Assembly: GCF_002224125.1 (NCBI RefSeq) | Contig: NZ_NCSM01000066.1 | Location: forward strand, 1-64,000 | Reading direction: 5' to 3' | Source: Streptomyces sp. NBS 14/10 | GTDB lineage: Bacteria; Actinomycetota; Actinomycetes; Streptomycetales; Streptomycetaceae | Length of the DNA stretch: 64,000 nt | Part shown: piece after piece, positions 1 to 64,000 of the stretch | Position numbering within the stretch: position 1 is the first letter of the stretch | Layout of the letters: every line of letters begins with the position of its first letter | The notes under the pieces: generated by a model | Databases searched by the model: none | Seen by the model: only the letters and a program-made list of their open reading frames with translations | Told to the model about the DNA's origin: nothing | Position numbers and translations under genes: made by a program

Positions 1-52
1 AGCCGAATGCCGCGAGATGGCGACAAGGCTCAGCCACTGGACGGCAGGCAGA

Positions 53-1312
53 TCATCGCGCGTCCGAGGCCCCGATGAAGCTGGGATCGCTGCGCACTGA
101 CCGCGTTCGGCTGGGTGAGCGTCGGGACAGCAGCCATCCCATCAGCGCGGCGGCGAGGCCGGCCAGGCCGGCCGTCGCGAAGCCGCCTGCCGGTCCGGAC
201 GTGTCGATCGCCCCGCCGACGATCGGGACGCCGAGGGCGAAGCCCGCGCCCAGCGCCGAGGACTGCAAGCCTGTCGCCTCACCGCGCACGCTCGCGGGTG
301 CGAGCCGGCTCACGGCGTCGGACAACGCGGAAAGAGTCGGTGCGGCAAGCAGCCCCGCGCCGCAGCCTGCCACACACAACCAGCGCCAGTCGTGGGCCAG
401 TCCGGCGGGAATGGTTACCAGCCCGAGCAGGCCGAGCAGCAGCCAGGTGGGCAGCGGTCGCGGGAGCGCGCCGTACAGAAGCCCGCCGGCGATGGAGGCC
501 GCGCCGTACACGGCCACCACGACGGCGGCCCAGGAGACCTGGCCGGCTTCCTCGAGAGTGGCCACGATGGCCAGGTCGGTGCCGTTGAGCACGATCGTGG
601 CACCGAACGCCATCACCAGCACCGCGATCATTCTCGGGCCCAGCCACTCCCGGCGACGGGGCCGGTCGGCTGGGGCGGGCGGCGCCTCGTCCTCGGCCCG
701 CAGCGGGGGGTTGAGCAGGGCGATCCCCGCTCCGCCCGCCACGATCGCAGCGCCGACGCCCCAGGCCACCACGGCGGAGGGCAGTTGTGCCGTGCAGAGG
801 ATCACGATCGGCGGGCCCACCATGTAGGACAGCTCACCCTGTACCGCTTCCAGCGCGAAGGCGGCCCGGCGCTGTCCCGCCTTCGTCATCGCGGCGATCG
901 CCTGCCTGGTCACCATCGGGGCCGGCACCATCAGCAGACCTGCTACGAAGGCGGCGGCCAGCAGGGTCGGGTACGGCAGTACCGCGACGCTCAGCCAACA
1001 CGCGACCTGAACCACGACGGTGATCAGCAGCACGATACGCGCGCCCCGCCGGTCGATCATGCGGCCCAGCAGCGGACCGCCCAGCGCCAGACCGGTGGTC
1101 ATGGCCGCCGCGGCTCCTCCCGCTGCCGCGTAGCTCATGTCCAGGCCCAGAACGACGTACATCGTCAGCGCCATCCCGGAAGCCGTGATCGCGGTGCGGG
1201 CGAGCAGCGAGACACCCAGCAGCGATGCCACCCCGGGCACGGCGAGCACCTGTCGGTATCGAGTCACCCGCGTGACGCTAGCTCCCATCATCTGGCGATA
1301 GGAAGTAGCCAT
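53..1312 (-). CDS. MFS transporter
   Basis: Predicted 12-helix major facilitator efflux pump of 419 residues in the inner membrane; substrate unknown. Hydrophobic helices run the length of the protein, with the MFS loop GRMIDRRGAR after helix 2 (about residue 70). The frame stays open for another 345 residues upstream, but that part is Arg/Ser/Pro-rich shadow of the opposite-strand LysR gene, so I place the start at ATG 1312 (MATSYRQMMG). It is divergent from the LysR regulator across only 28 bp, which suggests that the regulator controls it. Family call is firm; direction and substrate of transport are inference. Confidence 0.88.
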   Translation of the reverse strand: MATSYRQMMGASVTRVTRYRQVLAVPGVASLLGVSLLARTAITASGMALTMYVVLGLDMSYAAAGGAAAAMTTGLALGGPLLGRMIDRRGARIVLLITVVVQVACWLSVAVLPYPTLLAAAFVAGLLMVPAPMVTRQAIAAMTKAGQRRAAFALEAVQGELSYMVGPPIVILCTAQLPSAVVAWGVGAAIVAGGAGIALLNPPLRAEDEAPPAPADRPRRREWLGPRMIAVLVMAFGATIVLNGTDLAIVATLEEAGQVSWAAVVVAVYGAASIAGGLLYGALPRPLPTWLLLGLLGLVTIPAGLAHDWRWLCVAGCGAGLLAAPTLSALSDAVSRLAPASVRGEATGLQSSALGAGFALGVPIVGGAIDTSGPAGGFATAGLAGLAAALMGWLLSRRSPSRTRSVRSDPSFIGASDAR

Positions 1313-1315
1313 ATG

Positions 1316-1332
1316 ATTGGAGTCGATATAAT
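1316..1332. promoter_or_regulatory. LysR-type T-N11-A operator with embedded -10 box
   Basis: The 28-bp gap between the MFS and LysR starts contains ATT, 11 bases, AAT (1316-1332), the classical LysR-family binding form. A perfect TATAAT lies at 1327-1332, eight bases before the LysR ATG at 1341, which would make the lysR transcript nearly leaderless. Binding and start site are inferred. Confidence 0.5.
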
Positions 1333-1340
1333 GGATTCTT

Positions 1341-2183
1341 ATGGCCAGGGATCTAGAGATCGTACTGCTGCGGTCGTTCGTCACCGCTGTGCGGGCGGGC
1401 AGCATCAGCCGCGCCGCAAGCGCGCTGGGGCAGAGCCAGCCCGCGCTCAGCCAGCAGTTGCGCAAGCTTGAGAGCACCGTCGGTAGCCCCCTGCTCGTCC
1501 GGTCCACGACCGGCGTCTCGCCGACCCGCGCGGGTGACGAACTCCTGCCATACGCGGAGCGCATCCTCTCGCTCTCCGCGCAGGCACTCACCGAAGCCGG
1601 CCGCGCGCTGACCGGCCACTGCGGCGTCGGGTTGCTCGAAGACCTCGCCGCGTCCCAACTTCCGCAGGCCCTCGCCGACCTCGCCCGGCTGCATCCAGGC
1701 GCGACGCTTGAGGTGCTCAGCCTCTCCGGCGACGCGAGGCGTGAGGCGTACGACGCGAGACGCGTCCAACTCGTGCTCGACGAGGCGGCGGACGTTCCCG
1801 GCCGGCCGCGCTGGACGGTGCGCCGACCGCTGGTCTGGGCGGTCGGCCCGGGTGTGGACTTGGCTGCCGATCCGCTACCCGTGGTGCTGTTCTCGGGCCC
1901 GTGCACATGGCGTGCGTCGGTGCTGGAAGGGCTGGAAGGTGCCGACCGCCGCTGGCGGGTGGCGTTCGAGAGCAACAGTCTCGTCGGTGTGCTCGCCGCG
2001 GTCCGGGCCGGGCTCGGCGTTACGGCGGTGCTGCCCGGGAATCTCGAACCGGCCATGGCGTGCCACGACACGGACGCCCTGCCCAGCCTGCCGGACATCG
2101 AACTCGGCCTGGCCAGGCACCCGCGGACCGAAGGCGATCCGCTGGTCGATGCCGTGGAGACCGCGCTACGACGCATGGTCTGA
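1341..2183 (+). CDS. LysR family transcriptional regulator
   Basis: 280-residue LysR-type regulator. The N-terminal winged helix-turn-helix (about 1-62) is typical: SISRAASALGQSQPALSQQLRKLE followed by the wing and the linker helix. The rest is a shortened periplasmic-binding-type effector domain (about 90-275), slightly smaller than the usual 290-310 residues. It is divergently paired with the MFS pump at 53-1312, the common arrangement for a LysR protein that controls its neighbour in response to a small molecule. ATG 1341 is chosen because the HTH starts right after it and a TATAAT sits just upstream. Ligand unknown. Confidence 0.9.
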   Translation: MARDLEIVLLRSFVTAVRAGSISRAASALGQSQPALSQQLRKLESTVGSPLLVRSTTGVSPTRAGDELLPYAERILSLSAQALTEAGRALTGHCGVGLLEDLAASQLPQALADLARLHPGATLEVLSLSGDARREAYDARRVQLVLDEAADVPGRPRWTVRRPLVWAVGPGVDLAADPLPVVLFSGPCTWRASVLEGLEGADRRWRVAFESNSLVGVLAAVRAGLGVTAVLPGNLEPAMACHDTDALPSLPDIELGLARHPRTEGDPLVDAVETALRRMV

Positions 2184-2350
2184 GCGGCGCCGCCCTCTGC
2201 CCGTCGAGTGCCGCTCGAATCTGACCGAACCACTCGGTGTCCCGCACCGCAAAAGGCGAGGGCAACGGCGTTCACCTGGCCATGCTCGGCGTTGCACGCC
2301 TTCACAACATGGCCCTCACGGGATAACCCCAACTCCATACGGGGCAACCT

Positions 2351-3817
2351 CTAGTGTTCCGGCCGGACTTCCCGACCCATCGACAGGATTTCGCGTCCCC
2401 GCTCGCCGGTGATCATCTCGGCGAGCACGGGGTCGGCGAACAGAACCACAGGGGCGATGTGGTCCTCATGCAGCGGACGCCACAGCCGTATCGCCTCCTT
2501 CAGCTCGGGCCAGGCCGCGTCAATGAGCTGTCGCTGGCGCTCGCGTGCCCGGTCGTATGCGCCGAAGGGGTCGTGCGCTTCGAAGTCGGCCGGCACGCCG
2601 TCCTCCGATTCCTCGCTGACGAGGACCGTGGAGACGGTCAGGGTTGATATTTCCACGCGCATGACGGGCTGACCGTCCCCCCACGTCTCTTCGTAGGTCG
2701 CGTTCCGTCGCTGCTCCTCATAAGGGTCCGGGACCTGGAACACGGGGTCGGCGGACAGTCGGTCCGTGATGCGGTGGACCGCGGCGTTGAATTCCGGGTT
2801 GCCGAAGGAGAGCTGGAAATCAGGGGCAGCGCGGCGGGCCTCATGGTCGGCGATGAGCGACCGCAGCCATTCCGGGCCGTTCTCCTTCGAGAATCGCAGC
2901 GTCGACCATCCGTGCGGCAGATCGCGAGTGCGGTCTTCCTCGAAGACAAGAGGCAGCAATTCGCCTCCGAACAGGGGATGTTGCAGGATGCCGGGATGGT
3001 GCGCGTAGTTCACGACATGGCTGATCCCGGCCTCGTGCTCACCGCCGCCGAGCATGGTCAGCATCTGGAACCGCAGAAGCAGAGCCCGCTCGTTGCCGAA
3101 TTCCTCGGCGTCGGTCAGGACCTTCAAGGGGCCGTCGATTTCGCCTTTAAGGGCAGCGAGCCGGGCCTCTTCTACCTGGGTGTTCCAGCGGTCCTTGGTC
3201 TCCCCCTCCGGCTTCCGCAGAGCATGGAACGACTTGTACTGGTCATACATCAACTCGTAGAAGGAGTCGAAAGGCTCCAACCCGTTCCCTGACCACGAAG
3301 CGAGCCAGTAAGCGGTCCACTCCCCGCGCTCATTCACGTCCCCGGGGTCAAGGAGGATATCCGCCGCGTCACCATCGAGCGATACGAGGAGAGAGCGTCT
3401 CAGCACCGCCGCCTCGTTGATCACATCAGCGTCTTCTTCCTCCTCTTCTTCATCCCCCTCTTCTTCGTCCTCGCTCTCTGCGTCGCCCTCCGCGAGTTCG
3501 TCGTAGATGTCGATCAGGTACGACCGGTCGGAGTCGGCCAGCCACTTCAGCTCAGCCGTTCCGGCCAGCCGGTAGATGAAGCAGCCCGCGTCCCGCCAGC
3601 CGTTGGTAACCGCCAGGAATTCGCGCAGTGACACCGGCAGAGTGCGGCCCAAGCGGACCTCGGCCGCCGCGATCTCCTCCTCGCTCGCCGGGGCGAAGCC
3701 GAGCCAGCGGTCACGCACGACGGCCTCGTCCAACTCGGCATCCTTCTCCGGGTCATGGCTGTCGATCCACTCCTCGCTCCACCGCTGGAGGAACGGACGC
3801 CACTGCTCGCGGTTCAC
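2351..3817 (-). CDS. SMI1/KNR4 (SUKH) family protein
   Basis: 488-residue cytoplasmic protein. The N-terminal third has the SUKH signature: the helix IAAAEVRLGRTLPVSLREFLAVTNGW (about 50-75) followed by LADSDRSYLIDIYDE. A strongly acidic Glu/Asp run (about 108-135) interrupts the domain, then ILLDPGDVNERGEWTAYWLASWSG resumes it. The C-terminal half (from about 190) shows no motif I know. SUKH proteins serve as immunity proteins or in regulation; no toxin gene is adjacent, so immunity is only one option. GTG 3817 is preceded by GGGAG with a 7-nt spacer. Confidence 0.8.
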   Translation of the reverse strand: MNREQWRPFLQRWSEEWIDSHDPEKDAELDEAVVRDRWLGFAPASEEEIAAAEVRLGRTLPVSLREFLAVTNGWRDAGCFIYRLAGTAELKWLADSDRSYLIDIYDELAEGDAESEDEEEGDEEEEEEDADVINEAAVLRRSLLVSLDGDAADILLDPGDVNERGEWTAYWLASWSGNGLEPFDSFYELMYDQYKSFHALRKPEGETKDRWNTQVEEARLAALKGEIDGPLKVLTDAEEFGNERALLLRFQMLTMLGGGEHEAGISHVVNYAHHPGILQHPLFGGELLPLVFEEDRTRDLPHGWSTLRFSKENGPEWLRSLIADHEARRAAPDFQLSFGNPEFNAAVHRITDRLSADPVFQVPDPYEEQRRNATYEETWGDGQPVMRVEISTLTVSTVLVSEESEDGVPADFEAHDPFGAYDRARERQRQLIDAAWPELKEAIRLWRPLHEDHIAPVVLFADPVLAEMITGERGREILSMGREVRPEH

Positions 3818-3922
3818 CGATGTGCTCCCTCATCTCGAGGCCACTGCTGCAGGACAAGAACAGCACAGGGGTACGACAACCACCCGCAACGGCCGTGGCA
3901 CCAATTTCGATACTACCGTTGC

Positions 3923-3972
3923 GTAAATCGCTCAGACCCCGCTACGGTCGATTTACGAAACGCCCGTAGCGG
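3923..3972. promoter_or_regulatory. Two interleaved inverted repeats upstream of TetR gene
   Basis: CGTAAATCG (3923-3931) pairs with CGATTTACG (3950-3958), and CCGCTACGG (3940-3948) pairs with CCGTAGCGG (3964-3972). All arms are perfect 9-mers and the two pairs overlap, so as RNA hairpins they exclude each other unless a pseudoknot forms. The most likely role is TetR autoregulation; the last arm touches the ribosome binding site. Confidence 0.6.
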
Positions 3973-3985
3973 AAAGGTGGTGAGC

Positions 3986-4606
3986 GTGGTGATGGCACAA
4001 CGGGGCCGGCCTCGCGACACGGAGGCGGACGAGCGGATCCTGCACGCGGCGCTGGAACAGCTACTGGCCCACGGCTACGCGGGCTTCGCGGTGGACAAGG
4101 TCGCCGAGCAGGCCGGAGTGGCCAAGACGACGCTGTACCGGCGCTGGCCGACCAAGGATCACCTGGCCATCGCCGTGGTCGCCCGGATGCAGGACGACGT
4201 CGCCGTGCCGGACACCGGGGACGTACGCGCGGATCTCACCGACTACGCCGAGCAGATCGCCCTCGGGCTCAACCGCATGCGACGCGCCGGGCAACACGGA
4301 GACGCGGACGACCACTCGGCCGGAGTGGTGGCCGAGCTCGTGGCCGCGGCTGCCCGGCATCCCGATATCGGGGTGCTGGTACGTGAGGTCTTCACCCGGC
4401 GCAACCAGCTGGTGCTCGGGCTGATCGAACGTGCCAGGCAGCGCGGCGCCCTCGCTGCCGCCACCGACCCCGGCCTGTTGTTCGACCAGCTCGCCGGCGC
4501 GCTCTACTACCGGCTTCTGATCACCGGCCATCCGATCGACCGCACCTACGCCGAACGCCTCGTCAACGCCGCCCTCACCGGCGTCCTTCCCCGCCCGGAG
4601 AGCTGA
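3986..4606 (+). CDS. TetR/AcrR family transcriptional regulator
   Basis: TetR-fold regulator of about 206 residues. The N-terminal HTH (about 10-58) reads RGRPRDTEADERILHAALEQL then VDKVAEQAGVAKTTLYRRWPTKDHL, the family hallmark; the rest is the helical ligand-binding and dimerisation domain, with a TetR_C-like end (DPGLLFDQLAGALYYRLLITGHPID). GTG 3986 sits 8 nt behind GGAAAGG; GTG 3989 and ATG 3992 are alternatives. It overlaps the SRPBCC gene by 4 nt (ATGA), so the two are co-translated. Inverted repeats upstream fit self-repression. Confidence 0.88.
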   Translation: MVMAQRGRPRDTEADERILHAALEQLLAHGYAGFAVDKVAEQAGVAKTTLYRRWPTKDHLAIAVVARMQDDVAVPDTGDVRADLTDYAEQIALGLNRMRRAGQHGDADDHSAGVVAELVAAAARHPDIGVLVREVFTRRNQLVLGLIERARQRGALAAATDPGLLFDQLAGALYYRLLITGHPIDRTYAERLVNAALTGVLPRPES

Positions 4607-5181
4607 TGACCATGACCGCGACCGCACCGGAGACCGCTGTCCGCCCGCCCCGGAACCGCCTGCGCCGCCGTCGGCTGCTCGCCGCGCTCGGAGTGTTCCT
4701 CGTACTGCTGACCACCTACACGATCTGGACCAACGCCCGCCCCTACACCCTGAAAGCCTCGATCGAGATCGAGGCCACCCCCGAGGAGGTCTGGCAGGTC
4801 CTCACCGACCTCCCCTCCTACCACGAGTGGAACCCGTTCATCGTCTCCGCCAAGGGCACCGCCGAGAAGGACGCCACGCTGCGCCTGGTGATGCACGACG
4901 ACACCGGAAACACCACGTTCACCCCCACCGTGCTGGCCACCGAGCCGGGCAGGGAACTGCGCTGGACAGGCCGGGTCGGCCCCGGCTTGATCTTCGACGG
5001 CGAACACCGGTTCAGAATCGATCCGCTGGAGGGTGGCCGGGTCCGGGTGACCCAGAGCGAGGACTTCACCGGCGTGGCGGTCCCGTTCTACCGGGGCACG
5101 CTGCACGACAACACCCTGCCGCAGTTCAAGGCGATGAATCAGGCTCTCGCCGACCGGGTCGCCGCCCTCCGGTCCTCCTGA
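4606..5181 (+). CDS. SRPBCC family membrane-anchored protein
   Basis: 191-residue protein with an Arg-rich N-terminus and one membrane segment (about 24-43, RRLLAALGVFLVLLTTYTIW), followed by an SRPBCC/START-like ligand-binding domain (about 48-188) with IEIEATPEEVWQVLTDLPSYHEWNPF, typical of the polyketide cyclase/AHSA1 branch. It probably faces outward from the membrane and binds a hydrophobic ligand. ATG 4606 overlaps the TetR stop, so the regulator and this protein form one transcription unit. Ligand unknown. Confidence 0.85.
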   Translation: MTMTATAPETAVRPPRNRLRRRRLLAALGVFLVLLTTYTIWTNARPYTLKASIEIEATPEEVWQVLTDLPSYHEWNPFIVSAKGTAEKDATLRLVMHDDTGNTTFTPTVLATEPGRELRWTGRVGPGLIFDGEHRFRIDPLEGGRVRVTQSEDFTGVAVPFYRGTLHDNTLPQFKAMNQALADRVAALRSS

Positions 5182-5238
5182 CACGGTGGGCCGGCATGCG
5201 GAGACAGGAGGTGTGCGGAGACGGGAGGTGTGCCGACG

Positions 5239-6687
5239 TCATACGGCCATCGACCGCGGCGCCGGTGCCGGATCGCCTCGGTCGTGGCCGCCGCCGTACG
5301 CCTGCCAGGCGGTCGCCAGGCGACGTACCGCCTCGGTCAGGACATCGGGGGTGGCGAGGAAGTGGATGCGGATGAACTCCCTGCTGCCCCCGGAGGCGTC
5401 CAGTCCGCTGCCGGGAAGTACGGCGACGCCGTGGCGGAGGGCCGTCTGGGCGAAGGAGTCGCCGTCGCCGTGCGGGAGGCGCACCCATAGGGTCTGGCCG
5501 CCGGTGACCGGTGGGGCCTGCCACTGAGGCAGGTGTCGCGCCAGTTCCGCGCGCAGGTGGTCATGGCGGGCCCGGCGGTCTGCCGCCATGTCCTGACACA
5601 GGGTTTCCAGGCGGGGCAGCAGTTCGGCCGCGGCGAGCTGTGCGGGGAAGTTGCCGCCGAGGTCATGGACCGCACGGAGCCGGGCGAGGCGGTCGATGAC
5701 CGGCCTGGTGGCTCGTATCCAGCCGATGCGCAGCCCGCCCCAGACGCTCTTGCTGAGGGAGCCCACCGTGATGACGGTGTCGCTGTACATGGCGAGCGGA
5801 GGGGGTGTCCGCCGGCCGGGAAAGCCCAGGTGGGCGAGGACTTCGTCGTCGATGAGCGGTACGTCGGCGGTGGCCGCCGCCACCGCGAGCCTCCGGCGGG
5901 CCAGGGGCGGCAGTACGGATCCGGTGGGGTTGTGGTGGGTGGACACGAGGTAGGCGAGCTCCGGGCGGCGGGAAGGGGTGCGGACCGCCGCTTCGAAGCC
6001 GTCGAGGCCGGTGGGGAGTGTCCGCAGTGCCGCGGCCCGTTCGTGGAACGCCTCCAGCGCGCCGGGGTAGGTGGGTGCCTCGACCAGCACCGGACCGCCG
6101 GGCTCGACGAAGGCGCGGGCGAGCAGGGAGAGGGCCTGCTGGCCGCCGTTGGTGACCAGTACCCGCTCGGGGTCGGTCGGTACCCCGCGGCGGGTGTAGT
6201 GGTCGGCGACGGCGCGGCGCAGGTGCGGGTGGCCCGACGGGTGGTACCCGATGTCGCCCGTGACCGTGGCCAGCTGGGACAGGGCCCGCTCGTACGCCGT
6301 CAGCAGGATCGGCGGAGGCTCGGCGGGCGCGGCGCACGCCAGCAGGATCACATCGTCGGCCTGGGGCTCCAGCAGGTGGAGGAAGACTGGCGCCCCGGTG
6401 GTCTCCTGAGGCCCGGGGCGGGAGGGTCCGGCCACGCGGGTGCCGCTTCCCTGGCGCCGGACGATCCGGCCCTCCGTACGCAGCTGCTCGTACGCGGCGA
6501 CCACGGTCCCGCGACCCACCGCGAGCGCGGAGGCGAGGGCCCGGTCGGGTGGCAGCCGGGTGCCGGGGTGCAGCTCGCCCTCGTCGACAAGGCGCCGCAG
6601 CCGCGCGGCGAGCAAGAGGTACAGCGGACCGCGGCCGGCCGACCACCGGCCCAGGCGGTCGGCCAGGTCGGCCGGGTCCATGGGCAT
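5239..6687 (-). CDS. MocR-type GntR/aminotransferase regulator
   Basis: 482-residue fusion of a GntR winged helix (about 5-80: LYLLLAARLRRLVDEGELHPGTRLPPDRALASALAVGRGTVVAAYEQL) with a fold-type I aminotransferase domain (about 115-470). The PLP lysine is visible in GSLSKSVWGGLRIGW. MocR proteins use PLP or aldimines as effector and often regulate a divergent gene. Frames open to 6807 would run over the shared promoter; ATG 6687 (or 6681) places the start just before the GntR domain and leaves the ATTGGT operators upstream. The divergent cupin gene is the likely target. Real transamination is doubtful for this class. Confidence 0.88.
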   Translation of the reverse strand: MPMDPADLADRLGRWSAGRGPLYLLLAARLRRLVDEGELHPGTRLPPDRALASALAVGRGTVVAAYEQLRTEGRIVRRQGSGTRVAGPSRPGPQETTGAPVFLHLLEPQADDVILLACAAPAEPPPILLTAYERALSQLATVTGDIGYHPSGHPHLRRAVADHYTRRGVPTDPERVLVTNGGQQALSLLARAFVEPGGPVLVEAPTYPGALEAFHERAAALRTLPTGLDGFEAAVRTPSRRPELAYLVSTHHNPTGSVLPPLARRRLAVAAATADVPLIDDEVLAHLGFPGRRTPPPLAMYSDTVITVGSLSKSVWGGLRIGWIRATRPVIDRLARLRAVHDLGGNFPAQLAAAELLPRLETLCQDMAADRRARHDHLRAELARHLPQWQAPPVTGGQTLWVRLPHGDGDSFAQTALRHGVAVLPGSGLDASGGSREFIRIHFLATPDVLTEAVRRLATAWQAYGGGHDRGDPAPAPRSMAV

Positions 6688-6722
6688 GAGCACGTTTCTT
6701 TCGCCTCGGAACACCTCGAGGA

Positions 6723-6761
6723 CATTGGTCCTCTCGGCGAACCAATTGTGGCGCATTGGCT
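6723..6761. promoter_or_regulatory. Predicted MocR operator
   Basis: ATTGGT (6724-6729), 11 bases, ACCAAT (6741-6746) form a perfect 6-bp inverted repeat. A direct partial copy CATTGG recurs at 6754-6759 (compare 6723-6728). This mix of inverted and direct repeats between a MocR gene and its divergent neighbour matches the two-site architecture known for PdxR-type regulators. Confidence 0.6.
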
Positions 6762-6797
6762 CTGTGAGCCGGGCATGGCGGCGGCGAGGATCATGGC

Positions 6798-7151
6798 ATG
6801 ACCACACGACGCGAGAACCTGCGTGACCTTGCCGCGGTATCGGTGGCCGAGGCCATCACCACGCTCCCCGGGCCCTTCCAGCAGCGCAATCTGGCCATGG
6901 TGAACGACACCACCGTCGTTCGCGTGGCCCGGCTGGAAGGCGAGTTTCCCTGGCACCACCACGACGAGGACGAGCTGTTCCTGTGCTGGGACGGCAGCGT
7001 CCGGATTCAGCTGGAGGGGCGGGAGCCGGTGGTGTTGCGGGCCGGTGAGTTGTTCGTGGTGCCCAGGGGGGTGCGGCACCGCCCCGTTGCCGAGGAGACC
7101 GCCCACATCCTGCTCATCGAGCACCCGGACACCAAGCAGTACGGAAGCTGA
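6798..7151 (+). CDS. Cupin domain protein
   Basis: 117-residue single-domain cupin. The first metal motif is HHHDEDELFLCWDGSVRIQLEG (about 52-75) and the second VPRGVRHRPVAEE (about 92-104). These His/Glu residues normally bind Fe, Mn or Zn. Substrate and reaction cannot be read from the sequence. GAGGA at 6786-6790 is 7 nt before ATG 6798. Its divergent placement from the MocR regulator suggests a function tied to PLP or amino-acid metabolism, which is inference. Confidence 0.85.
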   Translation: MTTRRENLRDLAAVSVAEAITTLPGPFQQRNLAMVNDTTVVRVARLEGEFPWHHHDEDELFLCWDGSVRIQLEGREPVVLRAGELFVVPRGVRHRPVAEETAHILLIEHPDTKQYGS

Positions 7152-7176
7152 AGCACGCCCCGTCCCGCTGCCCCGT

Positions 7177-7219
7177 CCCACTGCCCCGGGCGCCCTCCCG
7201 CGGCGCCCGGGGCAGTGGG
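7177..7219. terminator. Bidirectional terminator hairpin
   Basis: A perfect 18-bp inverted repeat (7177-7194 with 7202-7219) with a 7-nt loop lies between the convergent cupin and ThuA genes. There is no long U tract, as is usual in Streptomyces. Confidence 0.85.
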
Positions 7220-7236
7220 GGGACGGGGGACGGGGG

Positions 7237-8142
7237 TCAGGGGCGCGCGGAGGACGGCTGAGCGGCCGACGGCTGGGTGGTGGCCGCGCCGCCCAGCCAC
7301 TTCAGGCCGTCGAGCAGGAAGCGGTTCTGGGTCTCGCTCGCGAAGGTGGACGACAGGGGTGTGTTGTGCGCGTAGTCCATCGCGTTGTGGCCGAAGTTGG
7401 CGTACAGCATCTTGTACGTGGTGTTCGTCCACAGGATCGGGTAGTAGCCGCTGTACCAGCTCTGGTCGGGGTCGGTGCCGAGGGGGAAGCTGCTCGGGTC
7501 GACGGAGGCCAGGATCTTGATGTTCGGGTTCTTCCGCAGGTCGTTCGACCAGCTGTACCACTCGCTGACCGACGAGGTGAACAGGGCGGGCAGGTTCTTG
7601 GTGGCGGGGTGGGTGCGGTCCTCGACCTTCAGTTTGGCCGTGGTCGGGCCCCAGGTGTTGGACTTGAAGTTGCCGCTGCCGAGGAACTGGTTGTGGTACC
7701 AGGACCAGTTCTGGGCTTCGGTGGTGAAGGCCGACACATGGAAGCCCATCCAGGCGCCGCCGCCGCGCATGTACTTCTCAAAGCCGGTGCGCTGGGCGGC
7801 GGTCTGCGGCAGATCGTCGAGGAAGAGGACGACCTGGTACCCGTTGACCCCGCCGTCCGCGAGCAGGTTCCAGTTGTTGCTGGCGGTGTAGGTGAAGCCG
7901 TTCTGGGCCGCCTGCTTGGGGAACCAGTCGTTGGCCTCGTGGACGAAGTTGATGTGCGCGGCGTCCCAGGTGCCGCTGTAGAGGGCCAGCACCTTGAACG
8001 GCGCCCTCGGGGTCTGCGGGGTGTGCGTCGTCGCGTGGGCGGCGGGGGCCGCCGTCAGGCCGAGCAGTACGGCCAGCAGGGCCAGCAGCCGCAGGGCCGC
8101 GGACACCGCGCGGGACGGTGTGGTGCGTCGGATGTTGGACAC
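7237..8142 (-). CDS. Secreted ThuA domain protein
   Basis: 301-residue exported protein. A signal peptide with Arg-rich start and Ala-rich core ends near AAPAAHA (about 38); the ThuA-like glutamine-amidotransferase fold follows (FKVLALYSGTWDAAHINFVHEANDW, then YQVVLFLDD and GGAWMGFHVSAF). ThuA proteins are linked to trehalose or other sugar metabolism; secreted forms are often attached to glycan-active proteins. GTG 8142 follows AAGGAG at good distance. It lies 45 nt downstream of the beta-helix gene in the same direction, so both probably act outside the cell on the same polysaccharide. Confidence 0.85.
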   Translation of the reverse strand: MSNIRRTTPSRAVSAALRLLALLAVLLGLTAAPAAHATTHTPQTPRAPFKVLALYSGTWDAAHINFVHEANDWFPKQAAQNGFTYTASNNWNLLADGGVNGYQVVLFLDDLPQTAAQRTGFEKYMRGGGAWMGFHVSAFTTEAQNWSWYHNQFLGSGNFKSNTWGPTTAKLKVEDRTHPATKNLPALFTSSVSEWYSWSNDLRKNPNIKILASVDPSSFPLGTDPDQSWYSGYYPILWTNTTYKMLYANFGHNAMDYAHNTPLSSTFASETQNRFLLDGLKWLGGAATTQPSAAQPSSARP

Positions 8143-8187
8143 GAGAACTCCTTTCCGTTGGCGTTGCCGTTGCCGTTGCGGATGCCG

Positions 8188-10470
8188 TTACGGATAGGCG
8201 ACGAGGTTGGCCACGTTGGTGGCGGAGTTGGACGGGCCGCCGCGGTCGTTGACGACGTGGCGGATGGTGCCGGTGCCGCCCAGCGAGACGGTGACCATGT
8301 CCTTGAAGCGGACGTTGGCGTTGTTCGGCGCCTCGATGGCGTGCTCGGCGGTGACGCCCGGGTTGACGTTGAAGTAGCAGTAGCTGCCGAAGCCGTACAC
8401 CTGGTGGCTGGTGACGGAGTCGGCCACCTTGTAGGCGGCGTAGCCCTGGGTCGAGCCGTTCATCCAGGCGGCCTGGTTGGGCGGGTCGTAGGGCATCTCG
8501 TTCTGGTAGAAGTACGTGCGGCCGCCGTTGCCGTTCCAGATCGTCTGGTGTTTCTGGTAGTGCTCGACGAACAGGCCGTACATGGTCACGTTGTCGCCGT
8601 TCACGACGAGCCCGGTGTCCGCGGTGTTGCTGGTCCAGCCGACGCCGCTGCCGTGGTCGGCGCGCCAGATCCACATGTGGTCCCCGATGACGTTGTCACT
8701 GTTGACCACGAGGCTCGTGGTGGCCTTGCCGACGCCGCTGCCGCCGACGCGGAAGTACACGTCGTGCAGGGAGGTCGGGTTGGCGGCGTGGGAGGCGGAG
8801 GCGCCGGTGGGGCCGACCTCCATCACGGTGCGCGAGTTGGTCGTTCCCGCGTCGAAGAGCAGGCCCGCGATCTTGACTCCGTCGACGTCCGCGACGGTCA
8901 TGGCGGTGATGCCGTTGTCCGGGACGAAGGTGGCGAGGCCGAGCCCCAGGACGACGGTGTCGGCGCGGGTCACCTTCAGCGTCTCGTTGAGGTGGTAGAC
9001 GCCGGGGGTGACCAGCAGGTTCTTCCCCGCGGCCAGGGCCGTGTTGATCTGTGCCGCGGTCGCGCCGGGCTTCACGACGTAGAAGTCGTCCAGCGGGAGG
9101 GAGCTGCCCGGGGCGTTGCCCGCGGCCCAGCTGGTGGCCGTGGAATCGGTCCTCGTGGACGGTACGAACACCTTGTAGGCGCCGGAACCGTCCACGTACA
9201 GGAACGGCTTCTCGCGGGACACCGGGGTCCGGTCCACCGTGGTGTACGGGGGGCTGGGGAAGCTGTTGCCCGGTACGCCCTGGCTGCCGACGAAGACCAT
9301 GTTCCAGTTGGACCCGGTCCAGCTGCCGAGTTGCGCGTTGCGGGTCAGCCACTGCTGCTGGCTGCCGGACCGCACCTGCCCGTCGATCTTGCTGTCGGCC
9401 AGATAGCCGCCGCTGGACCAGCCGCCGTCGTCCAGCGCGAGGTTGCCGCGCAGATGCATCCGCCGGTACGGGGCGGCCTGGGAGACCGCCCATCGGTCCG
9501 TGCCGCCGTTGGGGGTGACCGACAGGTTCTCGGCGCCGCGCCAGAAGTTCTGGGTGGCGTTGCCCTGGAACCAGTCGGCCTCGGCGTGGACCGCGCCGTT
9601 GATGGTCACCGCGTCGGGTGACTGGCCGAGCCCCAGGACCTGGGTGTAGAAACCGACGTTGACGTCGTTGCTGTAGGTGCCCGGCTTGAACATCACCGCG
9701 TAGCGCTGCGAGCCGAACTGGTTGGTCTCCTGCTGCTGGAAGATGGAGTTCAGCCGGCTCTGGATGGTGGCCGACGGCATGGACGGATCGAAGACGACGA
9801 CGTTCGGGCCGAGGTCCACATCGCCGCCGGGCGGGGCGGACACGGGCGCCACCTGGAACCGCTGGGCCGCGGTGCCGTTGCAGGTGTACTGGACCAGTTG
9901 CACGCTGTCCGCGGTCGAGGCGGAGGGGACGTCCAGGCACTTGCCGCTGTGCCGGTTGACGAAGTGGTAGGCGCCACCGCCCTCGTCCACGGCCTGCCAC
10001 TGCTGGTTGTCGCCGCCTCCGTAGGTCCACAGCTGGAGGGGCGCGTTGTCGGCGGTGGACACGTCGGTCACGTCGACGGCCTGGTCGGCGTCGTTACGGT
10101 TGTTGATCCGGACGTAGCCGTCGCTCGTCGCGGTGAAGCTCCACTGCTGGGCGGTGGAGTTGTTGCAGCCGTACTGCTGCACGGCGGTGCCGTTCGCGGT
10201 CGCGGCGGACCGGGCGTCCAGGCATTTGCCACTGCCGCTGTTCACGACGGTGGCCCACTCGGTGGGCAGGGCGGCGGCCGCGGTTGCGTCTGCGGTTGCG
10301 GCTGCGGTTGCGGTTGCGGCTGCCCGGGAAGGGGTGGCGGTCAGCAGCGATGCGGCCGAGAACGCGACCAAGGTGGCCGCCATCGAGGCGCGGGTGGCGC
10401 GGGCATATCTGTGGCGGCGGCGGCTGCGACTGCCGCTGCCCTCTCTGACCTGACGCACGATTCGGAGCAC
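8188..10470 (-). CDS. Secreted ricin-lectin beta-helix protein
   Basis: 760-residue secreted protein. After a twin-Arg-rich signal region (to about residue 55) and an Ala/Thr linker comes a ricin B-type carbohydrate-binding module (about 68-205) with repeated GKCLD and QxW elements (AQQWSF, NQQWQAV). The remainder is a right-handed parallel beta-helix with pectate-lyase-like turns, for example PGTYSNDVNVGFYTQVLGLG and TPGVYHLNETLKVTRADTVVLGLG. Relatives in Streptomyces carry the misleading label adenylyl cyclase; I see no cyclase motif. A glycan-degrading enzyme is most plausible, substrate unknown. GTG 10470 follows AGGAGG. Confidence 0.83.
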   Translation of the reverse strand: MLRIVRQVREGSGSRSRRRHRYARATRASMAATLVAFSAASLLTATPSRAAATATAAATADATAAAALPTEWATVVNSGSGKCLDARSAATANGTAVQQYGCNNSTAQQWSFTATSDGYVRINNRNDADQAVDVTDVSTADNAPLQLWTYGGGDNQQWQAVDEGGGAYHFVNRHSGKCLDVPSASTADSVQLVQYTCNGTAAQRFQVAPVSAPPGGDVDLGPNVVVFDPSMPSATIQSRLNSIFQQQETNQFGSQRYAVMFKPGTYSNDVNVGFYTQVLGLGQSPDAVTINGAVHAEADWFQGNATQNFWRGAENLSVTPNGGTDRWAVSQAAPYRRMHLRGNLALDDGGWSSGGYLADSKIDGQVRSGSQQQWLTRNAQLGSWTGSNWNMVFVGSQGVPGNSFPSPPYTTVDRTPVSREKPFLYVDGSGAYKVFVPSTRTDSTATSWAAGNAPGSSLPLDDFYVVKPGATAAQINTALAAGKNLLVTPGVYHLNETLKVTRADTVVLGLGLATFVPDNGITAMTVADVDGVKIAGLLFDAGTTNSRTVMEVGPTGASASHAANPTSLHDVYFRVGGSGVGKATTSLVVNSDNVIGDHMWIWRADHGSGVGWTSNTADTGLVVNGDNVTMYGLFVEHYQKHQTIWNGNGGRTYFYQNEMPYDPPNQAAWMNGSTQGYAAYKVADSVTSHQVYGFGSYCYFNVNPGVTAEHAIEAPNNANVRFKDMVTVSLGGTGTIRHVVNDRGGPSNSATNVANLVAYP

Positions 10471-10524
10471 AGGTCCTCCTGTCGCCGTGGGGGGCAGTCG
10501 GCGGATGGCCGGCGGCGATGGGTG

Positions 10525-10553
10525 AACCTAAAGGTCTGAACCAAAGACGTCAA
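10525..10553 (-). promoter_or_regulatory. Sigma70-type promoter of beta-helix/ThuA genes
   Basis: On the minus strand TTGACG (10553-10548) and TAGGTT (10530-10525) are separated by exactly 17 bp, about 55 bp upstream of the GTG start. The 10471-10710 gap otherwise shows only AT-richer sequence on this side and no gene. Confidence 0.55.
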
Positions 10554-10710
10554 GAGGTGAAGCAAGCAAAGGGTTTCCCCCGAGGATCACCCCAAAAGAC
10601 TTGAACGCGCGGCGGGATCCCGATGTATCGGTGGGGAACGTCGCACCGGCCGGAGTCGCGGCAACTCGCCCGCCAGCGCTGTCGGCCCGCACGGGTAGGG
10701 TCTCGGGTTC

Positions 10711-11757
10711 ATGACGGACACGTACTCGCCCATTCCCGAACTGAATCTACTCGCGGAGTTCCAAGGCAGCGTCGACGACTTGTACGCCGCCGGGTTCTCG
10801 CTGGACACCACATTCGGATGCGACAACACATTCCTGAAAAACCCGGAGCTCGAAGACCGCTTGATCCTCTTCGCCGAGGCCAACGCCAGCGGTTCGCTGT
10901 ACGCGCTGTGGCGCATCGATGACCGGACCGATCTGGCCACCCTCCCCGTCGCCATACTCGGCGACGAAGGCGGAATCCACCTCGTCGCCCGCAACGTACG
11001 GGAATTCCTTCAATTCCTCGCATCCCTTGAAGAGGAGCCATGCTGCGACTGGGGCGAGAGTCTCGGCTTCCGCGACTGTGAGCCGACTCCCTGCCGGGAC
11101 GAGTACCTCGCCTGGCTGGACCGGCACTTCGGTCTGGCGCCGCTGGACGACGCGTACGACAGCGTCGAAGCGGCCCTCGCCGAGTTGGGCAAGGCGTTCA
11201 CGACCTGGATATATCCGCTGATCCCGGAGGCCGTGTACTCACCGTGCCATGAGCTGAATCTCCTGCGGGAGTTCGAAGAGGAGCTCGGCAAGGACTGCGC
11301 GGCCGGTTTCGGGCTGGTGGTGGACTACGGGGAGTACGGGCACGGCGAAGCCCCGGAGAATCCGGAACTCGCGGATGCCTTGGCCCCCTTCGCGCTGGCG
11401 AACAGCGACGACGCGCTGTACGTCCTGTGGCGCGTCGATGACCGGGCCGACCTGGCCACCCTCCCCGTCGCGATGCTCTCCGACGAAGATGACGTCCAGC
11501 TCATCGCCCGTGATATGCGGGAATTCCTTCGCTTCCTCGGATCGCTTGACGGGGAGCCGTGGAACGACGGTGGCCGTATCGCCTTCCGCGACGGAGACGG
11601 CGAGGCGGGCCCGGGCCGCGAGGAATACCTCGGCTGGCTGGACCGGCACTTCGGGCTGGCCCCGGTGGACGATCCGGGCGCCATCGTCGAAGCGGCCCGG
11701 ACCGAGTTGGGAGAACGGTTCGCTACCTGGCTCGCTCCGCGAATCGGCCGCGCCTAA
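10711..11757 (+). CDS. Duplicated-domain hypothetical protein (SUKH-like?)
   Basis: 348-residue acidic cytoplasmic protein made of two copies of one domain (about 1-170 and 178-346). The copies share ELNLLxEF, LYALWRIDDRTDLATLPVAI versus LYVLWRVDDRADLATLPVAM, REFLQFLASL versus REFLRFLGSL, and LDRHFGLAP. The pattern (ALWR..D..LPVv.LGDEGG..vvA.....FL..L) resembles uncharacterised actinobacterial SMI1/SUKH-like proteins, but I do not recognise a precise family. No signal peptide or membrane segment. The next gene, a glycosyltransferase, is 37 nt downstream and may be co-transcribed. Function unknown. Confidence 0.8.
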   Translation: MTDTYSPIPELNLLAEFQGSVDDLYAAGFSLDTTFGCDNTFLKNPELEDRLILFAEANASGSLYALWRIDDRTDLATLPVAILGDEGGIHLVARNVREFLQFLASLEEEPCCDWGESLGFRDCEPTPCRDEYLAWLDRHFGLAPLDDAYDSVEAALAELGKAFTTWIYPLIPEAVYSPCHELNLLREFEEELGKDCAAGFGLVVDYGEYGHGEAPENPELADALAPFALANSDDALYVLWRVDDRADLATLPVAMLSDEDDVQLIARDMREFLRFLGSLDGEPWNDGGRIAFRDGDGEAGPGREEYLGWLDRHFGLAPVDDPGAIVEAARTELGERFATWLAPRIGRA

Positions 11758-11794
11758 CCTGGGCGTTTCACGTGGCCAGCCTTGAGGAGTTGCA

Positions 11795-12577
11795 GTGAGC
11801 CGCCGTCTCGTTTCCCTCGTCACTCCTGTACACGGACCCGCCGTGTCCCTTTTGCCGGAAGCCTACGCATCGCTCGCTCAGCAAGAGCTTCCCGAGGGCT
11901 GGGATTGGCAGTGGTTGGTGCAAGAAGACGGCGAGGGCGTCAACGCCGCCGCGCACCTCCCTGGCGACGACCCCCGAATATCCATCGACTTTTCGCGTCG
12001 CGGTGGCCCTCAGGTCGCACGGACGATGGCGTTCGCCCGCAGTTGCGCCTCCGGGGAAAGCGAGTTCATCAAGGTTCTGGACGCGGATGACCGCCTGACG
12101 CCGGGCGCCCTCGCCCGGGATATCGACGTCCTGACCCGTTATCCCGAGGTGGGGTGGACCACGTCGCGGGCGCTGGACCTCCTCCCGGACGGGTCGACCG
12201 TAGGTTTCGAGGGAGACCCGGAAAAGGGTGTGCTCCCGGCGGGAAGTGTGTGGCAGTACTGGCAGCTCAACAAGCGGGCCCAGGTCCACCCCGCAACGCT
12301 CTGCGCCCGCCGCGATCTGATGCTGGTCCTCGGTGGGTGGATGGCGCTGCCGGCGTCAGGCGACACCGGCCTGCTCCTCGGGCTCGACGCCTTGGCCGAC
12401 GGGTGGTTCCACGACGAGGTGGGCCTTCTCTACCGCAAGCACGCCGATCAGATCACCCAGCATCCGTTCCACTCCCAAGGCCCGGAGTGGGAGGCCCGTA
12501 TGCGCATCATCGAAGAACACACCCGCGCGCTGCGGAGCGTGATCACGAGTCGAGATGGCTCATGTCACCGAGGCTGA
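11795..12577 (+). CDS. Family 2 glycosyltransferase
   Basis: 260-residue GT-A fold glycosyltransferase. It opens with the nucleotide-sugar-binding strand RRLVSLVTPVHG, continues with WQWLVQEDGEG, and has the metal-binding acidic motif in FIKVLDADDRLTPGAL (about 90-105). The acceptor domain contains GGWMALPASGDTGLLLGLDALADG. There are no membrane helices, so it acts in the cytoplasm; donor and acceptor are unknown. GTG 11795 has GAGGAG 6-7 nt upstream. The 3' end overlaps the convergent phosphatase gene by 35 nt. Confidence 0.87.
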   Translation: MSRRLVSLVTPVHGPAVSLLPEAYASLAQQELPEGWDWQWLVQEDGEGVNAAAHLPGDDPRISIDFSRRGGPQVARTMAFARSCASGESEFIKVLDADDRLTPGALARDIDVLTRYPEVGWTTSRALDLLPDGSTVGFEGDPEKGVLPAGSVWQYWQLNKRAQVHPATLCARRDLMLVLGGWMALPASGDTGLLLGLDALADGWFHDEVGLLYRKHADQITQHPFHSQGPEWEARMRIIEEHTRALRSVITSRDGSCHRG

Positions 12578-13172
12578 CGACCTGACGATTGTGGAAGAAG
12601 TCGTCTTCGCGCAGCACGGTGATACTGCCGGAGGGCGCCCGGAAGCTGACCGAGCCCAGCGACTCGAACGGCATCCTGATCCAGGCGGCCACGACAAACG
12701 TCAGCGCGAAACCATGCGTCACGATGATCTGGTGCTCACACGGGCGCCGCAGGACCTCGTCCATGGCCGCGTACACGCGCCGCGCGCACTCACCTCTGGT
12801 CTCGGCACCCCGCACGCCCTCGTGGTGTCCCATCCGGTCCCCGGCGGCAGGCGGGGGGACGAACCGCCTGTCCAGCCACTCCTGCGGTCTTCCCTCCGCC
12901 TCCCCGTAGGACTTCTCCCGCAGTCCGCGGTCCAGGACCGGTTTCGCGCCGAACAGTTCGGCCACCTCGTCGGCCGTCTGCCGAGCACGCTGTAGATCCG
13001 AGGAGATCAGCTCCACCTCCGCGCCATCGGGGATCACGGCCCGCAGCGCCCGGGCGATACGGGCCGCCGCGCTCCTGCCGGCAGATGTGAGATGCGAGTC
13101 GTGCCACCCGCCCACCACCCCCTCGACGTGGTGCGTCGCCTCCGGATGTGCGACGACGTAAATGCTGCGCAT
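12543..13172 (-). CDS. Histidine phosphatase family protein
   Basis: 209-residue phosphoglycerate-mutase-like phosphatase. The fold is recognisable from LTSAGRSAAARIARALR, the core ELISSDLQRARQTADEVAE, the acid motif LREKSYGEAEGR, and the second histidine in IIVTHGFALTF. The nucleophile motif is unusual: AHPEATHH (about 8-15) replaces RHG, so the histidine is kept while the phosphate-binding arginine is missing. Activity may be altered or shifted to another arginine. It overlaps the convergent glycosyltransferase gene. Substrate unknown. Confidence 0.85.
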   Translation of the reverse strand: MRSIYVVAHPEATHHVEGVVGGWHDSHLTSAGRSAAARIARALRAVIPDGAEVELISSDLQRARQTADEVAELFGAKPVLDRGLREKSYGEAEGRPQEWLDRRFVPPPAAGDRMGHHEGVRGAETRGECARRVYAAMDEVLRRPCEHQIIVTHGFALTFVVAAWIRMPFESLGSVSFRAPSGSITVLREDDFFHNRQVVSLGDMSHLDS

Positions 13173-13210
13173 CAGCCGTGTGCCTCCCCTGTGGCTCTAC
13201 AACCGTGGTT

Positions 13211-14458
13211 CTACGACGCGGCGGAGTCTCCGCCCACGTAATGAAAGCCGGGCCGAGGATGCATCAGGAAGTCGTGGTGCGAGATGTTCCACGCGTACGC
13301 ACCCGCCAGCGCGAACACCACCCGGTCCCCGACCCGTAGCTCCCCGGCCCGCGCCCGCCGCGCCAGCAGGTCCTTCGGTGTGCACAGCTGGCCGACCAGG
13401 GTCACCGGCTCGTCCCGTACGCCGGGGCGTGGCCACGGGCGGGTCCAGGTGTCGGCGGGGAGCACGGCGAAGGGGTGGTCGTGGCCTTTGGCGGCGGGGG
13501 TGCGCATGTGGTGGGTGCCGCCGCGCAGGACGGCGAAGGGTTCGCCGCCGCTGTGCTTGAGGTCGAGGACTTCGGTGACGTACCAGCCGCAGTAGACGGT
13601 CAGCGCCCGGCCCGGCTCGATCCGCAGGGTGAGTTCCGGGTTCCGCTCGGCGATTTCGGCCAGGCCCCTGCCGTACGCGGCCCAGTCGAAGCGGCGGTCG
13701 GGGCGGGCGTAGTCGACGCTCATGCCACCGCCCACGTTCACCTCGGTGAGCCGCAGGCCGTGGCGGGCGGAGAGGTCGCGCGTCCAGTCGGTGATTCGGG
13801 TGGCGACGGCGAGGAGGGCGGGGGCGTCGAGGCCGCTGGCGAGGTGGGCGTGGATACCGCGCAGGCGGAGGGGGCCGCCCGGCGTCAGCAGGGGGAGACA
13901 GCGCTCCGCGATGTGGTCGGGGTCGAGGCCGAAGGGGCTGGGGCGGCCGCCCATGGCGAGGGCGGCGGCGCCCAGGGCGTCGTCGGCGACGGGGAGGTTG
14001 ACGCGGCAGAGGATGTCGACCGTGCGGCCCTCCTCGTGGGCGAGGGCCGCCAGTTGGCGCAGCTCGTGCTCGCTCTCGACGTGGAAGCGCTCCACGCCCA
14101 GCTTCAGCGCCCGGCGCAGCTCGGCCTCGGTCTTGCCCGGTCCGCCGAAGGCCAGCGGATGGGCGGGGACGGCCTGGCGGACGTGGGCCGACTCGCCGCC
14201 GGAGGACACCTCGTAGCCGGTGACGTGGGGGGCGAGGGCGCGCAGGATCTCGGGGGCCGGGTTGGCCTTCGCCGCGTAGTACAGCTCGACGGCGGGCGGG
14301 AGCGCGGCCTGTACGGCCTGGGCGTGTTCGGCGAGGGCGGTGAGGTCGTAGACGTACGCGGGGAGGTCGTCGCCGGTCAGGGTGTCGGCGAGGGCGGCCA
14401 CGGAGCCGGTGAGGGGCGTGGTGGTGTTGCTGGTGTTGCTGGTGTCGATGGTGGTCAT
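13211..14458 (-). CDS. PLP-dependent decarboxylase (siderophore)
   Basis: 415-residue fold-type III (alanine-racemase-like) decarboxylase of the DAP/ornithine decarboxylase family. The PLP lysine is in ELYYAAKANPAPEIL (about 55-68); the phosphate-binding glycines are in EVNVGGGMSVDY; the C-terminal beta domain has CTPKDLLARRAR and GDRVVFALAGAYAWNISHHDF. In the family it removes the alpha-carboxylate of an amino acid or of an acylated amino acid. As last gene of the siderophore operon it probably makes a diamine or decarboxylates a citrate-linked amino acid, as SbnH does in staphyloferrin B. ATGA overlap with the upstream synthetase. Confidence 0.88.
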   Translation of the reverse strand: MTTIDTSNTSNTTTPLTGSVAALADTLTGDDLPAYVYDLTALAEHAQAVQAALPPAVELYYAAKANPAPEILRALAPHVTGYEVSSGGESAHVRQAVPAHPLAFGGPGKTEAELRRALKLGVERFHVESEHELRQLAALAHEEGRTVDILCRVNLPVADDALGAAALAMGGRPSPFGLDPDHIAERCLPLLTPGGPLRLRGIHAHLASGLDAPALLAVATRITDWTRDLSARHGLRLTEVNVGGGMSVDYARPDRRFDWAAYGRGLAEIAERNPELTLRIEPGRALTVYCGWYVTEVLDLKHSGGEPFAVLRGGTHHMRTPAAKGHDHPFAVLPADTWTRPWPRPGVRDEPVTLVGQLCTPKDLLARRARAGELRVGDRVVFALAGAYAWNISHHDFLMHPRPGFHYVGGDSAAS

Positions 14459-16179
14459 TGGACGCTCCCGGGGGCTACGACGCAGGCCGCCTCGGACAGC
14501 AGGTCGGAGGCGAGCGGGCTGGCGATGCGGACATAACCCGCGTGGCGGTCGGCCTTACGGGCCCAGCGGGTGAGGAGGTTGGCCTTGGCCGGCAGCGGGA
14601 CACCCGCGGTCAGGGCGCGGAGGGCGGGCGGGTCGTCGTGTGCCGCGCCGCGCTCGTCCAGGACCCGGCGGACCGCCGACCACAGCTCGGGCTCCAGGTG
14701 CGGGTGGCGGTCGGCGAGGGCCGCCAGCATTTCGGCGAGGTGGTTGACCAGCAGGCAGTACACGACGCGGTCCCAGCCGCGCTCGCGGTCGTACGTCATG
14801 GGGCCGGCCAGGGCGGGCGGCAGCGCGGCGAGGGCCGCCGCGTGGTGTTCCGGCAGCAGCTTAATGCCTTCGAGGTCGCGGAAGAGGACCTGGCGCGGCA
14901 GACCGGAGGGGTCGACGCCGACGACGACGTTCTGGAGGTGGGGTTCGAGGACGACGCCGTGGTCGAAGTAGGCGGCCAGGACGGGCGGTACGAGCAGCGC
15001 CAGATACGCCTCCCACCAGGCGAGCGCGTGTCCGGGCCCGGTGTCGCCGAGGAGCTGGGCGACCCGCGCCCCGCCGGGGGCGGGGTACTCGTCGGCGACG
15101 GCCGCCGCGAGCAGCCCGGTGAGCCCGGGGCGCAGCCGGGCGGCGAGCCCTTCGCGCACGATCACCCCGAAGCCCTCGATCAACTCCAGCTCGCCGCCCA
15201 GGTCCAGCGTCCGGTACGCGGGCTCGCGCAGCAGCGCGGCGCCCGGGAAGCGGGCGGCCAGGTCGGCTGCGACCGGCTCCAGCAGCCGGGTCAGGGCGAC
15301 CGCCCCGGACAGCTCGTACTCGGCGTTCTTGCGCAGGCAGTTGGTGATCCGGACGTTCAGGCTGAACTTCAGGAAGTCCCGTCCGTCGTAGAGCGTGCGG
15401 ACGGACGCGGTGGGCGCGAAGTCCGGCCCGCCGGGGCCGAGATCCAGGACATCGCCGCGGACGACCGCCGCCCGCAGCGCGGGGTGGTCGCGCAGCATGG
15501 CGTACTGCCAGGGGTGCACGGGCAGCAGGCGGTAGCCGTCGGGCGCGGGGCGCTGCCGGTCGAGGGGTGCGAGGGCCGCGGTGGACACTGCCTCCTCGCG
15601 TACGTGTTCTCGGCGTACGGCGAGGTGGTGGAGGGGAAAGCGGGCGCCGGTCTCGGGGGCGAAGCGGGCCCAGGAGTCGGCGCTGCCGGAGCGGGCCTTG
15701 GGGGTGGGGTGGAAGCGGTGGCCGAACAGCAGCGACTGTTCGGAGGCGAGGTAGGTGAGGTGCGGGTCGCCGTCGGTGTGGCGGTGCGGGGCCGCGCCCG
15801 TACGCTCCCGGCTCCCCAGGGCCACCGTGACGCCCGCGTGGCTGGAGGCCACCTGCTCCAGGAACTCGTCGTTGCGCACCCCGGTGCGCAGCCGCAGCTC
15901 CCGGTGGATGTACTCGGCGAGCGTACGCCAGGACACCTCGGCCCACGCTCCGTCCCGCTCCTCGGTGACCGGGCCGGTGAACCGGTGTGCGCCGATGAGG
16001 GAGGTGCGGCGCAGCGCGACGCGCAGCAGCACACCGCAGCGGGGCAGCCGCAGCCGTAGGTGGCCGTCGGCGACGACGGTCTGGTGTTCCGGTCCGGACA
16101 CTTCGCGGAGCAGGCAGTTGAGGAGGGTGTGGGCGACGACGTGATCGGCACGGGCATCTGTGCGGATGGATGTGGTCAT
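14455..16179 (-). CDS. IucA/IucC siderophore synthetase 1
   Basis: 574-residue NRPS-independent siderophore synthetase. Family marks are RLLPVHPWQYAML (about 213-225), KFSLNVRITNCLRKNAEYELSG (about 264-285), and the catalytic HGVVLEPHLQNVVVGVD (about 395-411), followed by a FhuF-like C-terminus. These enzymes adenylate a carboxylate, usually citrate or a succinyl group, and join it to an amine or hydroxyl. ATG 16179 (MTTSIRTDA) is preceded by CTGGAG at good spacing, better than the upstream in-frame codons. It overlaps the decarboxylase gene by 4 nt and lies 43 nt after the second synthetase. Confidence 0.92.
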   Translation of the reverse strand: MTTSIRTDARADHVVAHTLLNCLLREVSGPEHQTVVADGHLRLRLPRCGVLLRVALRRTSLIGAHRFTGPVTEERDGAWAEVSWRTLAEYIHRELRLRTGVRNDEFLEQVASSHAGVTVALGSRERTGAAPHRHTDGDPHLTYLASEQSLLFGHRFHPTPKARSGSADSWARFAPETGARFPLHHLAVRREHVREEAVSTAALAPLDRQRPAPDGYRLLPVHPWQYAMLRDHPALRAAVVRGDVLDLGPGGPDFAPTASVRTLYDGRDFLKFSLNVRITNCLRKNAEYELSGAVALTRLLEPVAADLAARFPGAALLREPAYRTLDLGGELELIEGFGVIVREGLAARLRPGLTGLLAAAVADEYPAPGGARVAQLLGDTGPGHALAWWEAYLALLVPPVLAAYFDHGVVLEPHLQNVVVGVDPSGLPRQVLFRDLEGIKLLPEHHAAALAALPPALAGPMTYDRERGWDRVVYCLLVNHLAEMLAALADRHPHLEPELWSAVRRVLDERGAAHDDPPALRALTAGVPLPAKANLLTRWARKADRHAGYVRIASPLASDLLSEAACVVAPGSVQ

Positions 16180-16222
16180 GAGGCGACTCCAGCGGGGGTG
16201 GAGGTGGAGGAGGGCGCGGCGC

Positions 16223-18115
16223 TCATCGGCCGCGGGCAAGGTGGCCCGGGAGGAGGTAGTTGGGCCCGGTGACGTAGTGCTTGTTGATGTCGGCGGCCCC
16301 GGAGCGCTGCTTGGTGAACAGGCTGCCCGCGGTGACCATGGCCTTGACCGGCAGCCGCTCCGCGTCCAGGACGAGGGCGCGCAGTACGGCGCCGGGCGCG
16401 CCGGGCCTTTGCTCTTTCAACCGTTCGATGGCTTCGGCGAGCCGGTCGCGTATCAGCCGCAGCAGCGTGCCCAGCGGGGCCCGGCCGAGCCGGGCGAGCT
16501 CGAAGGCGAGGGCACCGGCGCACAGATGCACGGTGATGGTGGCGAACACATCGGCGACCGGCCCGTCGCCGTGGTCGTCGGTCAGGATGCGGCAGTCGTC
16601 GAATCCCCCCAGGAGGCGAGCGGCCTCGTCACCGCCGAGGGCGTCCGCCAGCCGGGCGGGGTGGACACGCGGACCGTCGTGGTCCTTGAGCAGCAGCCGT
16701 ACGCGGGGGCGGCCGTGTTCGGTGTCGAGGACGAGGGAGGTGTTCTGCTGGTGTGACTCCAGCGCGACGCCGTACGCGAAGAGCGTGGTGTGCACGTCGA
16801 ACAGCAGGGTGAGGTAGGCGTCGAGCAGCGCGAACAGGTCTCCGCTGTAGTAGCGGGCGGCCAGGGTGTCGACGATGAGCCCGGTCCCGGGCGCGGCCCC
16901 GGGTGCGGGGCTGAGCAGCGCCGCCAGCGGCACGACCTGGCAGCCGTCGAGGCCGGACGGGTAGCGCCGTACCAGCGTGGCCAGGAACTCGTGCCCGGCG
17001 TGCAGATACGTACCCTCGTCGGCGAGCAGCACGCCCCCCGCCACCCCCGGCTCATGCGCGAGCACCGCCTCCGTGAGCCGCTGCCCCGCGTCGCCGTCGG
17101 CGAGTGTTCCTGGCTTGATGGTGCGGCGGTTGCGCGCGCCCAGGGTGGCGGTGGCGAGCGGCAGTTTGAGGTGGGTGAGCGGGTCATCGGTGACGGCGAC
17201 GGTACGCATGGAGAGCGTGGGCCGTACGTCGAGCCACGCGTCGTCGGCGAGGTGGGCCCGGCCCGTGAGGTGGGTGGCGCGCAGACCGATGGCCAGCGCG
17301 CGGGGTGCGCTCAGCGGATGGACCGGGAAGGCGAGATGGCTGTCGTCCAGGCCGCCCGGCAGGCCCAGCGCCCCGGGCGTGGGCCACCAGTCGGGCAGCC
17401 GCGCCGTATCACCGGCCACCGCCTCGCGTGGGAGGGCGGCCCAGCGCAGCCGGAAGGACGGGTGGAACTCGGGTGCGTGGGCGCGCTGTTCGGCGTCGCT
17501 CAGCGCGAGGCGGGCGCGGCCGGTGGGGTAGACGGGGTGGTCGCGGAAGGCGGCCAACGTGTCGTACGCCAGCGACCCATGCACCCCTGCCCACTGCTCG
17601 GCGGGCTCGCCACCGTAGGCGGCAACCAGCCGCTCGACGACGCGGGGGCGGATGTCGGCGTGCAGCCGCATGGCCTCCAGCGTGCGGCGGCACTCGACGA
17701 CGAAGGCGTCGTAGAGGCCCCGGTCGTCGGGGTCGGCGGCGTGGCGGAGGCGGGCGAGGACCGCGTCGAGGGTGGTGAGGGCGGTGTCGTCCGGTTCCCC
17801 CTCCACCAGCAGTTGGGCCGGCCGCCGGACCCGGATCTCGCACTGGAAGCCGTCCGGTTCGACCGGCAGCAGCACTCCCCCGCCGTCCGTGAGGACGACC
17901 CGCAGCCATTCGCCGTCGGCACGCCGTACGGTCTCGGCGCGGCTGCGCAGCCCGTACGCGTCTTCCCTCAGCAGCGTGTCGAGGACACGCGCCAGTAGAT
18001 CCGCCTCGAAGACGTCAGCGACGTCCGCGGTGTCCGCCGCGCCCGTGGTGTCCGCCGCGCCCGTGGTGTCCGCCGCGCCCGTGGTGTCCGCCACTTCCTC
18101 ATCCGCGCGGATCAT
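16223..18115 (-). CDS. IucA/IucC siderophore synthetase 2
   Basis: 630-residue NIS synthetase. Motifs: HLAFPVHPLSAPRALAIG (about 265-282), LKLPLATATLGARNRRTIKPG (about 322-342), and YGVALESHQQNTSLVLD (about 457-473). The N-terminus carries an acidic low-complexity run with three TTGAAD copies from an 18-bp DNA repeat before the conserved domain starts at about residue 37. Sequence divergence from the neighbouring synthetase suggests a different substrate, so the product probably has two amide or ester bonds to citrate-type cores. ATG 18115 overlaps the ATP-grasp stop (ATGA). Confidence 0.92.
   Translation of the reverse strand: MIRADEEVADTTGAADTTGAADTTGAADTADVADVFEADLLARVLDTLLREDAYGLRSRAETVRRADGEWLRVVLTDGGGVLLPVEPDGFQCEIRVRRPAQLLVEGEPDDTALTTLDAVLARLRHAADPDDRGLYDAFVVECRRTLEAMRLHADIRPRVVERLVAAYGGEPAEQWAGVHGSLAYDTLAAFRDHPVYPTGRARLALSDAEQRAHAPEFHPSFRLRWAALPREAVAGDTARLPDWWPTPGALGLPGGLDDSHLAFPVHPLSAPRALAIGLRATHLTGRAHLADDAWLDVRPTLSMRTVAVTDDPLTHLKLPLATATLGARNRRTIKPGTLADGDAGQRLTEAVLAHEPGVAGGVLLADEGTYLHAGHEFLATLVRRYPSGLDGCQVVPLAALLSPAPGAAPGTGLIVDTLAARYYSGDLFALLDAYLTLLFDVHTTLFAYGVALESHQQNTSLVLDTEHGRPRVRLLLKDHDGPRVHPARLADALGGDEAARLLGGFDDCRILTDDHGDGPVADVFATITVHLCAGALAFELARLGRAPLGTLLRLIRDRLAEAIERLKEQRPGAPGAVLRALVLDAERLPVKAMVTAGSLFTKQRSGAADINKHYVTGPNYLLPGHLARGR
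18028..18092. repeat. 18-bp in-frame tandem repeat
   Basis: About three and a half copies of an 18-bp unit (gtggtgtccgccgcgccc on the plus strand) encode TTGAAD repeats at the N-terminus of the second synthetase. The copies are almost identical, so copy number probably varies between strains. Confidence 0.85.
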
Positions 18116-19422
18116 GGCGCGATCACCCACTCGCCGGCCGCCAGGAACCCGGCCACCGCCTCGTCGATCCGCCGCTGGTCGGTCCCCGTGGCGCGGAGTA
18201 CGCCGAGGAAGTCGCGGTTGGTGCCGTAGAGCGGGTGTTCCTCGCCGATCTCGCGCAGCGGGCGGTAGTCGAGCCGTACGCCGTCGCGGACACCGACGCT
18301 CGCCGCGGGGGCGATGGCCAGGCGGCCGGGGCGGTCGGCCATGACGTACTCCATGCGGACCCTGCCGTCGGTGCGGGCGCCGAGGTCGGTGGGGAGGGGG
18401 GCGCCGAGGTGGGTGCGGAGGATGTGCTCGAAGAGGGGGATGGCGAGGAGTTCGGCGAGTACGAGGTCGCACTGGTCGCCTATGGCGCGGTAGTTGACCT
18501 CGATGAGGCGGGCGCGGTCGCCCTGGACCACGTACTCGGTGTGGCAGGCGCCGAACCCCACGCCCAGCGCCCGCAGCTGGTCCAGCACCTGGCCGGTGTG
18601 CGGCTCGGGCGGGGCGGGGAGCAGTTCGAGGCGTTCCTCGATGAAGTACGGGGGCGCGGAGATGTCGGTGCGGAAGGCCGCGAGGGTGTGCAGCGTACGG
18701 CCGTCCCCGATGGTCTCCAGCGTCTGCAGCGGGCCGTCAAGGAACTCCTCGACCACCAGATACGCCTCGGGCCGCCGCGTACGTATCTCGCGAACGCGCT
18801 CGGCCAGTTCGTCCGCGTCGGCGACGAGCACCACGTCCTCGCTGGCCACGCCCTCGCGTGGCTTGAGCACACAGGGGTAGGGCACGCCCGGGCCGACGAG
18901 GCGGGGGTGGGCTGAGGGGTCCTGGTCGGGGGCGAGTTCGGCGCACCAGAGGGTGTCGACGCCGGCGGCGGCGAGGCTGCGGCGCAACTCGGCCTTGTTC
19001 TTGGTGCGCAGGGCGGCGCGCCAGTCCTTGCCGGGCAGGCCGAAGTAGTCGGCGGCGAGGGCGGCTTGGACTTGGAGGTGGTCGCTGTTCGTGAAGATCG
19101 CGACGGGGCGGGCCTGGTCGCCGGGCACCGACATATCCGCGGAGATACGGCCGATACGGCCGATGACCTCGCGGAAGTCCCGTACGTCGCAGTGCGCGAT
19201 GTCGAGCTCGGGCAGCGCGCCCCCGGCCGACGCGTGGCGCTCGTACGCGCGCCGGTGCGCGTCGGGCTGGTCGGTGAGGAGGGTGACGGCGAGGCCGAGC
19301 CGGGCCGCGGCGGGGAGGAAGCCCTCGGTGACGGAGTCGGTGGGGTTGAGGGCGAGGAGATAGAGGCGCGTCGCGGTCTCTGAGGGCAGGCCGAATGCCC
19401 CGTCTAGATCATTCTCGTTCAC
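18112..19422 (-). CDS. ATP-grasp ligase of siderophore operon
   Basis: 436-residue ATP-grasp enzyme. A Rossmann-like preATP domain (about 15-130) precedes ATP-binding elements PYPCVLKPREGVASEDVVLV (about 178-198), YLVVEEFLDGP (about 222-232) and the metal-binding LIEVNYRAIGD (about 308-318). It should form an amide or peptide bond from a carboxylate and an amine through an acyl phosphate. First gene of the operon; GTG 19422 lies only 9 nt from the iron box, so the mRNA is probably leaderless. This ligase plus two IucA/IucC enzymes plus a PLP decarboxylase defines the operon; the product cannot be named from sequence. Confidence 0.9.
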   Translation of the reverse strand: MNENDLDGAFGLPSETATRLYLLALNPTDSVTEGFLPAAARLGLAVTLLTDQPDAHRRAYERHASAGGALPELDIAHCDVRDFREVIGRIGRISADMSVPGDQARPVAIFTNSDHLQVQAALAADYFGLPGKDWRAALRTKNKAELRRSLAAAGVDTLWCAELAPDQDPSAHPRLVGPGVPYPCVLKPREGVASEDVVLVADADELAERVREIRTRRPEAYLVVEEFLDGPLQTLETIGDGRTLHTLAAFRTDISAPPYFIEERLELLPAPPEPHTGQVLDQLRALGVGFGACHTEYVVQGDRARLIEVNYRAIGDQCDLVLAELLAIPLFEHILRTHLGAPLPTDLGARTDGRVRMEYVMADRPGRLAIAPAASVGVRDGVRLDYRPLREIGEEHPLYGTNRDFLGVLRATGTDQRRIDEAVAGFLAAGEWVIAP

Positions 19423-19431
19423 GACCCGAGA

Positions 19432-19450
19432 TTAGGTTAGGCATGCCTAA
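19432..19450. promoter_or_regulatory. Iron box (DmdR/DtxR/IdeR operator)
   Basis: TTAGGTTAGGCATGCCTAA is a close match to the actinobacterial 19-bp iron box (TTAGGTTAGGCTAACCTAA). It overlaps the predicted -10 region (TAACCT/TAATCT on the minus strand) of the siderophore operon, so iron-loaded repressor would block transcription. Confidence 0.92.
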
Positions 19451-19530
19451 GACCGCCAATTCGTCTCACCCGTCTGCTCCTTTTTGAGCCCGACGCGCCG
19501 TCAGCTCCGCAAGCCCGCCGCGCTGCCCAG

Positions 19531-21399
19531 TCAGCGCGGCAGCCCGATGCGCCGGTGCCGCGCCCGGCGGGCGGCCAGCCGCTCGCCCTGGTCCTGGGCG
19601 CGGAGCGCGGCGAGTTCGGCGCCGAGGGTGTCGCCGAGGCGGGCGAGGAAGGAGTCATACGCGGCCCCCTGCGCCCCCGCGTCCTCCGGCTCCTCTTCCA
19701 CGATGCGGTCGACGATGCCGTGGGCGAGCAGGTCGGCGGAGCGTACGCCCTGCCGGTCGGCTATCTCGTACGCCCGCTCGGTGGTCCGGTAGAGGATCGC
19801 GGACGCGCCCTCGGGCGGCAGCGGGGACAGCCAGGCGTGGCGCGCCGCGAGGACCCGGTCGGCGGGGAGCAGCGCGAGCGCGGCGCCGCCCGCGCCCTGG
19901 CCGAGCAGCAGGCAGAGGGTGGGCGCGGGGAGGGTCACCATATCGGCCAGACAGCGGGCGATCTCCCCGGCGAGACCGCCCTCCTCGGCCTCCCGGCTCA
20001 GGGCCGCGCCCGCGGTGTCGACGACCGTGAGCAGCGGAAGCCCGAGCTCGGCGGCGATGCGCATGCCACGGCGCGCGGTGCGCAGTCCGGCGGGGCCGAG
20101 CGGCTGTCCCCCGCCGGGCCCGTCGGGCGCCGCGTCCCCGCGGCGCGCGGCCCGGTCGTGCCCGAGGACGACACACGGCGTCCCGCCGACGCGCGCGAGC
20201 GCGAGCAGCAGCCCCGGGTCGTGCTCCCCCGCGCCCGTACCACTGAGGGGGCTCACATCCTCGGCAGCGGCGCGCAACAAGTCCCGCACCCCGGGCCGCT
20301 CCCCCTGCCGCGACCGCCGGATCGACTCCTCAGCGGTGGGCCCACCGAGAGCACTGGGCCCACCGCGCCCGGGACCCGCTTCCGCGCCGCCCCCGCCGAC
20401 TGCGGCGGAGGCCACCCTCGCGCCGCCGTCCGCCACCACGGCAGCCCTGCCCGCGCCACCCCGGTCGCCCGCCCCCGCACCACGCCCGGGGCCCGTCGGC
20501 AACTCCCCGCGCCCCGTTGGCGCCGGAGCGTCCCCTTCCGCCACGGGGTGACCAGCGGCAGTCTCCCGCTCGCGGCTCACGGCAGGTCCCGCGGGCGACT
20601 CCCCGGCGGCGCCCACAGCCGCGGGGACCACCTGGGCCTCCAGCCCGGCCTCGGCGGCGGCAGGGCCGTCCGGCCCCGCCGCCGCCGAGGCAGCCCCGTT
20701 CGCCACAGCGGCAGCGTCCCCGCACAGGACGCGCAGCACCCGCGCCGCCACCTCCGACAGCCGCTCGGGTGGGAGGACCGCGTCGACCAGGCCGTGGGCC
20801 ATCAGGTTCTCCGCGACCTGGACGCCCGGCGGGAATTCCTCCCCGTACAGCGCCTCGTGCACCCGCGGCCCCAGGAAGCCGATGAGCGCGCCCGGCTCGG
20901 CGGCGGTGACGTGTCCCAGCGAGCCCCAGGAGGCGAGTACTCCGCCCGTCGTGGGGTGGCGCAGATGGACGAGGTAGGGCAGGCCGACGGCCTTGTGGTC
21001 GGTGATCGCCGCGGCGACCTTGACCATCTGCAGAAACGCGACCGTGCCCTCCTGCATCCGCGTACCGCCGGACGCGGGCGCGGCGAGGAGGGGCAGTCGC
21101 TCCGCCGTCGCCCGTTCCACGGCGCGTACCAGCCGCTCCCCCGACGCGACGCCGATCGACCCGGCGAGGAAGCGGAACTCGCAGGCCACGATGGCCACCC
21201 GCCGTCCCTCGATACGGCCCTCGCCCGTGATGACGGACTCGTCGAGACCGGTGCGCTCGCGGGCCCGCTCCAGGTCGGCCCGGTAGTCGGGGTCGTCCGT
21301 CGTGATGTCGACCGGCTCGTCCCAGCGGCGCCAGCTGCCGAGGTCGACGACGGTCTCGATCAGCTGGAGGGCTGATGTGCGGGGGTTCGTTCCGGTCAT
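19531..21399 (-). CDS. Fused acyl-CoA carboxyltransferase (beta-alpha)
   Basis: 622-residue protein combining both carboxyltransferase halves. The beta-like half (about 1-225) has GEGRIEGRRVAIVACEFRFLAGSIGVASGERLVRAVE and the oxyanion region ASGGTRMQEG; the alpha-like half (about 353-622) has GLPLLTVVDTAGAALSREAEEGG and LLLGQGAGGAALALLPADRVLA. They are joined by a Gly/Ala/Pro-rich linker of about 125 residues. No N-terminal zinc finger is present. It should transfer a carboxyl group from biotin to an acyl-CoA, but no biotin carboxylase or carrier gene is nearby, so it must use partners encoded elsewhere. Divergent from the ArsR-type gene. Confidence 0.85.
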   Translation of the reverse strand: MTGTNPRTSALQLIETVVDLGSWRRWDEPVDITTDDPDYRADLERARERTGLDESVITGEGRIEGRRVAIVACEFRFLAGSIGVASGERLVRAVERATAERLPLLAAPASGGTRMQEGTVAFLQMVKVAAAITDHKAVGLPYLVHLRHPTTGGVLASWGSLGHVTAAEPGALIGFLGPRVHEALYGEEFPPGVQVAENLMAHGLVDAVLPPERLSEVAARVLRVLCGDAAAVANGAASAAAGPDGPAAAEAGLEAQVVPAAVGAAGESPAGPAVSRERETAAGHPVAEGDAPAPTGRGELPTGPGRGAGAGDRGGAGRAAVVADGGARVASAAVGGGGAEAGPGRGGPSALGGPTAEESIRRSRQGERPGVRDLLRAAAEDVSPLSGTGAGEHDPGLLLALARVGGTPCVVLGHDRAARRGDAAPDGPGGGQPLGPAGLRTARRGMRIAAELGLPLLTVVDTAGAALSREAEEGGLAGEIARCLADMVTLPAPTLCLLLGQGAGGAALALLPADRVLAARHAWLSPLPPEGASAILYRTTERAYEIADRQGVRSADLLAHGIVDRIVEEEPEDAGAQGAAYDSFLARLGDTLGAELAALRAQDQGERLAARRARHRRIGLPR

Positions 21400-21456
21400 G
21401 GTCACACCCTGCCACGGGGAACAGGGCTGCCGACAAGGGTGGCCTCAATCATCCCG

Positions 21457-21485
21457 GGCATGTGCTAACTTTTTTTGGCATGTGC
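21457..21485. promoter_or_regulatory. GGCATGTGC direct repeat operator
   Basis: GGCATGTGC occurs at 21457-21465 and 21477-21485, exactly 20 bp apart (two helical turns), separated by a T-rich stretch. It lies between the divergent carboxyltransferase and regulator genes, 11 bp before the ATG at 21497; likely bound by the adjacent ArsR-type protein. Confidence 0.55.
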
Positions 21486-21496
21486 AGGGTTTCGCT

Positions 21497-21874
21497 ATGA
21501 CTACCTCGGTGCCGAGCGGCGAGCCGCGCGATCTCAGCGGCGACGAACTGGTGCGCGTGCTGGCGACGCTGGCCAATCCGCACCGCCTGCGGGTCGTCGC
21601 CGCGCTCTCGCGGGAGCGCATGTATGTGAGCGAGCTGGCCCGTGCGCTGGGCATCAGCCGGGCGCTGCTCCAGGTCCATCTGCGCAAGTTGGAGGCGGCC
21701 GGGCTGGTGACGGCTCGGGTCGAGGTGTCGGAGGACGGCAAGGCCATGAAGTTCTACGAGGTCAACCGGTTCGCGATCCAGCTGACACCGGAGACCGTCG
21801 AGGCCGCGGAGCGGACGCTGACCCCGCCGGGCGACGGCCCGGACGAGGAGAAGAAGACGAAGGGATCGAAGTGA
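21497..21874 (+). CDS. ArsR-type winged-helix regulator
   Basis: 125-residue regulator with a winged helix (about 14-85): LVRVLATLANPHRLRVVAALSRERMYVSELARALGISRALLQVHLRKLEAAGLVTARVEV. No metal-binding cysteines are visible, so it does not look like a metal sensor. The charged C-terminus ends GPDEEKKTKGSK. The upstream in-frame extension crosses the promoter, so ATG 21497 is taken. It overlaps the next small membrane protein gene by one base pair triplet edge (ATGA), suggesting a regulator and membrane partner that act together. Confidence 0.85.
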   Translation: MTTSVPSGEPRDLSGDELVRVLATLANPHRLRVVAALSRERMYVSELARALGISRALLQVHLRKLEAAGLVTARVEVSEDGKAMKFYEVNRFAIQLTPETVEAAERTLTPPGDGPDEEKKTKGSK

Positions 21875-22143
21875 TGGATGGACACGACTGGACCGAGGTC
21901 GTCGGGGCCTTCGGCCTCTTCGCCCTGGTGACCACGGTGCTCACGACGGTCATCTGGCAGTTCGCGGCGACTCGGCGCGCGAAGGTCCAGGTGGTGCGGG
22001 AGTTGGAGTACCGCAAGCTCGCCGAGAGCGCGACCGCCGCGCAGCAGGCCACGGACGAGCGGCTGAAGGAGATCAGCGAGCGGCTGGCGGAGATGCAGGG
22101 CCGGATGGATTCGCTGGAGCGCATCCTCGAGACCGTCGAATAG
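21874..22143 (+). CDS. Small membrane coiled-coil protein
   Basis: 89-residue protein absent as a separate frame start in simple scans because it shares a longer frame. One membrane helix (about 8-30, VVGAFGLFALVTTVLTTVIWQF) is followed by a cytoplasmic coiled coil (about 38-88) rich in Glu, Lys and Ala with LxEMQGRMDSLERIL heptads. It is translationally coupled to the ArsR-type regulator. It may tether or sense for the regulator; this is inference. GTG 21871 is an alternative start. Confidence 0.8.
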   Translation: MDGHDWTEVVGAFGLFALVTTVLTTVIWQFAATRRAKVQVVRELEYRKLAESATAAQQATDERLKEISERLAEMQGRMDSLERILETVE

Positions 22144-22183
22144 GCAGACCGCCGAATAGGCGATCAAGGCATACGACGCGGGT

Positions 22184-22217
22184 CCTGGGCCGTCGAGCGG
22201 CAACTCGACGGCCCAGG
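22184..22217. terminator. Terminator hairpin
   Basis: Perfect 14-bp stem (22184-22197 with 22204-22217), 6-nt loop, 40 nt after the small membrane protein gene and before the MMPL gene. Confidence 0.8.
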
Positions 22218-22291
22218 TGAAGGAAGAAGCATCACCTCGCCCATGGGCGAGTTCTCACGGATACGTCCCTTCGTGGAAAGGACAGCAGCTC

Positions 22292-24727
22292 ATGCTGCGC
22301 AAAAGCAAGTCGCGACAGAGGGCCGACGGACCAGGCGGGGGCCCGGGCGGAGGCCCTGGCGGGGGCCCGGGCGGAGGCCCTGGCGGGGGCCCGGGCGGAG
22401 GCCCTGGCGGGGGCCCGGGCGGGAGGCCTGGCGGGGGGCCCGATGGGGCATCCGGGCGGGCCGCGCTGGTGGAGCGGGTCGCGGGGTGGTCCGTCCGCCA
22501 TCGGGCCCTGGCGATCGCGGGCTGGTTCGCGCTGGTGGTCGTGGCGGTCCTGGCGAGCGCGGTCATACCGGGCGATACGGCGGACAGCACCGACCCCGGT
22601 GAGTCCGGCCGCGCGGGCCGGGTGCTGGACGCGCAGCAGAAGTATCCGCCGCCCCAGGAGAACGTCCTGGTCCAGGCCCGGACGCCAGACGCTGCCCCCG
22701 CGCGCTTCACCGAGGACCCGGAGTCGCGGCGCGCCACCCAGGACCTGGTCACGACGTTGCGCCGCACCCCCGGCGCGGTGACCGCGGTCCGCTCCCCGCT
22801 GGAGCGGACCGACGGAAACCGGCTGGTGTCGAAGGACGGCCGCTCCGGTCTGGTCACCTTCACCATGGCGGGGGCCCAAGAACAGTGGTCCGCGCACTAC
22901 GAGGCCGCGACCGAGGCGGTGAAGACCGTACAGGCCCGCCACCCCCAGGTGCGGCTGGCGCAGGCGGGCGACAGGAGTCTGTCGCGGGTGGTGGACGAGG
23001 GCATCAAGGGTGACTTCAAGCGGGCCGAGTTCTTCTCGCTTCCGCTGACCGTGGTGATTCTGCTGGTGGTGTTCGGGTCGCTGATCGCCGCCGCGATCCC
23101 GCTGCTGCTGGCGGCCACCACGGTCGTCGCCACCTTCGGCCTTCTCCAGGTGCTCGCCCACTGGGTGCCGGTGAACAGCGCCACGTCCTCCATGGTGCTG
23201 CTGATCGGCGTGGCGGTGGGCGTCGACTACTCGCTGTTCTATCTGCGCCGGGCCCGCGAGGAGCGGGCGGCCGGGCACGATGTCACGGAGGCGCTGCGGA
23301 TCACGGCGCGCACCTCGGGCCGGGTGGTGGTGGTCTCGGGTCTGACGGTGATGCTGTGTCTGGTCGGGCTGCTGTTCACGGGTCTTGACAACTTCAAGGG
23401 GCTGACGACCGGCGCGGTGCTGGTGGTCGGGGTAGCGATGGTCGGCTCGGTGACCGTACTGCCCGCCCTGCTGGCCGCGCTGGGGCACCGGGTGGACAGG
23501 GCGCGTATCCCGTGGGTGGGCCGCCGCCGGACCGCGGCGGACCGGTCCCGGGCCTGGGCGGCGGTGGCCCGCGCGGTGGTGCGGCGCCCGCTGGTGTGGG
23601 GCGGCTCGGCGGCGTTGGCGCTGCTGGTGCTCGCGCTGCCCGCGCTGGGGATGCGGCTGCAGGACGCGGCGGTGACCGACAGCCTGTCGCGGAAGGTGCC
23701 GACGGTGGACGCGGCGGTCCGGATGCAGGAGGCGTTCCCGGGCGCCCCGTCCCCGGCGTCCGTGGTGATCTGGGGGAAGCGGGATCCGGGCGCCGTGGAC
23801 AGCCCGGCGGTACGGAAGGCCGTGGAGAGCCTGCACCAGCGGGCCGCGGCGAGCGGCGGTGCGCTGAACGAGCCCATCTCGGCCACCAAGGTGGGCCGGG
23901 CGCTGGTGGTACGGGTGCCGCTGGCGAGCTTCGGCACCGATGACGTGGCGAACCGGGCGCTGGAGACGCTGCGTCAGCGGACGCTGCCCGCCGCGCTGGG
24001 CGAGGCGGGCAGAGCCGACAGCGAGACCGACGGCGGAATCGACTACGCGGTCGGCGGCAAGACGGCCTTCGCGTACGACTTCACCGACCGGGTCACCGAC
24101 CGCACCCCGTACGTCTTCGCCTTCGTGCTGCTGCTGGCCTTCGTGCTGCTGGTCGTCGCGTTCCGCTCGCCGGCCGTCGCGCTGATGTCGATCGTGCTGA
24201 ACCTGCTGTCGATCGGCGCCGCTTACGGGGTGCTGACCTGGGTGTTCCAGGATGGCCACCTGAGTTCGGCGCTCGACTTCACCTCGTACGGCGGGGTGGT
24301 CGGCTGGCTGCCGCTGTTCATGTTCGTCATCCTCTTCGGGCTGAGCATGGACTACCACATCTTTGTGCTCAGCCGGATCCGCGAGCGCCGGCTCGCCGGG
24401 GAGGCGACGCGCGAGGCGGTGGTGGGGGGCGTCGCGTCCGGTGCGGGCGTGGTCACCAGCGCGGCCGTCATCATGACCGCGGCCTTCAGCGTCTTCGTCG
24501 TGCTGTCGGCGATCGAGTACAAGATGATGGGCGTCGGCCTTGCGGTGGCCGTCCTCATCGACGCGACGCTGGTGCGCGGGGTGCTGCTGCCCGCCGCGAT
24601 CACGCTGCTCGGGCGGAGGTCGTTCCCGCAGGCATCACTCCCCTCAGACGTCACTCCCGCAGGCGTCACTCCCGCAGGCGTCACTCCAGGGGCGCGATCG
24701 TCTCGCCCGCCACATGCTGGTAGATGA
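22292..24727 (+). CDS. MMPL/RND family exporter
   Basis: 811-residue transporter with the two-times-six helix MMPL layout. The first helix is at about 70-90, the first large outside loop at about 95-250, five helices at about 255-400 with GVDYSLFYLRRAREE, the second loop at about 440-610, and helices with FGLSMDYHIFVLSRIRERR to about 780. MMPL proteins export lipids or lipidated metabolites by proton force. The N-terminus carries a PGGG repeat and the C-terminus VTPAG repeats. ATG 22292 follows GGAAAGG. It overlaps the convergent lrp gene by 47 nt. No biosynthetic gene adjoins it, so cargo is unknown. Confidence 0.88.
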   Translation: MLRKSKSRQRADGPGGGPGGGPGGGPGGGPGGGPGGGPGGGPGGRPGGGPDGASGRAALVERVAGWSVRHRALAIAGWFALVVVAVLASAVIPGDTADSTDPGESGRAGRVLDAQQKYPPPQENVLVQARTPDAAPARFTEDPESRRATQDLVTTLRRTPGAVTAVRSPLERTDGNRLVSKDGRSGLVTFTMAGAQEQWSAHYEAATEAVKTVQARHPQVRLAQAGDRSLSRVVDEGIKGDFKRAEFFSLPLTVVILLVVFGSLIAAAIPLLLAATTVVATFGLLQVLAHWVPVNSATSSMVLLIGVAVGVDYSLFYLRRAREERAAGHDVTEALRITARTSGRVVVVSGLTVMLCLVGLLFTGLDNFKGLTTGAVLVVGVAMVGSVTVLPALLAALGHRVDRARIPWVGRRRTAADRSRAWAAVARAVVRRPLVWGGSAALALLVLALPALGMRLQDAAVTDSLSRKVPTVDAAVRMQEAFPGAPSPASVVIWGKRDPGAVDSPAVRKAVESLHQRAAASGGALNEPISATKVGRALVVRVPLASFGTDDVANRALETLRQRTLPAALGEAGRADSETDGGIDYAVGGKTAFAYDFTDRVTDRTPYVFAFVLLLAFVLLVVAFRSPAVALMSIVLNLLSIGAAYGVLTWVFQDGHLSSALDFTSYGGVVGWLPLFMFVILFGLSMDYHIFVLSRIRERRLAGEATREAVVGGVASGAGVVTSAAVIMTAAFSVFVVLSAIEYKMMGVGLAVAVLIDATLVRGVLLPAAITLLGRRSFPQASLPSDVTPAGVTPAGVTPGARSSRPPHAGR
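22330..22445. repeat. 24-bp GC-rich in-frame tandem repeat
   Basis: A 24-bp unit beginning ggcgggggcccgggcggagg is repeated about four to five times and encodes (PGGG)n in the cytoplasmic N-terminal tail of the MMPL exporter. Confidence 0.85.
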
Positions 24728-25136
24728 TCGAGCTGCGGAAGTCGACCACTTCCCGGCGCCCTGAGAAGCGGTCCATCAGGAAGGCGTGCAGCCGGTCCAC
24801 GTCCGGCACCGCGACATGGACCAGGAAGTCGTCGCTGCCCGCGACGACATACACGGACAGCACCTCGGGGAGCGTCATCAGATAGGTCTTGAAGCCCTCG
24901 ATGACCTCCCGGCTCGGCGGCCGGATACGGACCGCGAGCAGCGCCTGCACCGGACGGTTCAGGGCGCGCAGATCGACCGTCGCGCGATAGCCGGTGATCA
25001 CCCCGCGCTCCCGCAGACCGCGCACCCGCTCCAGACAGGTGGAGGGGGCGATGCCGAGGGTGCGGGCGAGGTCGCGATTGGTCTGCCGTGCGTCGCGCTG
25101 CAGTTCGCGGACGATCGCCGTATCAAGTTCGTCCAT
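24681..25136 (-). CDS. Lrp/AsnC family regulator
   Basis: 151-residue feast/famine regulator. HTH at about 4-50 (DELDTAIVRELQRDARQTNRDLARTLGIAPSTCLERVRGLRERGVI), then the RAM ligand-binding domain (about 65-145) with VLSVYVVAGSDDFLVHVAVPD. Amino acids are the usual effectors. It is divergent from an APC permease across an 80-bp gap with a 35-bp palindrome, so amino-acid-controlled expression of the permease is likely. Its 3' end overlaps the convergent MMPL gene by 47 nt. Confidence 0.92.
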   Translation of the reverse strand: MDELDTAIVRELQRDARQTNRDLARTLGIAPSTCLERVRGLRERGVITGYRATVDLRALNRPVQALLAVRIRPPSREVIEGFKTYLMTLPEVLSVYVVAGSDDFLVHVAVPDVDRLHAFLMDRFSGRREVVDFRSSIIYQHVAGETIAPLE

Positions 25137-25148
25137 GGGGCCTCTCCG

Positions 25149-25183
25149 GACCGGCTCACCGAATTTCGTTCGGTGAGCCGGTC
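25149..25183. promoter_or_regulatory. 35-bp palindrome, predicted Lrp operator
   Basis: GACCGGCTCACCGAA (25149-25163) and its exact reverse complement (25169-25183) flank a 5-bp AT-rich centre, all within the intergenic region of the divergent lrp and APC genes. Perfect 15-bp arms are far beyond chance. Confidence 0.75.
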
Positions 25184-25216
25184 AGCTCATCAGCTTTTCG
25201 GCTAACTTCCCGAGCC

Positions 25217-26557
25217 GTGACCGTACAACGTACTCGCACTTCCCCTTCCCCACGTCCGCCGCGTCCACCGCGTCCCTCTCGTCCCTCACGTCCGGCTGCC
25301 CGCTCCGGCGGTCGCCGGCTCGGGCTCGGCGGCGGCACCGCGCTGTACGCGGGCGCCCTCCTCGGCCCCGGCGTGCTCGCGCTGCCCGCGCTCGCCGCCG
25401 CTGCCGCCGGCCCGGCCTCGGTGCTGGCCTGGGCCGCGCTGCTGGTGACCAGCGTCCCGATCGCCGCCTGCTTCGCCGCGCTCGGCGCGCGGTTCCCCGA
25501 CGGGGGCGGGGTGGCCACGTATGTCCACCGGGCCTTCGGGTCACGGGCGGCGGCGATCGTCGGGTGGTGGTTCTTCGGGGTGGTGCCGGTCGGGGTGGTC
25601 GCGGGCGTCTGGGTCGGCGGCCAGTACACCGCCGCCGCGGTGGGCCTGGGCGATACGGGCACGGCGGCCGTGGCCGGGCTGGTGCTGGCGGCGGCCTTCG
25701 CCGCGAACCTCGGCGGGCTGCATCTGTCCAGCCGGGTGCAGCTGCTGCTCGTGGGGCTGCTGGCGGCGCTGCTGCTGGCCGCGGTCCTGGCGGCGGTGCC
25801 GCATCTGCGCGCCGCGCACTTCACTCCCTTCATGCCAGGCGGCTGGAGTTCGGTCGGCTCGGCGGCCGGGGTGCTCTTCTTCGCCTTCGCGGGGTGGGAG
25901 GCGGCCAGCCATCTGTCCGCCGAGTTCGCCGATCCGCGCCGGGACCTGCCACGGGTCACCGCGCTCACCCTCGCCGTGATCACCGTGCTGTATCTGGGGC
26001 TCTCGCTGGCGACGGTCGGCGCGCTCGGCCCCGCCGCCGCGACCACGGACACCCCGCTGACCGAACTGCTGGCGCGGAGCGTGGGCGGCGCGGCCCGGCC
26101 GGTGGCCGCGGTGGCGGCCCTGTTCCTGACCTTCGGCGCCGTCAACGCCTACCTGGCGGGCGCGGCCCGGCTCGGCGCCGCCCTCGCCCGCGACGGCGCG
26201 GCGCCCCGGTGGCTGGCCCGGGGCGGCGGGCCCGGCGAGGTGCCGCGGCGCAGCCTGGCCGTGCTGGCCGGCGCGTGCGCCCCGGTCGGGGCGGTGGCCG
26301 CGACGGGCGCGGCCGACCTCGACGGGCTGATGCGCGCCACCTCCACCTGTCTCGCCGCGGTCACCCTGGCAGGGCTGCTGGCCGCGCTTGCGCTGCTTCC
26401 GCGCCGAACTCCGCTGTGGTGGGCGGCGGTTGGCAGCGCGGCCGTCGTCTCCACCGTGCTCGCCCTCTCCGGGCCACTGTTGCTGATCCCACTGGCGCTG
26501 GCCGGCGCCGCGCTCTGCTTCCAGGCCGTCGCCCACCGGCGCCGCGCCCGGGGGTGA
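25217..26557 (+). CDS. APC family amino acid permease
   Basis: 446-residue membrane protein with about twelve helices. The first helix has the APC glycine motif in GGGTALYAGALLGPGVLALPAL (about 36-57), then YVHRAFGSRAAAIVGWWFFGVVP and FAGWEAASHLSAEFADPRRDLPRVTALTL (about 220-250). A basic, Pro/Arg-rich N-terminal tail precedes the core. GTG 25217 is chosen because earlier codons lie in the palindromic promoter. Substrates are probably amino acids; import or export cannot be told. Divergent Lrp gene suggests an Lrp-controlled exporter pair. Confidence 0.87.
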   Translation: MTVQRTRTSPSPRPPRPPRPSRPSRPAARSGGRRLGLGGGTALYAGALLGPGVLALPALAAAAAGPASVLAWAALLVTSVPIAACFAALGARFPDGGGVATYVHRAFGSRAAAIVGWWFFGVVPVGVVAGVWVGGQYTAAAVGLGDTGTAAVAGLVLAAAFAANLGGLHLSSRVQLLLVGLLAALLLAAVLAAVPHLRAAHFTPFMPGGWSSVGSAAGVLFFAFAGWEAASHLSAEFADPRRDLPRVTALTLAVITVLYLGLSLATVGALGPAAATTDTPLTELLARSVGGAARPVAAVAALFLTFGAVNAYLAGAARLGAALARDGAAPRWLARGGGPGEVPRRSLAVLAGACAPVGAVAATGAADLDGLMRATSTCLAAVTLAGLLAALALLPRRTPLWWAAVGSAAVVSTVLALSGPLLLIPLALAGAALCFQAVAHRRRARG

Positions 26558-26632
26558 CTGGCGGCCCGGCCGGGGTGATCGGCGGCCCGGCCGAGGGTGA
26601 CCGGCGGCCCGCCCGGGGGTGATCGGCGGCTC
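26550..26632. repeat. Imperfect 21-23-bp tandem repeat
   Basis: Four copies of ggggtgatcggcggcccggc (variants gact, gatc, gacc) fill the space between the convergent APC and OhrR genes. The 26558-26630 gap holds nothing else. Confidence 0.8.
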
Positions 26633-27194
26633 AGCTCTCGGTGCCCGACGCGCCCGACGTGTCCACCGCGCCCGACGCGTCGGACGCGTCCACCGCGCCC
26701 GCCTGCGCGGCGTCGAGCGCCGCCGTCAGCCGCTGCAGCCGGGCGCGCAGATCGACCACGTCCTCCGCGTCCAGGCCGCTGGCCTGGATGATCTGGAGCG
26801 GCACGGCCCGGGCGGGCTCCCGCAGCGCCTCGCCCTCGGCCGTCAGCCGGATCGAGACCGAGCGCTCATCGTGGAGGCTGCGCTCACGCTGGACGAAGCC
26901 CGCAGCCTGGAGGCGCTTGAGGAGCGGCGAGAGGGTACCCGAGTCCAGGCGCAGGAACTCCCCGAGCTTCTTGACCGGCATCTCGCCGTGCTCCCACAGC
27001 ACCAGCATCACCAGGTACTGCGGATAGGTGAGCTCGATATCGCGCAGGACCCGCCGGTAGACGCTGCCGAAGGCGCGCGAGGCGGCGTGCAGGGCGAAGC
27101 AGACCTGCAGGTCCAGACGGAGCAGATCGTCGGCGGCTGCGGTCTCTGTCGGGTTCGGGGCCGGGGCGGGGGCCGGCGCGGGCTGGTGTGACAT
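26631..27194 (-). CDS. ohrR: MarR family regulator OhrR
   Basis: 187-residue MarR/OhrR repressor. The reactive cysteine is in DLLRLDLQVCFALHAASRAF (about 24-43), followed by the MarR winged helix with LTYPQYLVMLVLWEHGEMPVKKLGEFLRLDSGTLSPLLKRLQAAGFVQRERS. Organic peroxides oxidise this Cys and release DNA. The C-terminus (about 160-187) has an Asp/Ala/Ser/Gly repeat tail not usual in OhrR. ATG 27194 is used; the longer frame would read over the operator and ohr. Divergent from ohr, the standard OhrR target. Confidence 0.92.
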   Translation of the reverse strand: MSHQPAPAPAPAPNPTETAAADDLLRLDLQVCFALHAASRAFGSVYRRVLRDIELTYPQYLVMLVLWEHGEMPVKKLGEFLRLDSGTLSPLLKRLQAAGFVQRERSLHDERSVSIRLTAEGEALREPARAVPLQIIQASGLDAEDVVDLRARLQRLTAALDAAQAGAVDASDASGAVDTSGASGTES

Positions 27195-27212
27195 GTGCCT
27201 AGGGTACCTCTT

Positions 27213-27226
27213 AGTTGTGCACAACT
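27213..27226. promoter_or_regulatory. OhrR operator palindrome
   Basis: AGTTGTGCACAACT is a perfect 14-bp palindrome between the divergent ohrR and ohr genes; a further half site TTGTG lies at 27230-27234. This matches the inverted-repeat type operators known for OhrR. Confidence 0.75.
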
Positions 27227-27299
27227 TAATTGTGTGCTCTACTCCTGTCATGGCGGAGCGCACGACGGCGCGCCGCAGGATCCGAAAGGGATGGTCTTC

Positions 27300-27716
27300 A
27301 TGGACGCGCTCTACACCGCGGTGGCCACGGCCAACGGACGCGACGGCCGGGCGGTGAGCTCCGACAAGCAGCTCGACCTGGCGCTGGCCATGCCCCCGGA
27401 GCTGGGCGGAAGCGGCCAGGGCACCAACCCCGAGCAGCTGTTCGCCGCGGGCTACGCGGCCTGCTTCGCCAGCGCGCTCGGGCTGGTCGGCCGCCAGGCG
27501 AAGGTCGACACCAAGGACATCTCCGTCACCGCCGAGGTCGGCATCGGCAAGGACGAGTCGGACGGCGGCTTCGGGCTGAAGGTCACCCTGCGCGTCGAGC
27601 TGCCCGAGGAGCTTGAGGGCGAGACCGGCCGCAGCCTGGTCGAGCAGGCGCACCAGGTGTGCCCGTACTCGAAGGCGACCCGGGGCAACATCGCCGTCGA
27701 GCTGATCGCCGAGTAG
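27300..27716 (+). CDS. ohr: Organic hydroperoxide resistance protein Ohr
   Basis: 138-residue OsmC/Ohr-fold thiol peroxidase. It has the expected N-terminus MDALYTAVATANGRDGRAVSSD, the first catalytic cysteine in YAACFASAL (about 60) and the second in HQVCPYSKATRGN (about 124). These cysteines reduce organic hydroperoxides with lipoyl-type reductants. ATG 27300 is preferred to ATG 27291 because GAAAGGG ends 9 nt upstream and the family starts MDALY. Expression should be induced by peroxide through the divergent OhrR. Confidence 0.95.
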   Translation: MDALYTAVATANGRDGRAVSSDKQLDLALAMPPELGGSGQGTNPEQLFAAGYAACFASALGLVGRQAKVDTKDISVTAEVGIGKDESDGGFGLKVTLRVELPEELEGETGRSLVEQAHQVCPYSKATRGNIAVELIAE

Positions 27717-27762
27717 CCGCAGCCGTAGCCGTCGTTAGCGTCAGTCCGGGCGCCAACGCGGA

Positions 27763-27794
27763 CGCCCCCGTCCGCAAGCAAGGGCACGGGGGCG
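27763..27794. terminator. Convergent terminator hairpin
   Basis: CGCCCCCGT (27763-27771) pairs with ACGGGGGCG (27786-27794) around a 14-nt loop between the convergent ohr and MFS genes. Confidence 0.65.
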
Positions 27795-27807
27795 CTCCAG
27801 GTGCGTA

Positions 27808-28998
27808 TCAGCGAGGTTGGCGGCGGGCAGCCAGGGCAAGCGGCAGAAGCGCGGTCAGCAGGGCGAGCGCAGCGTATCCCCAGGTGAGGGTGGCGATGGA
27901 GGCAGCGGAGGCGACCAGAAGCGGGCCTCCGGCATCGCCGAGCTCGCGGCCGAGTTCGGCCGCGCCCATGGTCTGCCCCATCCGCTCCTCGGGGGTTGCG
28001 GCGGCGAGGGCGGCGAAGCCGAGCGGGGTGATCAGGCCGGTGCCGGCGCCTATCAGGACAGCGGCCGTCAGGAGCCCCGTCACACCGGGCAGCAGGGCGG
28101 CGCCGGCCAGGCCGCACGCGGTCACGGCGAGCCCCGCGGCCAGTCCGGCCCGGGCGGTCAGCCGCCCCTCGTCCAGCGCGCGCCCGGCCCACGGCTGAAC
28201 GACGGCCGCGCACGCCGCCAGGGCGGAGACGGCGGCCCCGGTGGCGACCGGCGGCAGTCCGTCGGCGGCACCGGACAGGGGCAGGAATCCCACGCCGACG
28301 GACAGGGCGGCGGTGGCGGCGGCCAAGGCGGCCACCGGCCGCAGGAAGGCGCCGTCGGCCAGTCGGCGGGCCAGGCCCAGGAGGGTCTGGCGGCTCTTGG
28401 GCAGGGGCGGCACGGCGGGCACCGCGAGCGCGGCCCACACCGCGACGGCGGCGGCCAGCAGCATCAGGACGGCGAACAGCAGCGTCAGCCCGCCCGCCCA
28501 CACCAGTACGCCGCCGAGCAGGGGTCCTGCGGTGTAGCCGAGGCTCTTGAAGAAGCCGTACGAGCCGAACGCCCGCCCGTGTTTGGCCTGCGGGTTCAGG
28601 CGGGCGACCAGCGCGGAGGCGGCCGGGGAGAACGCGGAGGCGGCGGCCCCCTGCCCCAGCCGGGCAGCCCACAGCCAGCCCGGGTCGCGGACCGCGACGA
28701 ACACGGCGGAGGCAGCGGCGAACGCGACCAGCCCGCCCAGCAGGACCGGGCGGGCCCCGACGCGGTCGGCGAGCGTGCCGAACACCGGCTTGAGGACGAC
28801 CTCCGCTCCGTCGTACAGGGCGAGCAGCACCCCCAGACACAGGACCGACCGCACCAGGTCCTCATCGCCGGCACCGAGGTTGGCCGCGATGCCGTGCGCG
28901 CCGAAGGCGGTGGTGAACCCGGCCGCGTACAGCGGCCACATCCGCCGCCTGTCCGGGACGGGTATCGGGGCGGCATCGGCGGCCGTCCGCCCGCTCAC
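27808..28998 (-). CDS. MFS transporter downstream of ChrB-like gene
   Basis: 396-residue 12-helix MFS protein. Helix 2-3 loop has GTLADRVGARPVLLGG (about 74-89) and helix 5 has SYGFFKSLGYTAGPLLGG, a pattern of small-molecule effluxers. GTG 28998 overlaps the stop of the upstream ChrB-like gene by 4 nt, so the two are co-translated. In ChrB systems the partner is normally the unrelated ChrA transporter; an MFS pump here suggests the ChrB-like protein works with a different exporter. Substrate unknown. Confidence 0.87.
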   Translation of the reverse strand: MSGRTAADAAPIPVPDRRRMWPLYAAGFTTAFGAHGIAANLGAGDEDLVRSVLCLGVLLALYDGAEVVLKPVFGTLADRVGARPVLLGGLVAFAAASAVFVAVRDPGWLWAARLGQGAAASAFSPAASALVARLNPQAKHGRAFGSYGFFKSLGYTAGPLLGGVLVWAGGLTLLFAVLMLLAAAVAVWAALAVPAVPPLPKSRQTLLGLARRLADGAFLRPVAALAAATAALSVGVGFLPLSGAADGLPPVATGAAVSALAACAAVVQPWAGRALDEGRLTARAGLAAGLAVTACGLAGAALLPGVTGLLTAAVLIGAGTGLITPLGFAALAAATPEERMGQTMGAAELGRELGDAGGPLLVASAASIATLTWGYAALALLTALLPLALAARRQPR

Positions 28999-29600
28999 GA
29001 CGTCTCCCTCTCAGTACCGGCATCGACGTCGGCCTCGGCACTGGCATCGGCACCGAAGGCGTGCAGGCGGGCGAAGACCCGTTCGCTGTAGTCCTCGAAC
29101 CGCCGCGCGCACTCGGCCAGTTGCCGGTCGGCTTCCTGGGCTCCCGGGGCGCCGAACACGTCCCGGGCCTTCAGATCGCGGTGCCAGCGGCGCAGCCGCT
29201 CCAGCGACTGCTCCTCCTCTTCCAGCTCGGCGAGGGTGAACTTGCCCTTGCCGATCTCCTTGTCCAGCTCGGCGGTGTACTTGCCGCAGTCGGCGGTGAG
29301 CTCCGCCCAGTCCTCCTCCCGGGCGGCGGTGAACATCGCCTCGAAGCGGGCCGCGTCCCGCGGCCCCCGTCCGGCGGCGCGCAGCACCACAGTCTCGCCC
29401 TGGGCCCGCTCGGCCACCCCCAGGGCCCGCTGCACGCCGTCGGCGAAGACCGGCACGTCCGGCACCGCCCATACGCCCTGGCCGAGCGACAGCGCGCCAA
29501 CCTTGCGCAGCTCGCGCCACACCGCCACCCGGTGCCGCGACGGCTGCGCCGGGAGCCGCACGATCAGCACCATCCATTGCGTCGCCGATTCATCATTCAC
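28995..29600 (-). CDS. ChrB N-terminal domain-like protein
   Basis: 201-residue protein resembling the ChrB (chromate resistance) N-terminal domain: WMVLIVRLPAQPSRHRVAVWRELRKVGALSLGQGVWAVPD (about 9-48) and the acidic helical region CGKYTAELDKEIGKGKFTLAELEEEEQSLERLRRWHRDLKARDVFG (about 105-150). ChrB is a chromate-responsive regulator, but many actinobacterial members occur without chrA and have unknown roles. GTG 29600 is taken, since the frame upstream runs over an operator-like element. GTGA overlap with the MFS gene. Confidence 0.78.
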   Translation of the reverse strand: MNDESATQWMVLIVRLPAQPSRHRVAVWRELRKVGALSLGQGVWAVPDVPVFADGVQRALGVAERAQGETVVLRAAGRGPRDAARFEAMFTAAREEDWAELTADCGKYTAELDKEIGKGKFTLAELEEEEQSLERLRRWHRDLKARDVFGAPGAQEADRQLAECARRFEDYSERVFARLHAFGADASAEADVDAGTERETS

Positions 29601-29609
29601 CTTGCGAAA

Positions 29610-29623
29610 GTAACACGCGTTAC
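29610..29623. promoter_or_regulatory. GTAAC-N4-GTTAC element
   Basis: GTAAC (29610-29614) and GTTAC (29619-29623) flank 4 bp immediately upstream of the ChrB-like gene. It is the only clear signal in the 313-bp gap 29601-29913; the rest holds no gene or repeat that I can support. Confidence 0.5.
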
Positions 29624-29913
29624 ATACCCCTGAGGAGCGGGCGTCACTTGCGCTGCCGGGGGTGGGGCCCGTCCGGGGGGTCGGCCGGGCGGCTTGCCGT
29701 GACGACCCACGAGGTGCTGCGCAGCCGGACGTATGCGAGCAGCCGTTCACAGCCGCCGAGCGCGTCATGGCGCGGCGAAGGTGAAGCTCAAAGCGCCTCG
29801 TCCGCAGCACCGCCGAGCCGACGAGAGAAGCGGTCGGGCCGGGGCTTCGGCGCCGAACCATGTCGCCGGCGCTCACCGGAGAGCGCCGACGGCCGAGGTG
29901 GCGCCTTCGTACG

Positions 29914-30336
29914 TTATGCGGCCCGCGCCGCCCCCTCGATGTTCTCCGCCATGCGGCGGAGCACGCCCACCGCGGCGAGGTACTCCTCGTCCGACACCCC
30001 GTCGATGATCCGCCGCCGGGCCTCCCCGATCCGTTCGGCCACCGCGACATGGCCTTCGGCGCCGAGCGGGGTGAGCGCGTACGGGCCCTCGGCGCCCTCC
30101 CGGACAACCCAGCCCCGGCGGCCCAGACCGTCCAGGACCTCGTCGAGCGTGATCGCGCCCTCGCCCCAGAAGGGGCGCAGCGCCTCGGTGAGTTCGTCAA
30201 GGGGCTTCGGGCCCGTCGACAGGGTGTTCAGGACCTGCCAGTGGCGCCGGGCGATGCCGCCGTCGCTCAGGATGCGCTCGAAGTCGGCCTCGATCAGGCC
30301 GTCCAGGTGCTTGAGCCAGTATCCGATCGGCTTCAT
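29914..30336 (-). CDS. MarR-like winged-helix protein
   Basis: 140-residue MarR-type protein: MKPIGYWLKHLDGLIEADFERIL (dimer helix), then RRHWQVLNTLSTGPKPLDELTEALRPFWGEGAITLDEVLDGLGRRGWVVRE (winged helix, about 30-80) and a C-terminal helical pair. Members of this branch are common in Streptomyces and uncharacterised. ATG 30336 has GAAGG upstream; further in-frame codons up to 30393 would cover the promoter shared with the divergent MarR gene. The two regulators probably cross-regulate. Confidence 0.8.
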   Translation of the reverse strand: MKPIGYWLKHLDGLIEADFERILSDGGIARRHWQVLNTLSTGPKPLDELTEALRPFWGEGAITLDEVLDGLGRRGWVVREGAEGPYALTPLGAEGHVAVAERIGEARRRIIDGVSDEEYLAAVGVLRRMAENIEGAARAA

Positions 30337-30368
30337 CGCCTTCGCCTCCAGAGATGCATGTAAAATGA

Positions 30369-30378
30369 CAACTAGTTG
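30369..30378. promoter_or_regulatory. CAACTAGTTG palindrome between divergent MarR genes
   Basis: Perfect 10-bp palindrome in the 66-bp gap, flanked by direct copies of ATGCATG (30354-30360 and 30388-30394). Typical MarR operator position; binding is inferred. Confidence 0.55.
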
Positions 30379-30402
30379 CTCTTGATTATGCATGGAGGCG
30401 TG

Positions 30403-30921
30403 ATGGCCGACAACAGAGAACCCGTGGACGACATCGAGCGGGCCATGGTCGCCATCCGGCGCAGCCAGAGCAGGCGTTCACTGGCGCGGCTCGCCCGCGG
30501 GGAAGACCAGGACTCCCCCAGGGGCTCGGCAGCGAAGGGCGCCGCCTTCGACGTACTGGACGCGATCGAGGCGGCGGAGCAGAGCGGCGCACCCGCCACC
30601 GTCTCCGGCGTCGCCGCCGCCCTGGCCGTCGACCAGCCCCGCGCCAGCAAGCTGGTCGCGGGGGCGGTCGAGGCCGGGCTGGTGCGGCGGGAGGCGGATC
30701 AGGCGGACGGGCGGCGTGCCCTGCTGGTCATGACCGAGGCGGGGCGCGCCCTGACGGACGAGGTCCGGCGGTTCCGGCGGTCGGTGTTCGCAGAGGCGAT
30801 GGCCGAGTGGCCGGAGGCGGACCGCGCCGAATTCGCCCGGCTGCTCACGGGCTTCGTCGGCGCACTCGGCAGGGTCGGGGGCCGGACCGGGGGCCGGACC
30901 GGGGGTCAGGCGCCGCGGTGA
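30403..30921 (+). CDS. MarR family regulator
   Basis: 172-residue MarR protein. DNA-binding part: GAAFDVLDAIEAAEQSGAPATVSGVAAALAVDQPRASKLVAGAVEAGLVRREADQADGRRALLVMTEAGRAL (about 47-118), with the DGRR wing typical of MarR. A basic N-terminal region (about 14-38) precedes it, and Gly/Arg repeats GGRTGGRTGG end it. ATG 30403 follows GGAGG at short spacing. Divergent from another MarR-like gene and sharing a palindrome with it. Ligand unknown. Confidence 0.87.
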   Translation: MADNREPVDDIERAMVAIRRSQSRRSLARLARGEDQDSPRGSAAKGAAFDVLDAIEAAEQSGAPATVSGVAAALAVDQPRASKLVAGAVEAGLVRREADQADGRRALLVMTEAGRALTDEVRRFRRSVFAEAMAEWPEADRAEFARLLTGFVGALGRVGGRTGGRTGGQAPR

Positions 30922-30950
30922 GCGGCCCCGGGGATCAATGGGCCCACCTC

Positions 30951-30972
30951 TTCCGTACTGATCGGTACGGAA
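30951..30972. promoter_or_regulatory. TetR-type operator, copy 1
   Basis: TTCCGTAC (30951-30958), TGATCG, GTACGGAA (30965-30972): perfect 8-bp arms. The second copy at 30996-31017 matches it at 18 of 22 positions. Both lie upstream of the hydrolase gene in the 30922-31077 gap. Confidence 0.75.
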
Positions 30973-30995
30973 GTGCTACAGTCCCCTGCATGCCG

Positions 30996-31017
30996 GTCCG
31001 TATCGATCGGTACGTAA
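30996..31017. promoter_or_regulatory. TetR-type operator, copy 2
   Basis: GTCCGTAT, CGATCG, GTACGTAA: a degenerate copy of the operator at 30951, with starts 45 bp apart. A related GGTACC..GGTACG element lies at 32005-32024 in front of the TetR gene downstream of the hydrolase. Confidence 0.65.
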
Positions 31018-31077
31018 GTGGGGGAGGGCATGGGCCCCGCAACCGCCGCCCCGAGGGCCCAGAAACTGAGGACACCA

Positions 31078-31917
31078 ATGACGAAAGGCTTTACAAGCCA
31101 CTTCGCTGAAGTCAACGGCACGCGGCTGCACTATGTCACCGGAGGCCAGGGTGACCCCCTGGTACTGCTCCCCGGATGGCCACGCACCTGGTACCAGTTC
31201 CACAAGATCATGCCGCCACTGGCGCGGCATTACCACGTAATCGCCCCGGACCTGCGCGGCATGGGCGACTCCGACAAGCCCGCGGACGGGTACGACAAGA
31301 AGACCATGGCCCGGGACATCTACGAGCTGCTGCGCACCCTCGGACATAACCAGGCCTATATCGCAGGCGAGGACATCGGGTCGATGGTGGCCTACAGCTT
31401 CGCCGCCAACCATCCCGAAGCGACCCGGAAGGTCGCTTTGTGGGAGGCCGGGCATCCCACCGAGGCATTCAACGAAATACGCATACTGCCCCAGCCAGGC
31501 CAACCGACACCGTGGTGGTTCGCGTTCAACCAGCTCAACCAGCTGCCCGAGCAGCTCCTCGAGGGGCGGTTCCGGTTTGTCGTCGACTGGCTGATCGACT
31601 TCCAGAGCGGGGACCCCAAAGCCTTCAGCGAGGAGGCCCGGGCCATTTACGCCGCCGCGTACAACACACCGGATGCGATCCGCGGCGGAAACGGCTGGTA
31701 CCAGACCTTTCAGCAGGACATAGCCGATCTGAAGGACTACCCGGTACTGACCATGCCTCTGCTCGGAATCGGCGGCAAGTACTACGAGCTCCTTCTCGCG
31801 CAGATGGAGGGATTGGCGGCGGACGCACGCTACGTCGAGCTGAAAGGGGCGGGGCACTATCTCGCCGAGGAACGCCCCGACGACATCGTGCGAGAACTCA
31901 CCGCTTTCTTCGCGTAA
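31078..31917 (+). CDS. Epoxide-hydrolase-like alpha/beta hydrolase
   Basis: 279-residue alpha/beta hydrolase. The oxyanion segment is LVLLPGWPRTWYQF (about 28-41), the nucleophile elbow AGEDIGSMVAYSFA (about 98-111) carries Asp as in epoxide hydrolases and haloalkane dehalogenases, and the catalytic His is in KGAGHYLAEERPDDI (about 257-271). It is soluble, with no signal peptide. ATG 31078 follows GAGGA; the upstream GTG at 31018 would overlap the operator. The TetR gene 114 nt downstream and shared operator-like palindromes suggest induction by a reactive substrate. Natural substrate unknown. Confidence 0.88.
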   Translation: MTKGFTSHFAEVNGTRLHYVTGGQGDPLVLLPGWPRTWYQFHKIMPPLARHYHVIAPDLRGMGDSDKPADGYDKKTMARDIYELLRTLGHNQAYIAGEDIGSMVAYSFAANHPEATRKVALWEAGHPTEAFNEIRILPQPGQPTPWWFAFNQLNQLPEQLLEGRFRFVVDWLIDFQSGDPKAFSEEARAIYAAAYNTPDAIRGGNGWYQTFQQDIADLKDYPVLTMPLLGIGGKYYELLLAQMEGLAADARYVELKGAGHYLAEERPDDIVRELTAFFA

Positions 31918-32004
31918 TCCCAAGCCATGACGGGGCACTGATGCCTCAATACGCGCCACCCGCACCGACCCCATTACCTTGACCTCGACAGAGATCTGCA
32001 CCGC

Positions 32005-32024
32005 TCGGTACCGGAGGGGTACGA
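32005..32024. promoter_or_regulatory. Third TetR-type operator-like site
   Basis: TCGGTACC (32005-32012) and GGTACGA (32018-32024) form imperfect arms that resemble the two operators before the hydrolase gene. It lies just upstream of the TetR start, fitting autoregulation. Weaker than the other two. Confidence 0.45.
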
Positions 32025-32031
32025 TTCATCT

Positions 32032-32640
32032 GTGCAGACTCAGCGGAAGGCGCCGATCGGTCGGCCACGCGGCTTCGATGCCGAAGAGGCGCTCGAACAG
32101 GCCATGCGGGTCTTCTGGAGCCAGGGCTACGAGGGCGCCAGCCTCACCGACCTGACCAACGCCATGGGCATCAGCCGCACCAGCATGTACGCCGCCTTCG
32201 GCAACAAGGAAGACCTGTTTCAGAAGGCCCTGCAGCGCTACACCGACGGCCCCGCCGCCTACGCCCCTCGGGCTCTGGAGGAGCCGACCGCACGGCAAGT
32301 GGCCACCGCGTTCCTCGCCGGCTCCGTTCGGGCCACCACCCGCCCCGACTCTCCCGCCGGATGCCTCGGCGTCCAGGGCTCCCTGGCGGCGGGCGAGCCC
32401 GGTCGCGGTGCCCGGGACACGTTGGCAGCGTGGCGCGACAACGCCACCTCGCTCCTGCAGGAGCGGTTTCAGCGGGCCGTCGACGAGGGCGATCTGCCGG
32501 CAGGGACCGATCCCGGCCTGCTCGCCCGATACCTCATGACCGTGGGCAATGGCATCGCCGTTCAGGCCGCCGGCGGCGCCACACGCGACGACCTCCAAAT
32601 GGTGGCCGACATGGCCCTGCGGCAGTGGCCGCCCGCCTGA
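32032..32640 (+). CDS. TetR/AcrR family regulator
   Basis: 202-residue TetR protein with GRPRGFDAEEALEQAMRVFWSQGYEGASLTDLTNAMGISRTSMYAAFGNKEDLFQKALQRY as the DNA-binding domain (about 10-68). The C-terminal domain has the CLGVQGSLAAGEPG segment seen in the AcrR/YxaF-like group that responds to reactive or aromatic compounds. GTG 32032 has no close ribosome binding site (GGAGG is 14 nt upstream), so translation may be weak. Likely represses itself and the epoxide-hydrolase-like gene. Confidence 0.9.
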   Translation: MQTQRKAPIGRPRGFDAEEALEQAMRVFWSQGYEGASLTDLTNAMGISRTSMYAAFGNKEDLFQKALQRYTDGPAAYAPRALEEPTARQVATAFLAGSVRATTRPDSPAGCLGVQGSLAAGEPGRGARDTLAAWRDNATSLLQERFQRAVDEGDLPAGTDPGLLARYLMTVGNGIAVQAAGGATRDDLQMVADMALRQWPPA

Positions 32641-32712
32641 CACGCGCACGGCGCACCGGATGGCCGGGGCGCCGTGGCGGTTGAGCGAAGAAACGGGATT
32701 GGGGGCGGGGCG

Positions 32713-33597
32713 TCAGCAGGTCGTGGGGGTGGCGTGTTCCGGATCGAGGGCGTTGACCGCCTCATGGAAGGCGACCCGGTCGGTCATGGCGATCGTGACG
32801 TGCTCCGACAGATCGCTCGGGCACAGGTCCTGGACCACGACGTTCTTGACGTCGGACCCGGTGAGGAACTGCGCGCGGTAGGGCGTGGCGACCTCGTCGT
32901 ACTTGGTGGAGATGACGGTGTAGCGCACGCCGGGGACGGTGTCGCCGCCCTCGTTGAGCCGGGTGAGGAACGCCGACCCGACCACCTGGTCCGTCAGACC
33001 GGGCGTGTGCTTGGCGAGCACATCGGCCGCGCCCGGGAAGTAGTCGAGCAGCTTGGTGAGCCCGGACAGGGTGGTCCCGTGGTTGGTGGGCGCCAGGCCG
33101 ACCAGGGCGTTGACCTTGGCCGCGCCGCCGAGGAACTTCAGGTAGTAGCGGGGCATCATCCCGCCCTGGGAGTGGCCGACGATGTCGACCTTGGCGGCCC
33201 CGGTGGCGGTGCGCACCCGGTCGACGTACGCGGACAGCTGCTTCGCCGAATCGGCGATCGGGCCGAGGCCGTAGAAGATGGGCACGCCGGGCAGTTGGCC
33301 GTAGTCGAGGGAGAAGACGCAGTAGCCGCGGTCGACCAGGTACGGGGCGAAAGCGAGCCAGTTGTCGACCGAGTTGCCGAGGGTGCCGTGCACCAGGACG
33401 ACGGGGCGGGGGTGCTGGGCGGACGGCTTGCACGAATAGTCGTTCCAGCCGCTGCTCGTCGCGCTCTGACCGGCGGCGGTTTCGTCGGGCGCGGCGCTCG
33501 CGGCGACCGGCGCCATGGCCGCCGCGACCGCCGCGACCGTCAGGGCCATAGCGGGCAGTGACCTGCGGAGCGAGCGGATACGCCTCCAGTGCGACAT
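32713..33597 (-). CDS. Secreted lipase/triacylglycerol hydrolase
   Basis: 294-residue exported alpha/beta hydrolase of lipase class 2. The signal peptide (about 1-36) ends APVAASA. VVLVHGTLGNSVDNW (about 66-80) provides the oxyanion hole, and VDIVGHSQGGMMPRYYL (about 138-154) the serine nucleophile; the acid and histidine lie near DLCPSDLSEHVTIAM. Four cysteines, including the last residue, can form disulfides outside the cell. ATG 33597 has GAGGAG 8 nt upstream. Hydrolyses esters or lipids in the medium. Confidence 0.92.
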   Translation of the reverse strand: MSHWRRIRSLRRSLPAMALTVAAVAAAMAPVAASAAPDETAAGQSATSSGWNDYSCKPSAQHPRPVVLVHGTLGNSVDNWLAFAPYLVDRGYCVFSLDYGQLPGVPIFYGLGPIADSAKQLSAYVDRVRTATGAAKVDIVGHSQGGMMPRYYLKFLGGAAKVNALVGLAPTNHGTTLSGLTKLLDYFPGAADVLAKHTPGLTDQVVGSAFLTRLNEGGDTVPGVRYTVISTKYDEVATPYRAQFLTGSDVKNVVVQDLCPSDLSEHVTIAMTDRVAFHEAVNALDPEHATPTTC

Positions 33598-33829
33598 CAC
33601 ATGGACTCCTCGCTGGTGGGGGAGGGTTGCGCAGGACCGTGCGCTCTGCGATCCGGATCACAGGGGTGGTGTGTCGGCCTTAAATTACGCGCCAGTAGCA
33701 AGGCCATCCAGCCATCCGTAGGTGAAGAAAACCTCACCCACCCCGCACGGAACGTCCAGGAACACGGCCCTGTCAGAGGGGTGGCGTAGAGTCGGCAGCA
33801 CGTGATCTCGAGGACGACGGGGGACTCTG

Positions 33830-34459
33830 ATGAGCACAACAGACCTGGTGGAGGTCTCGTCCGAGGCCGAGTTGCGGGAGCTGGTCGGCGAGCCCAATCA
33901 GCAGGCGGCCAACAAGTCCCGTCCCGCGCTGCATCAGTTGGACCGGGAGTGGCTGGCCCGGTCGCCGTTCTGTCTGATCGCCACCTCGGACGCCCAGGGG
34001 CGGTGCGACGTCTCCCCCAAGGGCGACCCCGCGGGGTTCACGCTCGTGCTCGACGACACGACCATCGCGATCCCGGACCGCCCGGGCAACAAGCGGATGG
34101 ACGGCTTTCGCAACGTGCTCGCCAATCCCCAGGTCGGGCTGATCTATCTGCTGCCCGGACGCAGTGACACGCTCCGGATCAACGGCCGGGCGCGGCTGCT
34201 GCGTGACGCCCCGTTCTTCGACGACATGGTGGTCAAGCGCAACCGCCCGCGGCTCGCTCTCCTCGTCGAGATCGAAGAGGTCTTCCACCACTGCGCCAAG
34301 GCGTTTCTGCGCTCTGAGCTCTGGAAGCCGGAGACCTGGCGCCCGGACGAGCTGCCGTCCAGGCCCCGGATATGCAAGGCGCTCGAAGCCCCGGATGTCC
34401 CCCTGGAGGCGCTGGAGGAGCACTACGGCCCGAAGTACGCGGAGCGGCTTTACGGCTGA
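33830..34459 (+). CDS. Pyridoxamine 5'-phosphate oxidase family protein
   Basis: 209-residue FMN-binding split-barrel protein of the MSMEG_1061 type. Core: LARSPFCLIATSDAQGRCDVSPKGDPAGFTLVLDDTTIAIPDRPGNKRMDGFRNVLANPQVGLIYLLPGRSDTLRINGRARL (about 43-125), with EEVFHHCAKAFLRSELWKPETW near the end. These proteins bind flavin (FMN or F420) and reduce small molecules; the actual substrate is unknown. Preceded by a 232-bp gap (33598-33829) that contains no gene and only promoter-like AT-richer sequence. Confidence 0.88.
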   Translation: MSTTDLVEVSSEAELRELVGEPNQQAANKSRPALHQLDREWLARSPFCLIATSDAQGRCDVSPKGDPAGFTLVLDDTTIAIPDRPGNKRMDGFRNVLANPQVGLIYLLPGRSDTLRINGRARLLRDAPFFDDMVVKRNRPRLALLVEIEEVFHHCAKAFLRSELWKPETWRPDELPSRPRICKALEAPDVPLEALEEHYGPKYAERLYG

Positions 34460-34552
34460 GGCGGCCCGGATGCTCTGGGCGACCAGGGCGGCCAGCGCAC
34501 ATCAAGCGCCCGGGGCACGTCAAAGGGCGCTTCGGTCACAAGGACGCTTCGG

Positions 34553-35668
34553 TTACCAGATGTCGAATCCCCCGGCCGGGCGCACCGCCCGCTCGCCGAA
34601 GCGGGCCCGTGCCCGGTCGACTGCGGCCTCGATACGGCGGGCCTTGTCGTCCGCGGGGTCGAAGGTCAGCTGGTGGGAGGCCAGTTCGGCGGCGGCCAGC
34701 CCCTCGGCGCGCAGCGCGATGGACCGCACCCGGGCCCGCTGCAGGCCGAGCGCGGCGTGCAGGGCGTACGCGGTGGCGATCAGCGCCGGGGTGTGGGCCG
34801 TCGGTTCGGCCAGGGTCCGGCTGCGGGTGGTCGTGGAGCGGTCGGCGTAGCGGACGGTGAGCGTGAGGGCGCGGGCGACCTGTCCGCTGGTGCGCAGCCG
34901 GGAGCCGAGCCGGTCCGCGAGGGTGAGCAGCGCGCGGCATCTGCGTTCCGGGTCCAGCTCGTCGTGGCCGAAGCGGTGTTCGGCGGCGATGGAGCGGGCC
35001 GGGGCGTTCGGGGTGACGGGGACGGGGTCGATCCCGCGCGACCAGTCGTGCACCCGGCGGGCGGTGGCCGGGCCGAGGATCCGGCGCAGGGTGGGCAGCG
35101 GCACGGCGGCGATCCGGGCGGCGCTGTCGAGGCCGTACGAGCACAGGGTGCGGGCGGTCGCCTGGCCGACGCCGGGCAGGGCGGTGGGGGGCTTGTCCGC
35201 GAGGAAGGCGGCGACCGCGTCCGGGTCGTCGGGGACGGTACGGACCGCGCCGGCGTCGTGTGCGGCCATGCGGGCGAGCAGCGGGTTGGCGGCGACGCCG
35301 ACGGTGCAGTCGACGCCGTACCGGGCCAGCGCCCGGACCCGTACGATCTCCGCCAGTCCGGCCGCGTCCCGGTCGAAGTAGCGCAGCGCGCCGGCGACAT
35401 CGGCGAGCGCGGCGTCGGGCGGCACCGCCTCGACGACGGGGGTCACCTCGGCGAGCAGGGCGAGCAGGCCCTCGTAGGTGTCCGCGCCCAGAACGGGTCC
35501 GGGGCGGCCGGGGCCACGACGGCCAGGACCGGGGCCGGGGCCAGGACCTCGGCCGGCGCCTCGGCCGGGCGTGTCGGGGGCCGTCCCCGCCGTTCCCCCG
35601 GCGGGGTGGAAGCGCACGTACAGCACATGCGGTTGCTCATGGGTCTCATGGGTCGGTTGGGGAGTCAT
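34553..35668 (-). CDS. Y-family polymerase-like protein (ImuB-like)
   Basis: 371-residue protein resembling ImuB/DinB. The palm reads VLYVRFHPA where active enzymes have DMDAFF, and PPDAALADV where they have SIDEAFLD, so the acidic triad is mostly lost. The helix-hairpin-helix LADKPPTALPGVGQATARTLCSYGLDSAARIA and the little finger (AEHRFGHDELDP to the end) are intact. A Gly/Pro/Arg tract (about 25-55) sits in the palm. ImuB proteins are non-catalytic bridges between DnaE2 and the beta clamp. ATGA overlap with dnaE2. No imuA-like gene is next to it. Confidence 0.85.
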   Translation of the reverse strand: MTPQPTHETHEQPHVLYVRFHPAGGTAGTAPDTPGRGAGRGPGPGPGPGRRGPGRPGPVLGADTYEGLLALLAEVTPVVEAVPPDAALADVAGALRYFDRDAAGLAEIVRVRALARYGVDCTVGVAANPLLARMAAHDAGAVRTVPDDPDAVAAFLADKPPTALPGVGQATARTLCSYGLDSAARIAAVPLPTLRRILGPATARRVHDWSRGIDPVPVTPNAPARSIAAEHRFGHDELDPERRCRALLTLADRLGSRLRTSGQVARALTLTVRYADRSTTTRSRTLAEPTAHTPALIATAYALHAALGLQRARVRSIALRAEGLAAAELASHQLTFDPADDKARRIEAAVDRARARFGERAVRPAGGFDIW

Positions 35669-38600
35669 CCCGCGCTCCCTGGGCTGGAATGCCACAGCTT
35701 GCGGCCGGTGGCGGCCTGTTCGCCCGCGGGCTGGAGGTCGGCCCACGGGTGCATGGCGTAGCCGGTGGGCAGGTGGATGCGGCGCCCGGAGTCACCGCCG
35801 GTCCCGCTCCCGGCTTCGTTCCCGGCCTCGCTCCCGGCTTCCGCGTCCGCGTCGGCGGGGGCACCGGGCTCGGGCTCCGCCCGGCCCGCGCCCGTACCCG
35901 CCCCCGCGCCCGCGCCCGCGAGTTCGGCGGCGACTGCCTCCAGGCCGCCCTCGCGCCGGAGTTCGGCCAGCTCAGCGAGGTTCCAGACCGCCGAGCCGAC
36001 GACGCTGAGGCTGCGCGGCCCGCGCCGCTGGACCACGCCGCGCACCAGCAGCAGCCAGGAGTGGAAGACGGTGTGCGCGCACGCGGCGTGGCTGTCGTCG
36101 AAGAAGGCGCAGTCGACCAGCCCCGTGCCGTCGTCGAGCGTGGTGAAGATGACGCGCCGCCCCGAGCGGATCGGCGGCGTCTGGGTGGCGGCCTTGGCCC
36201 CGGCGACCAGCACGGTCTCGCCGTGCCGCGCATCGCGCAGCCGCTTCGCCGGGACCGCGCCCAGCTCCTCCAGGAAGGCCCGGTGGTCGCCCATGAGGTG
36301 GCGCGAGACGTCCATGCCGAGGATGCCGAGCTCGGCGCCGAGGCGTTCCTCCGGGTTCAGGTCGGGCAGCCCGGCGGGGGCGGGCGGCGCGGTCTCGGCC
36401 AGCGGGAGCTGGCCCTCGCCGGTGCCGTCGCGCCGGGCGCCCCGCTGCTGCCGGTGCAGTTCGGCGATCTGCAGCAGCAGATCGCGGCGGCTGGTGCCGA
36501 AGGCGTCCAACGCGCCGACCTGGGCGAGCCGTTCGGCGACCGGCCGCCCGGGGTGGGCGCGCCGCCACAGGTCCTGGAGCGAGGAGTACGGCTGCCCGGC
36601 CGCGATCCGCTCGGTCTCGGCCTCGCTGATGCCGTGCACGTCACTCAGCGCGAGCCGGACCCCGAAGCCCGCGCCCACGGAGCCGGGGGCCGTGAAGCCC
36701 GCGCCCGTAGAGCCCACACGGGTGGACCCCGCGCCCGCGGACCCCGTACCCGCGGAACCGGCGCCCATGGACCCCGCGCCCGTGGAACCCGCACCCGCGG
36801 AGCCCGCGCCCCTGGAACTCGCGCCTGTAGAGCTCACGCCCATGGGCCCCGTACCCGCCGCCCCGGCTGCTGACGCCCCGTCACCAGACACCAGTTCGAT
36901 TCGATAATCCGCGCCCGACCGGTTCACATCCAGCGGCAGAATCGGCACCCCACGCCGCCGCGCGTCCGCCAGCAGCAGCCGCTTCGGGTACATCCCGGGG
37001 TCGTGGGTGAGCACCCCGGCGTAGAAGGCCGCCGGGTGGTGCGCCTTGAGCCAGGCGGACTGGTAGGTCGGCACCGCGAAGGCCACGGCGTGCGCCTTGC
37101 AGAAGCCGTACGACCCGAACGCCTCGACGATCTCCCAGGTGCGCGCCAGCACCTCCGGCCGGTAGCCGCGGTTCGCCGCCTCCGCGTGGAACCAGGCCCG
37201 TACCCGCCCCTGCCGCTCGGGGTTGGACAGCGCGCGCCGCGCCTCGTCGGCGAGGTCCCGTTCGCAGCCCGTCATGATCGACAGGATCTTGATGATCTGC
37301 TCATGGAAGACGACCACGCCGTACGTCTCGCGCAGCGCGTCCTCCAGGTCCGGATGCGGATAGCGCGGCGGTTTGCGGCCGTGCCGCGCCTCGATGAAGG
37401 GGCGCACCATGTCGGCCGCGACCGGGCCTGGCCTGAAGAGCGAGATGTCGACCACGAGGTCGTGGAAGGAGGTGGGCTGCAGCCGGCCGAGGAGGTCGCG
37501 CTGGCCGGGCGATTCGATCTGGAAGCAGCCCAGCGTCTCGGTGGAGCGGATCAGGTCGTAGGTCGCCGGGTCGTTCGGCCGCACCACCCCGGGGTCGTCG
37601 AGGTCCAGCGGGCGGCCCGTGACCCGCGCCACCTCCGCGGCCGCGTGCGCCATCGAGGACTGCATCCGCACCCCGAGGACATCGAGCTTGAGCAGCCCCA
37701 GGTCCTCGACGTCGTCCTTGTCGAACTGCGACATGGGGAAGCCCTCGCCGCTGGTGGGCACGACGGGCGTACGGGCCCGCAGTCCGGCGTCGGAGAGCAG
37801 CACTCCGCACGGGTGCATGGCGATGCCGCGGGGCAGCCCGTCCAGCGCCTCGACCAGCTCCCAGAGCCTGCCGTAACGTTTCTGCTCGGCCGCGACCGCG
37901 CTCAGCTCGGGCAGTTCGGCGAGCGCCGCGCGGGCGTCGCGGGCGCGGATGTGCGGGAAGGATTTGGCGAGCCGGTCCACCTCGGCCGGGTCCATGCCGA
38001 GGGCCGCGCCCACGTCCCGTACGGCGTGGCGCACCCGGTAGGTCTCGGGCATCGAGACGGTCGCGACCCGCTCCGCCCCGAAGCGGTCGAAGATCGTGCG
38101 GTAGACCTCCAGACGGCGCGCGGACTCCACGTCGATGTCGATATCGGGCAGCGCGGCCCGCCGCACCGACAGGAACCGCTCCATCAGCAGGCCGTTCGCG
38201 ACGGGGTCGGCGTGCGCGATGCCGAGCAGGTGGTTGACGAAGGAGCCGGCGCCGGAGCCGCGGGCGGCCACCCGGATGCCGAGCGCCCGGGTGTCGTCGA
38301 CGACCTGGGCGACGGTGAGGAAGTACGAGGCGAAGCCCAGCCGCTCGATGGTGTGCAGCTCGTCCTCCAGCCGCCCCCACCGCTCGTGGTCGCGGTCGTA
38401 GCCGCGCAGCACCATGGCGGCGGCGCAGCGCGAGCGCAGCACCCGCTCGGCGCTCCGGTGCCCGGCCCCGACCAGATGCGGCTCGGGGAAGTGGATGCTG
38501 CCGAGGCCGATGTGGTCCTCGGGGTCGACGAGGCATGCGGCGGCGGTGCGCTCGGTCTCCTCAAGCAGCCGGTACGCGGCGTCCTGCCGCCACCCCGCGG

Positions 38601-39504
38601 CCTCAGCGATCTTCTCGGCGATCCGCGCCATGTCCCGCGGGCCCTTGAGCCAGCGCTCACCGCTGTCGAGCGCCGCGGGGTCGCGCGGGTCGATCGGCAC
38701 CAGCCTGCGGGCGGCGTCCAGTACGTCGGCGACCGGGCCCTGCCCCGGATCGGCGTACCGTACGGCGTTGCTCAGCACGGCCCGTACGCCCTGGTCGGCG
38801 GCGAAGCCGACGGTACGGGCGGCGAGCCGCAGCGAACCGGGGCCGGTGCCGGTGCGGCCGTGCCACACGGCCTCCAGGCGCAGCGCGTCACCGAACAGTT
38901 CGCGCCAGGGGGCGATCAGGTGCTCGGCCCGGTCGGGCCGCCCGGCGGCCAGGGCCCGGCCGATGTCGGAGTCCGGGCCGAGGAGCACGGTCAGCGGGGC
39001 GAGGGCGGTGGCGCCGCCGCCGCTTTCGAGGTCTTCCCAGTGCAGCAGGGGCTGCCCGGCGCCGCCCGCATGGGCCCCTGAGCGGGTGCCTGCATGGGCT
39101 CCTGCTTCGGAGTGGGCTCCCGCAGGGGCCTCTCCCGCATGGGCGGCGGAGACCAGTCCGCACAGCGCGGCCCAGCCGGCCGCGCCGCCCCGCGCCAGGA
39201 AGACCGCCCGGGGCGCGGACTCATCGATGAACGCCCCGCCGCGCACCGGCGTGCGCCGGCGGACCGTACGCCCCGGCTCTGGGGCCCGCGCCTGTACGGC
39301 GAGGTCCACCCCGAAGAGCGGCCGCACCCCCGCGGCCGCGCCCGCCTTGGCGAACCGGACCGCCCCGGCGAGGCTGTCGCGGTCGGTCAGCGCGATCGCG
39401 TCCATGCCGCGCTCGGCGGCGCACTGGGCCAGCCGCTCCGGGTGGACGGCTCCGTACCGCATGGAGAACCCGGAGGCGGTGTGCAGATGCGTGAACCCTG
39501 GCAT
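35665..39504 (-). CDS. dnaE2: Error-prone DNA polymerase III alpha subunit DnaE2
   Basis: 1279-residue C-family polymerase. PHP domain at about 4-200 (FTHLHTASGFSMRYG, AIALTDRD, GVRPLFGVDL), catalytic palm with FLSVRRAALPDIDIDVESARR near 450, then GQRDLLGRLQPTSFHDLVVDISLFRPGP, tandem HhH and OB domain (RRVIFTTLDDGTGLVDCAFF). A GAGSTGAGS-type repeat (about 885-940) is inserted where other DnaE2 proteins are compact. It performs translesion synthesis and damage-induced mutagenesis. ATG 39504 follows AGGAGG; a LexA-type box lies 83 nt upstream. Confidence 0.94.
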   Translation of the reverse strand: MPGFTHLHTASGFSMRYGAVHPERLAQCAAERGMDAIALTDRDSLAGAVRFAKAGAAAGVRPLFGVDLAVQARAPEPGRTVRRRTPVRGGAFIDESAPRAVFLARGGAAGWAALCGLVSAAHAGEAPAGAHSEAGAHAGTRSGAHAGGAGQPLLHWEDLESGGGATALAPLTVLLGPDSDIGRALAAGRPDRAEHLIAPWRELFGDALRLEAVWHGRTGTGPGSLRLAARTVGFAADQGVRAVLSNAVRYADPGQGPVADVLDAARRLVPIDPRDPAALDSGERWLKGPRDMARIAEKIAEAAGWRQDAAYRLLEETERTAAACLVDPEDHIGLGSIHFPEPHLVGAGHRSAERVLRSRCAAAMVLRGYDRDHERWGRLEDELHTIERLGFASYFLTVAQVVDDTRALGIRVAARGSGAGSFVNHLLGIAHADPVANGLLMERFLSVRRAALPDIDIDVESARRLEVYRTIFDRFGAERVATVSMPETYRVRHAVRDVGAALGMDPAEVDRLAKSFPHIRARDARAALAELPELSAVAAEQKRYGRLWELVEALDGLPRGIAMHPCGVLLSDAGLRARTPVVPTSGEGFPMSQFDKDDVEDLGLLKLDVLGVRMQSSMAHAAAEVARVTGRPLDLDDPGVVRPNDPATYDLIRSTETLGCFQIESPGQRDLLGRLQPTSFHDLVVDISLFRPGPVAADMVRPFIEARHGRKPPRYPHPDLEDALRETYGVVVFHEQIIKILSIMTGCERDLADEARRALSNPERQGRVRAWFHAEAANRGYRPEVLARTWEIVEAFGSYGFCKAHAVAFAVPTYQSAWLKAHHPAAFYAGVLTHDPGMYPKRLLLADARRRGVPILPLDVNRSGADYRIELVSGDGASAAGAAGTGPMGVSSTGASSRGAGSAGAGSTGAGSMGAGSAGTGSAGAGSTRVGSTGAGFTAPGSVGAGFGVRLALSDVHGISEAETERIAAGQPYSSLQDLWRRAHPGRPVAERLAQVGALDAFGTSRRDLLLQIAELHRQQRGARRDGTGEGQLPLAETAPPAPAGLPDLNPEERLGAELGILGMDVSRHLMGDHRAFLEELGAVPAKRLRDARHGETVLVAGAKAATQTPPIRSGRRVIFTTLDDGTGLVDCAFFDDSHAACAHTVFHSWLLLVRGVVQRRGPRSLSVVGSAVWNLAELAELRREGGLEAVAAELAGAGAGAGTGAGRAEPEPGAPADADAEAGSEAGNEAGSGTGGDSGRRIHLPTGYAMHPWADLQPAGEQAATGRKLWHSSPGSAG
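36680..36860. repeat. In-frame 15-18-bp repeats in dnaE2
   Basis: Degenerate copies of cgcccgtggaacccgc and variants encode GAGS(T/M/A)GAGS runs at about residues 885-940 of DnaE2. Confidence 0.8.
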
Positions 39505-39586
39505 CCACACCTCCTGCTGTTTGTCGCACCCCCTGCCGTCCCTGCCCGCCACGCGGCGCAGCCCTCGCCCCACCTTAAACCAATTC

Positions 39587-39602
39587 TCGAACACTCGTGC
39601 GA
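39587..39602. promoter_or_regulatory. SOS box (LexA operator) of dnaE2
   Basis: TCGAAC, ACTC, GTGCGA matches the actinobacterial SOS consensus TCGAAC-N4-GTTCGA with one mismatch, 83 bp upstream of the dnaE2 start. The remainder of the 39505-39739 gap shows no gene. Confidence 0.8.
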
Positions 39603-39739
39603 AACGACCCGCCTCCCGCGTGACCTGCGGGAACAACATCCCTCCCCTTCACCATAAGGGACCAAAAGCCTCATAATCCCCATAGCGCATGGCGGTACAC
39701 CCATACCGGTCGGGCGGCCGGCCGCGTAAGGTCACCGCC

Positions 39740-40225
39740 ATGACCGACCGCCCCGGCCACTCCCCTGAATCCGACGACGCCGGCCTGCTCGGCCTGCTGC
39801 GCGAACAGCGCACCGGCGCGCTCGTCACCCTCAAACGCGACGGCCGCCCCCAGCTGTCCAACGTCGCCTTCGCCTACGACCCCGCGGCGCGCCTCATCCG
39901 CATCTCGGTCACCGACGGCCGAGCCAAGACCCGTAATCTGCGCCGCGATCCGCGCGCGAGCTTCTACGTCACCAGCGGCGACCGCTACTCCTACCTGGTC
40001 GCCGAGGGAAACGCCGAGCTGACCCCGGTCGCGGCCGATCCCCACGACGCCACCACCGACGAGCTGGTCGAGGTCTACCGCGCCGTTGCGGGCGAGCACC
40101 CGGACTGGGAGGAGTTCCGCGCCGCGATGGTCGCCGAAGGGCGGCTGGTGGTGCGGCTGCGGGCCGAGCGGGCGTACGGGTGGGGGCGGGAGAGCGGCGC
40201 GCTGAGCGGCCCGCTCGACGGTTAG
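39740..40225 (+). CDS. PPOX class F420-dependent enzyme
   Basis: 161-residue split-barrel flavin/deazaflavin protein. LLREQRTGALVTLKRDGRPQLSNVAFAYDPAARLIRISVTDGRAKTRNLRRDPRASFYVTSGDRYSYLVAEGNAEL (about 18-95) is typical of the F420-dependent PPOX group of actinobacteria; WGRESG ends it. Members reduce biliverdin, aflatoxin-like or other electrophilic compounds; the substrate here is unknown. ATG 39740 has AAGG upstream. Divergent from dnaE2. Confidence 0.9.
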   Translation: MTDRPGHSPESDDAGLLGLLREQRTGALVTLKRDGRPQLSNVAFAYDPAARLIRISVTDGRAKTRNLRRDPRASFYVTSGDRYSYLVAEGNAELTPVAADPHDATTDELVEVYRAVAGEHPDWEEFRAAMVAEGRLVVRLRAERAYGWGRESGALSGPLDG

Positions 40226-40316
40226 GCCGCGGCCGGTCCACGACGAGCCCTGGCCGGTCCACGGCTGGGCCACGACTGGGCCCTGACCGGCCCAGGTCAG
40301 ACCAGTTCAGGTCAGT

Positions 40317-41183
40317 TCAGTTCAGCAGCGCGGCCGTGAACGCCCCGCGGTGGGCCGCCAGCCAGGACTGCATACGGTCCCAGCGGCCCCATCCGCCACG
40401 CTCGGCCCACGCCTGGACGAAACCCGGGTCACCGTCGGCCACCCGGTCCGCGACGAAGGCCCGGCAGGTCTCGGCGGCCTGCTCGATGACCCCCGGCAGC
40501 TCGGCTCGTTCCCGCCGCGAGAGGCCGTAGCCGTCGGCGAGGATCCGCAGCCGCGCGGGGGCGTCCAGCTCGACGGGGTACAGGGCGGTCGCGGACGCGG
40601 GGTCGACCATGGGCACCCAGTAACGGGCCGTCATGGCGACGTCCCAGATGGGGCGGCCCGGGGCGGCGAAATCGAAATCGATCAAGGCGGCGGGACGGCC
40701 GTCACGGAACACGACGTTCTCCGGGCACACATCGTTATGGCACAGGATCGTTCCGCGCCCCGGACCTTCCGGGTCGGCCAGGTCCCGGGGCCACTCGGCA
40801 CGACCGTCCACCCCGACGGCCGCACATGCCTCGTGCAGCCGCCGCAGCAGGCTCCCCACCGACGCCAGGGCGGCCGGCGTCAGCGCCCAGCGCGGAAACG
40901 GCGGCAGGGCCACGTCGCCGGGGACGAAGGTCAACTGCTCTCGGCCGTCGGCGGTGAGCCGGACCGGGGTGGGAACGCCGTCGAAGCCGTGCTCCTTCAG
41001 GGCGATGAGGTGGGCGTGGACGGCGCGCGCATGGCGCGGCGCCGGGCGCTCCACCAGCTCACCGCGGCGGAAGACCGCACCCGCGTTCGCCAAGCCGCCG
41101 GCCAGCGCCTCCCCGTCCGACACCCCGTCTTCCGCCTCCGCCGTGCCGTCTTCCGCCGCTGTGCCGTCTTCCGCCGCCGTCAT
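40317..41183 (-). CDS. Aminoglycoside-type phosphotransferase (APH) family protein
   Basis: 288-residue kinase-like protein. The catalytic loop is ILCHNDVCPENVVF (about 146-159), the metal-binding Asp is in ALIDFDFAAPGRPIWDVA (about 166-183), and the substrate lobe follows. The classical N-terminal nucleotide loop is short. Related proteins phosphorylate antibiotics or small metabolites, and many have unknown substrates. The N-terminus has an AAEDGT repeat from 18-bp DNA repeats (41117-41181). No strong ribosome binding site precedes ATG 41183. Confidence 0.85.
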   Translation of the reverse strand: MTAAEDGTAAEDGTAEAEDGVSDGEALAGGLANAGAVFRRGELVERPAPRHARAVHAHLIALKEHGFDGVPTPVRLTADGREQLTFVPGDVALPPFPRWALTPAALASVGSLLRRLHEACAAVGVDGRAEWPRDLADPEGPGRGTILCHNDVCPENVVFRDGRPAALIDFDFAAPGRPIWDVAMTARYWVPMVDPASATALYPVELDAPARLRILADGYGLSRRERAELPGVIEQAAETCRAFVADRVADGDPGFVQAWAERGGWGRWDRMQSWLAAHRGAFTAALLN

Positions 41184-41227
41184 GACGAGCACGCTAGCGG
41201 CGGATCGGCTCCGGGCGGGCCGGACCG

Positions 41228-42133
41228 CTAAGGCCGCAGGATGAGCTTGCCGCGGGTGTGGCCGGTTTCGCTCTGCTCGTGGGCCTTGGCCGCGTCGGCG
41301 AGCGGATAGCTCTGGGCGATGAGCACCCGCAGCTGACCCGCGGCGGCGAGGCGGGCCTGGTCGGCGAGGGCCTCGGCGGAGCGTTCGCCGCCGCCGGAGA
41401 AGGTGACGCCGAGATCCGCGGCCTGGACGTCGGCGATGGTGACGATGCGGTCGGTCGTACCGCCGCGCAGCTCGATGGAGACTGGCAGGGCACCCTGCCC
41501 GGCGGCGTCGTAGACGGCGTCGACGCCGCGCGGGGCGACGGCGCGGACCCGGTCGGCGAGTCCTTCGCCGTAGGCGACGGGGATGGCGCCGAGCGAGCGC
41601 AGATAGTCGTGGTTGGCGGGCGAGGCGGTGCCGATGACGGTGGCGCCCCGGGCCACGGCGAGTTGGACGCCGACTCCGCCGACCGCGCCGGCGGCCCCGT
41701 GCAGCAGCAGGGTCTCGCCGTCCGTCAGCCGGAGGAGGTCGAGGACGCGCGCCGAGGTCTCGGCGGCCACGGGGAGCGCGGCGGCGGACTCCCAGTCGAG
41801 GCCGGCCGGTTTGGGGGCGACGACGGTGGCCAGGGCGTACGTGGCGTAGGCCCCGGTGTCGGTCCAGCCCAGCACCTCGTCGCCCACGGACAGGCCGGTC
41901 GCCCCCGGGCCGACCTCGTCGACGACCCCGGACGCCTCCTGGCCGGGGATCGCCGGGAACTCGGCGGGGCCCATCTGGGGCATCCAGCCACGGCGGATCT
42001 TGCAGTCGAGGGGGTTCACGGCCGCGGCCACGACCTTCAGCCGGACCTGCCCGGGGCCCGGATGCGGCTCCGCCATCTCCTTGAGCCGCAGCACCTCGGG
42101 GCCGCCGTACTCCTCGTAGACGATCGCCTTCAT
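41228..42133 (-). CDS. NADP-dependent quinone-type oxidoreductase
   Basis: 301-residue medium-chain dehydrogenase/reductase without zinc ligands. GroES-like domain (about 1-110): MKAIVYEEYGGPEVLRLKEM, NPLDCKIRRGWMP, FPAIPGQEASGVVDEVGPG. Rossmann motif LLLHGAAGAVGGVGVQLAVARGATVIGTAS (about 140-170), where AAGAVG binds NADPH. These enzymes reduce quinones or enones. ATG 42133 is chosen because the upstream extension lacks conservation. The 302-bp gap 42134-42435 to the divergent inhibitor gene contains no gene, only AT-richer promoter-like sequence with a CGATCGATCG run near 42353. Confidence 0.9.
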   Translation of the reverse strand: MKAIVYEEYGGPEVLRLKEMAEPHPGPGQVRLKVVAAAVNPLDCKIRRGWMPQMGPAEFPAIPGQEASGVVDEVGPGATGLSVGDEVLGWTDTGAYATYALATVVAPKPAGLDWESAAALPVAAETSARVLDLLRLTDGETLLLHGAAGAVGGVGVQLAVARGATVIGTASPANHDYLRSLGAIPVAYGEGLADRVRAVAPRGVDAVYDAAGQGALPVSIELRGGTTDRIVTIADVQAADLGVTFSGGGERSAEALADQARLAAAGQLRVLIAQSYPLADAAKAHEQSETGHTRGKLILRP

Positions 42134-42435
42134 GTCTCTCACTCCAAGCTTCATGGCTTCATACGGGGTACACATCGGGGTTGGTCCAACGGCTCCGTCC
42201 TCGCCGTCGATGTGATCCGGGTACCCCTCGACGAGATCGTGCCGCGCCGGTCCGCCGTGCGGTCCCGGCCAGGTCGCCGCCGCGTGCTCCCGGGGAACGC
42301 GCTTCCCTCGCGCAACAATGAGCCACCGAATGATTACGTGTTGCGACCGGAAGTGATCGATCGACATGCGTTCCTGACATGCATCGCGTAAGACTCCGTC
42401 CGGTATCTGCAACCACGAGCAAGGGAGTGTTCGAA

Positions 42436-42879
42436 ATGCGGAAAACCGCAGGGGCGATCGCTCTGGGCGCCGCCTTGACCTTGAGCAGCGTGGTGGGGAC
42501 AGGAGCGGGCGGCGTGGCAAGCGCCGCGCCCGCGCAGCCGAGGAGTCTTTACCCGCCCTCGGCGCTGGTCCTCAGCTATGGAGAGGGGGAGGACGCGGGC
42601 TCGGCCGCGGTGCGGCGCGCGGTGACGCTGAGCTGTCGCCCCACCTCGACCGGCACCCACCCGACGCCCGACAGAGCCTGCGCAGAACTGCGTGCGGTCG
42701 ACGGTGAGTTCGGGACGCTGACGGCCAGAACGGAGCACGGCCGGGCCTGTACGAAGGAGTGGCGCCCGGTCACCGTCACCGCCGAGGGGGTATGGGAGGG
42801 CCGCCGGGTCTGGTACGAGCACACCTTCCCGAACCCCTGCCTCAAGAACAACGTCCGGAGCCAGGTGTTCGACTTCTGA
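42436..42879 (+). CDS. Subtilisin inhibitor-like protein (SSI family)
   Basis: 147-residue secreted protease inhibitor. Signal peptide to about ASAAPA (residue 33), then the SSI domain: LYPPSALVLSYGEGE, RAVTLSC, HPTPDRAC, and the reactive loop in GRACTKEWRPVTVTAEG. By alignment with SSI (CPMVYD) the P1 residue is Lys and P1' is Glu, so it should inhibit trypsin-like as well as subtilisin-like proteases. All four cysteines of the family are present. AAGGGAG is 8 nt upstream of ATG 42436. Convergent with a streptogrisin-type protease. Confidence 0.94.
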   Translation: MRKTAGAIALGAALTLSSVVGTGAGGVASAAPAQPRSLYPPSALVLSYGEGEDAGSAAVRRAVTLSCRPTSTGTHPTPDRACAELRAVDGEFGTLTARTEHGRACTKEWRPVTVTAEGVWEGRRVWYEHTFPNPCLKNNVRSQVFDF

Positions 42880-42921
42880 GCGCCTGAGCGCCTGAGCACC
42901 TGAGCACGTCGAGCGACTGAG

Positions 42922-42964
42922 CGCGCTGACCGGCAGGACCCCTGAGGCCCTGCCGGTCAGCGCG
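42922..42964. terminator. Convergent terminator hairpin
   Basis: A 16-bp perfect stem (42922-42937 with 42949-42964) with an 11-nt loop lies between the inhibitor gene and the convergent protease gene. Confidence 0.85.
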
Positions 42965-42979
42965 TCAACCAGTCACTCC

Positions 42980-44053
42980 TCAGCCGATCTCGGCGCCGTA
43001 CGCCTTAAGCGCCTCAGGCACCGGCTGGAAGAAGGTTTCGCCGCCCGAGGAGCAGTCGCCGCTGCCGCCCGAGGTCAGCCCCAGCGCGGTGTCGTCCGCG
43101 AAGAGCGAACCGCCGCTGTCGCCGGGCTCGGCGCACACGGTGGTCTGGATCAGCCCCTCGACCGTGCCCTCCTGGTAGTTGACGGTCGCGTTGAGGCCGG
43201 TGACCTCGCCGTCGTGCACCTTGGTCGTGCTGCCGCTGCGCTGCACCTTCTGGCCGACCGTCGCATCGCCGGCCTTGGTGATGGACTGCGTGCCGCCGTA
43301 GAGGTTCACCTCGCTCGGGTGCGCGGTGTCGCCGGAGTACTTGACCAGCCCGTAGTCGTTGCCGGGGAAGCTGCTGCCCGCGTTCTTGCCGATCTCCGGG
43401 CCGCCCTGGGACTCGGACCAGCTGCTGATCGCCTCGGTGCAGTGACCGGCGGTCAGGAAGTACGGCTCGCCGCCCTTGACGACGTTGAAGCCCAGCGAGC
43501 AGCGCCCGCCCTGGCCCCAGATGGCGTCGCCGCCCGCGATGAAGGTACGGAACGTCCCGGCCGAACGGCGCACCTCGACCTTGTCGCCGAGCCCGTCGGC
43601 CACCTTGTTCAGCCGGTCGAGCCGGGTTCCCTCGACCGTGCTGTCGGCCGTGACGACGACCTTGTCGGTCCTCGGGTCGACCGACCACGAGGTGCCGGGG
43701 ATGGTCGCCTTGTCCTTCAGTACCGCGCGCGCCGCGCCGAGCTGCGCCAGCGAGTACTTGACCACCCTGGCCTCGGCCCCGGCCTCGCGCACCTGGTCGG
43801 CGGCTGCCTGGTCCAGGACGTTGACCACCAGCTTCTTGGCCTCGGCGTCGTAGTACGCCCCGGCCGCACCGTCCTTGAGATCGGCGATCAGGGCGGCCGC
43901 CGTCTGCCCGGCCTCGGCGGCCGAGAGGGAGGGGGGCGGCGGCGGGGTGGGGGCGGCGTTGGCGGTCTGCAGGGAGATGGCCCCTGCGGCCAGGGCCACG
44001 GCGGCGGCGCCGGTGACGGCCATACGTCGCCGGGATATGCGTCGGTGCTTCAA
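42980..44053 (-). CDS. Streptogrisin-like S1 family serine protease
   Basis: 357-residue secreted chymotrypsin-fold protease made as a preproenzyme. TTG 44053 is the start: AGGAGG lies 6 nt upstream and the product begins with KHRRISRRR, a typical Streptomyces signal n-region. Signal peptide to about NAAP (34); propeptide (about 45-165) with LGAARAVLKD and VTADSTVEGTRLDRLNKVADGLGDKVEV. Mature enzyme has His in FLTAGHCTEA, Asp in GNDYGLVKYS, Ser in [12 protein letters not shown]. Broad extracellular proteolysis. The inhibitor gene converges on it. Confidence 0.93.
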   Translation of the reverse strand: MKHRRISRRRMAVTGAAAVALAAGAISLQTANAAPTPPPPPSLSAAEAGQTAAALIADLKDGAAGAYYDAEAKKLVVNVLDQAAADQVREAGAEARVVKYSLAQLGAARAVLKDKATIPGTSWSVDPRTDKVVVTADSTVEGTRLDRLNKVADGLGDKVEVRRSAGTFRTFIAGGDAIWGQGGRCSLGFNVVKGGEPYFLTAGHCTEAISSWSESQGGPEIGKNAGSSFPGNDYGLVKYSGDTAHPSEVNLYGGTQSITKAGDATVGQKVQRSGSTTKVHDGEVTGLNATVNYQEGTVEGLIQTTVCAEPGDSGGSLFADDTALGLTSGGSGDCSSGGETFFQPVPEALKAYGAEIG

Positions 44054-44185
44054 CTCAAGCCTCCTGTGGGGGGTTGGGCCCGGCGATGAGGTACGTCGGA
44101 CCCGGAGGGCTCTTGGCACAGGCGCACCTGCCCAGCACGGGGCGCGTCCATGCCAAATTGCGCCGCCGAGTATTCCGGGGTGCGC

Positions 44186-44300
44186 GGGGCGCATACAAGG
44201 TCGCGTACACGTCGCACGGAAGATCACGAGAATGCGCCCCGCCGCGCCGGGCACAGCCGTGCGGGCGTGCGGGCGTACGGCCGTGCGGGCGTACGGCAGT
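44186..44300. other. Intergenic region with inverted and short tandem repeats
   Basis: The 44054-44326 gap has no gene. It contains GGGGCGCAT (44186-44194) with its inverse ATGCGCCCC (44232-44240), and a tandem run of GTGCGGGCGTACGGCC-type units (about 44260-44300) just after the serine hydrolase stop. Confidence 0.6.
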
Positions 44301-44326
44301 TCGGCACAGTGCTACCGCCGAGGGCC

Positions 44327-45454
44327 TTACCCCTGCAGACCGATGAGGGCGTTGTACGCCTCTTGGACAAGGGCGTTGCCGGGGCCGGGAGCGGCGTTGG
44401 CCAGGGCTACCAGGGCCGTTGCACGGCGCGGGTTGAAGCCGGCGAAGGCCGTGAATCCGCGGGTGGCGCCCGAGTGGTGGTACAGGTCGGAGCCGTCGGG
44501 GCGTCGGCGGATGTTCCACACCAGGGACAGGCCGCGGCCGTTCGGCAGCCGGACCCGGGGGCGGGTGACATCGCGCAGAGCGGTCCGCAGCGCGGCGGGG
44601 ACGGCGGTCGAGGCGAGGGCCGGGGCGACATCCGGGGCGGGGTCGAGGATGGCCTCGACGAGGGCGAGCAGATCACGCGCGCTGGTGCGGAGGGCTCCCG
44701 CGGCGGGCAGGCCGGGGATACGGAAAGCGGGCCGGGCTCGGCCGTACCAGTAGCCGGTGGCCTGCGCGCCCCCTTCGGCCGCCGAGGTGGCGCAGCCGGT
44801 GTCCCGCAGCCCGAGCGGCAGTAGCACTCGGGCGTCGAGGAGCGCGGGGTACGGAGTGCCGTCGGCCGCACCGGTCAGGGCGTGGCCCAGCAGGCCGAGG
44901 CCGAAGTTGGAGTAGCGCACACGGGTGCCGGGGGTGGCCCGCAGCCTGGTGCGGGCCAGCGCGCGCAGCACGTCGTCGGGGGTGAAGGCGGCGTAGGGGT
45001 TGGTGAAGAGGAGTGGCGCCGCCGAGCGGAGCAGTCCGGGTGGGAGGCGCGGCAGTCCGGAGGTGTGGGTGGCGAGATGGGTCAGGGTGATGGCGGTGCC
45101 GCCGGAGGGCAGGCGGGTGGCGGCGGGGAGGTGGCGGGCGAGGGGGTCGTGGTGGCCCAGGTCGCCGCGGGCCGCCTGTTCGGCCAGCAGCAGGGCGGTG
45201 AACGTCTTGGTGAGGGATCCGGCCTCGAAGCGGGTGTCCGCGTCGGCCGGCACATGGCTGTGGTGGGCGATATGGCCGCGTACCACCAGGGCGCGGCGGC
45301 CTTCGTGGTGCAGCCCGACCGCGATCGCACTGGCCCCGGGCGCCGCCGACAGCAGCATGCCGGTCGCCCGGCGCACCACGGCGGGGGCGAGCAGGTGGTC
45401 CGCGCCGTCTGCCGGGCCGGCCACGAGGGCGCCGGTGGAGGTGTGGGTGGTCAT
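44327..45454 (-). CDS. Serine hydrolase (class C beta-lactamase fold)
   Basis: 375-residue penicillin-binding-protein/beta-lactamase-like hydrolase. SxxK is in FEAGSLTKTFTALLLAEQ (about 77-94), YxN in RVRYSNFGLGLLGHAL (about 180-195), and HxG in DLYHHSGATRGFTAF (about 325-339). No signal peptide is visible, which is unusual for a peptidoglycan enzyme, so it may act in the cytoplasm on a peptide or ester. Its ATG overlaps the stop of the DUF6895-like gene (ATGA). Last gene of a five-frame operon; it could process the small peptide encoded upstream, which is inference. Confidence 0.87.
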   Translation of the reverse strand: MTTHTSTGALVAGPADGADHLLAPAVVRRATGMLLSAAPGASAIAVGLHHEGRRALVVRGHIAHHSHVPADADTRFEAGSLTKTFTALLLAEQAARGDLGHHDPLARHLPAATRLPSGGTAITLTHLATHTSGLPRLPPGLLRSAAPLLFTNPYAAFTPDDVLRALARTRLRATPGTRVRYSNFGLGLLGHALTGAADGTPYPALLDARVLLPLGLRDTGCATSAAEGGAQATGYWYGRARPAFRIPGLPAAGALRTSARDLLALVEAILDPAPDVAPALASTAVPAALRTALRDVTRPRVRLPNGRGLSLVWNIRRRPDGSDLYHHSGATRGFTAFAGFNPRRATALVALANAAPGPGNALVQEAYNALIGLQG

Positions 45455-46437
45455 GGTGTGGGGCTGTCAGGTGTGCTGGTTGCGGGGGTGCCGATGGCGG
45501 AGGTGCCGGTTGCGGGGGTGTCCAGGGCGGGTGCGTCCAGGACGCGGGCCAGGGCGACGGAGGCGGCGATGGCGGCCACGGTGGTGGTGTGCTGGTGGTC
45601 GTGGAAGCGGGTGACGGTGTCGTCGTCGACGGGCTGGTCGTCGCGGGGCATCAGACCGTCGGCGTGCTGGAGTTCCGCCAGCCGCCGCCAGTCGTCCGGC
45701 TCGGCGTACGGCGCGGGGAGGCAGCTGCCGACCAGCAGCAACTCGCCGACCAGGTCCCACTGGCAGGTCTCGGTCCAGATATCCGTCCACACCGGAAGCC
45801 AGCGGGTGAGGTAGGCGGCCATATCGCCGGGCAGTCCGCCCGGCCACCGGCCCCAGTCGGTGAGGTGGAAGACGGTGTGGGTGACGTGGTACCCGGTCAT
45901 CCAGTCGATGTACCAGGGCGCCGGGGTGCCGCCGAGCCAGGTGGCCCGGGCCGGCGTCTGCCAGTCGGGCGCCCCCGCGCCGCGGTCGTGGCCGGTGATG
46001 CGCAGGGCGTTGGCGACGGCGAGCCGGCGGTTGGGCACATGCTCGACGACATGGGCGGCGCCCAGCGCGGCGTGGTGGGGGATCAGCCGGTCCAGGCCGG
46101 GGTGGCGGTAGCCGGCCCGGGCGAAGTGGGCGTATCCCTCGATGGTGTCGGTGGCCAGGGGGTGGCGCAGCAGCCGCTCGTACAGCAGAGCGCCCTCCTT
46201 CAGCTGGGCCCAGCTGAAGTCCAGCAGTTCGCGGGCGAGGGTGGCCTCGCGGCTGCCGGCGGTGCCGTCGCGCAGGACCAGGGAGGCGGCCAGCCCGGTC
46301 TCCGCGAGTGCCTTGTAGCCGTCCGTGTTCCCGGTGATGTCCCCGCCGTCCAGCGCGCCCAGTTGGCGGTGGGTGTGCAGCCAGCCCAGGGCGCGGGAAC
46401 GGATGTCATGGGCGACCCCGGCCAGAGCCGTGCTCAT
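45451..46437 (-). CDS. DUF6895-like helical protein
   Basis: 328-residue cytoplasmic protein rich in Trp, His and paired helices (RALGWLHTHRQLGALDGGDITGNTDGYKALAETGLAASLVLRD; IDWMTGYHVTHTVFHLTDWGRWPGG; WTETCQWDLVGELLLVGSCL). The helical hairpin pattern suggests an alpha/alpha toroid, as in terpene cyclases or LanC-type enzymes. I believe it belongs to the uncharacterised family DUF6895, from memory only. Several His/Cys could bind metal. The C-terminus has a Pro/Thr tail. Coupled by ATGA overlaps to the repeat ORF upstream and the serine hydrolase downstream. Confidence 0.75.
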   Translation of the reverse strand: MSTALAGVAHDIRSRALGWLHTHRQLGALDGGDITGNTDGYKALAETGLAASLVLRDGTAGSREATLARELLDFSWAQLKEGALLYERLLRHPLATDTIEGYAHFARAGYRHPGLDRLIPHHAALGAAHVVEHVPNRRLAVANALRITGHDRGAGAPDWQTPARATWLGGTPAPWYIDWMTGYHVTHTVFHLTDWGRWPGGLPGDMAAYLTRWLPVWTDIWTETCQWDLVGELLLVGSCLPAPYAEPDDWRRLAELQHADGLMPRDDQPVDDDTVTRFHDHQHTTTVAAIAASVALARVLDAPALDTPATGTSAIGTPATSTPDSPTP

Positions 46438-46793
46438 GCCCCTCCCTCCCGCTCAGTCCTGGCGCGCTCCAACGCGCGGGCTTCCCTCGTCACTGCCCGC
46501 TCCTCCGTCGCCGCGCGGCCACTCAGTCCAGCCCGCACAGCGCACCAGGACACGCACTCCTCCCCCCGCTCAGTCCCGACGCGCTTCCACGCGCGGGCTT
46601 CCCTCGTCACTGCCCGCTCCTCCGTCGCCGCGCGGCCACTCAGTCCAGCCCGCACAGCGCGCCAGGACACGCACTCCTCCCCCCGCTCAGTCCCGACGCG
46701 CTTCCACGCGCGGGCTTCCCTCGTCACTGCTCGCTCCTCCGTCGCTGCGCGGCTCCTCAGTCCAGCCCGCACAGCGCCCCGAGACACGCTCAT
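46434..46793 (-). CDS. Repeat ORF: three 39-residue repeats
   Basis: 119-residue frame. It starts ATG 46793 overlapping the stop of the 292-aa gene, and ends TGA 46434 overlapping the start of the DUF6895-like gene, both as ATGA. It consists of three near-identical 39-residue units (consensus core AVRAGLSGRAATEERAVTRE, then ARAWKRVGTERGEECVSW). It is Arg/Glu-rich with one or two Cys and Trp per unit. Codons often end in A or T (GCT, GGA, ACT, GCA, AGG), unlike neighbours, so it may instead be a repeat spacer that happens to stay open. If translated, it could be a multi-unit precursor. Confidence 0.4.
   Translation of the reverse strand: MSVSRGAVRAGLRSRAATEERAVTREARAWKRVGTERGEECVSWRAVRAGLSGRAATEERAVTREARAWKRVGTERGEECVSWCAVRAGLSGRAATEERAVTREARALERARTEREGGA
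46450..46787. repeat. 117-bp tandem repeat, three copies
   Basis: Units start at 46450, 46567 and 46684 (period exactly 117 bp); the third ends near 46787. The middle copy differs from its neighbours at only a few positions. Each unit carries GGGGGGAGGAG on the minus strand, a ribosome-binding-like sequence, just before a GTG. Confidence 0.93.
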
Positions 46794-47668
46794 TCCGCCA
46801 CCTCCACGCCGAGCAGCCGGCGGGCGATCGCCGCGTCCAGCAGACAGCGGTCGTCGCCGCCGCGCAGCGCGATGTCCTCGGCCAGCAGGGCCACATCCAG
46901 CGGGAGCGCTACTCCGTCGGCGGCCAGCCAGGCCAGCCAGCGGGTGATACGCGCCGCGGTGGCGAAGTCCCGCCGCAGCAGCGCGCGGGTGGCGCCGCGG
47001 GACAGGGCCAGGACGCCGGAGCGCGCGGCCTGGTGCACGGGCCCGTCCAGACCGGGCAGCGCCAGCGACGCCAGCTGCCCCATCCGCAGCGACCAGGGCA
47101 CCCAGCCCTCACCGCCGCTGGCTGCGCCATCGGCCGAGCGGTGGCGGGGCGCGCTGTCGTCACCCGGCGGCGGCCCCTGCGGCACCGGTGCCGCGGCACA
47201 CCACGGGTCGGGATCGAGCCGGGCCGCCACGGCGACCAGCCCCCAGTCGATCCAGGCCCGGAGCCACGGCCGCTCCCGCCCGCCTGGTGGCGCGGCGGGC
47301 GGGCGCCGTACGGGAGGCAGCGCCGAAAGGCTGCCGCGTACGGCGGCCGACTCCTCCGGCAGCAGAGCCCGGCCGGTCAGCACATACGGGGCCAGCGCAT
47401 CGGCCCCCAGAACGCGTACGGCGCCCACCGCGACCGCCGCGCTCGATGTCGCCGTCGCGCCACCTCCATCGCCGCCTCCGTCGCCGCCTCCGTCGCCGCC
47501 TCCCTCGCCGACTACGGACGGCTCACGATGCGCCGCCTCAGAATCCGCCGCCCGGAGGTGCGCCGCCACGACAGCCGTGCCCCCGACGCCCCGCAGGGCA
47601 TCGAGGGCACAGCGCGCCAAGAGCTCGGCCGATGCGCTGACAGCAGCGCGTGACCGCTCAGTGATCAC
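46790..47668 (-). CDS. Unknown 292-residue operon protein
   Basis: I do not recognise this protein. It has helical hydrophobic stretches without clear membrane helices. N-terminal part is Ala-rich (AVSASAELLARCALDALRGVGG), followed by a Gly/Asp repeat (GGGDGGG, about 55-70), PWLRAWIDWGLVAVAARLDPDPWC (about 133-156), and a C-terminal helical block SLALPGLDGPVHQAARSGVLALSRGATRALLRRDFATAARITRWLAWLAADGV. GTG 47668 overlaps the stop of the 64-aa peptide gene (GTGA), and its stop overlaps the repeat ORF start. Function unknown; clearly part of the operon. Confidence 0.7.
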   Translation of the reverse strand: MITERSRAAVSASAELLARCALDALRGVGGTAVVAAHLRAADSEAAHREPSVVGEGGGDGGGDGGGDGGGATATSSAAVAVGAVRVLGADALAPYVLTGRALLPEESAAVRGSLSALPPVRRPPAAPPGGRERPWLRAWIDWGLVAVAARLDPDPWCAAAPVPQGPPPGDDSAPRHRSADGAASGGEGWVPWSLRMGQLASLALPGLDGPVHQAARSGVLALSRGATRALLRRDFATAARITRWLAWLAADGVALPLDVALLAEDIALRGGDDRCLLDAAIARRLLGVEVAE

Positions 47669-47859
47669 CGGCGCCGAGGCTCCTTCGGGGTCCTCGGCTC
47701 CTTCGGCTCCTTCGCCGAAAGCACCATCATGACCAGGGATGTCATGGCCGGGGTGTGCAGCGGAGCGCCGCTCACCGGCGCCTCAGGCCGTGCCATCAGC
47801 CCCTCCAGCAACTCCGCGTGCAGGGTCAGGCCGTCTTGCCGTTGTCTTTCGACCAGCAT
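47665..47859 (-). CDS. 64-residue peptide, first gene of operon
   Basis: Short peptide starting MLVERQRQDGLTLHAELLEG, then a central hydrophobic part (HTPAMTSLVMMVLSAK) and a basic repetitive end KEPKEPRTPKEPRRR. ATG 47859 has GGGAG with 5-nt spacing, better than GTG 47865. It is translationally coupled to the 292-aa gene. Size, acidic/helical N-terminus and small C-terminus resemble a RiPP precursor or a small regulatory peptide, but there is no recognised leader motif, so this is only a possibility. The 47866-48038 gap upstream is AT-richer and probably holds its promoter. Confidence 0.6.
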   Translation of the reverse strand: MLVERQRQDGLTLHAELLEGLMARPEAPVSGAPLHTPAMTSLVMMVLSAKEPKEPRTPKEPRRR

Positions 47860-47975
47860 CGTCACTCCCGGTGAAGAGCGCCAACATTACGTGGATGCCT
47901 CCCTATCAAATCCCGCGAAAGAGTCTCAAGCACAACACACCAGCCCAAAAGGGGACATTGTTAGTCATAACGGCG

Positions 47976-48023
47976 CACAGCAGAGCCGACGGTCCGCCGA
48001 TGCGGACCGCCGGCTCTGCTGTG
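47976..48023. terminator. Strong hairpin after SPFH gene
   Basis: 22-bp arms (47976-47997 and 48002-48023) with one mismatch and a 4-nt loop, directly after the minus-strand SPFH gene. It insulates the peptide operon from upstream transcription. Confidence 0.88.
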
Positions 48024-48038
48024 CCGCTGGTGCGGGGA

Positions 48039-49013
48039 TCAGCTCCGGCGGGTCACGGTGTCGGGGCTCGTCTCCGTACGCGCTTCACGGCGCGGACGGG
48101 GCTCGGCACGGGACTCGGTCGGCTCGACCAGTTCGGGCATGCCGGCGGATGCCGCGGCGGCCGGCCGATCCGCGGGCCGCTCCAGGGGCCGGTCCGACGG
48201 CCGATCCGCGGGCCGGGGCTCCGGAGCGGCCCGGGTGCCGTCGGGCTGGGGCGCCTCCTGGCCCTTCTCGAGGAAGCGCAGCAGCTCCACGGGGATGGGC
48301 AGCACCAGCGTGGAGTTCTTCTCGGCGGCCACCGCCATCACGGTCTGCAGCAGCCGCAGCTGCAGCGCGGACGGCGTGTCGGACATCTGCGCGGCGGCCT
48401 CGGCCAGCTTCTTCGATGCCTGCAGCTCCGCGTCCGCGTTGATGACGCGGGCCCGCCGCTCCCGGTCGGCCTCGGCCTGGCGGGCCATCGAGCGCTTCAT
48501 GGTCTCCGGCAGCGAGACGTCCTTGATCTCCACCCGGTCGATATGCACACCCCACCCCACGGCCGGGCTGTCGATCATCAGCTCCAGGCCCTGGTTCAGC
48601 TTCTCGCGGTTGGACAGCAGATCGTCCAGGTCGCTCTTGCCGATGATCGAGCGCAGCGAGGTCTGGGCCATCTGGGAGACCGCGAAGCGGTAGTCCTCGA
48701 CCTGGATGATCGCGTCCGTCGGGTCCACGACCTTGAAGTAGACGACCGCGTCGACCCGCACGGTCACATTGTCCCGGGTGATGCCCTCCTGGGCGGGCAC
48801 GGGCATGGTCACGATCTGCATGTTCACCTTGCGGAGCCGATCGAAGCCCGGAACGATCATCGTGAACCCGGGGGGACGGACCGCCGACCGCAGCCGGCCG
48901 AGCCGGAGGACCACGCCCCGCTCGTACTGCTTGATCACGCGCGCCGCCGCCATCGCGTAGACAGCCCCACACGAGACCACGATCGCGCCTGCTGTCACTA
49001 GCTCCTCGACCAT
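48039..49013 (-). CDS. SPFH domain protein (slipin/stomatin)
   Basis: 324-residue membrane-associated protein. One N-terminal membrane segment (about 4-24, LVTAGAIVVSCGAVYAMAAA) is followed by the SPFH domain (about 25-215): VIKQYERGVVLRLGRLRSAVRPPGFTMIVPGFDRL, VDAVVYFKVVDPTDAI, LRSIIGKSDLDDLLSNREKLNQGL, and a coiled-coil region MARQAEADRERRARVINADAELQASKKLAEAA. The tail (about 260-324) is Pro/Arg/Glu-rich with RPSDRPLERPADRPA repeats. Stomatins scaffold membrane microdomains, often with a NfeD partner; none is adjacent here. ATG 49013 chosen. Confidence 0.9.
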   Translation of the reverse strand: MVEELVTAGAIVVSCGAVYAMAAARVIKQYERGVVLRLGRLRSAVRPPGFTMIVPGFDRLRKVNMQIVTMPVPAQEGITRDNVTVRVDAVVYFKVVDPTDAIIQVEDYRFAVSQMAQTSLRSIIGKSDLDDLLSNREKLNQGLELMIDSPAVGWGVHIDRVEIKDVSLPETMKRSMARQAEADRERRARVINADAELQASKKLAEAAAQMSDTPSALQLRLLQTVMAVAAEKNSTLVLPIPVELLRFLEKGQEAPQPDGTRAAPEPRPADRPSDRPLERPADRPAAAASAGMPELVEPTESRAEPRPRREARTETSPDTVTRRS

Positions 49014-49137
49014 CACGGCCACCTGCCTGCCGTATCGCGAGCGATGCCCCATATGGGGCGTTCTTCTCAACGATAGCCCCGCCCCGACGGGCCGGGGAGG
49101 GGTGCGTCGGCAACCGAAATCTCCCCGAACAGCACGA

Positions 49138-49165
49138 ACCCCCGCCCGGAGGACCGGGCGGGGGT
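49138..49165. terminator. Terminator hairpin
   Basis: Perfect 12-bp GC-rich stem (49138-49149 with 49154-49165) with a 4-nt loop, 144 nt beyond the streptogrisin-B-like gene stop on the minus strand. Confidence 0.8.
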
Positions 49166-49235
49166 CACGGGTCTCGGCCGGGCAGCCGGCCGTGGGTCGG
49201 TACGGCCGTGGGGATCCGTACCGGCCATGGATCGG

Positions 49236-49314
49236 GTGGATCAGCAGATCAGCGGTCGATCAGCAGATCGGCGGCGAATCAGCGGTGGATCAGCGGTGGA
49301 TCAGCGGATCAGTA
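49236..49314. repeat. GATCAGCGG-type short tandem repeats
   Basis: About seven degenerate copies of GATCAGC(A/G)G with 9-12-bp spacing run from about 49236 into the last codon region of the downstream protease gene. The remainder of 49014-49308 has no gene. Confidence 0.75.
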
Positions 49315-50211
49315 GACGCTCACGCCGTACGCGTTCAGCGCCTCGACGACCGGCTGGAAGAAGGTCGTACCGCCGGAGGTGCAGTTACCGCTGCCGCCGG
49401 AGGTGAGGCCGAGGGCGGTGCTGCCGGCGTACAGCGGGCCGCCGCTGTCGCCGGGCTCGGCGCAGACGGTGGTCTGGATCATGCCGTAGACGACGTCACC
49501 GTTACCGTAGTTCACCGTGGCGTTCAGCGCGGTGACCCGGCCGCTGTGGATGCCGGTGGTGGAGCCGCGGCGGGTGACCGTCTGGCCGACGGTGGGGTTC
49601 GCGGCGCTGGTGATGTCCTGGCTGCCGACGGTGCCGGCGGGGGTCACCGAGCCGCTGTACCGGACCAGACCGTAGTCGTTGGTCGGGAAGCTGGAGCCGG
49701 CGGTGGGGCCAATGGTCGTGGTGTGGCCGGAGTTGCTCCACCAGGTGCCCGCGCCGTCGGTGCAGTGACCGGCGGTGACGAAGTAGTTGGCGCCACTGCT
49801 GTTGCGCACGTTGAAGCCGAGGGAGCAGCGCCAGCTACTCGCGTAGATCGCGTCTCCGCCGGAGATCAGCTTGTTTATCTTGCCCGGGGTGCGCTTGATC
49901 TCGATCGCGTCGGCGTTCGCGCCGGCGGTGCTCTTGATCTTGGAGATCTCGGCCTGCGAGACGGTGCTGTCGGCGGTGACCACAAGGGTGTTGGTCGCCT
50001 TGTCGACATACCAGGCGGTGCCCGCGACGTCGGCCTCGAGCACGGCGCCGCCGGCCGCCTTGGCCTCGGCCGCGGTGGTCTTGGGAGGCGCGTCGTTTCC
50101 GGCGTAGGCGGGGGCGGCGAGTGCCGTCCCGGCCACCAGGGCCGAGGTGGCGGCCACCAGGGCGAGGCGTCTCGCGTGCTTGCTGTGGGGGGCGTTGCGC
50201 TTGATCCTCAA
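49309..50211 (-). CDS. Streptogrisin B-like serine protease
   Basis: 300-residue preproenzyme very similar to Streptomyces griseus protease B: product begins [15 protein letters not shown] from TTG 50211 with GGAGG 5 nt upstream. Signal peptide to about AAPAYA (38), propeptide with [34 protein letters not shown] and ERTPGK-like [18 protein letters not shown]; mature enzyme with His in [10 protein letters not shown], Asp in [10 protein letters not shown], Ser in [12 protein letters not shown], and the end NAYGVSVY. Secreted chymotrypsin-like protease. Longer frames lack any start context. Its own terminator follows. Confidence 0.94.
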
Positions 50212-50399
50212 CTCTTCCTCCGGGGGAATCGGGGGTCCGCTTGGGTGGGCAGGCCCGTGAGGCGCAGTCAATGAGCACACGGACGGGAACGCCGCGGTCG
50301 TTTCCGTCGTGCTCCTGACAAGCGCTCCCGGAAGTATTCGTGGAGTCAACCAAGGTGCGCAAGAGGTCAATTAAAAAAGTCGTCGGCGCAAGTCGCATG

Positions 50400-50426
50400 G
50401 CCCCGGCGGCTTCCGGCCACCGGGGC
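50400..50426. terminator. Terminator of flavin monooxygenase operon
   Basis: GCCCCGGCGGC (50400-50410) pairs with GCCACCGGGGC (50416-50426) with one mismatch, 47 nt past the last LLM gene on the minus strand, followed on that strand by a T-rich stretch. The remaining 50212-50473 gap holds the AT-rich promoter region of the protease. Confidence 0.75.
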
Positions 50427-50473
50427 TGTGCACCCATCCCCTTGGGTAGCTGGTTGGACGAGTCGGCGGGGGA

Positions 50474-51814
50474 TCAGGTTCCACCCTCTGCCGGCGACTT
50501 CGCCCGGGGCCGTGAAAGACCGAGATGTTCGCGCAGCGTTCTCCCCTCGTACCGGGTCCGGAACGCACCGCGCTCCTGGAGCAGCGGCACCACCCGGTCG
50601 ACGAACTCGTCGAGCCCGCCCGGGGTCAGATGCGGTACGAGGATGAAGCCGTCGGCGGCCCCGGCCCGTACGAAAGCGGCCATCTCCTCGGCGACCGCCT
50701 CCGGTGTGCCGATGAAGGACTGCCGTCCGGTCGCCTCGATGACGGTCTGCCGGATGGACAGCCCCTTCTCCTCCGACAGCGCCCGCCACTTGGCGGCCAG
50801 GGCGGCCGGATCGCCATGCCGCACCCGGCCCTGGACCCGCCCGGAGTCGGGGTCCGGATCGATGTCCGGAAGCGGCCCGTCCGGGTCGTAGCCGGACAGG
50901 TCGACGCCCCAGATCTGCTCCAGGGTGAGGATCGCGGTCTGCGGGGAGACCTGCTGCCGGCGGATCTCGGCGGCCCTCTCCTGCGCCTCGGCCGCGGTGT
51001 CTCCCAGCACGAAGGTCACCCCGGGCATGATCTTCAGATCCAGGGGCGCGCGACCGTGGTCGGCCAGCCGCCGCTTGACGTCGGCGTAGAAGGCGCGGCC
51101 CGACTCCAGCGTGCCGTGCCGGGTGAAGATGATGTCGGCGGCGGACGCGGCGAACTCGCGCCCCTCGTCGGAGTCCCCGGCCTGGATGATCACGGGGTGG
51201 CCCTGCGGGCTCCGCGGCACGCCGAACCGCCCCGAGATCCGGAACTGCGGCCCGGCGTGGTCGAAGGTGCCGGAGACGCCGGGGGCGCCGGAGGCGCCGC
51301 CGTCCGGCCAGGAGTCCCACAGCTCGCGCGCCGTGGCGACGAACTCCGCGGCCCGGGTGTAGCGGTCGGCCCGGTCGAGATAGCCGCCGCGCCTGAAGTT
51401 CTCGCCGGTGAAGGCGTCGGAGGAGGTGACCACGTTCCAGGCCGCGCGGCCGCCGCTGAGGTGGTCGAGCGAGGCCAGCCGGCGGGCGAGCTCGTACGGC
51501 TCGTTGAAGGTCGCGTTGACCGTGGCGGCCAGGCCCAGCCGCTCGGTGACGGCGGCCAGCGCGTTCAGCACCGTGATCGACTCCGGTCGGCCGACCACAT
51601 CGAGGTCGTGGATGCGGCCGTTGTGCTCGCGCAGCCGCAGCCCCTCGGCGAGGAAGAAGAAGTCGAACAGACCGCGCTCGGCGGTGCGCGCGAGGTGTTC
51701 GAAGGAGGAGAACTCGATCTGGCTCCCGGACCGCGGATCAGCCCAGACGGTGGTGTTGTTGACCCCTGGGAAGTGCGCTGCCAGGTGCATCGTCTTCCTC
51801 GTCCCCTCGCTCAT
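50474..51814 (-). CDS. LLM class FMN-dependent monooxygenase (NtaA/DszA type)
   Basis: 446-residue bacterial-luciferase-fold enzyme: MHLAAHFPGVNNTTVWADPRSGSQIEFSSFEHLARTAERGLFDFFFLAEGL (about 9-60), HLSGGRAAWNVVTSSDAFTGENFRRGGYLDRADRYTRAAEFV (about 140-180), RSPQGHPVIIQAGDSDEGREFAASAADIIFT (about 210-245). It belongs to the NtaA/SnaA/DszA group that uses FMNH2 to oxidise chelators or organosulfur compounds. It follows a second LLM gene by ATGA overlap and an FAD/NAD(P)-binding protein, an arrangement seen in sulfur-scavenging operons. Substrate unknown. Confidence 0.9.
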   Translation of the reverse strand: MSEGTRKTMHLAAHFPGVNNTTVWADPRSGSQIEFSSFEHLARTAERGLFDFFFLAEGLRLREHNGRIHDLDVVGRPESITVLNALAAVTERLGLAATVNATFNEPYELARRLASLDHLSGGRAAWNVVTSSDAFTGENFRRGGYLDRADRYTRAAEFVATARELWDSWPDGGASGAPGVSGTFDHAGPQFRISGRFGVPRSPQGHPVIIQAGDSDEGREFAASAADIIFTRHGTLESGRAFYADVKRRLADHGRAPLDLKIMPGVTFVLGDTAAEAQERAAEIRRQQVSPQTAILTLEQIWGVDLSGYDPDGPLPDIDPDPDSGRVQGRVRHGDPAALAAKWRALSEEKGLSIRQTVIEATGRQSFIGTPEAVAEEMAAFVRAGAADGFILVPHLTPGGLDEFVDRVVPLLQERGAFRTRYEGRTLREHLGLSRPRAKSPAEGGT

Positions 51815-52980
51815 CGGACCGTCTCCCTCGGCTGCGCGTTCGGCCGCGCGTATCGGTTGGCCGGGCGGGTCAGGCCCAGGTGGTCGCGGAGTGTGGTGCC
51901 GGGGTAGAAGGTGCGGAAGAGCCCGCGGTGCTGGAGCAGCGCCACCGTGCCGTTGACGAAACGCTCCAGGTCGAGGCGCGGTACGACGGGCGTGATGTGG
52001 AAGCCGTCGACGGCCCCCGCCTGGTGCCAGCGCGCGATCAGCTCCGCGAGGTCGACCGGGCCGCCGCGGTACAGCGGGAGCCCGTCGGCCCGTACCGCCA
52101 GCGGGCCGCTGGGCGGCGGGAGTTCGGAGGCCGGTTCGCCCTCGCACAGGTCGACCGCGAGGGCGGCGAGCACGGTGAGCGCGTCCTGGTCGCGGCCGTA
52201 CGCCACCGCGCGCCGCCGCAGCTCGTCGCGGATCGCACCGGCCGCCTTGGGCGTGGCGGCCCGTACGTACGCCACATCGGCGTGCCGGGCCGCGGTCCGC
52301 CGGGCGACCGGGTCGGTGGCGTCGGCCACGACGACCGGGTGGCCCTGGGGCGGCCTGGGCACGATGGACGGGCCGCGCACGCTGAACCGGGCGGACTCGA
52401 AGTCGACATAGTGCAGTTTGTCGCGGTCGACGAAGCGGCCCGTGGCCTCATCGCGGATCTCGGCGTCGTCCTCCCAGCTGTCCCACAGCCGGGCCGCGAC
52501 GTCCGCGACCTCCCCGGCCTCCGCCCACAGCTCCTCGGCGGGGGCGGCGGTGCGGCGGCCGATCAGCCGGGCCTCCGCCTCGGTCGGCGACACCTCGGCC
52601 CGCCAACCCGCCCGGCCGTGGCTGACCCAGTCCAAGGTGGCCACGGCGCAGGAGAGGTGGAACGGCTCGGTGTGGGTGGTGGTGACGGTCGGCACCAGGC
52701 CGATCCGCCCGGTGTCGGGCGCCACGCGCGAGAGCACCGCGAGCGCGTCGAGCCTGCCCTGCCCCTCCTCCGGTGGGCCCAGGGAGTCGTCCAGGGTGAT
52801 GAAGTCGAGCATGCCGCCCTCGGCGAGGCGCGCGAGCTCGACGAAGTACGGCGCCCCGTACTGCCCGGCGCCGTCGACGGCGGCGGCCAGGTGGAGCAGA
52901 CGGGGCCGGGGCGCGGGGCGGGCCCCGTGGGGGTACGGGGCGCGGCGGTGCGGGGCGGGAGGCGGCTGGGATTCGGCCAT
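51811..52980 (-). CDS. LLM class flavin-dependent oxidoreductase
   Basis: 389-residue luciferase-like enzyme: LLHLAAAVDGAGQYGAPYFVELARLAEGGMLDFITLDDSLG (about 28-68), TVTTTHTEPFHLSCAVATLDWVSHGRAGWRAEVSPTEAEARLIG (about 98-140), RPPQGHPVVVADATDPVARRTAARHADVAYVRA. The family needs reduced flavin from a partner reductase. The C-terminal part FHITPVVPRLDLERFVNGTVALLQHRGLFR is shared with the next gene's product, so both LLM enzymes are related. Sits between the FAD protein and the other LLM gene. Confidence 0.9.
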   Translation of the reverse strand: MAESQPPPAPHRRAPYPHGARPAPRPRLLHLAAAVDGAGQYGAPYFVELARLAEGGMLDFITLDDSLGPPEEGQGRLDALAVLSRVAPDTGRIGLVPTVTTTHTEPFHLSCAVATLDWVSHGRAGWRAEVSPTEAEARLIGRRTAAPAEELWAEAGEVADVAARLWDSWEDDAEIRDEATGRFVDRDKLHYVDFESARFSVRGPSIVPRPPQGHPVVVADATDPVARRTAARHADVAYVRAATPKAAGAIRDELRRRAVAYGRDQDALTVLAALAVDLCEGEPASELPPPSGPLAVRADGLPLYRGGPVDLAELIARWHQAGAVDGFHITPVVPRLDLERFVNGTVALLQHRGLFRTFYPGTTLRDHLGLTRPANRYARPNAQPRETVR

Positions 52981-53013
52981 GGTCAGGGGCCTTCCTGGTG
53001 AGGGGTCGACGGT

Positions 53014-55083
53014 TCAGCGGGCCTGGGCTCGGACAGTGAGCGAGGCGTGCGGGGCGCCTGGGGTGTGCGAGGCCTGCGGGGCCTGCACGGTCTGCGGGGC
53101 CTGCGGGGCCTGCACGGTCTGCGGGGCCTGCGGTGCCTGCGAGGCCTGCACGGTCTGCGGGGCCTGCGGTGCCTGCGGGGTCTGCGGGGCGCACGGGGCC
53201 TGCGGGGACAGGGAACGGAGCAGCGACAGCAGGGCGCGCGCCGTCGCGTCGTTCTGGCGGAAGACGGGCGCGTTCGTACGGGGCCGGGCGAACCCCCCGG
53301 AGCCGCGGGCGTCGGTGTGCGGGCCGAGCGCGAAGCGGCGCGGGTGGGGGCGGCCGGCCCGGTCCAGGATCCGGCCGTCGTCGGGGCTGACGGCGAGCAG
53401 CCCGGCGGGGGTGGCGGCGGCGCCGTCCCGGTGCAGCGAGCGCAGCAGCGCGTCACGGGTGTGCGCCACGGTCGGCTCGGGCAGCCGGGCCTCGACCAGC
53501 GCACGGGCCTCCACCGCCGGGCCCGCCACCCCGGCGCCGCTCGCCCGGAAGACCTTGCGCAGCGGATCGGCGACCACCCGCAGCTCCGGGCCGAGGAAGC
53601 GCACCACGCCTGCGCGGGAGAGCGCGAGCAGTTGGCGCAGCCGGGGGCCGGGCGGGCCGGAGGCGAGGTAGCTGAAGAAGCCGTGCCATTGGCCGCCGAT
53701 GTCGCCGAGCCGCATCAGCTGGCCGTATACGGACAGCAGGGCGAGGAAGACCGCGAGGTCGGGGCTGTGGCCGGGGTCGTGGCGGCGGGCGAGATCGGCC
53801 TCGATATGCGCGCGCAGGTCCTGCTGCAGTGCCTCGTGGCTCGCGAACCGCCGCCCGGCCAGGGGCCGGTCGAGGGCGTCGAGGTCGAGCCGGTCCGCCG
53901 GGTCGGGGACGGCGGCCGCGACCAGGGCGCGCAGTTCGGGGCCGCCGGGCGGGCAGGCGGCGTAGCGCTCCTCGAAGTCGGGCCAGGGCATGGCGGTACG
54001 GTCGGCATGGGCCGTGAACAGCCGGTGGTAGTGGGCGAAGCCGAGCTCCTTGGCGATCAGCGGCCAGATGTCGCGGCGGTAGTCGGGCCGGCCGGGGCGC
54101 CGCAGCAACTCCTCGACCTGGGCCGGTCCGAAGAAGCGGGGCAGCGGTGGGCGTTCGCCCAGCCAGCCGTAGCCGATCTTGGCGCGGTACGGGACGCCGC
54201 GCCGCGAGCCGACGTGGAGCACCGGCTCGCGGCCGGAGGGCCGGTACGTCAGCTCCCCGTCACCGGTCTCCTCGTACGCCCCGCCGCGCCCCTCGGTGAG
54301 CAGAACCATCAGGTCCACGAAGGCGAGCCCGAAGCCGCGCACGATCACCGGCTCGCCGGGGCGCAGTCGGCTCAGGTCGCTGTCGGCGGTGAACTCCGGC
54401 GGCAGGTGGACGAGTCCGTGTTCGGCGGCGAAGGCGGCCAGCGCCCGCTGCTCCTGGTCGGGTTCGGCGTCGAGGTGGCCGAGGGCGAGCACGACGGCGT
54501 CGGCGGCCAGCGGGGTGGTCCGCCCCTCCAGCCACACCTGCTGCACCCCGTCGCGCGGGCCGGTGATCCGTACGGCGCGGCAGCGGTGCCGGTGGACCGT
54601 GACGGCGGGCGGCAGGGCGGCCACCGCGCGCTGGTGCACCCAGGCCAGATACGCGCTCTGCAGCCGTCTGCTGGCGAAGCCACGGCCGGTCAGCGCGGCG
54701 GCTTCGGAGGCGAGTTCGGGGGAAAGGCCAGGGGAAAGGTCAGGCGAAAGCTCGGGGAGCGCCCCGGCGCGGGCGCGCTCCGCCCACTCAGCGAGGGAAG
54801 GTCCGGGGCGGACCGGGCCGTCCTGCTCGACGGTCTCGTCCGAGAACACGGTGACGTCCTCGGCCATGGAGTTCATCCACAGCAGCGGGGACTGGTCCGG
54901 GCGCCAGATCCGGCCGCCGCCGGGCGGATGCGGATCGACCAGGTGCAGTTCGAGAGGGGCGGCCTCGCCGTACAGCTCGGGGGCGTTGGCGGCGATGCGC
55001 TCCACGAGGCCGGTGCCGCGGGGGCCCGCGCCGACGATCACAAGGGCGGGGGGTCGGGAGGGAAGGTCCGGTCGCACGGACAT
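53014..55083 (-). CDS. FAD/NAD(P)-binding protein with QAP repeat tail
   Basis: 689-residue oxidoreductase-like protein. The N-terminal Rossmann motif is PALVIVGAGPRGTGLVERIA (about 12-31); GRIWRPDQSPLLWMNSMAEDVTVFSDE and VIVRGFGLAFVDLMVLLTEGRGG (about 245-267) are typical of the FAD_NAD family paired with LLM enzymes. The last 60 residues are QAPQ/TVQA repeats from a 27-30-bp DNA repeat. It probably supplies or uses flavin with the two LLM enzymes. Perfect TTGACA on the minus strand at 55195-55190 upstream is a probable -35. Exact reaction unknown. Confidence 0.85.
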   Translation of the reverse strand: MSVRPDLPSRPPALVIVGAGPRGTGLVERIAANAPELYGEAAPLELHLVDPHPPGGGRIWRPDQSPLLWMNSMAEDVTVFSDETVEQDGPVRPGPSLAEWAERARAGALPELSPDLSPGLSPELASEAAALTGRGFASRRLQSAYLAWVHQRAVAALPPAVTVHRHRCRAVRITGPRDGVQQVWLEGRTTPLAADAVVLALGHLDAEPDQEQRALAAFAAEHGLVHLPPEFTADSDLSRLRPGEPVIVRGFGLAFVDLMVLLTEGRGGAYEETGDGELTYRPSGREPVLHVGSRRGVPYRAKIGYGWLGERPPLPRFFGPAQVEELLRRPGRPDYRRDIWPLIAKELGFAHYHRLFTAHADRTAMPWPDFEERYAACPPGGPELRALVAAAVPDPADRLDLDALDRPLAGRRFASHEALQQDLRAHIEADLARRHDPGHSPDLAVFLALLSVYGQLMRLGDIGGQWHGFFSYLASGPPGPRLRQLLALSRAGVVRFLGPELRVVADPLRKVFRASGAGVAGPAVEARALVEARLPEPTVAHTRDALLRSLHRDGAAATPAGLLAVSPDDGRILDRAGRPHPRRFALGPHTDARGSGGFARPRTNAPVFRQNDATARALLSLLRSLSPQAPCAPQTPQAPQAPQTVQASQAPQAPQTVQAPQAPQTVQAPQASHTPGAPHASLTVRAQAR
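53058..53200. repeat. In-frame tandem repeat encoding QAP/TVQA
   Basis: Repeated blocks of tgcggggcctgcacggtc and variants (about 27-30 bp, with 9-bp sub-units) encode the C-terminal tail of the FAD protein. Confidence 0.88.
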
Positions 55084-55166
55084 GCGGAAGGCTCCGTCGG
55101 TTCGTCACCGAACACGCCAGTGGCCTTCACACCCGGCCGCGCCCCTCAGCACAGCCTGTTGCCGAG

Positions 55167-55195
55167 GCTAAGCCGTCCCCACGACCCGTTGTCAA
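55167..55195 (-). promoter_or_regulatory. Promoter of FAD/LLM operon
   Basis: Perfect TTGACA (minus strand, 55195-55190) with a TTAGCC-type -10 18 bp downstream (55171-55166), about 85 bp before the start at 55083. No riboswitch was recognised. Confidence 0.5.
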
Positions 55196-55267
55196 GGTTG
55201 TCCGAACTGTGGGCGGCGCGTCTCATGGCCAGTTGACGCGGAACCGCAAGGCTGTTCCACTTGGGCC

Positions 55268-55357
55268 ATGCAGCCACGTCAGCGACTGATCACGCGCGGA
55301 CACATCGACTTCGGTCGGGTGTGGTCCGCGTCCTGTTCGGGTTCCTGTACGGGCTGA
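55268..55357 (+). CDS. Putative cysteine-type leader peptide (orphan)
   Basis: 29-residue ORF too short for ordinary gene calls. It carries RGHIDFGRVWSASC, matching the R-x-H-I-D-x-x-R-V-x-S-A-x-C pattern of actinobacterial leader peptides found before sulfur-assimilation genes, then SGSC; Cys codons lie near the end, as needed for attenuation. TTGACG at 55233-55238 would place transcription start near the ATG, i.e. leaderless. However, no plus-strand gene follows until the SepF-like gene at 57038, so the attenuator has no visible target. The rest of 55358-55525 shows no gene. Confidence 0.75.
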   Translation: MQPRQRLITRGHIDFGRVWSASCSGSCTG

Positions 55358-55525
55358 CCGCCGCCTCCGCCACCTAGGCGTTCCGAGGCTTTCTCATCTG
55401 CTCCGGCTGCCCGCCGCCGCCCGCTGTCCGGGTTCGGCGCCCGCCTTACCCATTCCCCCAGTTCACTCAGCACGCACCTTCACCCACGCTTCAGCGCTTC
55501 CCCTCCCCTCGCGCTTTCAGCCCGC

Positions 55526-56800
55526 CTAGCAATCACAGCTGCAGTCACAGCAGTCGCAGCTACAGCAGTTACCACAACAATCGCCACAGTCACAGCAGTC
55601 ACAGCAGTCGCTGCAGTCATCGCACTTATGGCACCAGCCCTCGCGCGGCTCCCCGGTCCACGGGTCGTCGTACGGGTTCTTGCAGCACACCTGGCAGGTG
55701 CAGAAGAGCCCGGCCCACACCGCGCAACCGGCTATCAGCCCGCGCCGCCTGCGGTTCGGCGGCTCGGGCGGGGCGCCCCCGGGGCCGCCCGGGCCGGGCC
55801 CGTACGGGTTGTTGATCCAGGGCGACTGCGGCGGCGGCGCACCCTGCGCGGCGTACGGAGCGTCCGGGGCATGCGCGGCGTGCGGGGCATGCGCGGCGTG
55901 CGGGGCATGCGCGGCGCTCCCGGCGGACGGCCCGTGCGAGCAGGACGTGGTGCCGAACGCCCGGTCCACCGCGCGCCGCAGCTCATGTGCCAGCAGCACA
56001 TGGGCGAGCTTGCCGTTCTCGAACTCCGCCTCGCGCAGCGCGAGACGCACCCCGTGCACCGCGTCGTCGCACAGCCTGCGCACCTCGGCCAGGTCCGTAC
56101 CGGTGGCCGTGATCGGGTTCCAGGCCCCGGCCGCGGTGTCCTCCGCCAGGTCCTCCACCGCGTCCAGCAGATGCGCGAGCCGGCCGAACAGCCGCCCCGC
56201 CTCCTCCAGCGGCGCCCGGTTGCCGGGCCGCTCGGCCAGTACGGCGGTGTATCCGAAGGCCGCGGCGGTCGCGGTCTCGGTCGGCTCGGTGACGGCCAGC
56301 AGCGGGGTGCCGAGGCCCGCCGCCCGCTCTATCCCCTCCTGACGGCCGACCGCGTCCAGCAGCACGGCCGTGTCGAAGCCGAGCTCCGCACCGCTGCGGG
56401 CGCCCGCCCGGTCCCATCCGGCGGCGACCCGACGGGCGGCCACGGCGACCGGCCGGCGCGCCAACGCCCCGTCCCCGTCGGCCACATGGTCGCGTATCTT
56501 CGCCGAGGCCAGCACCAGGGAGACGGTGGCCGCCAGCCGCGCGCCCTCGCCCTGGGCGACCGGCGCGCTCCGCATTCCGCGCAGCGGACAGGGCCCGGCG
56601 GTGCGCCGCCATCCCTCCGTACGCCGCGACTGGGCCTCCACGAGCACCGAGATGACGAGTCCGTCGTAATTGGTGGCGACCCGCGCGAACTGGCCACGGG
56701 CTCCGCGCAACGCGAGGCACAACCCGCACAGATGCGCCATCCACTCCGTGCGCAGGTTTTCCGACAGCCGATGCCGGCAAGGGCGGATAATGCCAAACAA
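55526..56800 (-). CDS. DUF5685 family protein with Cys-rich tail
   Basis: 424-residue protein of the DUF5685 type, usually starting MFGIIRPCRHRL. TTG 56800 has GGGGAG 4 nt upstream. Conserved cysteines occur in the first part (RPC, HLCGLCLALRG, GPCPLRG) and suggest metal or Fe-S binding; the middle is helical (AEVRRLCDDAVHGVRLALREAEFENGKLAHVLLAHELRRAVDRAFG). After an AHAPHA repeat and a Pro/Gly linker, GCAVWAGLFCTCQVCCKNP leads to a tail with 18 Cys in the last 35 residues. Role unknown; the tail is a probable metal sink or lipid/disulfide platform. Confidence 0.85.
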   Translation of the reverse strand: MFGIIRPCRHRLSENLRTEWMAHLCGLCLALRGARGQFARVATNYDGLVISVLVEAQSRRTEGWRRTAGPCPLRGMRSAPVAQGEGARLAATVSLVLASAKIRDHVADGDGALARRPVAVAARRVAAGWDRAGARSGAELGFDTAVLLDAVGRQEGIERAAGLGTPLLAVTEPTETATAAAFGYTAVLAERPGNRAPLEEAGRLFGRLAHLLDAVEDLAEDTAAGAWNPITATGTDLAEVRRLCDDAVHGVRLALREAEFENGKLAHVLLAHELRRAVDRAFGTTSCSHGPSAGSAAHAPHAAHAPHAAHAPDAPYAAQGAPPPQSPWINNPYGPGPGGPGGAPPEPPNRRRRGLIAGCAVWAGLFCTCQVCCKNPYDDPWTGEPREGWCHKCDDCSDCCDCCDCGDCCGNCCSCDCCDCSCDC

Positions 56801-57037
56801 CTTTCTCCCCGTTCACCCATACGTCCCCGGCGTCACCCGTCCGGCCCGGCGGAGTCTACCCATCGCCTCGTCAGGGCCTGCTAGCAGGAGGAACTCTGAT
56901 TCGTCGCCATACGTTGTGCACCAGTACCGTCACGAATCCCCTGTGCGGCCGCAATCCACGTGGCACACCTTCTGCATCATGGACGACGATAGAGGGGGCA
57001 GGTGCAGTACAGAGAGCGGCAGTGAAAGGAGGCGTCC

Positions 57038-57469
57038 ATGGGATCGGTGCGCAAGGCGAGTGCTTGGCTTGGCCTCGTCGACGACAGCGATGACGAGCGC
57101 TACTACGACGACGACTACGCCGAGGGACCCGAGCCCGGCGACGCCTGGGTGACCGACCCGCGGGTGCGGGTGGCCGACCAGGCCGCGCGGGACGAGGGCA
57201 CCCGTATCGCCACGGTCACCCCCGAGAGCTTCCGGGACGCGCGCGGCATCGGCGAGATGTTCCGGGAGGGCGTGCCGGTCATCGTCAACCTCACGACCAT
57301 GGAGGCCGCCGACGCCAAGCGCGTGGTCGACTTCGCGGCCGGGCTGATCTTCGGGCTGCGCGGCTCGATCGACCGCGTGGCCAACCGCGTCTTTCTGCTG
57401 ACGCCGCCGGACTACGAAGTCCTCAGCGCCAACAGACACCACGCCACCGGCTTCTTCAACCAGAGCTAG
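57038..57469 (+). CDS. SepF-like cell division protein
   Basis: 143-residue SepF paralogue. An N-terminal amphipathic membrane-binding helix ([16 protein letters not shown]) is followed by an acidic linker and the SepF domain (about 60-140): [72 protein letters not shown]. SepF anchors FtsZ to the membrane. This copy is not in the division cluster, so it is one of the extra SepF-like proteins of Streptomyces (SflA/SflB type) that modulate the main SepF. The 56801-57037 gap upstream holds only its promoter region. Confidence 0.93.
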
Positions 57470-57493
57470 GCAAGGCCGCTCACCGGAACTCGC

Positions 57494-58690
57494 TCAGCGG
57501 AACGCATCCAGTCCGGTGAGCGCCTTGCCGAGCACCAGTTGGTGCATTTCGACGGTGCCCTCATAGGTGAGCACCGATTCCAGATTCGTCGCGTGCCGCA
57601 TCACCGGGTACTCCAAGGAGATCCCGTTGGCGCCCAGGATCGTCCGGGCCGTGCGGCAGATCTCGATCGCCTCCCGCACATTGTTCAGCTTGCCGAAGCT
57701 GACCTGCTCGGGGCGGAGCGTTCCGGCGTCCATCCGCATTCCCAGGTGATGGGCCAGCAGTACGCCCTTGTGCAGTTCGACCGCCATATCGGCGAGCTTG
57801 GCCTGGGTGAGCTGGAAACCGCCGATGGGCCGGCCGAACTGCTCGCGGGACCCCGCGTACTCCAGCGCCGCCTCGAAACACGCCCGGGCCGCGCCCATCG
57901 ATCCCCAGACGATGCCGTAGCGGGCGTGGCTCAGACAGCTGAGCGGGCCGCGCAACCCGGTGACCTCCGGCAGCACGGCGTCGGCGGGCAGCCGCACCTC
58001 GTCCATCACCAGCTCGCTGGTCACCGAGGCGCGCAGCGACCACTTGTGCCGGATCTCGGGGGCCGAGAAGCCGGGGGCGTCTGTCGGCACGACGAATCCC
58101 CGGATGCCCTCGTCCGTACGGGCCCAGACCACGGCGACCCCGGCCACCGAGCCGTTGGTGATCCACATCTTGCGGCCGGTGAGCACCCAGTCGGAGCCGT
58201 CCCGCTTGGCGTAGGTGCGCATCCCGGCCGGGTCCGAGCCATGGTCGGGCTCGGTCAGCCCGAAGCAGCCGATGGTCTCGCCCGCGGCCATCGGGGGCAG
58301 CCACCGCTCCTTCTGCTCCTCCGAGCCGAAGCGGTGGATGGCGTACATGGCCAGCGAGCCCTGTACGGACACCAGGGAGCGGATCCCGGAGTCGGCGGCC
58401 TCCAGCTCCAGGCAGGCCAGCCCGTACTGGACGGCGCTCGCGCCCGTACAGCCGTATCCCGTCAGCGACATGCCGAGCGCCCCGAGGGAGCCGAGCTCAC
58501 GGGCCAGGTCGCGGATGCCGGGCAGTTCGCCGCGCTCGTACCAGTCGGCGATATCCGGCAGGACGCGGGTGGCGGCCCACTGGCGGACGGTGGTGCGGAC
58601 GGCGAGGTCGTCCGGGGCGAGCAGATCGTCGATCCCGAGCGGATCGGCGGGGTCGAACGGCGGCAGGCTGCGGCGGGCGCCCTCGGACAT
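57494..58690 (-). CDS. Acyl-CoA dehydrogenase (glutaryl-CoA dehydrogenase-like)
   Basis: 398-residue flavoenzyme. Signatures: GCFGLTEPDHGSDPAGMRTYAKRDGSDWVLTGRKMWITNG (about 140-180), YGIVWGSMGAARACFEAALEYAGSREQFGRPIGGFQLTQAKLADM (about 258-305), and the catalytic Glu in TYEGTVEMHQLVLGKALTG. The VWGSMGAA and YEGT patterns are closest to glutaryl-CoA dehydrogenases of lysine and tryptophan breakdown. GGAGG sits 7 nt before ATG 58690. Converges on the SepF-like gene 24 nt away. Confidence 0.9.
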   Translation of the reverse strand: MSEGARRSLPPFDPADPLGIDDLLAPDDLAVRTTVRQWAATRVLPDIADWYERGELPGIRDLARELGSLGALGMSLTGYGCTGASAVQYGLACLELEAADSGIRSLVSVQGSLAMYAIHRFGSEEQKERWLPPMAAGETIGCFGLTEPDHGSDPAGMRTYAKRDGSDWVLTGRKMWITNGSVAGVAVVWARTDEGIRGFVVPTDAPGFSAPEIRHKWSLRASVTSELVMDEVRLPADAVLPEVTGLRGPLSCLSHARYGIVWGSMGAARACFEAALEYAGSREQFGRPIGGFQLTQAKLADMAVELHKGVLLAHHLGMRMDAGTLRPEQVSFGKLNNVREAIEICRTARTILGANGISLEYPVMRHATNLESVLTYEGTVEMHQLVLGKALTGLDAFR

Positions 58691-58837
58691 GGTTCGGCCT
58701 CCGGTTCCGGTGCGGTTCGGTTCGGCTGCGTTGGGGTGCGGTTTCGGCACGGCCGGAGTGATCGTTCCGGTCGGATCCGACGCTACGGCCGGGTAATCCC
58801 CGGCGTCCAGACCGCGCCGGGCCGGAGGGAACCGCCG

Positions 58838-60664
58838 TCAGCCGGAGGTCTCCGCGCCGACCGCCGCACGGTCGGCGCGGTCGGGGCCGACGCGGTCGGG
58901 GCGGTTCGGGCGAGGCACGCGCGCGGTGCCCGTGTCCTGCGCGGCGTCGCGTGCGGTGTCCGGGGCGGGGGCCGGGGCCGGCTCAAGGTCATGCCCGGCG
59001 CCGGCGTTCGTCGTATGCCCGGCATCGGTACCGTGTTCGGTGTCCGTACCGTGCCCGGTGTCCGCCCCGTGCCCGGCGTCCGTACCGGCCTCGTCGGGTG
59101 CGCACTCCATCGACTTCGGCAGCCGCAGCGCCGCCAGCGCCCCCACCAGCAGCAGACCGGCGCTGACCACCAACGTGACATGCAGACCGTGGACGAAGGA
59201 CTCGCGCGCCACCGCGCGCAGCGACTCGCCCTCCTTGCCGCCGAGCCGGTCGGAGACCTTGTAGGCCGCGCCGAGCGACGCGCTCGCGGCCTCGCTCGCG
59301 GACTCCGGGACGCCAGCGGCGTGGGAGACACCGGGCGCGTAGGTGGCGTTCATGACGCTGCCCAGGAGGGCGATGCCGATACCGGCGCCGAGTTGGTACG
59401 AGGTCTCGCCGATCGCGGCCGCGCCGCCCGCGGACTTGACCGACGCCTCGTTGAGCATCGACTCGTATGCGCCGAAGAGCGTGGTCTCCAGGCCGAAGCC
59501 GAGGAAGAGGAAGGCGCCGACCAGGACCGCGGGCCGGTCGGACTGGCCCATGACGACCAGCGAGAGGACGGCCGCCGCGGTGAGCGAGAAGCCGAAGGCG
59601 ACCATGGTGCGGGGGCCGAGCCGCTGCAGCATCCGGGACCCGGCGAGCCCGGCGGCCATCGCGGCGAGGGTGAGCGGCAGCAGCCGCATGCCCGTCTCGA
59701 GCGGCGTGAGGCCGAGGACGAGCTGCAGATACTGGGCGGCTATGAGCTCCAGGCCGACGAGCGCCAGCAGGGCGAGCACGATACAGCCGACGGAGATGGA
59801 GAACGCGGGCCGGTTGAACAGCCGCAGATCGACCAGCGGATGCTTGCGGCGGCGCTGCCGGCGTACGAAGAGCACCAGCAGGACCACGCCGAACAGGGCC
59901 GGCGCGGCGGTGAGCGGATCCAGCGGGGCCGCGCCGCTGCCCACCCGCTTGACGCCGAAGACCAGACAGAACAGCCCGCACGCGGCCATCATCGCGCCCA
60001 GCACGTCCCAGGGGCCGTCGCGGTCGCCGGTGGACTCCGGCAGCAGCCAGCGGCCCACGGGCAGGGCGACCGCCATCAGCGGGATGTTGATGAGGAAGAC
60101 CGAGCCCCACCAGAAGTGCTCCAGCAGGAAGCCCCCGAGCAGCGGTCCGGCGGCCGCGCCCACGGCGGCCACCGCGCTCCAGACGCCGATGGCCAGGGCG
60201 CGCTCGCGGCGGTCCGGGAAGACCTGGCGCAGGATCGACAGCGTCGCGGGCATGATCATCGCGCCGCCGACGCCCAGCAGGGCGCGGGCCACGATGAGGA
60301 CCTTCGGATTGCCCGCCTCGGCGGCCAGGGCCGAGGCCACGCCGAAGAGGCCGTAGCCGAGCAGCAGCACCCGGCGGCGGCCGACCCGGTCGCCGAGCGT
60401 GCCGAACAGGATCAGCAGGGAGGCGCAGACCAGCGGGTACGCGTCGACGATCCACAGCAGTTCGATGGAGCCCGGCCGCAGGTCCTCGGTGACGGCGGGC
60501 ACCGCGACATGCAGCACGGTCCCGTCCACGGCGACCAGCAGCAGGCTGACGCAGAGCACGAGGAGCACGATCCAGCGGTTGGCCGCGCCGTCCGCGCCGG
60601 TGCCGCGCCACTGCCGGGGGACGCCCGTCGTCCGTCGATTGCCGGCCGTGGTCGTCCCGGACAT
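58838..60664 (-). CDS. DHA2 family drug/proton antiporter (MFS)
   Basis: 608-residue 14-helix EmrB/QacA-type exporter. Motif C-like and family regions: LLLVAVDGTVLHVAVPAV (helix 1), LFGTLGDRVGRRRVLLLG (helix 2-3 loop), ARALLGVGGAMIMPATLSILRQVFP, GPLLGGFLLEHFWWGSVFLINIP. The final 90 residues are a cytoplasmic tail with Gly-His-Thr-Asp repeats (GHGTDTEHGTDAGH), possibly metal-binding. GGAGG is 8 nt before ATG 60664. No regulator gene is adjacent; substrate unknown. Codon-level repeats lie at about 59000-59100. Confidence 0.9.
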   Translation of the reverse strand: MSGTTTAGNRRTTGVPRQWRGTGADGAANRWIVLLVLCVSLLLVAVDGTVLHVAVPAVTEDLRPGSIELLWIVDAYPLVCASLLILFGTLGDRVGRRRVLLLGYGLFGVASALAAEAGNPKVLIVARALLGVGGAMIMPATLSILRQVFPDRRERALAIGVWSAVAAVGAAAGPLLGGFLLEHFWWGSVFLINIPLMAVALPVGRWLLPESTGDRDGPWDVLGAMMAACGLFCLVFGVKRVGSGAAPLDPLTAAPALFGVVLLVLFVRRQRRRKHPLVDLRLFNRPAFSISVGCIVLALLALVGLELIAAQYLQLVLGLTPLETGMRLLPLTLAAMAAGLAGSRMLQRLGPRTMVAFGFSLTAAAVLSLVVMGQSDRPAVLVGAFLFLGFGLETTLFGAYESMLNEASVKSAGGAAAIGETSYQLGAGIGIALLGSVMNATYAPGVSHAAGVPESASEAASASLGAAYKVSDRLGGKEGESLRAVARESFVHGLHVTLVVSAGLLLVGALAALRLPKSMECAPDEAGTDAGHGADTGHGTDTEHGTDAGHTTNAGAGHDLEPAPAPAPDTARDAAQDTGTARVPRPNRPDRVGPDRADRAAVGAETSG

Positions 60665-60959
60665 AAACCGCACCTCCCTGTCGTGCGCTCGCGGCCCCTC
60701 GGGAGCGGGACGTCGCAGGCTGAGGACGTCCGGCGACCCGGCGGCGAGGGCGAGTGAATGGTCAGCGTACGCGAGTCGTCACGCGGGTCGTGTGGCCCAT
60801 CCCATGTTGAGACCCACGTCGCAGGGGTGAACGAAGGCGTACGTTCCGGTGTCCCCCATTTGTCCCTCCCGTTTTTCCCCCGTGCCCCGTCCCCACCGTC
60901 TCGCCCCCACACCTCGTCCCGCACCGCACCGCCCCTTCGGCCCCGGGATAATCGGGTCC

Positions 60960-62171
60960 GTGACCGGACTCGCCCAAACCGACCCCCCGGCCGGAAAGCA
61001 CGACGACCGGACGGGCCGCGCGGTTCCCACCACGCTGCGCCGGGCCGCTCCGGCGCTCCTGGCGTATACGGGGACGCGGCTGCTGGGCGTCGTGGTTCTC
61101 GCGATCTGGTCGTCGGCGACGGGCAAGAGCTGGCACACGCTGCTCTCCGGGCGCTGGGACGCCGTCTGGTACTCGCGCATCGCCGAGGAGGGCTACGGCT
61201 ACACGCTCCGGCTGCCCGACGGCTCGGTCCACTCCGATCTGGCCTTCTTCCCGCTGCTGCCCTGGCTGGAGCGGCTGATCTCGGCCCTGACCCCGCTGGA
61301 CGCCGCCGCCGCGGGCCTGGCGGTGAGCTGGCTCGCGTCGCTGTTCGCCGCGTGGGGGATCTTCGCGATCGGCGACCGGCTGCGCGGGCGGCGCGTGGGC
61401 ACGGCGCTGGTGGTGCTGTGGGGGGTGCTGCCCGTCAGCATCGTGCAGTCGATGGCGTACTCCGAATCGCTGTTCACCGCGCTGGCCGCCTGGGCGATGT
61501 ACGCGCTGCTCACCGGACGGTGGGTATGGGCCGGGTCACTGGCGGCGCCGGCCGGGCTGACCCGGCCGGTGGGGGCGGCGGTGATCGCGGCGGTGTGGAT
61601 CACGGCGGCCGCGGCCGTGCTGCCCGCCGGGCGGTGGCGGCTCATGCGGTGGCGCCTCGTACGGCACCTACGGCGCGAGCACCGGCGGATGCTGCTCGGC
61701 GTGGCCCTCGCACCGCTCGGCTGGCTGGGCTATGTGGTGTGGGTGGGGGTGTGGACCGGCAGCGTCACCGGCTATCTCGACGTACAGAGCGGCTGGCGGA
61801 ACGGATTCGACGGCGGTGTGGCCTTCGCGCGCTTCACCTGGGACCTGCTGGCGGGGCCGGGTTTCGCGGCCGGGCTGGCGATGCTGATCGGCGTGGCCCT
61901 GCTGATCTGGGTGTTCATCCGGTGCGTACGGCGGCGCGACCCGCTGCCGCTGCTGGTGTACGCCGGGGTGGTGCTGACCCTCGCGCTGACCGCGAAGGGC
62001 TACTTCGGCTCCAAGCCGCGGCTGCTGCTCCCCGCCTTCCCGATCCTGCTGCCGCTCGCGGCCGCCGTCGCACGCCTGCGTACCGCCAGGGCCGCGCTGA
62101 TCCTGGGGTCGGCGGGGCTCGCCTCGGCGGCGTACGGGGCCTTCTGGCTGAACGGGACGGGGCCGCCGTGA
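60960..62171 (+). CDS. Membrane mannosyltransferase-like protein
   Basis: 403-residue integral membrane protein with about ten helices. LSGRWDAVWYSRIAEEGYGY (about 55-75) carries the Asp of a lumenal/outer active site seen in PIG-V and GT-C-type polyprenyl-phosphate-sugar transferases, then HSDLAFFPLLPWLERL and VLPVSIVQSMAYSESLFTALAAWAMYALLTGRW. Uses a lipid-linked sugar donor; acceptor unknown. GTG 60960 is taken as start, because residues upstream are Pro/Arg-rich shadow. The 60665-60959 gap to the DHA2 gene contains no gene. Confidence 0.85.
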   Translation: MTGLAQTDPPAGKHDDRTGRAVPTTLRRAAPALLAYTGTRLLGVVVLAIWSSATGKSWHTLLSGRWDAVWYSRIAEEGYGYTLRLPDGSVHSDLAFFPLLPWLERLISALTPLDAAAAGLAVSWLASLFAAWGIFAIGDRLRGRRVGTALVVLWGVLPVSIVQSMAYSESLFTALAAWAMYALLTGRWVWAGSLAAPAGLTRPVGAAVIAAVWITAAAAVLPAGRWRLMRWRLVRHLRREHRRMLLGVALAPLGWLGYVVWVGVWTGSVTGYLDVQSGWRNGFDGGVAFARFTWDLLAGPGFAAGLAMLIGVALLIWVFIRCVRRRDPLPLLVYAGVVLTLALTAKGYFGSKPRLLLPAFPILLPLAAAVARLRTARAALILGSAGLASAAYGAFWLNGTGPP

Positions 62172-62279
62172 GGGGGCCGGTGGGGCGGCCCGGCGGCCGG
62201 GCGACGGCTGGGGAAACTCCAAGGAACGCCCCGGCTAATCGCCGATAAACGACCCTGTAAGAATTCCATAAAGAAGTCG

Positions 62280-62306
62280 GGGAGCCGCTTCGGGAACGCG
62301 GCTCCC
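62280..62306. terminator. Terminator hairpin
   Basis: GGGAGCCGC (62280-62288) pairs with GCGGCTCCC (62298-62306), about 110 nt after the mannosyltransferase gene. The other part of the 62172-62447 gap is AT-richer and carries the PAP2 promoter. Confidence 0.65.
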
Positions 62307-62447
62307 GGAAAAGCCGCGACCACCCGGGGATTTCCGCCCGAATGGCGAGTTCAAAAACCCCGGACGAGACACACTCCACATCACATCGTCATCACAAAGC
62401 GACGTGATCGACCGAAGCGGCCTGTCACGCAATGTAACGTCGATTGA

Positions 62448-63488
62448 GTGCGTACCGATGACAAGCTCCCTCAGGTGAAGGGGCGCCCGACCGATCTGGC
62501 GCGACCGCGCATGACCCGAACACGCCGCTGGCTGCTCGGGTCCACCCTCGCTGTGTACGCGGCGACGGTGATCGGGGTGCTCACCACCTCGTGGCTGGTG
62601 CGGCTGGACTGGCAGGTCATGCTGTTCCGGCCGTACAAGCACTGGCCGGAGATCCACACCTTCCTGGACTACTTCGTGGTCATGGGCCAGCGCGGCCCCA
62701 CCGCGGTGGCGGTGACCGCCTGGATCGGCTGGTGCTGCTACCAGCAGCGCACCCTGCGCCCGCTGATCGTGCTGGGGACCTCCCTGCTGCTGCTCAACAT
62801 CACCGTCGGGTCCGTCAAGCTCGGCCTCGGCAGGCTCGGTCCGCACTACGCGACCAGCGTCGGCTCCAATGAGATGTGGGGCAACGGCGATATATTTCCT
62901 TCGGGTCACACCGCGAACGCGGTGGTCACCTGGGGTGTGCTGGCCTATCTGGCGACCACTCCCCATGCCCGCAGGATCGCCTCGGTCATCGCCGCGGTCT
63001 TCGCCTTCGGCGTCGGCATGACCACCGTCTACCTCGGCACCCATTGGGTCAGCGATGTGGTGCTCGGCTGGGCCGCCGGGGTGCTGGTGCTGCTGGCGCT
63101 GCCGTGGCTGGAGCCGGCGATGGCGCGCGCCGAGGTGCTGCTGCGGGCCATGTACCGCAAGGTGCGCGAGTACCGGGACCGGGCGTCGGCGCCGCGGCCG
63201 CTGTCGCGGCCGGTGGCCGGTTCGGCCCTGGCCACCCCGCGTACGGCGCACGACGACGAGCTGCCGGCCCGCGAGACGGTGGGTGTCGGCGGCCGGCCGA
63301 GCGGTGTCGCGGCGCATATGTCCGAGGCCCGGCCGCACCACCCGCTGCGCCCGCATCCGATCCGCGCCGAGCGGGCCGGCGCCCCGGGCGGCAGCCGCCG
63401 CCCGCCGCACGCCGACCGGGTGCCGCGCGCCACGGCGCCGCTGGGCCCGACCGCGGGCCGCGGGCGCGCGGCCAGCACCGGCGGCTGA
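62448..63488 (+). CDS. PAP2 family membrane phosphatase
   Basis: 346-residue type 2 phosphatidic-acid phosphatase. Helices at about 28-50 and 65-230; catalytic motifs SVKLGLGRLGPHY (about 121-133), DIFPSGHTANAVV (about 148-160) and GTHWVSDVVLG (about 197-207). The C-terminal third (from about 230) is a Pro/Arg/Ala-rich cytoplasmic tail without recognised domain. Dephosphorylates lipid phosphates such as polyprenyl diphosphate or phosphatidate; the neighbouring sugar-lipid enzyme hints at the cell envelope. GTG 62448 has no clear ribosome binding site. Confidence 0.9.
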   Translation: MRTDDKLPQVKGRPTDLARPRMTRTRRWLLGSTLAVYAATVIGVLTTSWLVRLDWQVMLFRPYKHWPEIHTFLDYFVVMGQRGPTAVAVTAWIGWCCYQQRTLRPLIVLGTSLLLLNITVGSVKLGLGRLGPHYATSVGSNEMWGNGDIFPSGHTANAVVTWGVLAYLATTPHARRIASVIAAVFAFGVGMTTVYLGTHWVSDVVLGWAAGVLVLLALPWLEPAMARAEVLLRAMYRKVREYRDRASAPRPLSRPVAGSALATPRTAHDDELPARETVGVGGRPSGVAAHMSEARPHHPLRPHPIRAERAGAPGGSRRPPHADRVPRATAPLGPTAGRGRAASTGG

Positions 63489-63579
63489 TCCGCCGGTACG
63501 GCAGCTGGGCCCGCGGGGACGGTACGCACGCCTCTCCCCCAGCCCCGCCGCCCACCGATCGCGCCGAGCCGAACGCACC

Positions 63580-63616
63580 ACGGCCCCGGACGCTCCTGCT
63601 GAGCGTCCGGGGCCGT
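63580..63616. terminator. Convergent terminator hairpin
   Basis: 16-bp perfect stem (63580-63595 with 63601-63616), 5-nt loop, between the convergent PAP2 and small inhibitor genes. Confidence 0.88.
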
Positions 63617-63670
63617 CGCCGTATCAGCCGCCTCGACCGGCTCGGCCGCCTCGGCGTGTGCGCCCTGCCG

Positions 63671-63886
63671 TCACCCCTTCCAGCAGCGCTTCACGGTGTC
63701 GTCGGCCACCTCGAAGTTGATCCTCCCGCGCAGATACTCCATGGTGATGATCGCGCCCGTCGGAAGTGTGCGCACGGTGCTCCAGCCCCGCTCACGAGCG
63801 CGCTCCTGGGCGGTCCGGGCGTCGAGGCCCACATAGCTGTCGAGATCGTCGTCGGGTTCGGCGGAGGGCGTCGGTAGAGGTGCCAT
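63671..63886 (-). CDS. I78-type peptidase inhibitor-like small protein
   Basis: 71-residue protein: an acidic N-terminus (PSAEPDDDLDSYVGLDARTAQERARERGW) and STVRTLPTGAIITMEYLRGRINFEVADDTVKRCWKG match the I78 inhibitor layout, in which a tight-fold domain with R-G-R-I and a final C-W segment blocks serine proteases. No signal peptide is visible, so it may act inside the cell. ATG 63886 has GGTGG upstream. The frame stays open to 63979 but without a better start. The window ends 114 bp upstream without another gene. Confidence 0.8.
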   Translation of the reverse strand: MAPLPTPSAEPDDDLDSYVGLDARTAQERARERGWSTVRTLPTGAIITMEYLRGRINFEVADDTVKRCWKG

Positions 63887-64000
63887 AACGCCACCGTATG
63901 CGCCGCGACTCGGCGGTGGAACCCGACTCTCCCCGACCGCTGACACATACTCACCCGTACCGCGTCCCTCACTCGTCACACTTGTGTCACAGAAAACACG

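Follow-up and report, generated by a model that had tools for sequence, protein, structure and literature searches.

Mycobacterial MIRUs are described as short dispersed units at start codons, each with a frame of its own that is coupled to the next gene at a −4-nt spacing (PMC12548453, PMC2734929). The DUF6895 family has been reported to include a lasso-peptide epimerase (Shi et al., ACS Catal. 2026). A MIRU-like repeat and a DUF6895 gene lie together in one minus-strand operon of the window, the whole 64,000-nt stretch of Streptomyces DNA that was analysed (Table 1). We consider it likely that this operon is a four-gene RiPP-like cassette in which a MIRU-like element was inserted into the overlap of the 292-aa and DUF6895 genes and then expanded to three units.

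Table 1. Positions of the operon features in the window.
Feature	Position	Strand	Remarks
Precursor-like peptide gene	47665..47859	-	64 aa from ATG; alternative ORF start 47865
292-aa all-helical protein gene	46790..47668	-	GTG start overlaps peptide stop
MIRU-like insertion, three tandem 117-nt units	46445..46795	-	Units 46679-46795, 46562-46678, 46445-46561; direct repeats
119-aa "repeat ORF"	46434..46793	-	Read-through of inserted units; ATGA overlap with each neighbour
Shine-Dalgarno-like GGGAGGGAGGGGC run	46438..46450	-	End of last unit, directly 5' of DUF6895 start codon
DUF6895 gene	45451..46437	-	Predicted alpha/alpha toroid; candidate peptide epimerase
S12-type, class-C-beta-lactamase-like serine hydrolase gene	44327..45454	-	ORF listing and PF00144
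GC-rich hairpin, possible terminator	47975..48024	.	Between upstream SPFH/Band 7 gene and operon

The original prediction described five frames joined by four 4-nt overlaps, and the ORF listing of the minus strand agrees with it to the nucleotide. A five-frame operon is not supported, because the frame in the middle belongs to a dispersed repeat that was inserted there and is missing from the junction in 20/20 relatives read. The five frames are four genes and one insertion. ATG 47859 is the better start of the peptide gene because its relatives begin near the equivalent methionine. A strong terminator had been placed upstream of the operon. A hairpin is indeed present there, with 23-nt arms (47975-47997/48002-48024) that are 96% complementary. 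It was not reported by the terminator scan, which requires a T run, so a terminator role is only plausible. A scan of 43500-49000 for sigma-70-like promoters gave none, a result that says little for Streptomyces.

The 292-aa, DUF6895 and serine hydrolase genes occur in identical order in 20/20 relatives' loci fetched, and an intact peptide gene heads the cassette in 19/20, as expected of a conserved operon with the peptide gene first. At one locus (L059) the peptide gene is shortened to 8 codons and the remaining genes are retained. The four genes form a conserved Streptomyces cassette whose starts and stops mostly overlap. DUF6895 and hydrolase genes adjoin the 292-aa gene at every such locus fetched, and two further DUF6895 loci lie elsewhere (L205, L206). 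Separation of DUF6895 from the peptide and 292-aa genes, the outcome that would have counted against the original prediction, is so far the exception. The arrangement by which RiPP operons are judged, a conserved precursor gene adjoining a modifying-enzyme gene, is found in 19/20 relatives, and we infer that the peptide is modified. A profile search with the peptide returned 657 relatives at E<=0.01, with the family pattern ...EPEAPxSDAPxYxPEAAGxLLLLLLLSPKEPKEP.... Among the 120 of these that were listed, none has a functional name beyond automatic labels; one relative bears an automatic PEP-CTERM label. At E<=1, neither the peptide nor the 292-aa protein had a match in Pfam or NCBIfam.

The third protein, originally called DUF6895-like, is a true DUF6895, matching PF21836 in full over residues 14-292 (E 2.5e-78; 263.8 bits against a curated cut-off of 23.8). 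It is predicted to form an alpha/alpha toroid, in keeping with the toroid-like helical protein first proposed. Among its toroid matches are sugar epimerases but also squalene-hopene cyclase and drimenyl diphosphate synthase; as far as the predicted fold goes, a match alone does not single out an epimerase. E46, R56, Y183, T186, H187, D194, D228, E232 and H283 are invariant in an alignment of nine DUF6895 members down to 24% identity, which left out the published lasso-peptide epimerase. With that reported epimerase (Shi et al., ACS Catal. 2026) the protein has its Pfam family in common. The two systems differ in that the four genes studied here include no Pfam or NCBIfam lasso genes, the precursor family has a Leu-rich block and SPKEPKEP at its end, and the partners of DUF6895 are the 292-aa protein and an S12-type hydrolase. 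Another DUF6895 gene, in genome G149 (L205/L208), is located in a class I lanthipeptide cluster near a precursor-like frame and LanB, LanC and ABC genes, whereas the operon has no LanB, LanC or ABC genes. In view of the reported lasso-peptide epimerase and the lanthipeptide cluster, the earlier statement that no known RiPP enzyme is present is outdated. A peptide-modifying system is plausible.

The product of the last gene matches PF00144 (E 1.6e-53). By reading, it carries SLTK, YSN and HSG, which we take to be the catalytic motifs of a class C/S12-type serine hydrolase, and no signal peptide is evident. A class-C-type hydrolase without signal peptide had been foreseen. The domain and motifs are shared with class C beta-lactamases and S12 serine hydrolases. 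Unlike class C beta-lactamases, the protein is, by reading, without a signal peptide and scores 106.7 bits against the NCBIfam class C equivalog cut-off of 415; because of this shortfall it is filed only as PF00144-type. In NCBIfam it scores highest against AmpH carboxypeptidase (113.1 bits, cut-off 266). The S12 hydrolase fold family includes D-specific peptidases.

The operon is probably best read as a RiPP-like pathway, with product and chemistry deduced from its genes. The 292-aa protein may help to present the peptide, DUF6895 would epimerise at least one residue in the hydrophobic C-terminal half of the peptide, and the serine hydrolase would trim or release the product. Alternatively, the peptide could be a small membrane-associated or sorting-tail protein, with the toroid and hydrolase acting on another substrate such as a terpenoid, a sugar or a cell-wall D-peptide. 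The cyclase, synthase and sugar-epimerase matches of the toroid, the PEP-CTERM label, the AmpH match and resemblance to class C beta-lactamases, and the fact that Pfam and NCBIfam recognise no RiPP enzyme among the four genes are consistent with such an operon. We regard it as unlikely, since the peptide gene is retained at the head of nearly all loci and DUF6895 is reported as a lasso epimerase and also occurs in a lanthipeptide cluster.

The stop/start overlap of the 292-aa and DUF6895 genes is the precise location of three tandem 117-nt units. The repeat-core pattern occurs 3 times in the window, where 0.00 matches were expected, and so exceeds chance. The host genome holds 22 repeat units at 18 places, and the unit is present in further Streptomycetaceae. 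DNA from 20 relatives was compared, a set without those closest by protein (such as S. bingchenggensis and Streptomyces sp. NPDC059679). The 292-aa/DUF6895 junction is a bare 4-nt DTGA (ATGA/GTGA) overlap in 19/20, more than chance would give, and contains an unrelated spacer in the remaining one. A bare overlap was also observed in 29/29 relatives' loci of a second empty-site comparison. There the closest in-frame DTGA was used in a range from 60 nt before to 30 nt after the expected start. Because a junction-spanning match cannot, by construction, contain a large insertion, split upstream/downstream pairs were compared too. No unit-sized insertion was found in 12 further genomes with split pieces, where the extra distance was <=54 nt (G031).

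DTGA-coupled genes flank the unit at 11/23 full-length site clusters, including nuoI/nuoJ, cytochrome oxidase and ABC pairs. Genes at these sites were called by frame-length and GC3 cut-offs with no annotation used, and as right-hand DTGA we accepted the one closest to the expected element end, provided that it was no more than 8 nt away. The unit's own frame links both neighbours at 9/23 full-length sites, with 1, 2 or 3 units. DTGA occurs at both element ends, at 9 sites the frame closes right on the downstream start, and Shine-Dalgarno-like runs precede downstream starts at further element sites as well. By the cut-offs used, both-neighbour coupling is absent at 12/23 full-length sites, a coupled upstream gene is absent at 9/23, and at site 22 all three coupling tests were passed in only 7/15 loci. 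DTGA overlaps are thus not the sole location of copies. Copy number varies at orthologous sites 20 and 23 (1 versus 2 units) and reaches 3 at the DUF6895 junction. At a nitrite/sulfite reductase site the element is shared by 15 loci, with Actinacidiphila among them, and some of the copies must therefore be old.

The unit folds into a strong covarying hairpin, and its variation follows base pairing. The frame is stop-free in 34/35 aligned copies. Variation at codon positions 1, 2 and 3 is 0.127, 0.130 and 0.084, with the third positions varying least. No protein-level selection on the element frame is evident from these values, and a coupling role therefore rests on geometry. Palindromic elements of the REPIN/MITE type go with Y1 (IS200/IS605-like) transposases. 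The Streptomyces unit resembles them in being hairpin-forming, dispersed and non-autonomous. Y1_Tnp, a candidate partner of the unit, was detected in 7/7 carriers tested (7 of 11; G165 marginal, E 9.4e-4) and in 0/4 genomes without a listed element, a contrast confounded by kinship.

By analogy, the repeat would work like mycobacterial MIRUs, a functional likeness that leaves common descent aside. It is likewise short, dispersed and variable in tandem copy number, is found at DTGA overlaps of co-directional genes, and has an internal frame that overlaps both neighbours at a portion of its sites. It differs in its host family, its 117-nt unit and its strong covarying hairpin, and its 34-base core pattern matches Streptomycetaceae only in a scan of one genome per species across 84,980 species. 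No Streptomyces counterpart of the repeat was found in the literature searched.

The repeat could instead be a structural or regulatory RNA or DNA element, REP-like or a processing site, whose frequency at DTGA reflects selection after random rather than targeted insertion. The covarying hairpin, the sites without a coupled upstream gene and the age of the nitrite/sulfite reductase copy fit this explanation, which we nonetheless find doubtful, as DTGA at both ends with a frame ending at the downstream start seems beyond the needs of survival and the empty sites are perfect overlaps. It is very improbable that the repeat ORF encodes a fifth protein of the system in its own right, such as a partner of the peptide or DUF6895 that is rich in Arg and Glu. 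The frame is open, shares 4 nt with each neighbouring gene and is nearly always stop-free, but the same 117-nt unit occurs in unrelated operons, is missing from this junction in every relative read, varies least at third codon positions and tracks base pairing.

In the preferred insertion model, a MIRU-like element would have entered the 4-nt 292-aa/DUF6895 overlap and grown to three units. Its frame and Shine-Dalgarno-like run would pass the ribosome on to DUF6895, so that expression of DUF6895 and the hydrolase would survive, and its hairpin may serve mobility or RNA processing. The insertion split the operon, apparently without breaking it. More tentatively, and short of an even chance, the repeat is a Streptomyces MIRU analogue: a Y1-mobilised hairpin unit that targets DTGA overlaps, restores coupling by means of a frame and a ribosome-binding run of its own, and can thus enter core operons of the nuoI/nuoJ type without loss, here inside a new RiPP class in which the DUF6895 toroid epimerises a Leu-rich peptide and a D-specific S12 hydrolase trims it.

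If true, insertion at coupled start/stop sites would be a strategy in a second actinobacterial family, beyond mycobacteria. With empty and filled sites, arrays of 1 to 3 units and the covarying hairpin, its mechanism and its cost in fitness would lend themselves to direct tests in harmless Streptomyces. The cassette lacks the enzymes that usually mark a RiPP cluster, and a large unnamed peptide family, if the RiPP reading is true, would gain a candidate pathway around a newly recognised epimerase family.

The original prediction described a five-frame operon in the window with frames coupled by stop/start overlaps (DTGA, such as ATGA or GTGA). Its coordinates and coupling were borne out, as four exact 4-nt overlaps join the five minus-strand frames. 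The middle frame, however, is not an operon gene but an insertion of three tandem 117-nt units. The finding stands, and what had been taken for a gene proves to be its most interesting feature. The operon and an SPFH/Band 7 gene are flanked by a pair of trypsin-like protease genes (42980-44254 and 49309-50370, minus strand) that share about 56% identity over 245 residues.

Frames joined by 4-nt overlaps in the window
Feature	Coordinates	Strand	Source
Peptide frame	47859-47665	minus	frame listing
292-aa frame	47668-46790	minus	frame listing
Repeat ORF	46793-46434	minus	frame listing
DUF6895 frame	46437-45451	minus	frame listing
Hydrolase frame	45454-44327	minus	frame listing

Homologues of the 292-aa protein occur in 64/150 same-genus genomes, including the window's own, and the operon was examined in 20 of the 63 others. 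Named relatives are nearly all from Streptomyces, for example S. bingchenggensis SBI_08269 (90% identity). The order 292-aa homologue, DUF6895, hydrolase was found in 20/20 relatives. The original prediction had asked whether the peptide gene is always adjacent. A peptide of one family precedes the other three genes in 19/20 relatives (10 by tblastn, 9 by reading upstream frames). In L059 (genome G060) the precursor gene has shrunk to eight codons, MLTQESRK, with the other three genes kept, a naturally occurring loss of the presumed core. The peptide and 292-aa genes overlap by 4 nt in 11/20; elsewhere the peptide ends upstream of the guessed 292-aa start. Flanks of about 2 kb are alike only within small groups (L053/L054, L060-L063, L065/L066 and L067/L069), none of the 20 loci has a match to the window's upstream SPFH protein, and the window's downstream protease matches L067 and L069 at 37-41%. 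This makes the cassette look like an independent unit.

Alignment of 18 peptides gave a main pattern of EPEAPxSDAPxYxPEAAG, a Leu-rich block and SPKEPKEP, and a divergent group with DSREC or DTREC, a Leu-rich block and SPPTPRPK. The divergent branch (L067, L068, L069 and L071) carries two DUF6895 genes side by side, and its peptide has a conserved D(S/T)REC motif. A peptide profile search yielded 657 relatives at E≤0.01 among 8000 scored candidates; among the best 120 of these, the hosts that have a name belong chiefly to Streptomyces and in some cases to Kitasatospora and Thermomonospora.

In genome G149 (L205, L208) a DUF6895 gene (2e-70) comes after ABC genes, LanC (2.1e-49) and LanB (Lant_dehydr_N 3.5e-178). 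The frame upstream of LanB contains FDLDLEIG and ITSISYCTPGC, which we take to be nisin-type precursor motifs. Because DUF6895 has been reported as a lasso-peptide epimerase (Shi et al., ACS Catal. 2026) and occurs independently in this class I lanthipeptide cluster, we lean towards a RiPP-like reading of the operon. The G149 cluster may yield an epimerised lanthipeptide. For the window we infer an order of events in which the 292-aa protein would present the peptide, DUF6895 would epimerise residues and the hydrolase would trim or release the product.

The three-unit array has ATGA at both ends. Among the relatives fetched, a bare ATGA or GTGA joins the 292-aa and DUF6895 genes in 19/20, and the twentieth, L055 (G028), carries there an unrelated spacer of 158 nt with many CCGTTCC repeats. 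The ancestral junction was therefore very probably a direct overlap, with the array placed exactly in it. We have little doubt that the middle frame is an insertion.

Empty sites were found elsewhere. In a joined-flank search of 61 genomes, only the own genome has a unit-sized insertion between nuoI and nuoJ. In other genomes ten matches run across the junction; the match table also shows 12 split pairs with a difference of at most 54 nt. NuoJ starts at an in-frame DTGA ending the upstream frame in 29/29 loci read. Among the matches listed, at least four span the cytochrome oxidase site, one being the own genome's second copy; one spanning match, L147, has a GTGA overlap.

The unit is dispersed in the source genome (12.1 Mb, 127 contigs). 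BLAST placed it at at least 20 places with 40 of 68 candidates scored, including two remnants (61 and 37 nt), and a covariance model gave 22 units in 18 places. At least 11/392 same-genus genomes carry the element, a lower bound with two candidates scored per genome. A strict pattern scan of one genome per species (84,980 species) found 20 stretches, 19 in Streptomyces and one in Actinacidiphila (Streptomycetaceae). Y1_Tnp was present in 7/7 carriers tested versus 0/4 genomes without a listed element; a link to the element is only a lead. In Streptomyces sparsogenes (L188, L191) two contigs break off in an element of at least two units, with a TauD gene beside one copy and a polyprenyl synthetase gene beside the other; the array has probably left a gap in the assembly. 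In L005 a long, high-GC3 open frame reads through the element, which may be an in-frame insertion inside a gene.

The consensus of a single element has a folding energy of -58.3 kcal/mol (z -3.17). In an alignment of 35 copies, 98.2% of cells are paired, versus at most 46.1% in slid controls. Eight pairs change on both sides, in 42 cells versus a shuffled mean of 8.9, counts that are not independent events since many of the 35 rows are related copies. Pair 26-82 was seen as GC, CG, UA and AU. A codon-position comparison gave no sign of protein-level selection on the element frame.

Grouping of copies by flanking similarity gave 28 site clusters, of which 23 hold a full-length element. Coupling was scored by three cut-offs: an upstream frame of ≥100 codons with GC3 ≥0.85 ending at the left DTGA, an element frame whose end coincides exactly with the right DTGA, and a downstream frame of ≥50 codons with GC3 ≥0.78. 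All three were passed by 9/23 clusters in at least one member each; at sites 20 and 23 all members pass, at site 22 7/15. Two more clusters couple both genes but not via the element frame, namely nuoI/nuoJ, whose unit carries a deletion, and L014, whose downstream start is less sure. The upstream cut-off alone was passed by 3/23, two of them doubtfully, and a coupled upstream gene is absent by the same cut-offs in 9/23. Both neighbours are coupled at 8/17 full-length sites of the own genome.

The genes at these sites are unrelated: a 4Fe-4S NuoI-like protein and NuoJ, COX1, methyladenine glycosylase, MR_MLE and a periplasmic binding protein, sugar ABC permeases, gp25, nitrite/sulfite reductase with a small Cys-rich protein and, by reading, ABC pairs. 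Because 117 nt is 39 codons, the element frame meets the downstream start at one, two or three units: 123 or 126 nt for one unit (129 in L187), 240 or 243 nt for two (261 in L003, with its internal repeat of 18 nt) and 360 nt for three (in the window). The tandem pairs L081 and L179 do not follow this rule. At sites 20 and 23 some genomes have one unit and others two. A GGGAGG-like run usually precedes the downstream start (15 sites examined). At site 22 the element lies between the nitrite/sulfite reductase and Cys-rich protein genes (L078-L081, L088, L091, L174, L177, L179, L182, L183, L187, L189, L190, L193). Since these 15 loci include Actinacidiphila, the element is old there, and it may be kept for a function.

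MIRUs reportedly insert at DTGA sites (Supply and colleagues, 1997). They are described as apparently mobile repeats with insertion at start codons and -4-nt coupling (PMC12548453), and in M. tuberculosis as 40-100-bp units at 41 places, 12 polymorphic in copy number (PMC2734929). Searches of the open-licence literature found no Streptomyces case of such a repeat. In its behaviour the Streptomyces unit is like mycobacterial MIRUs.
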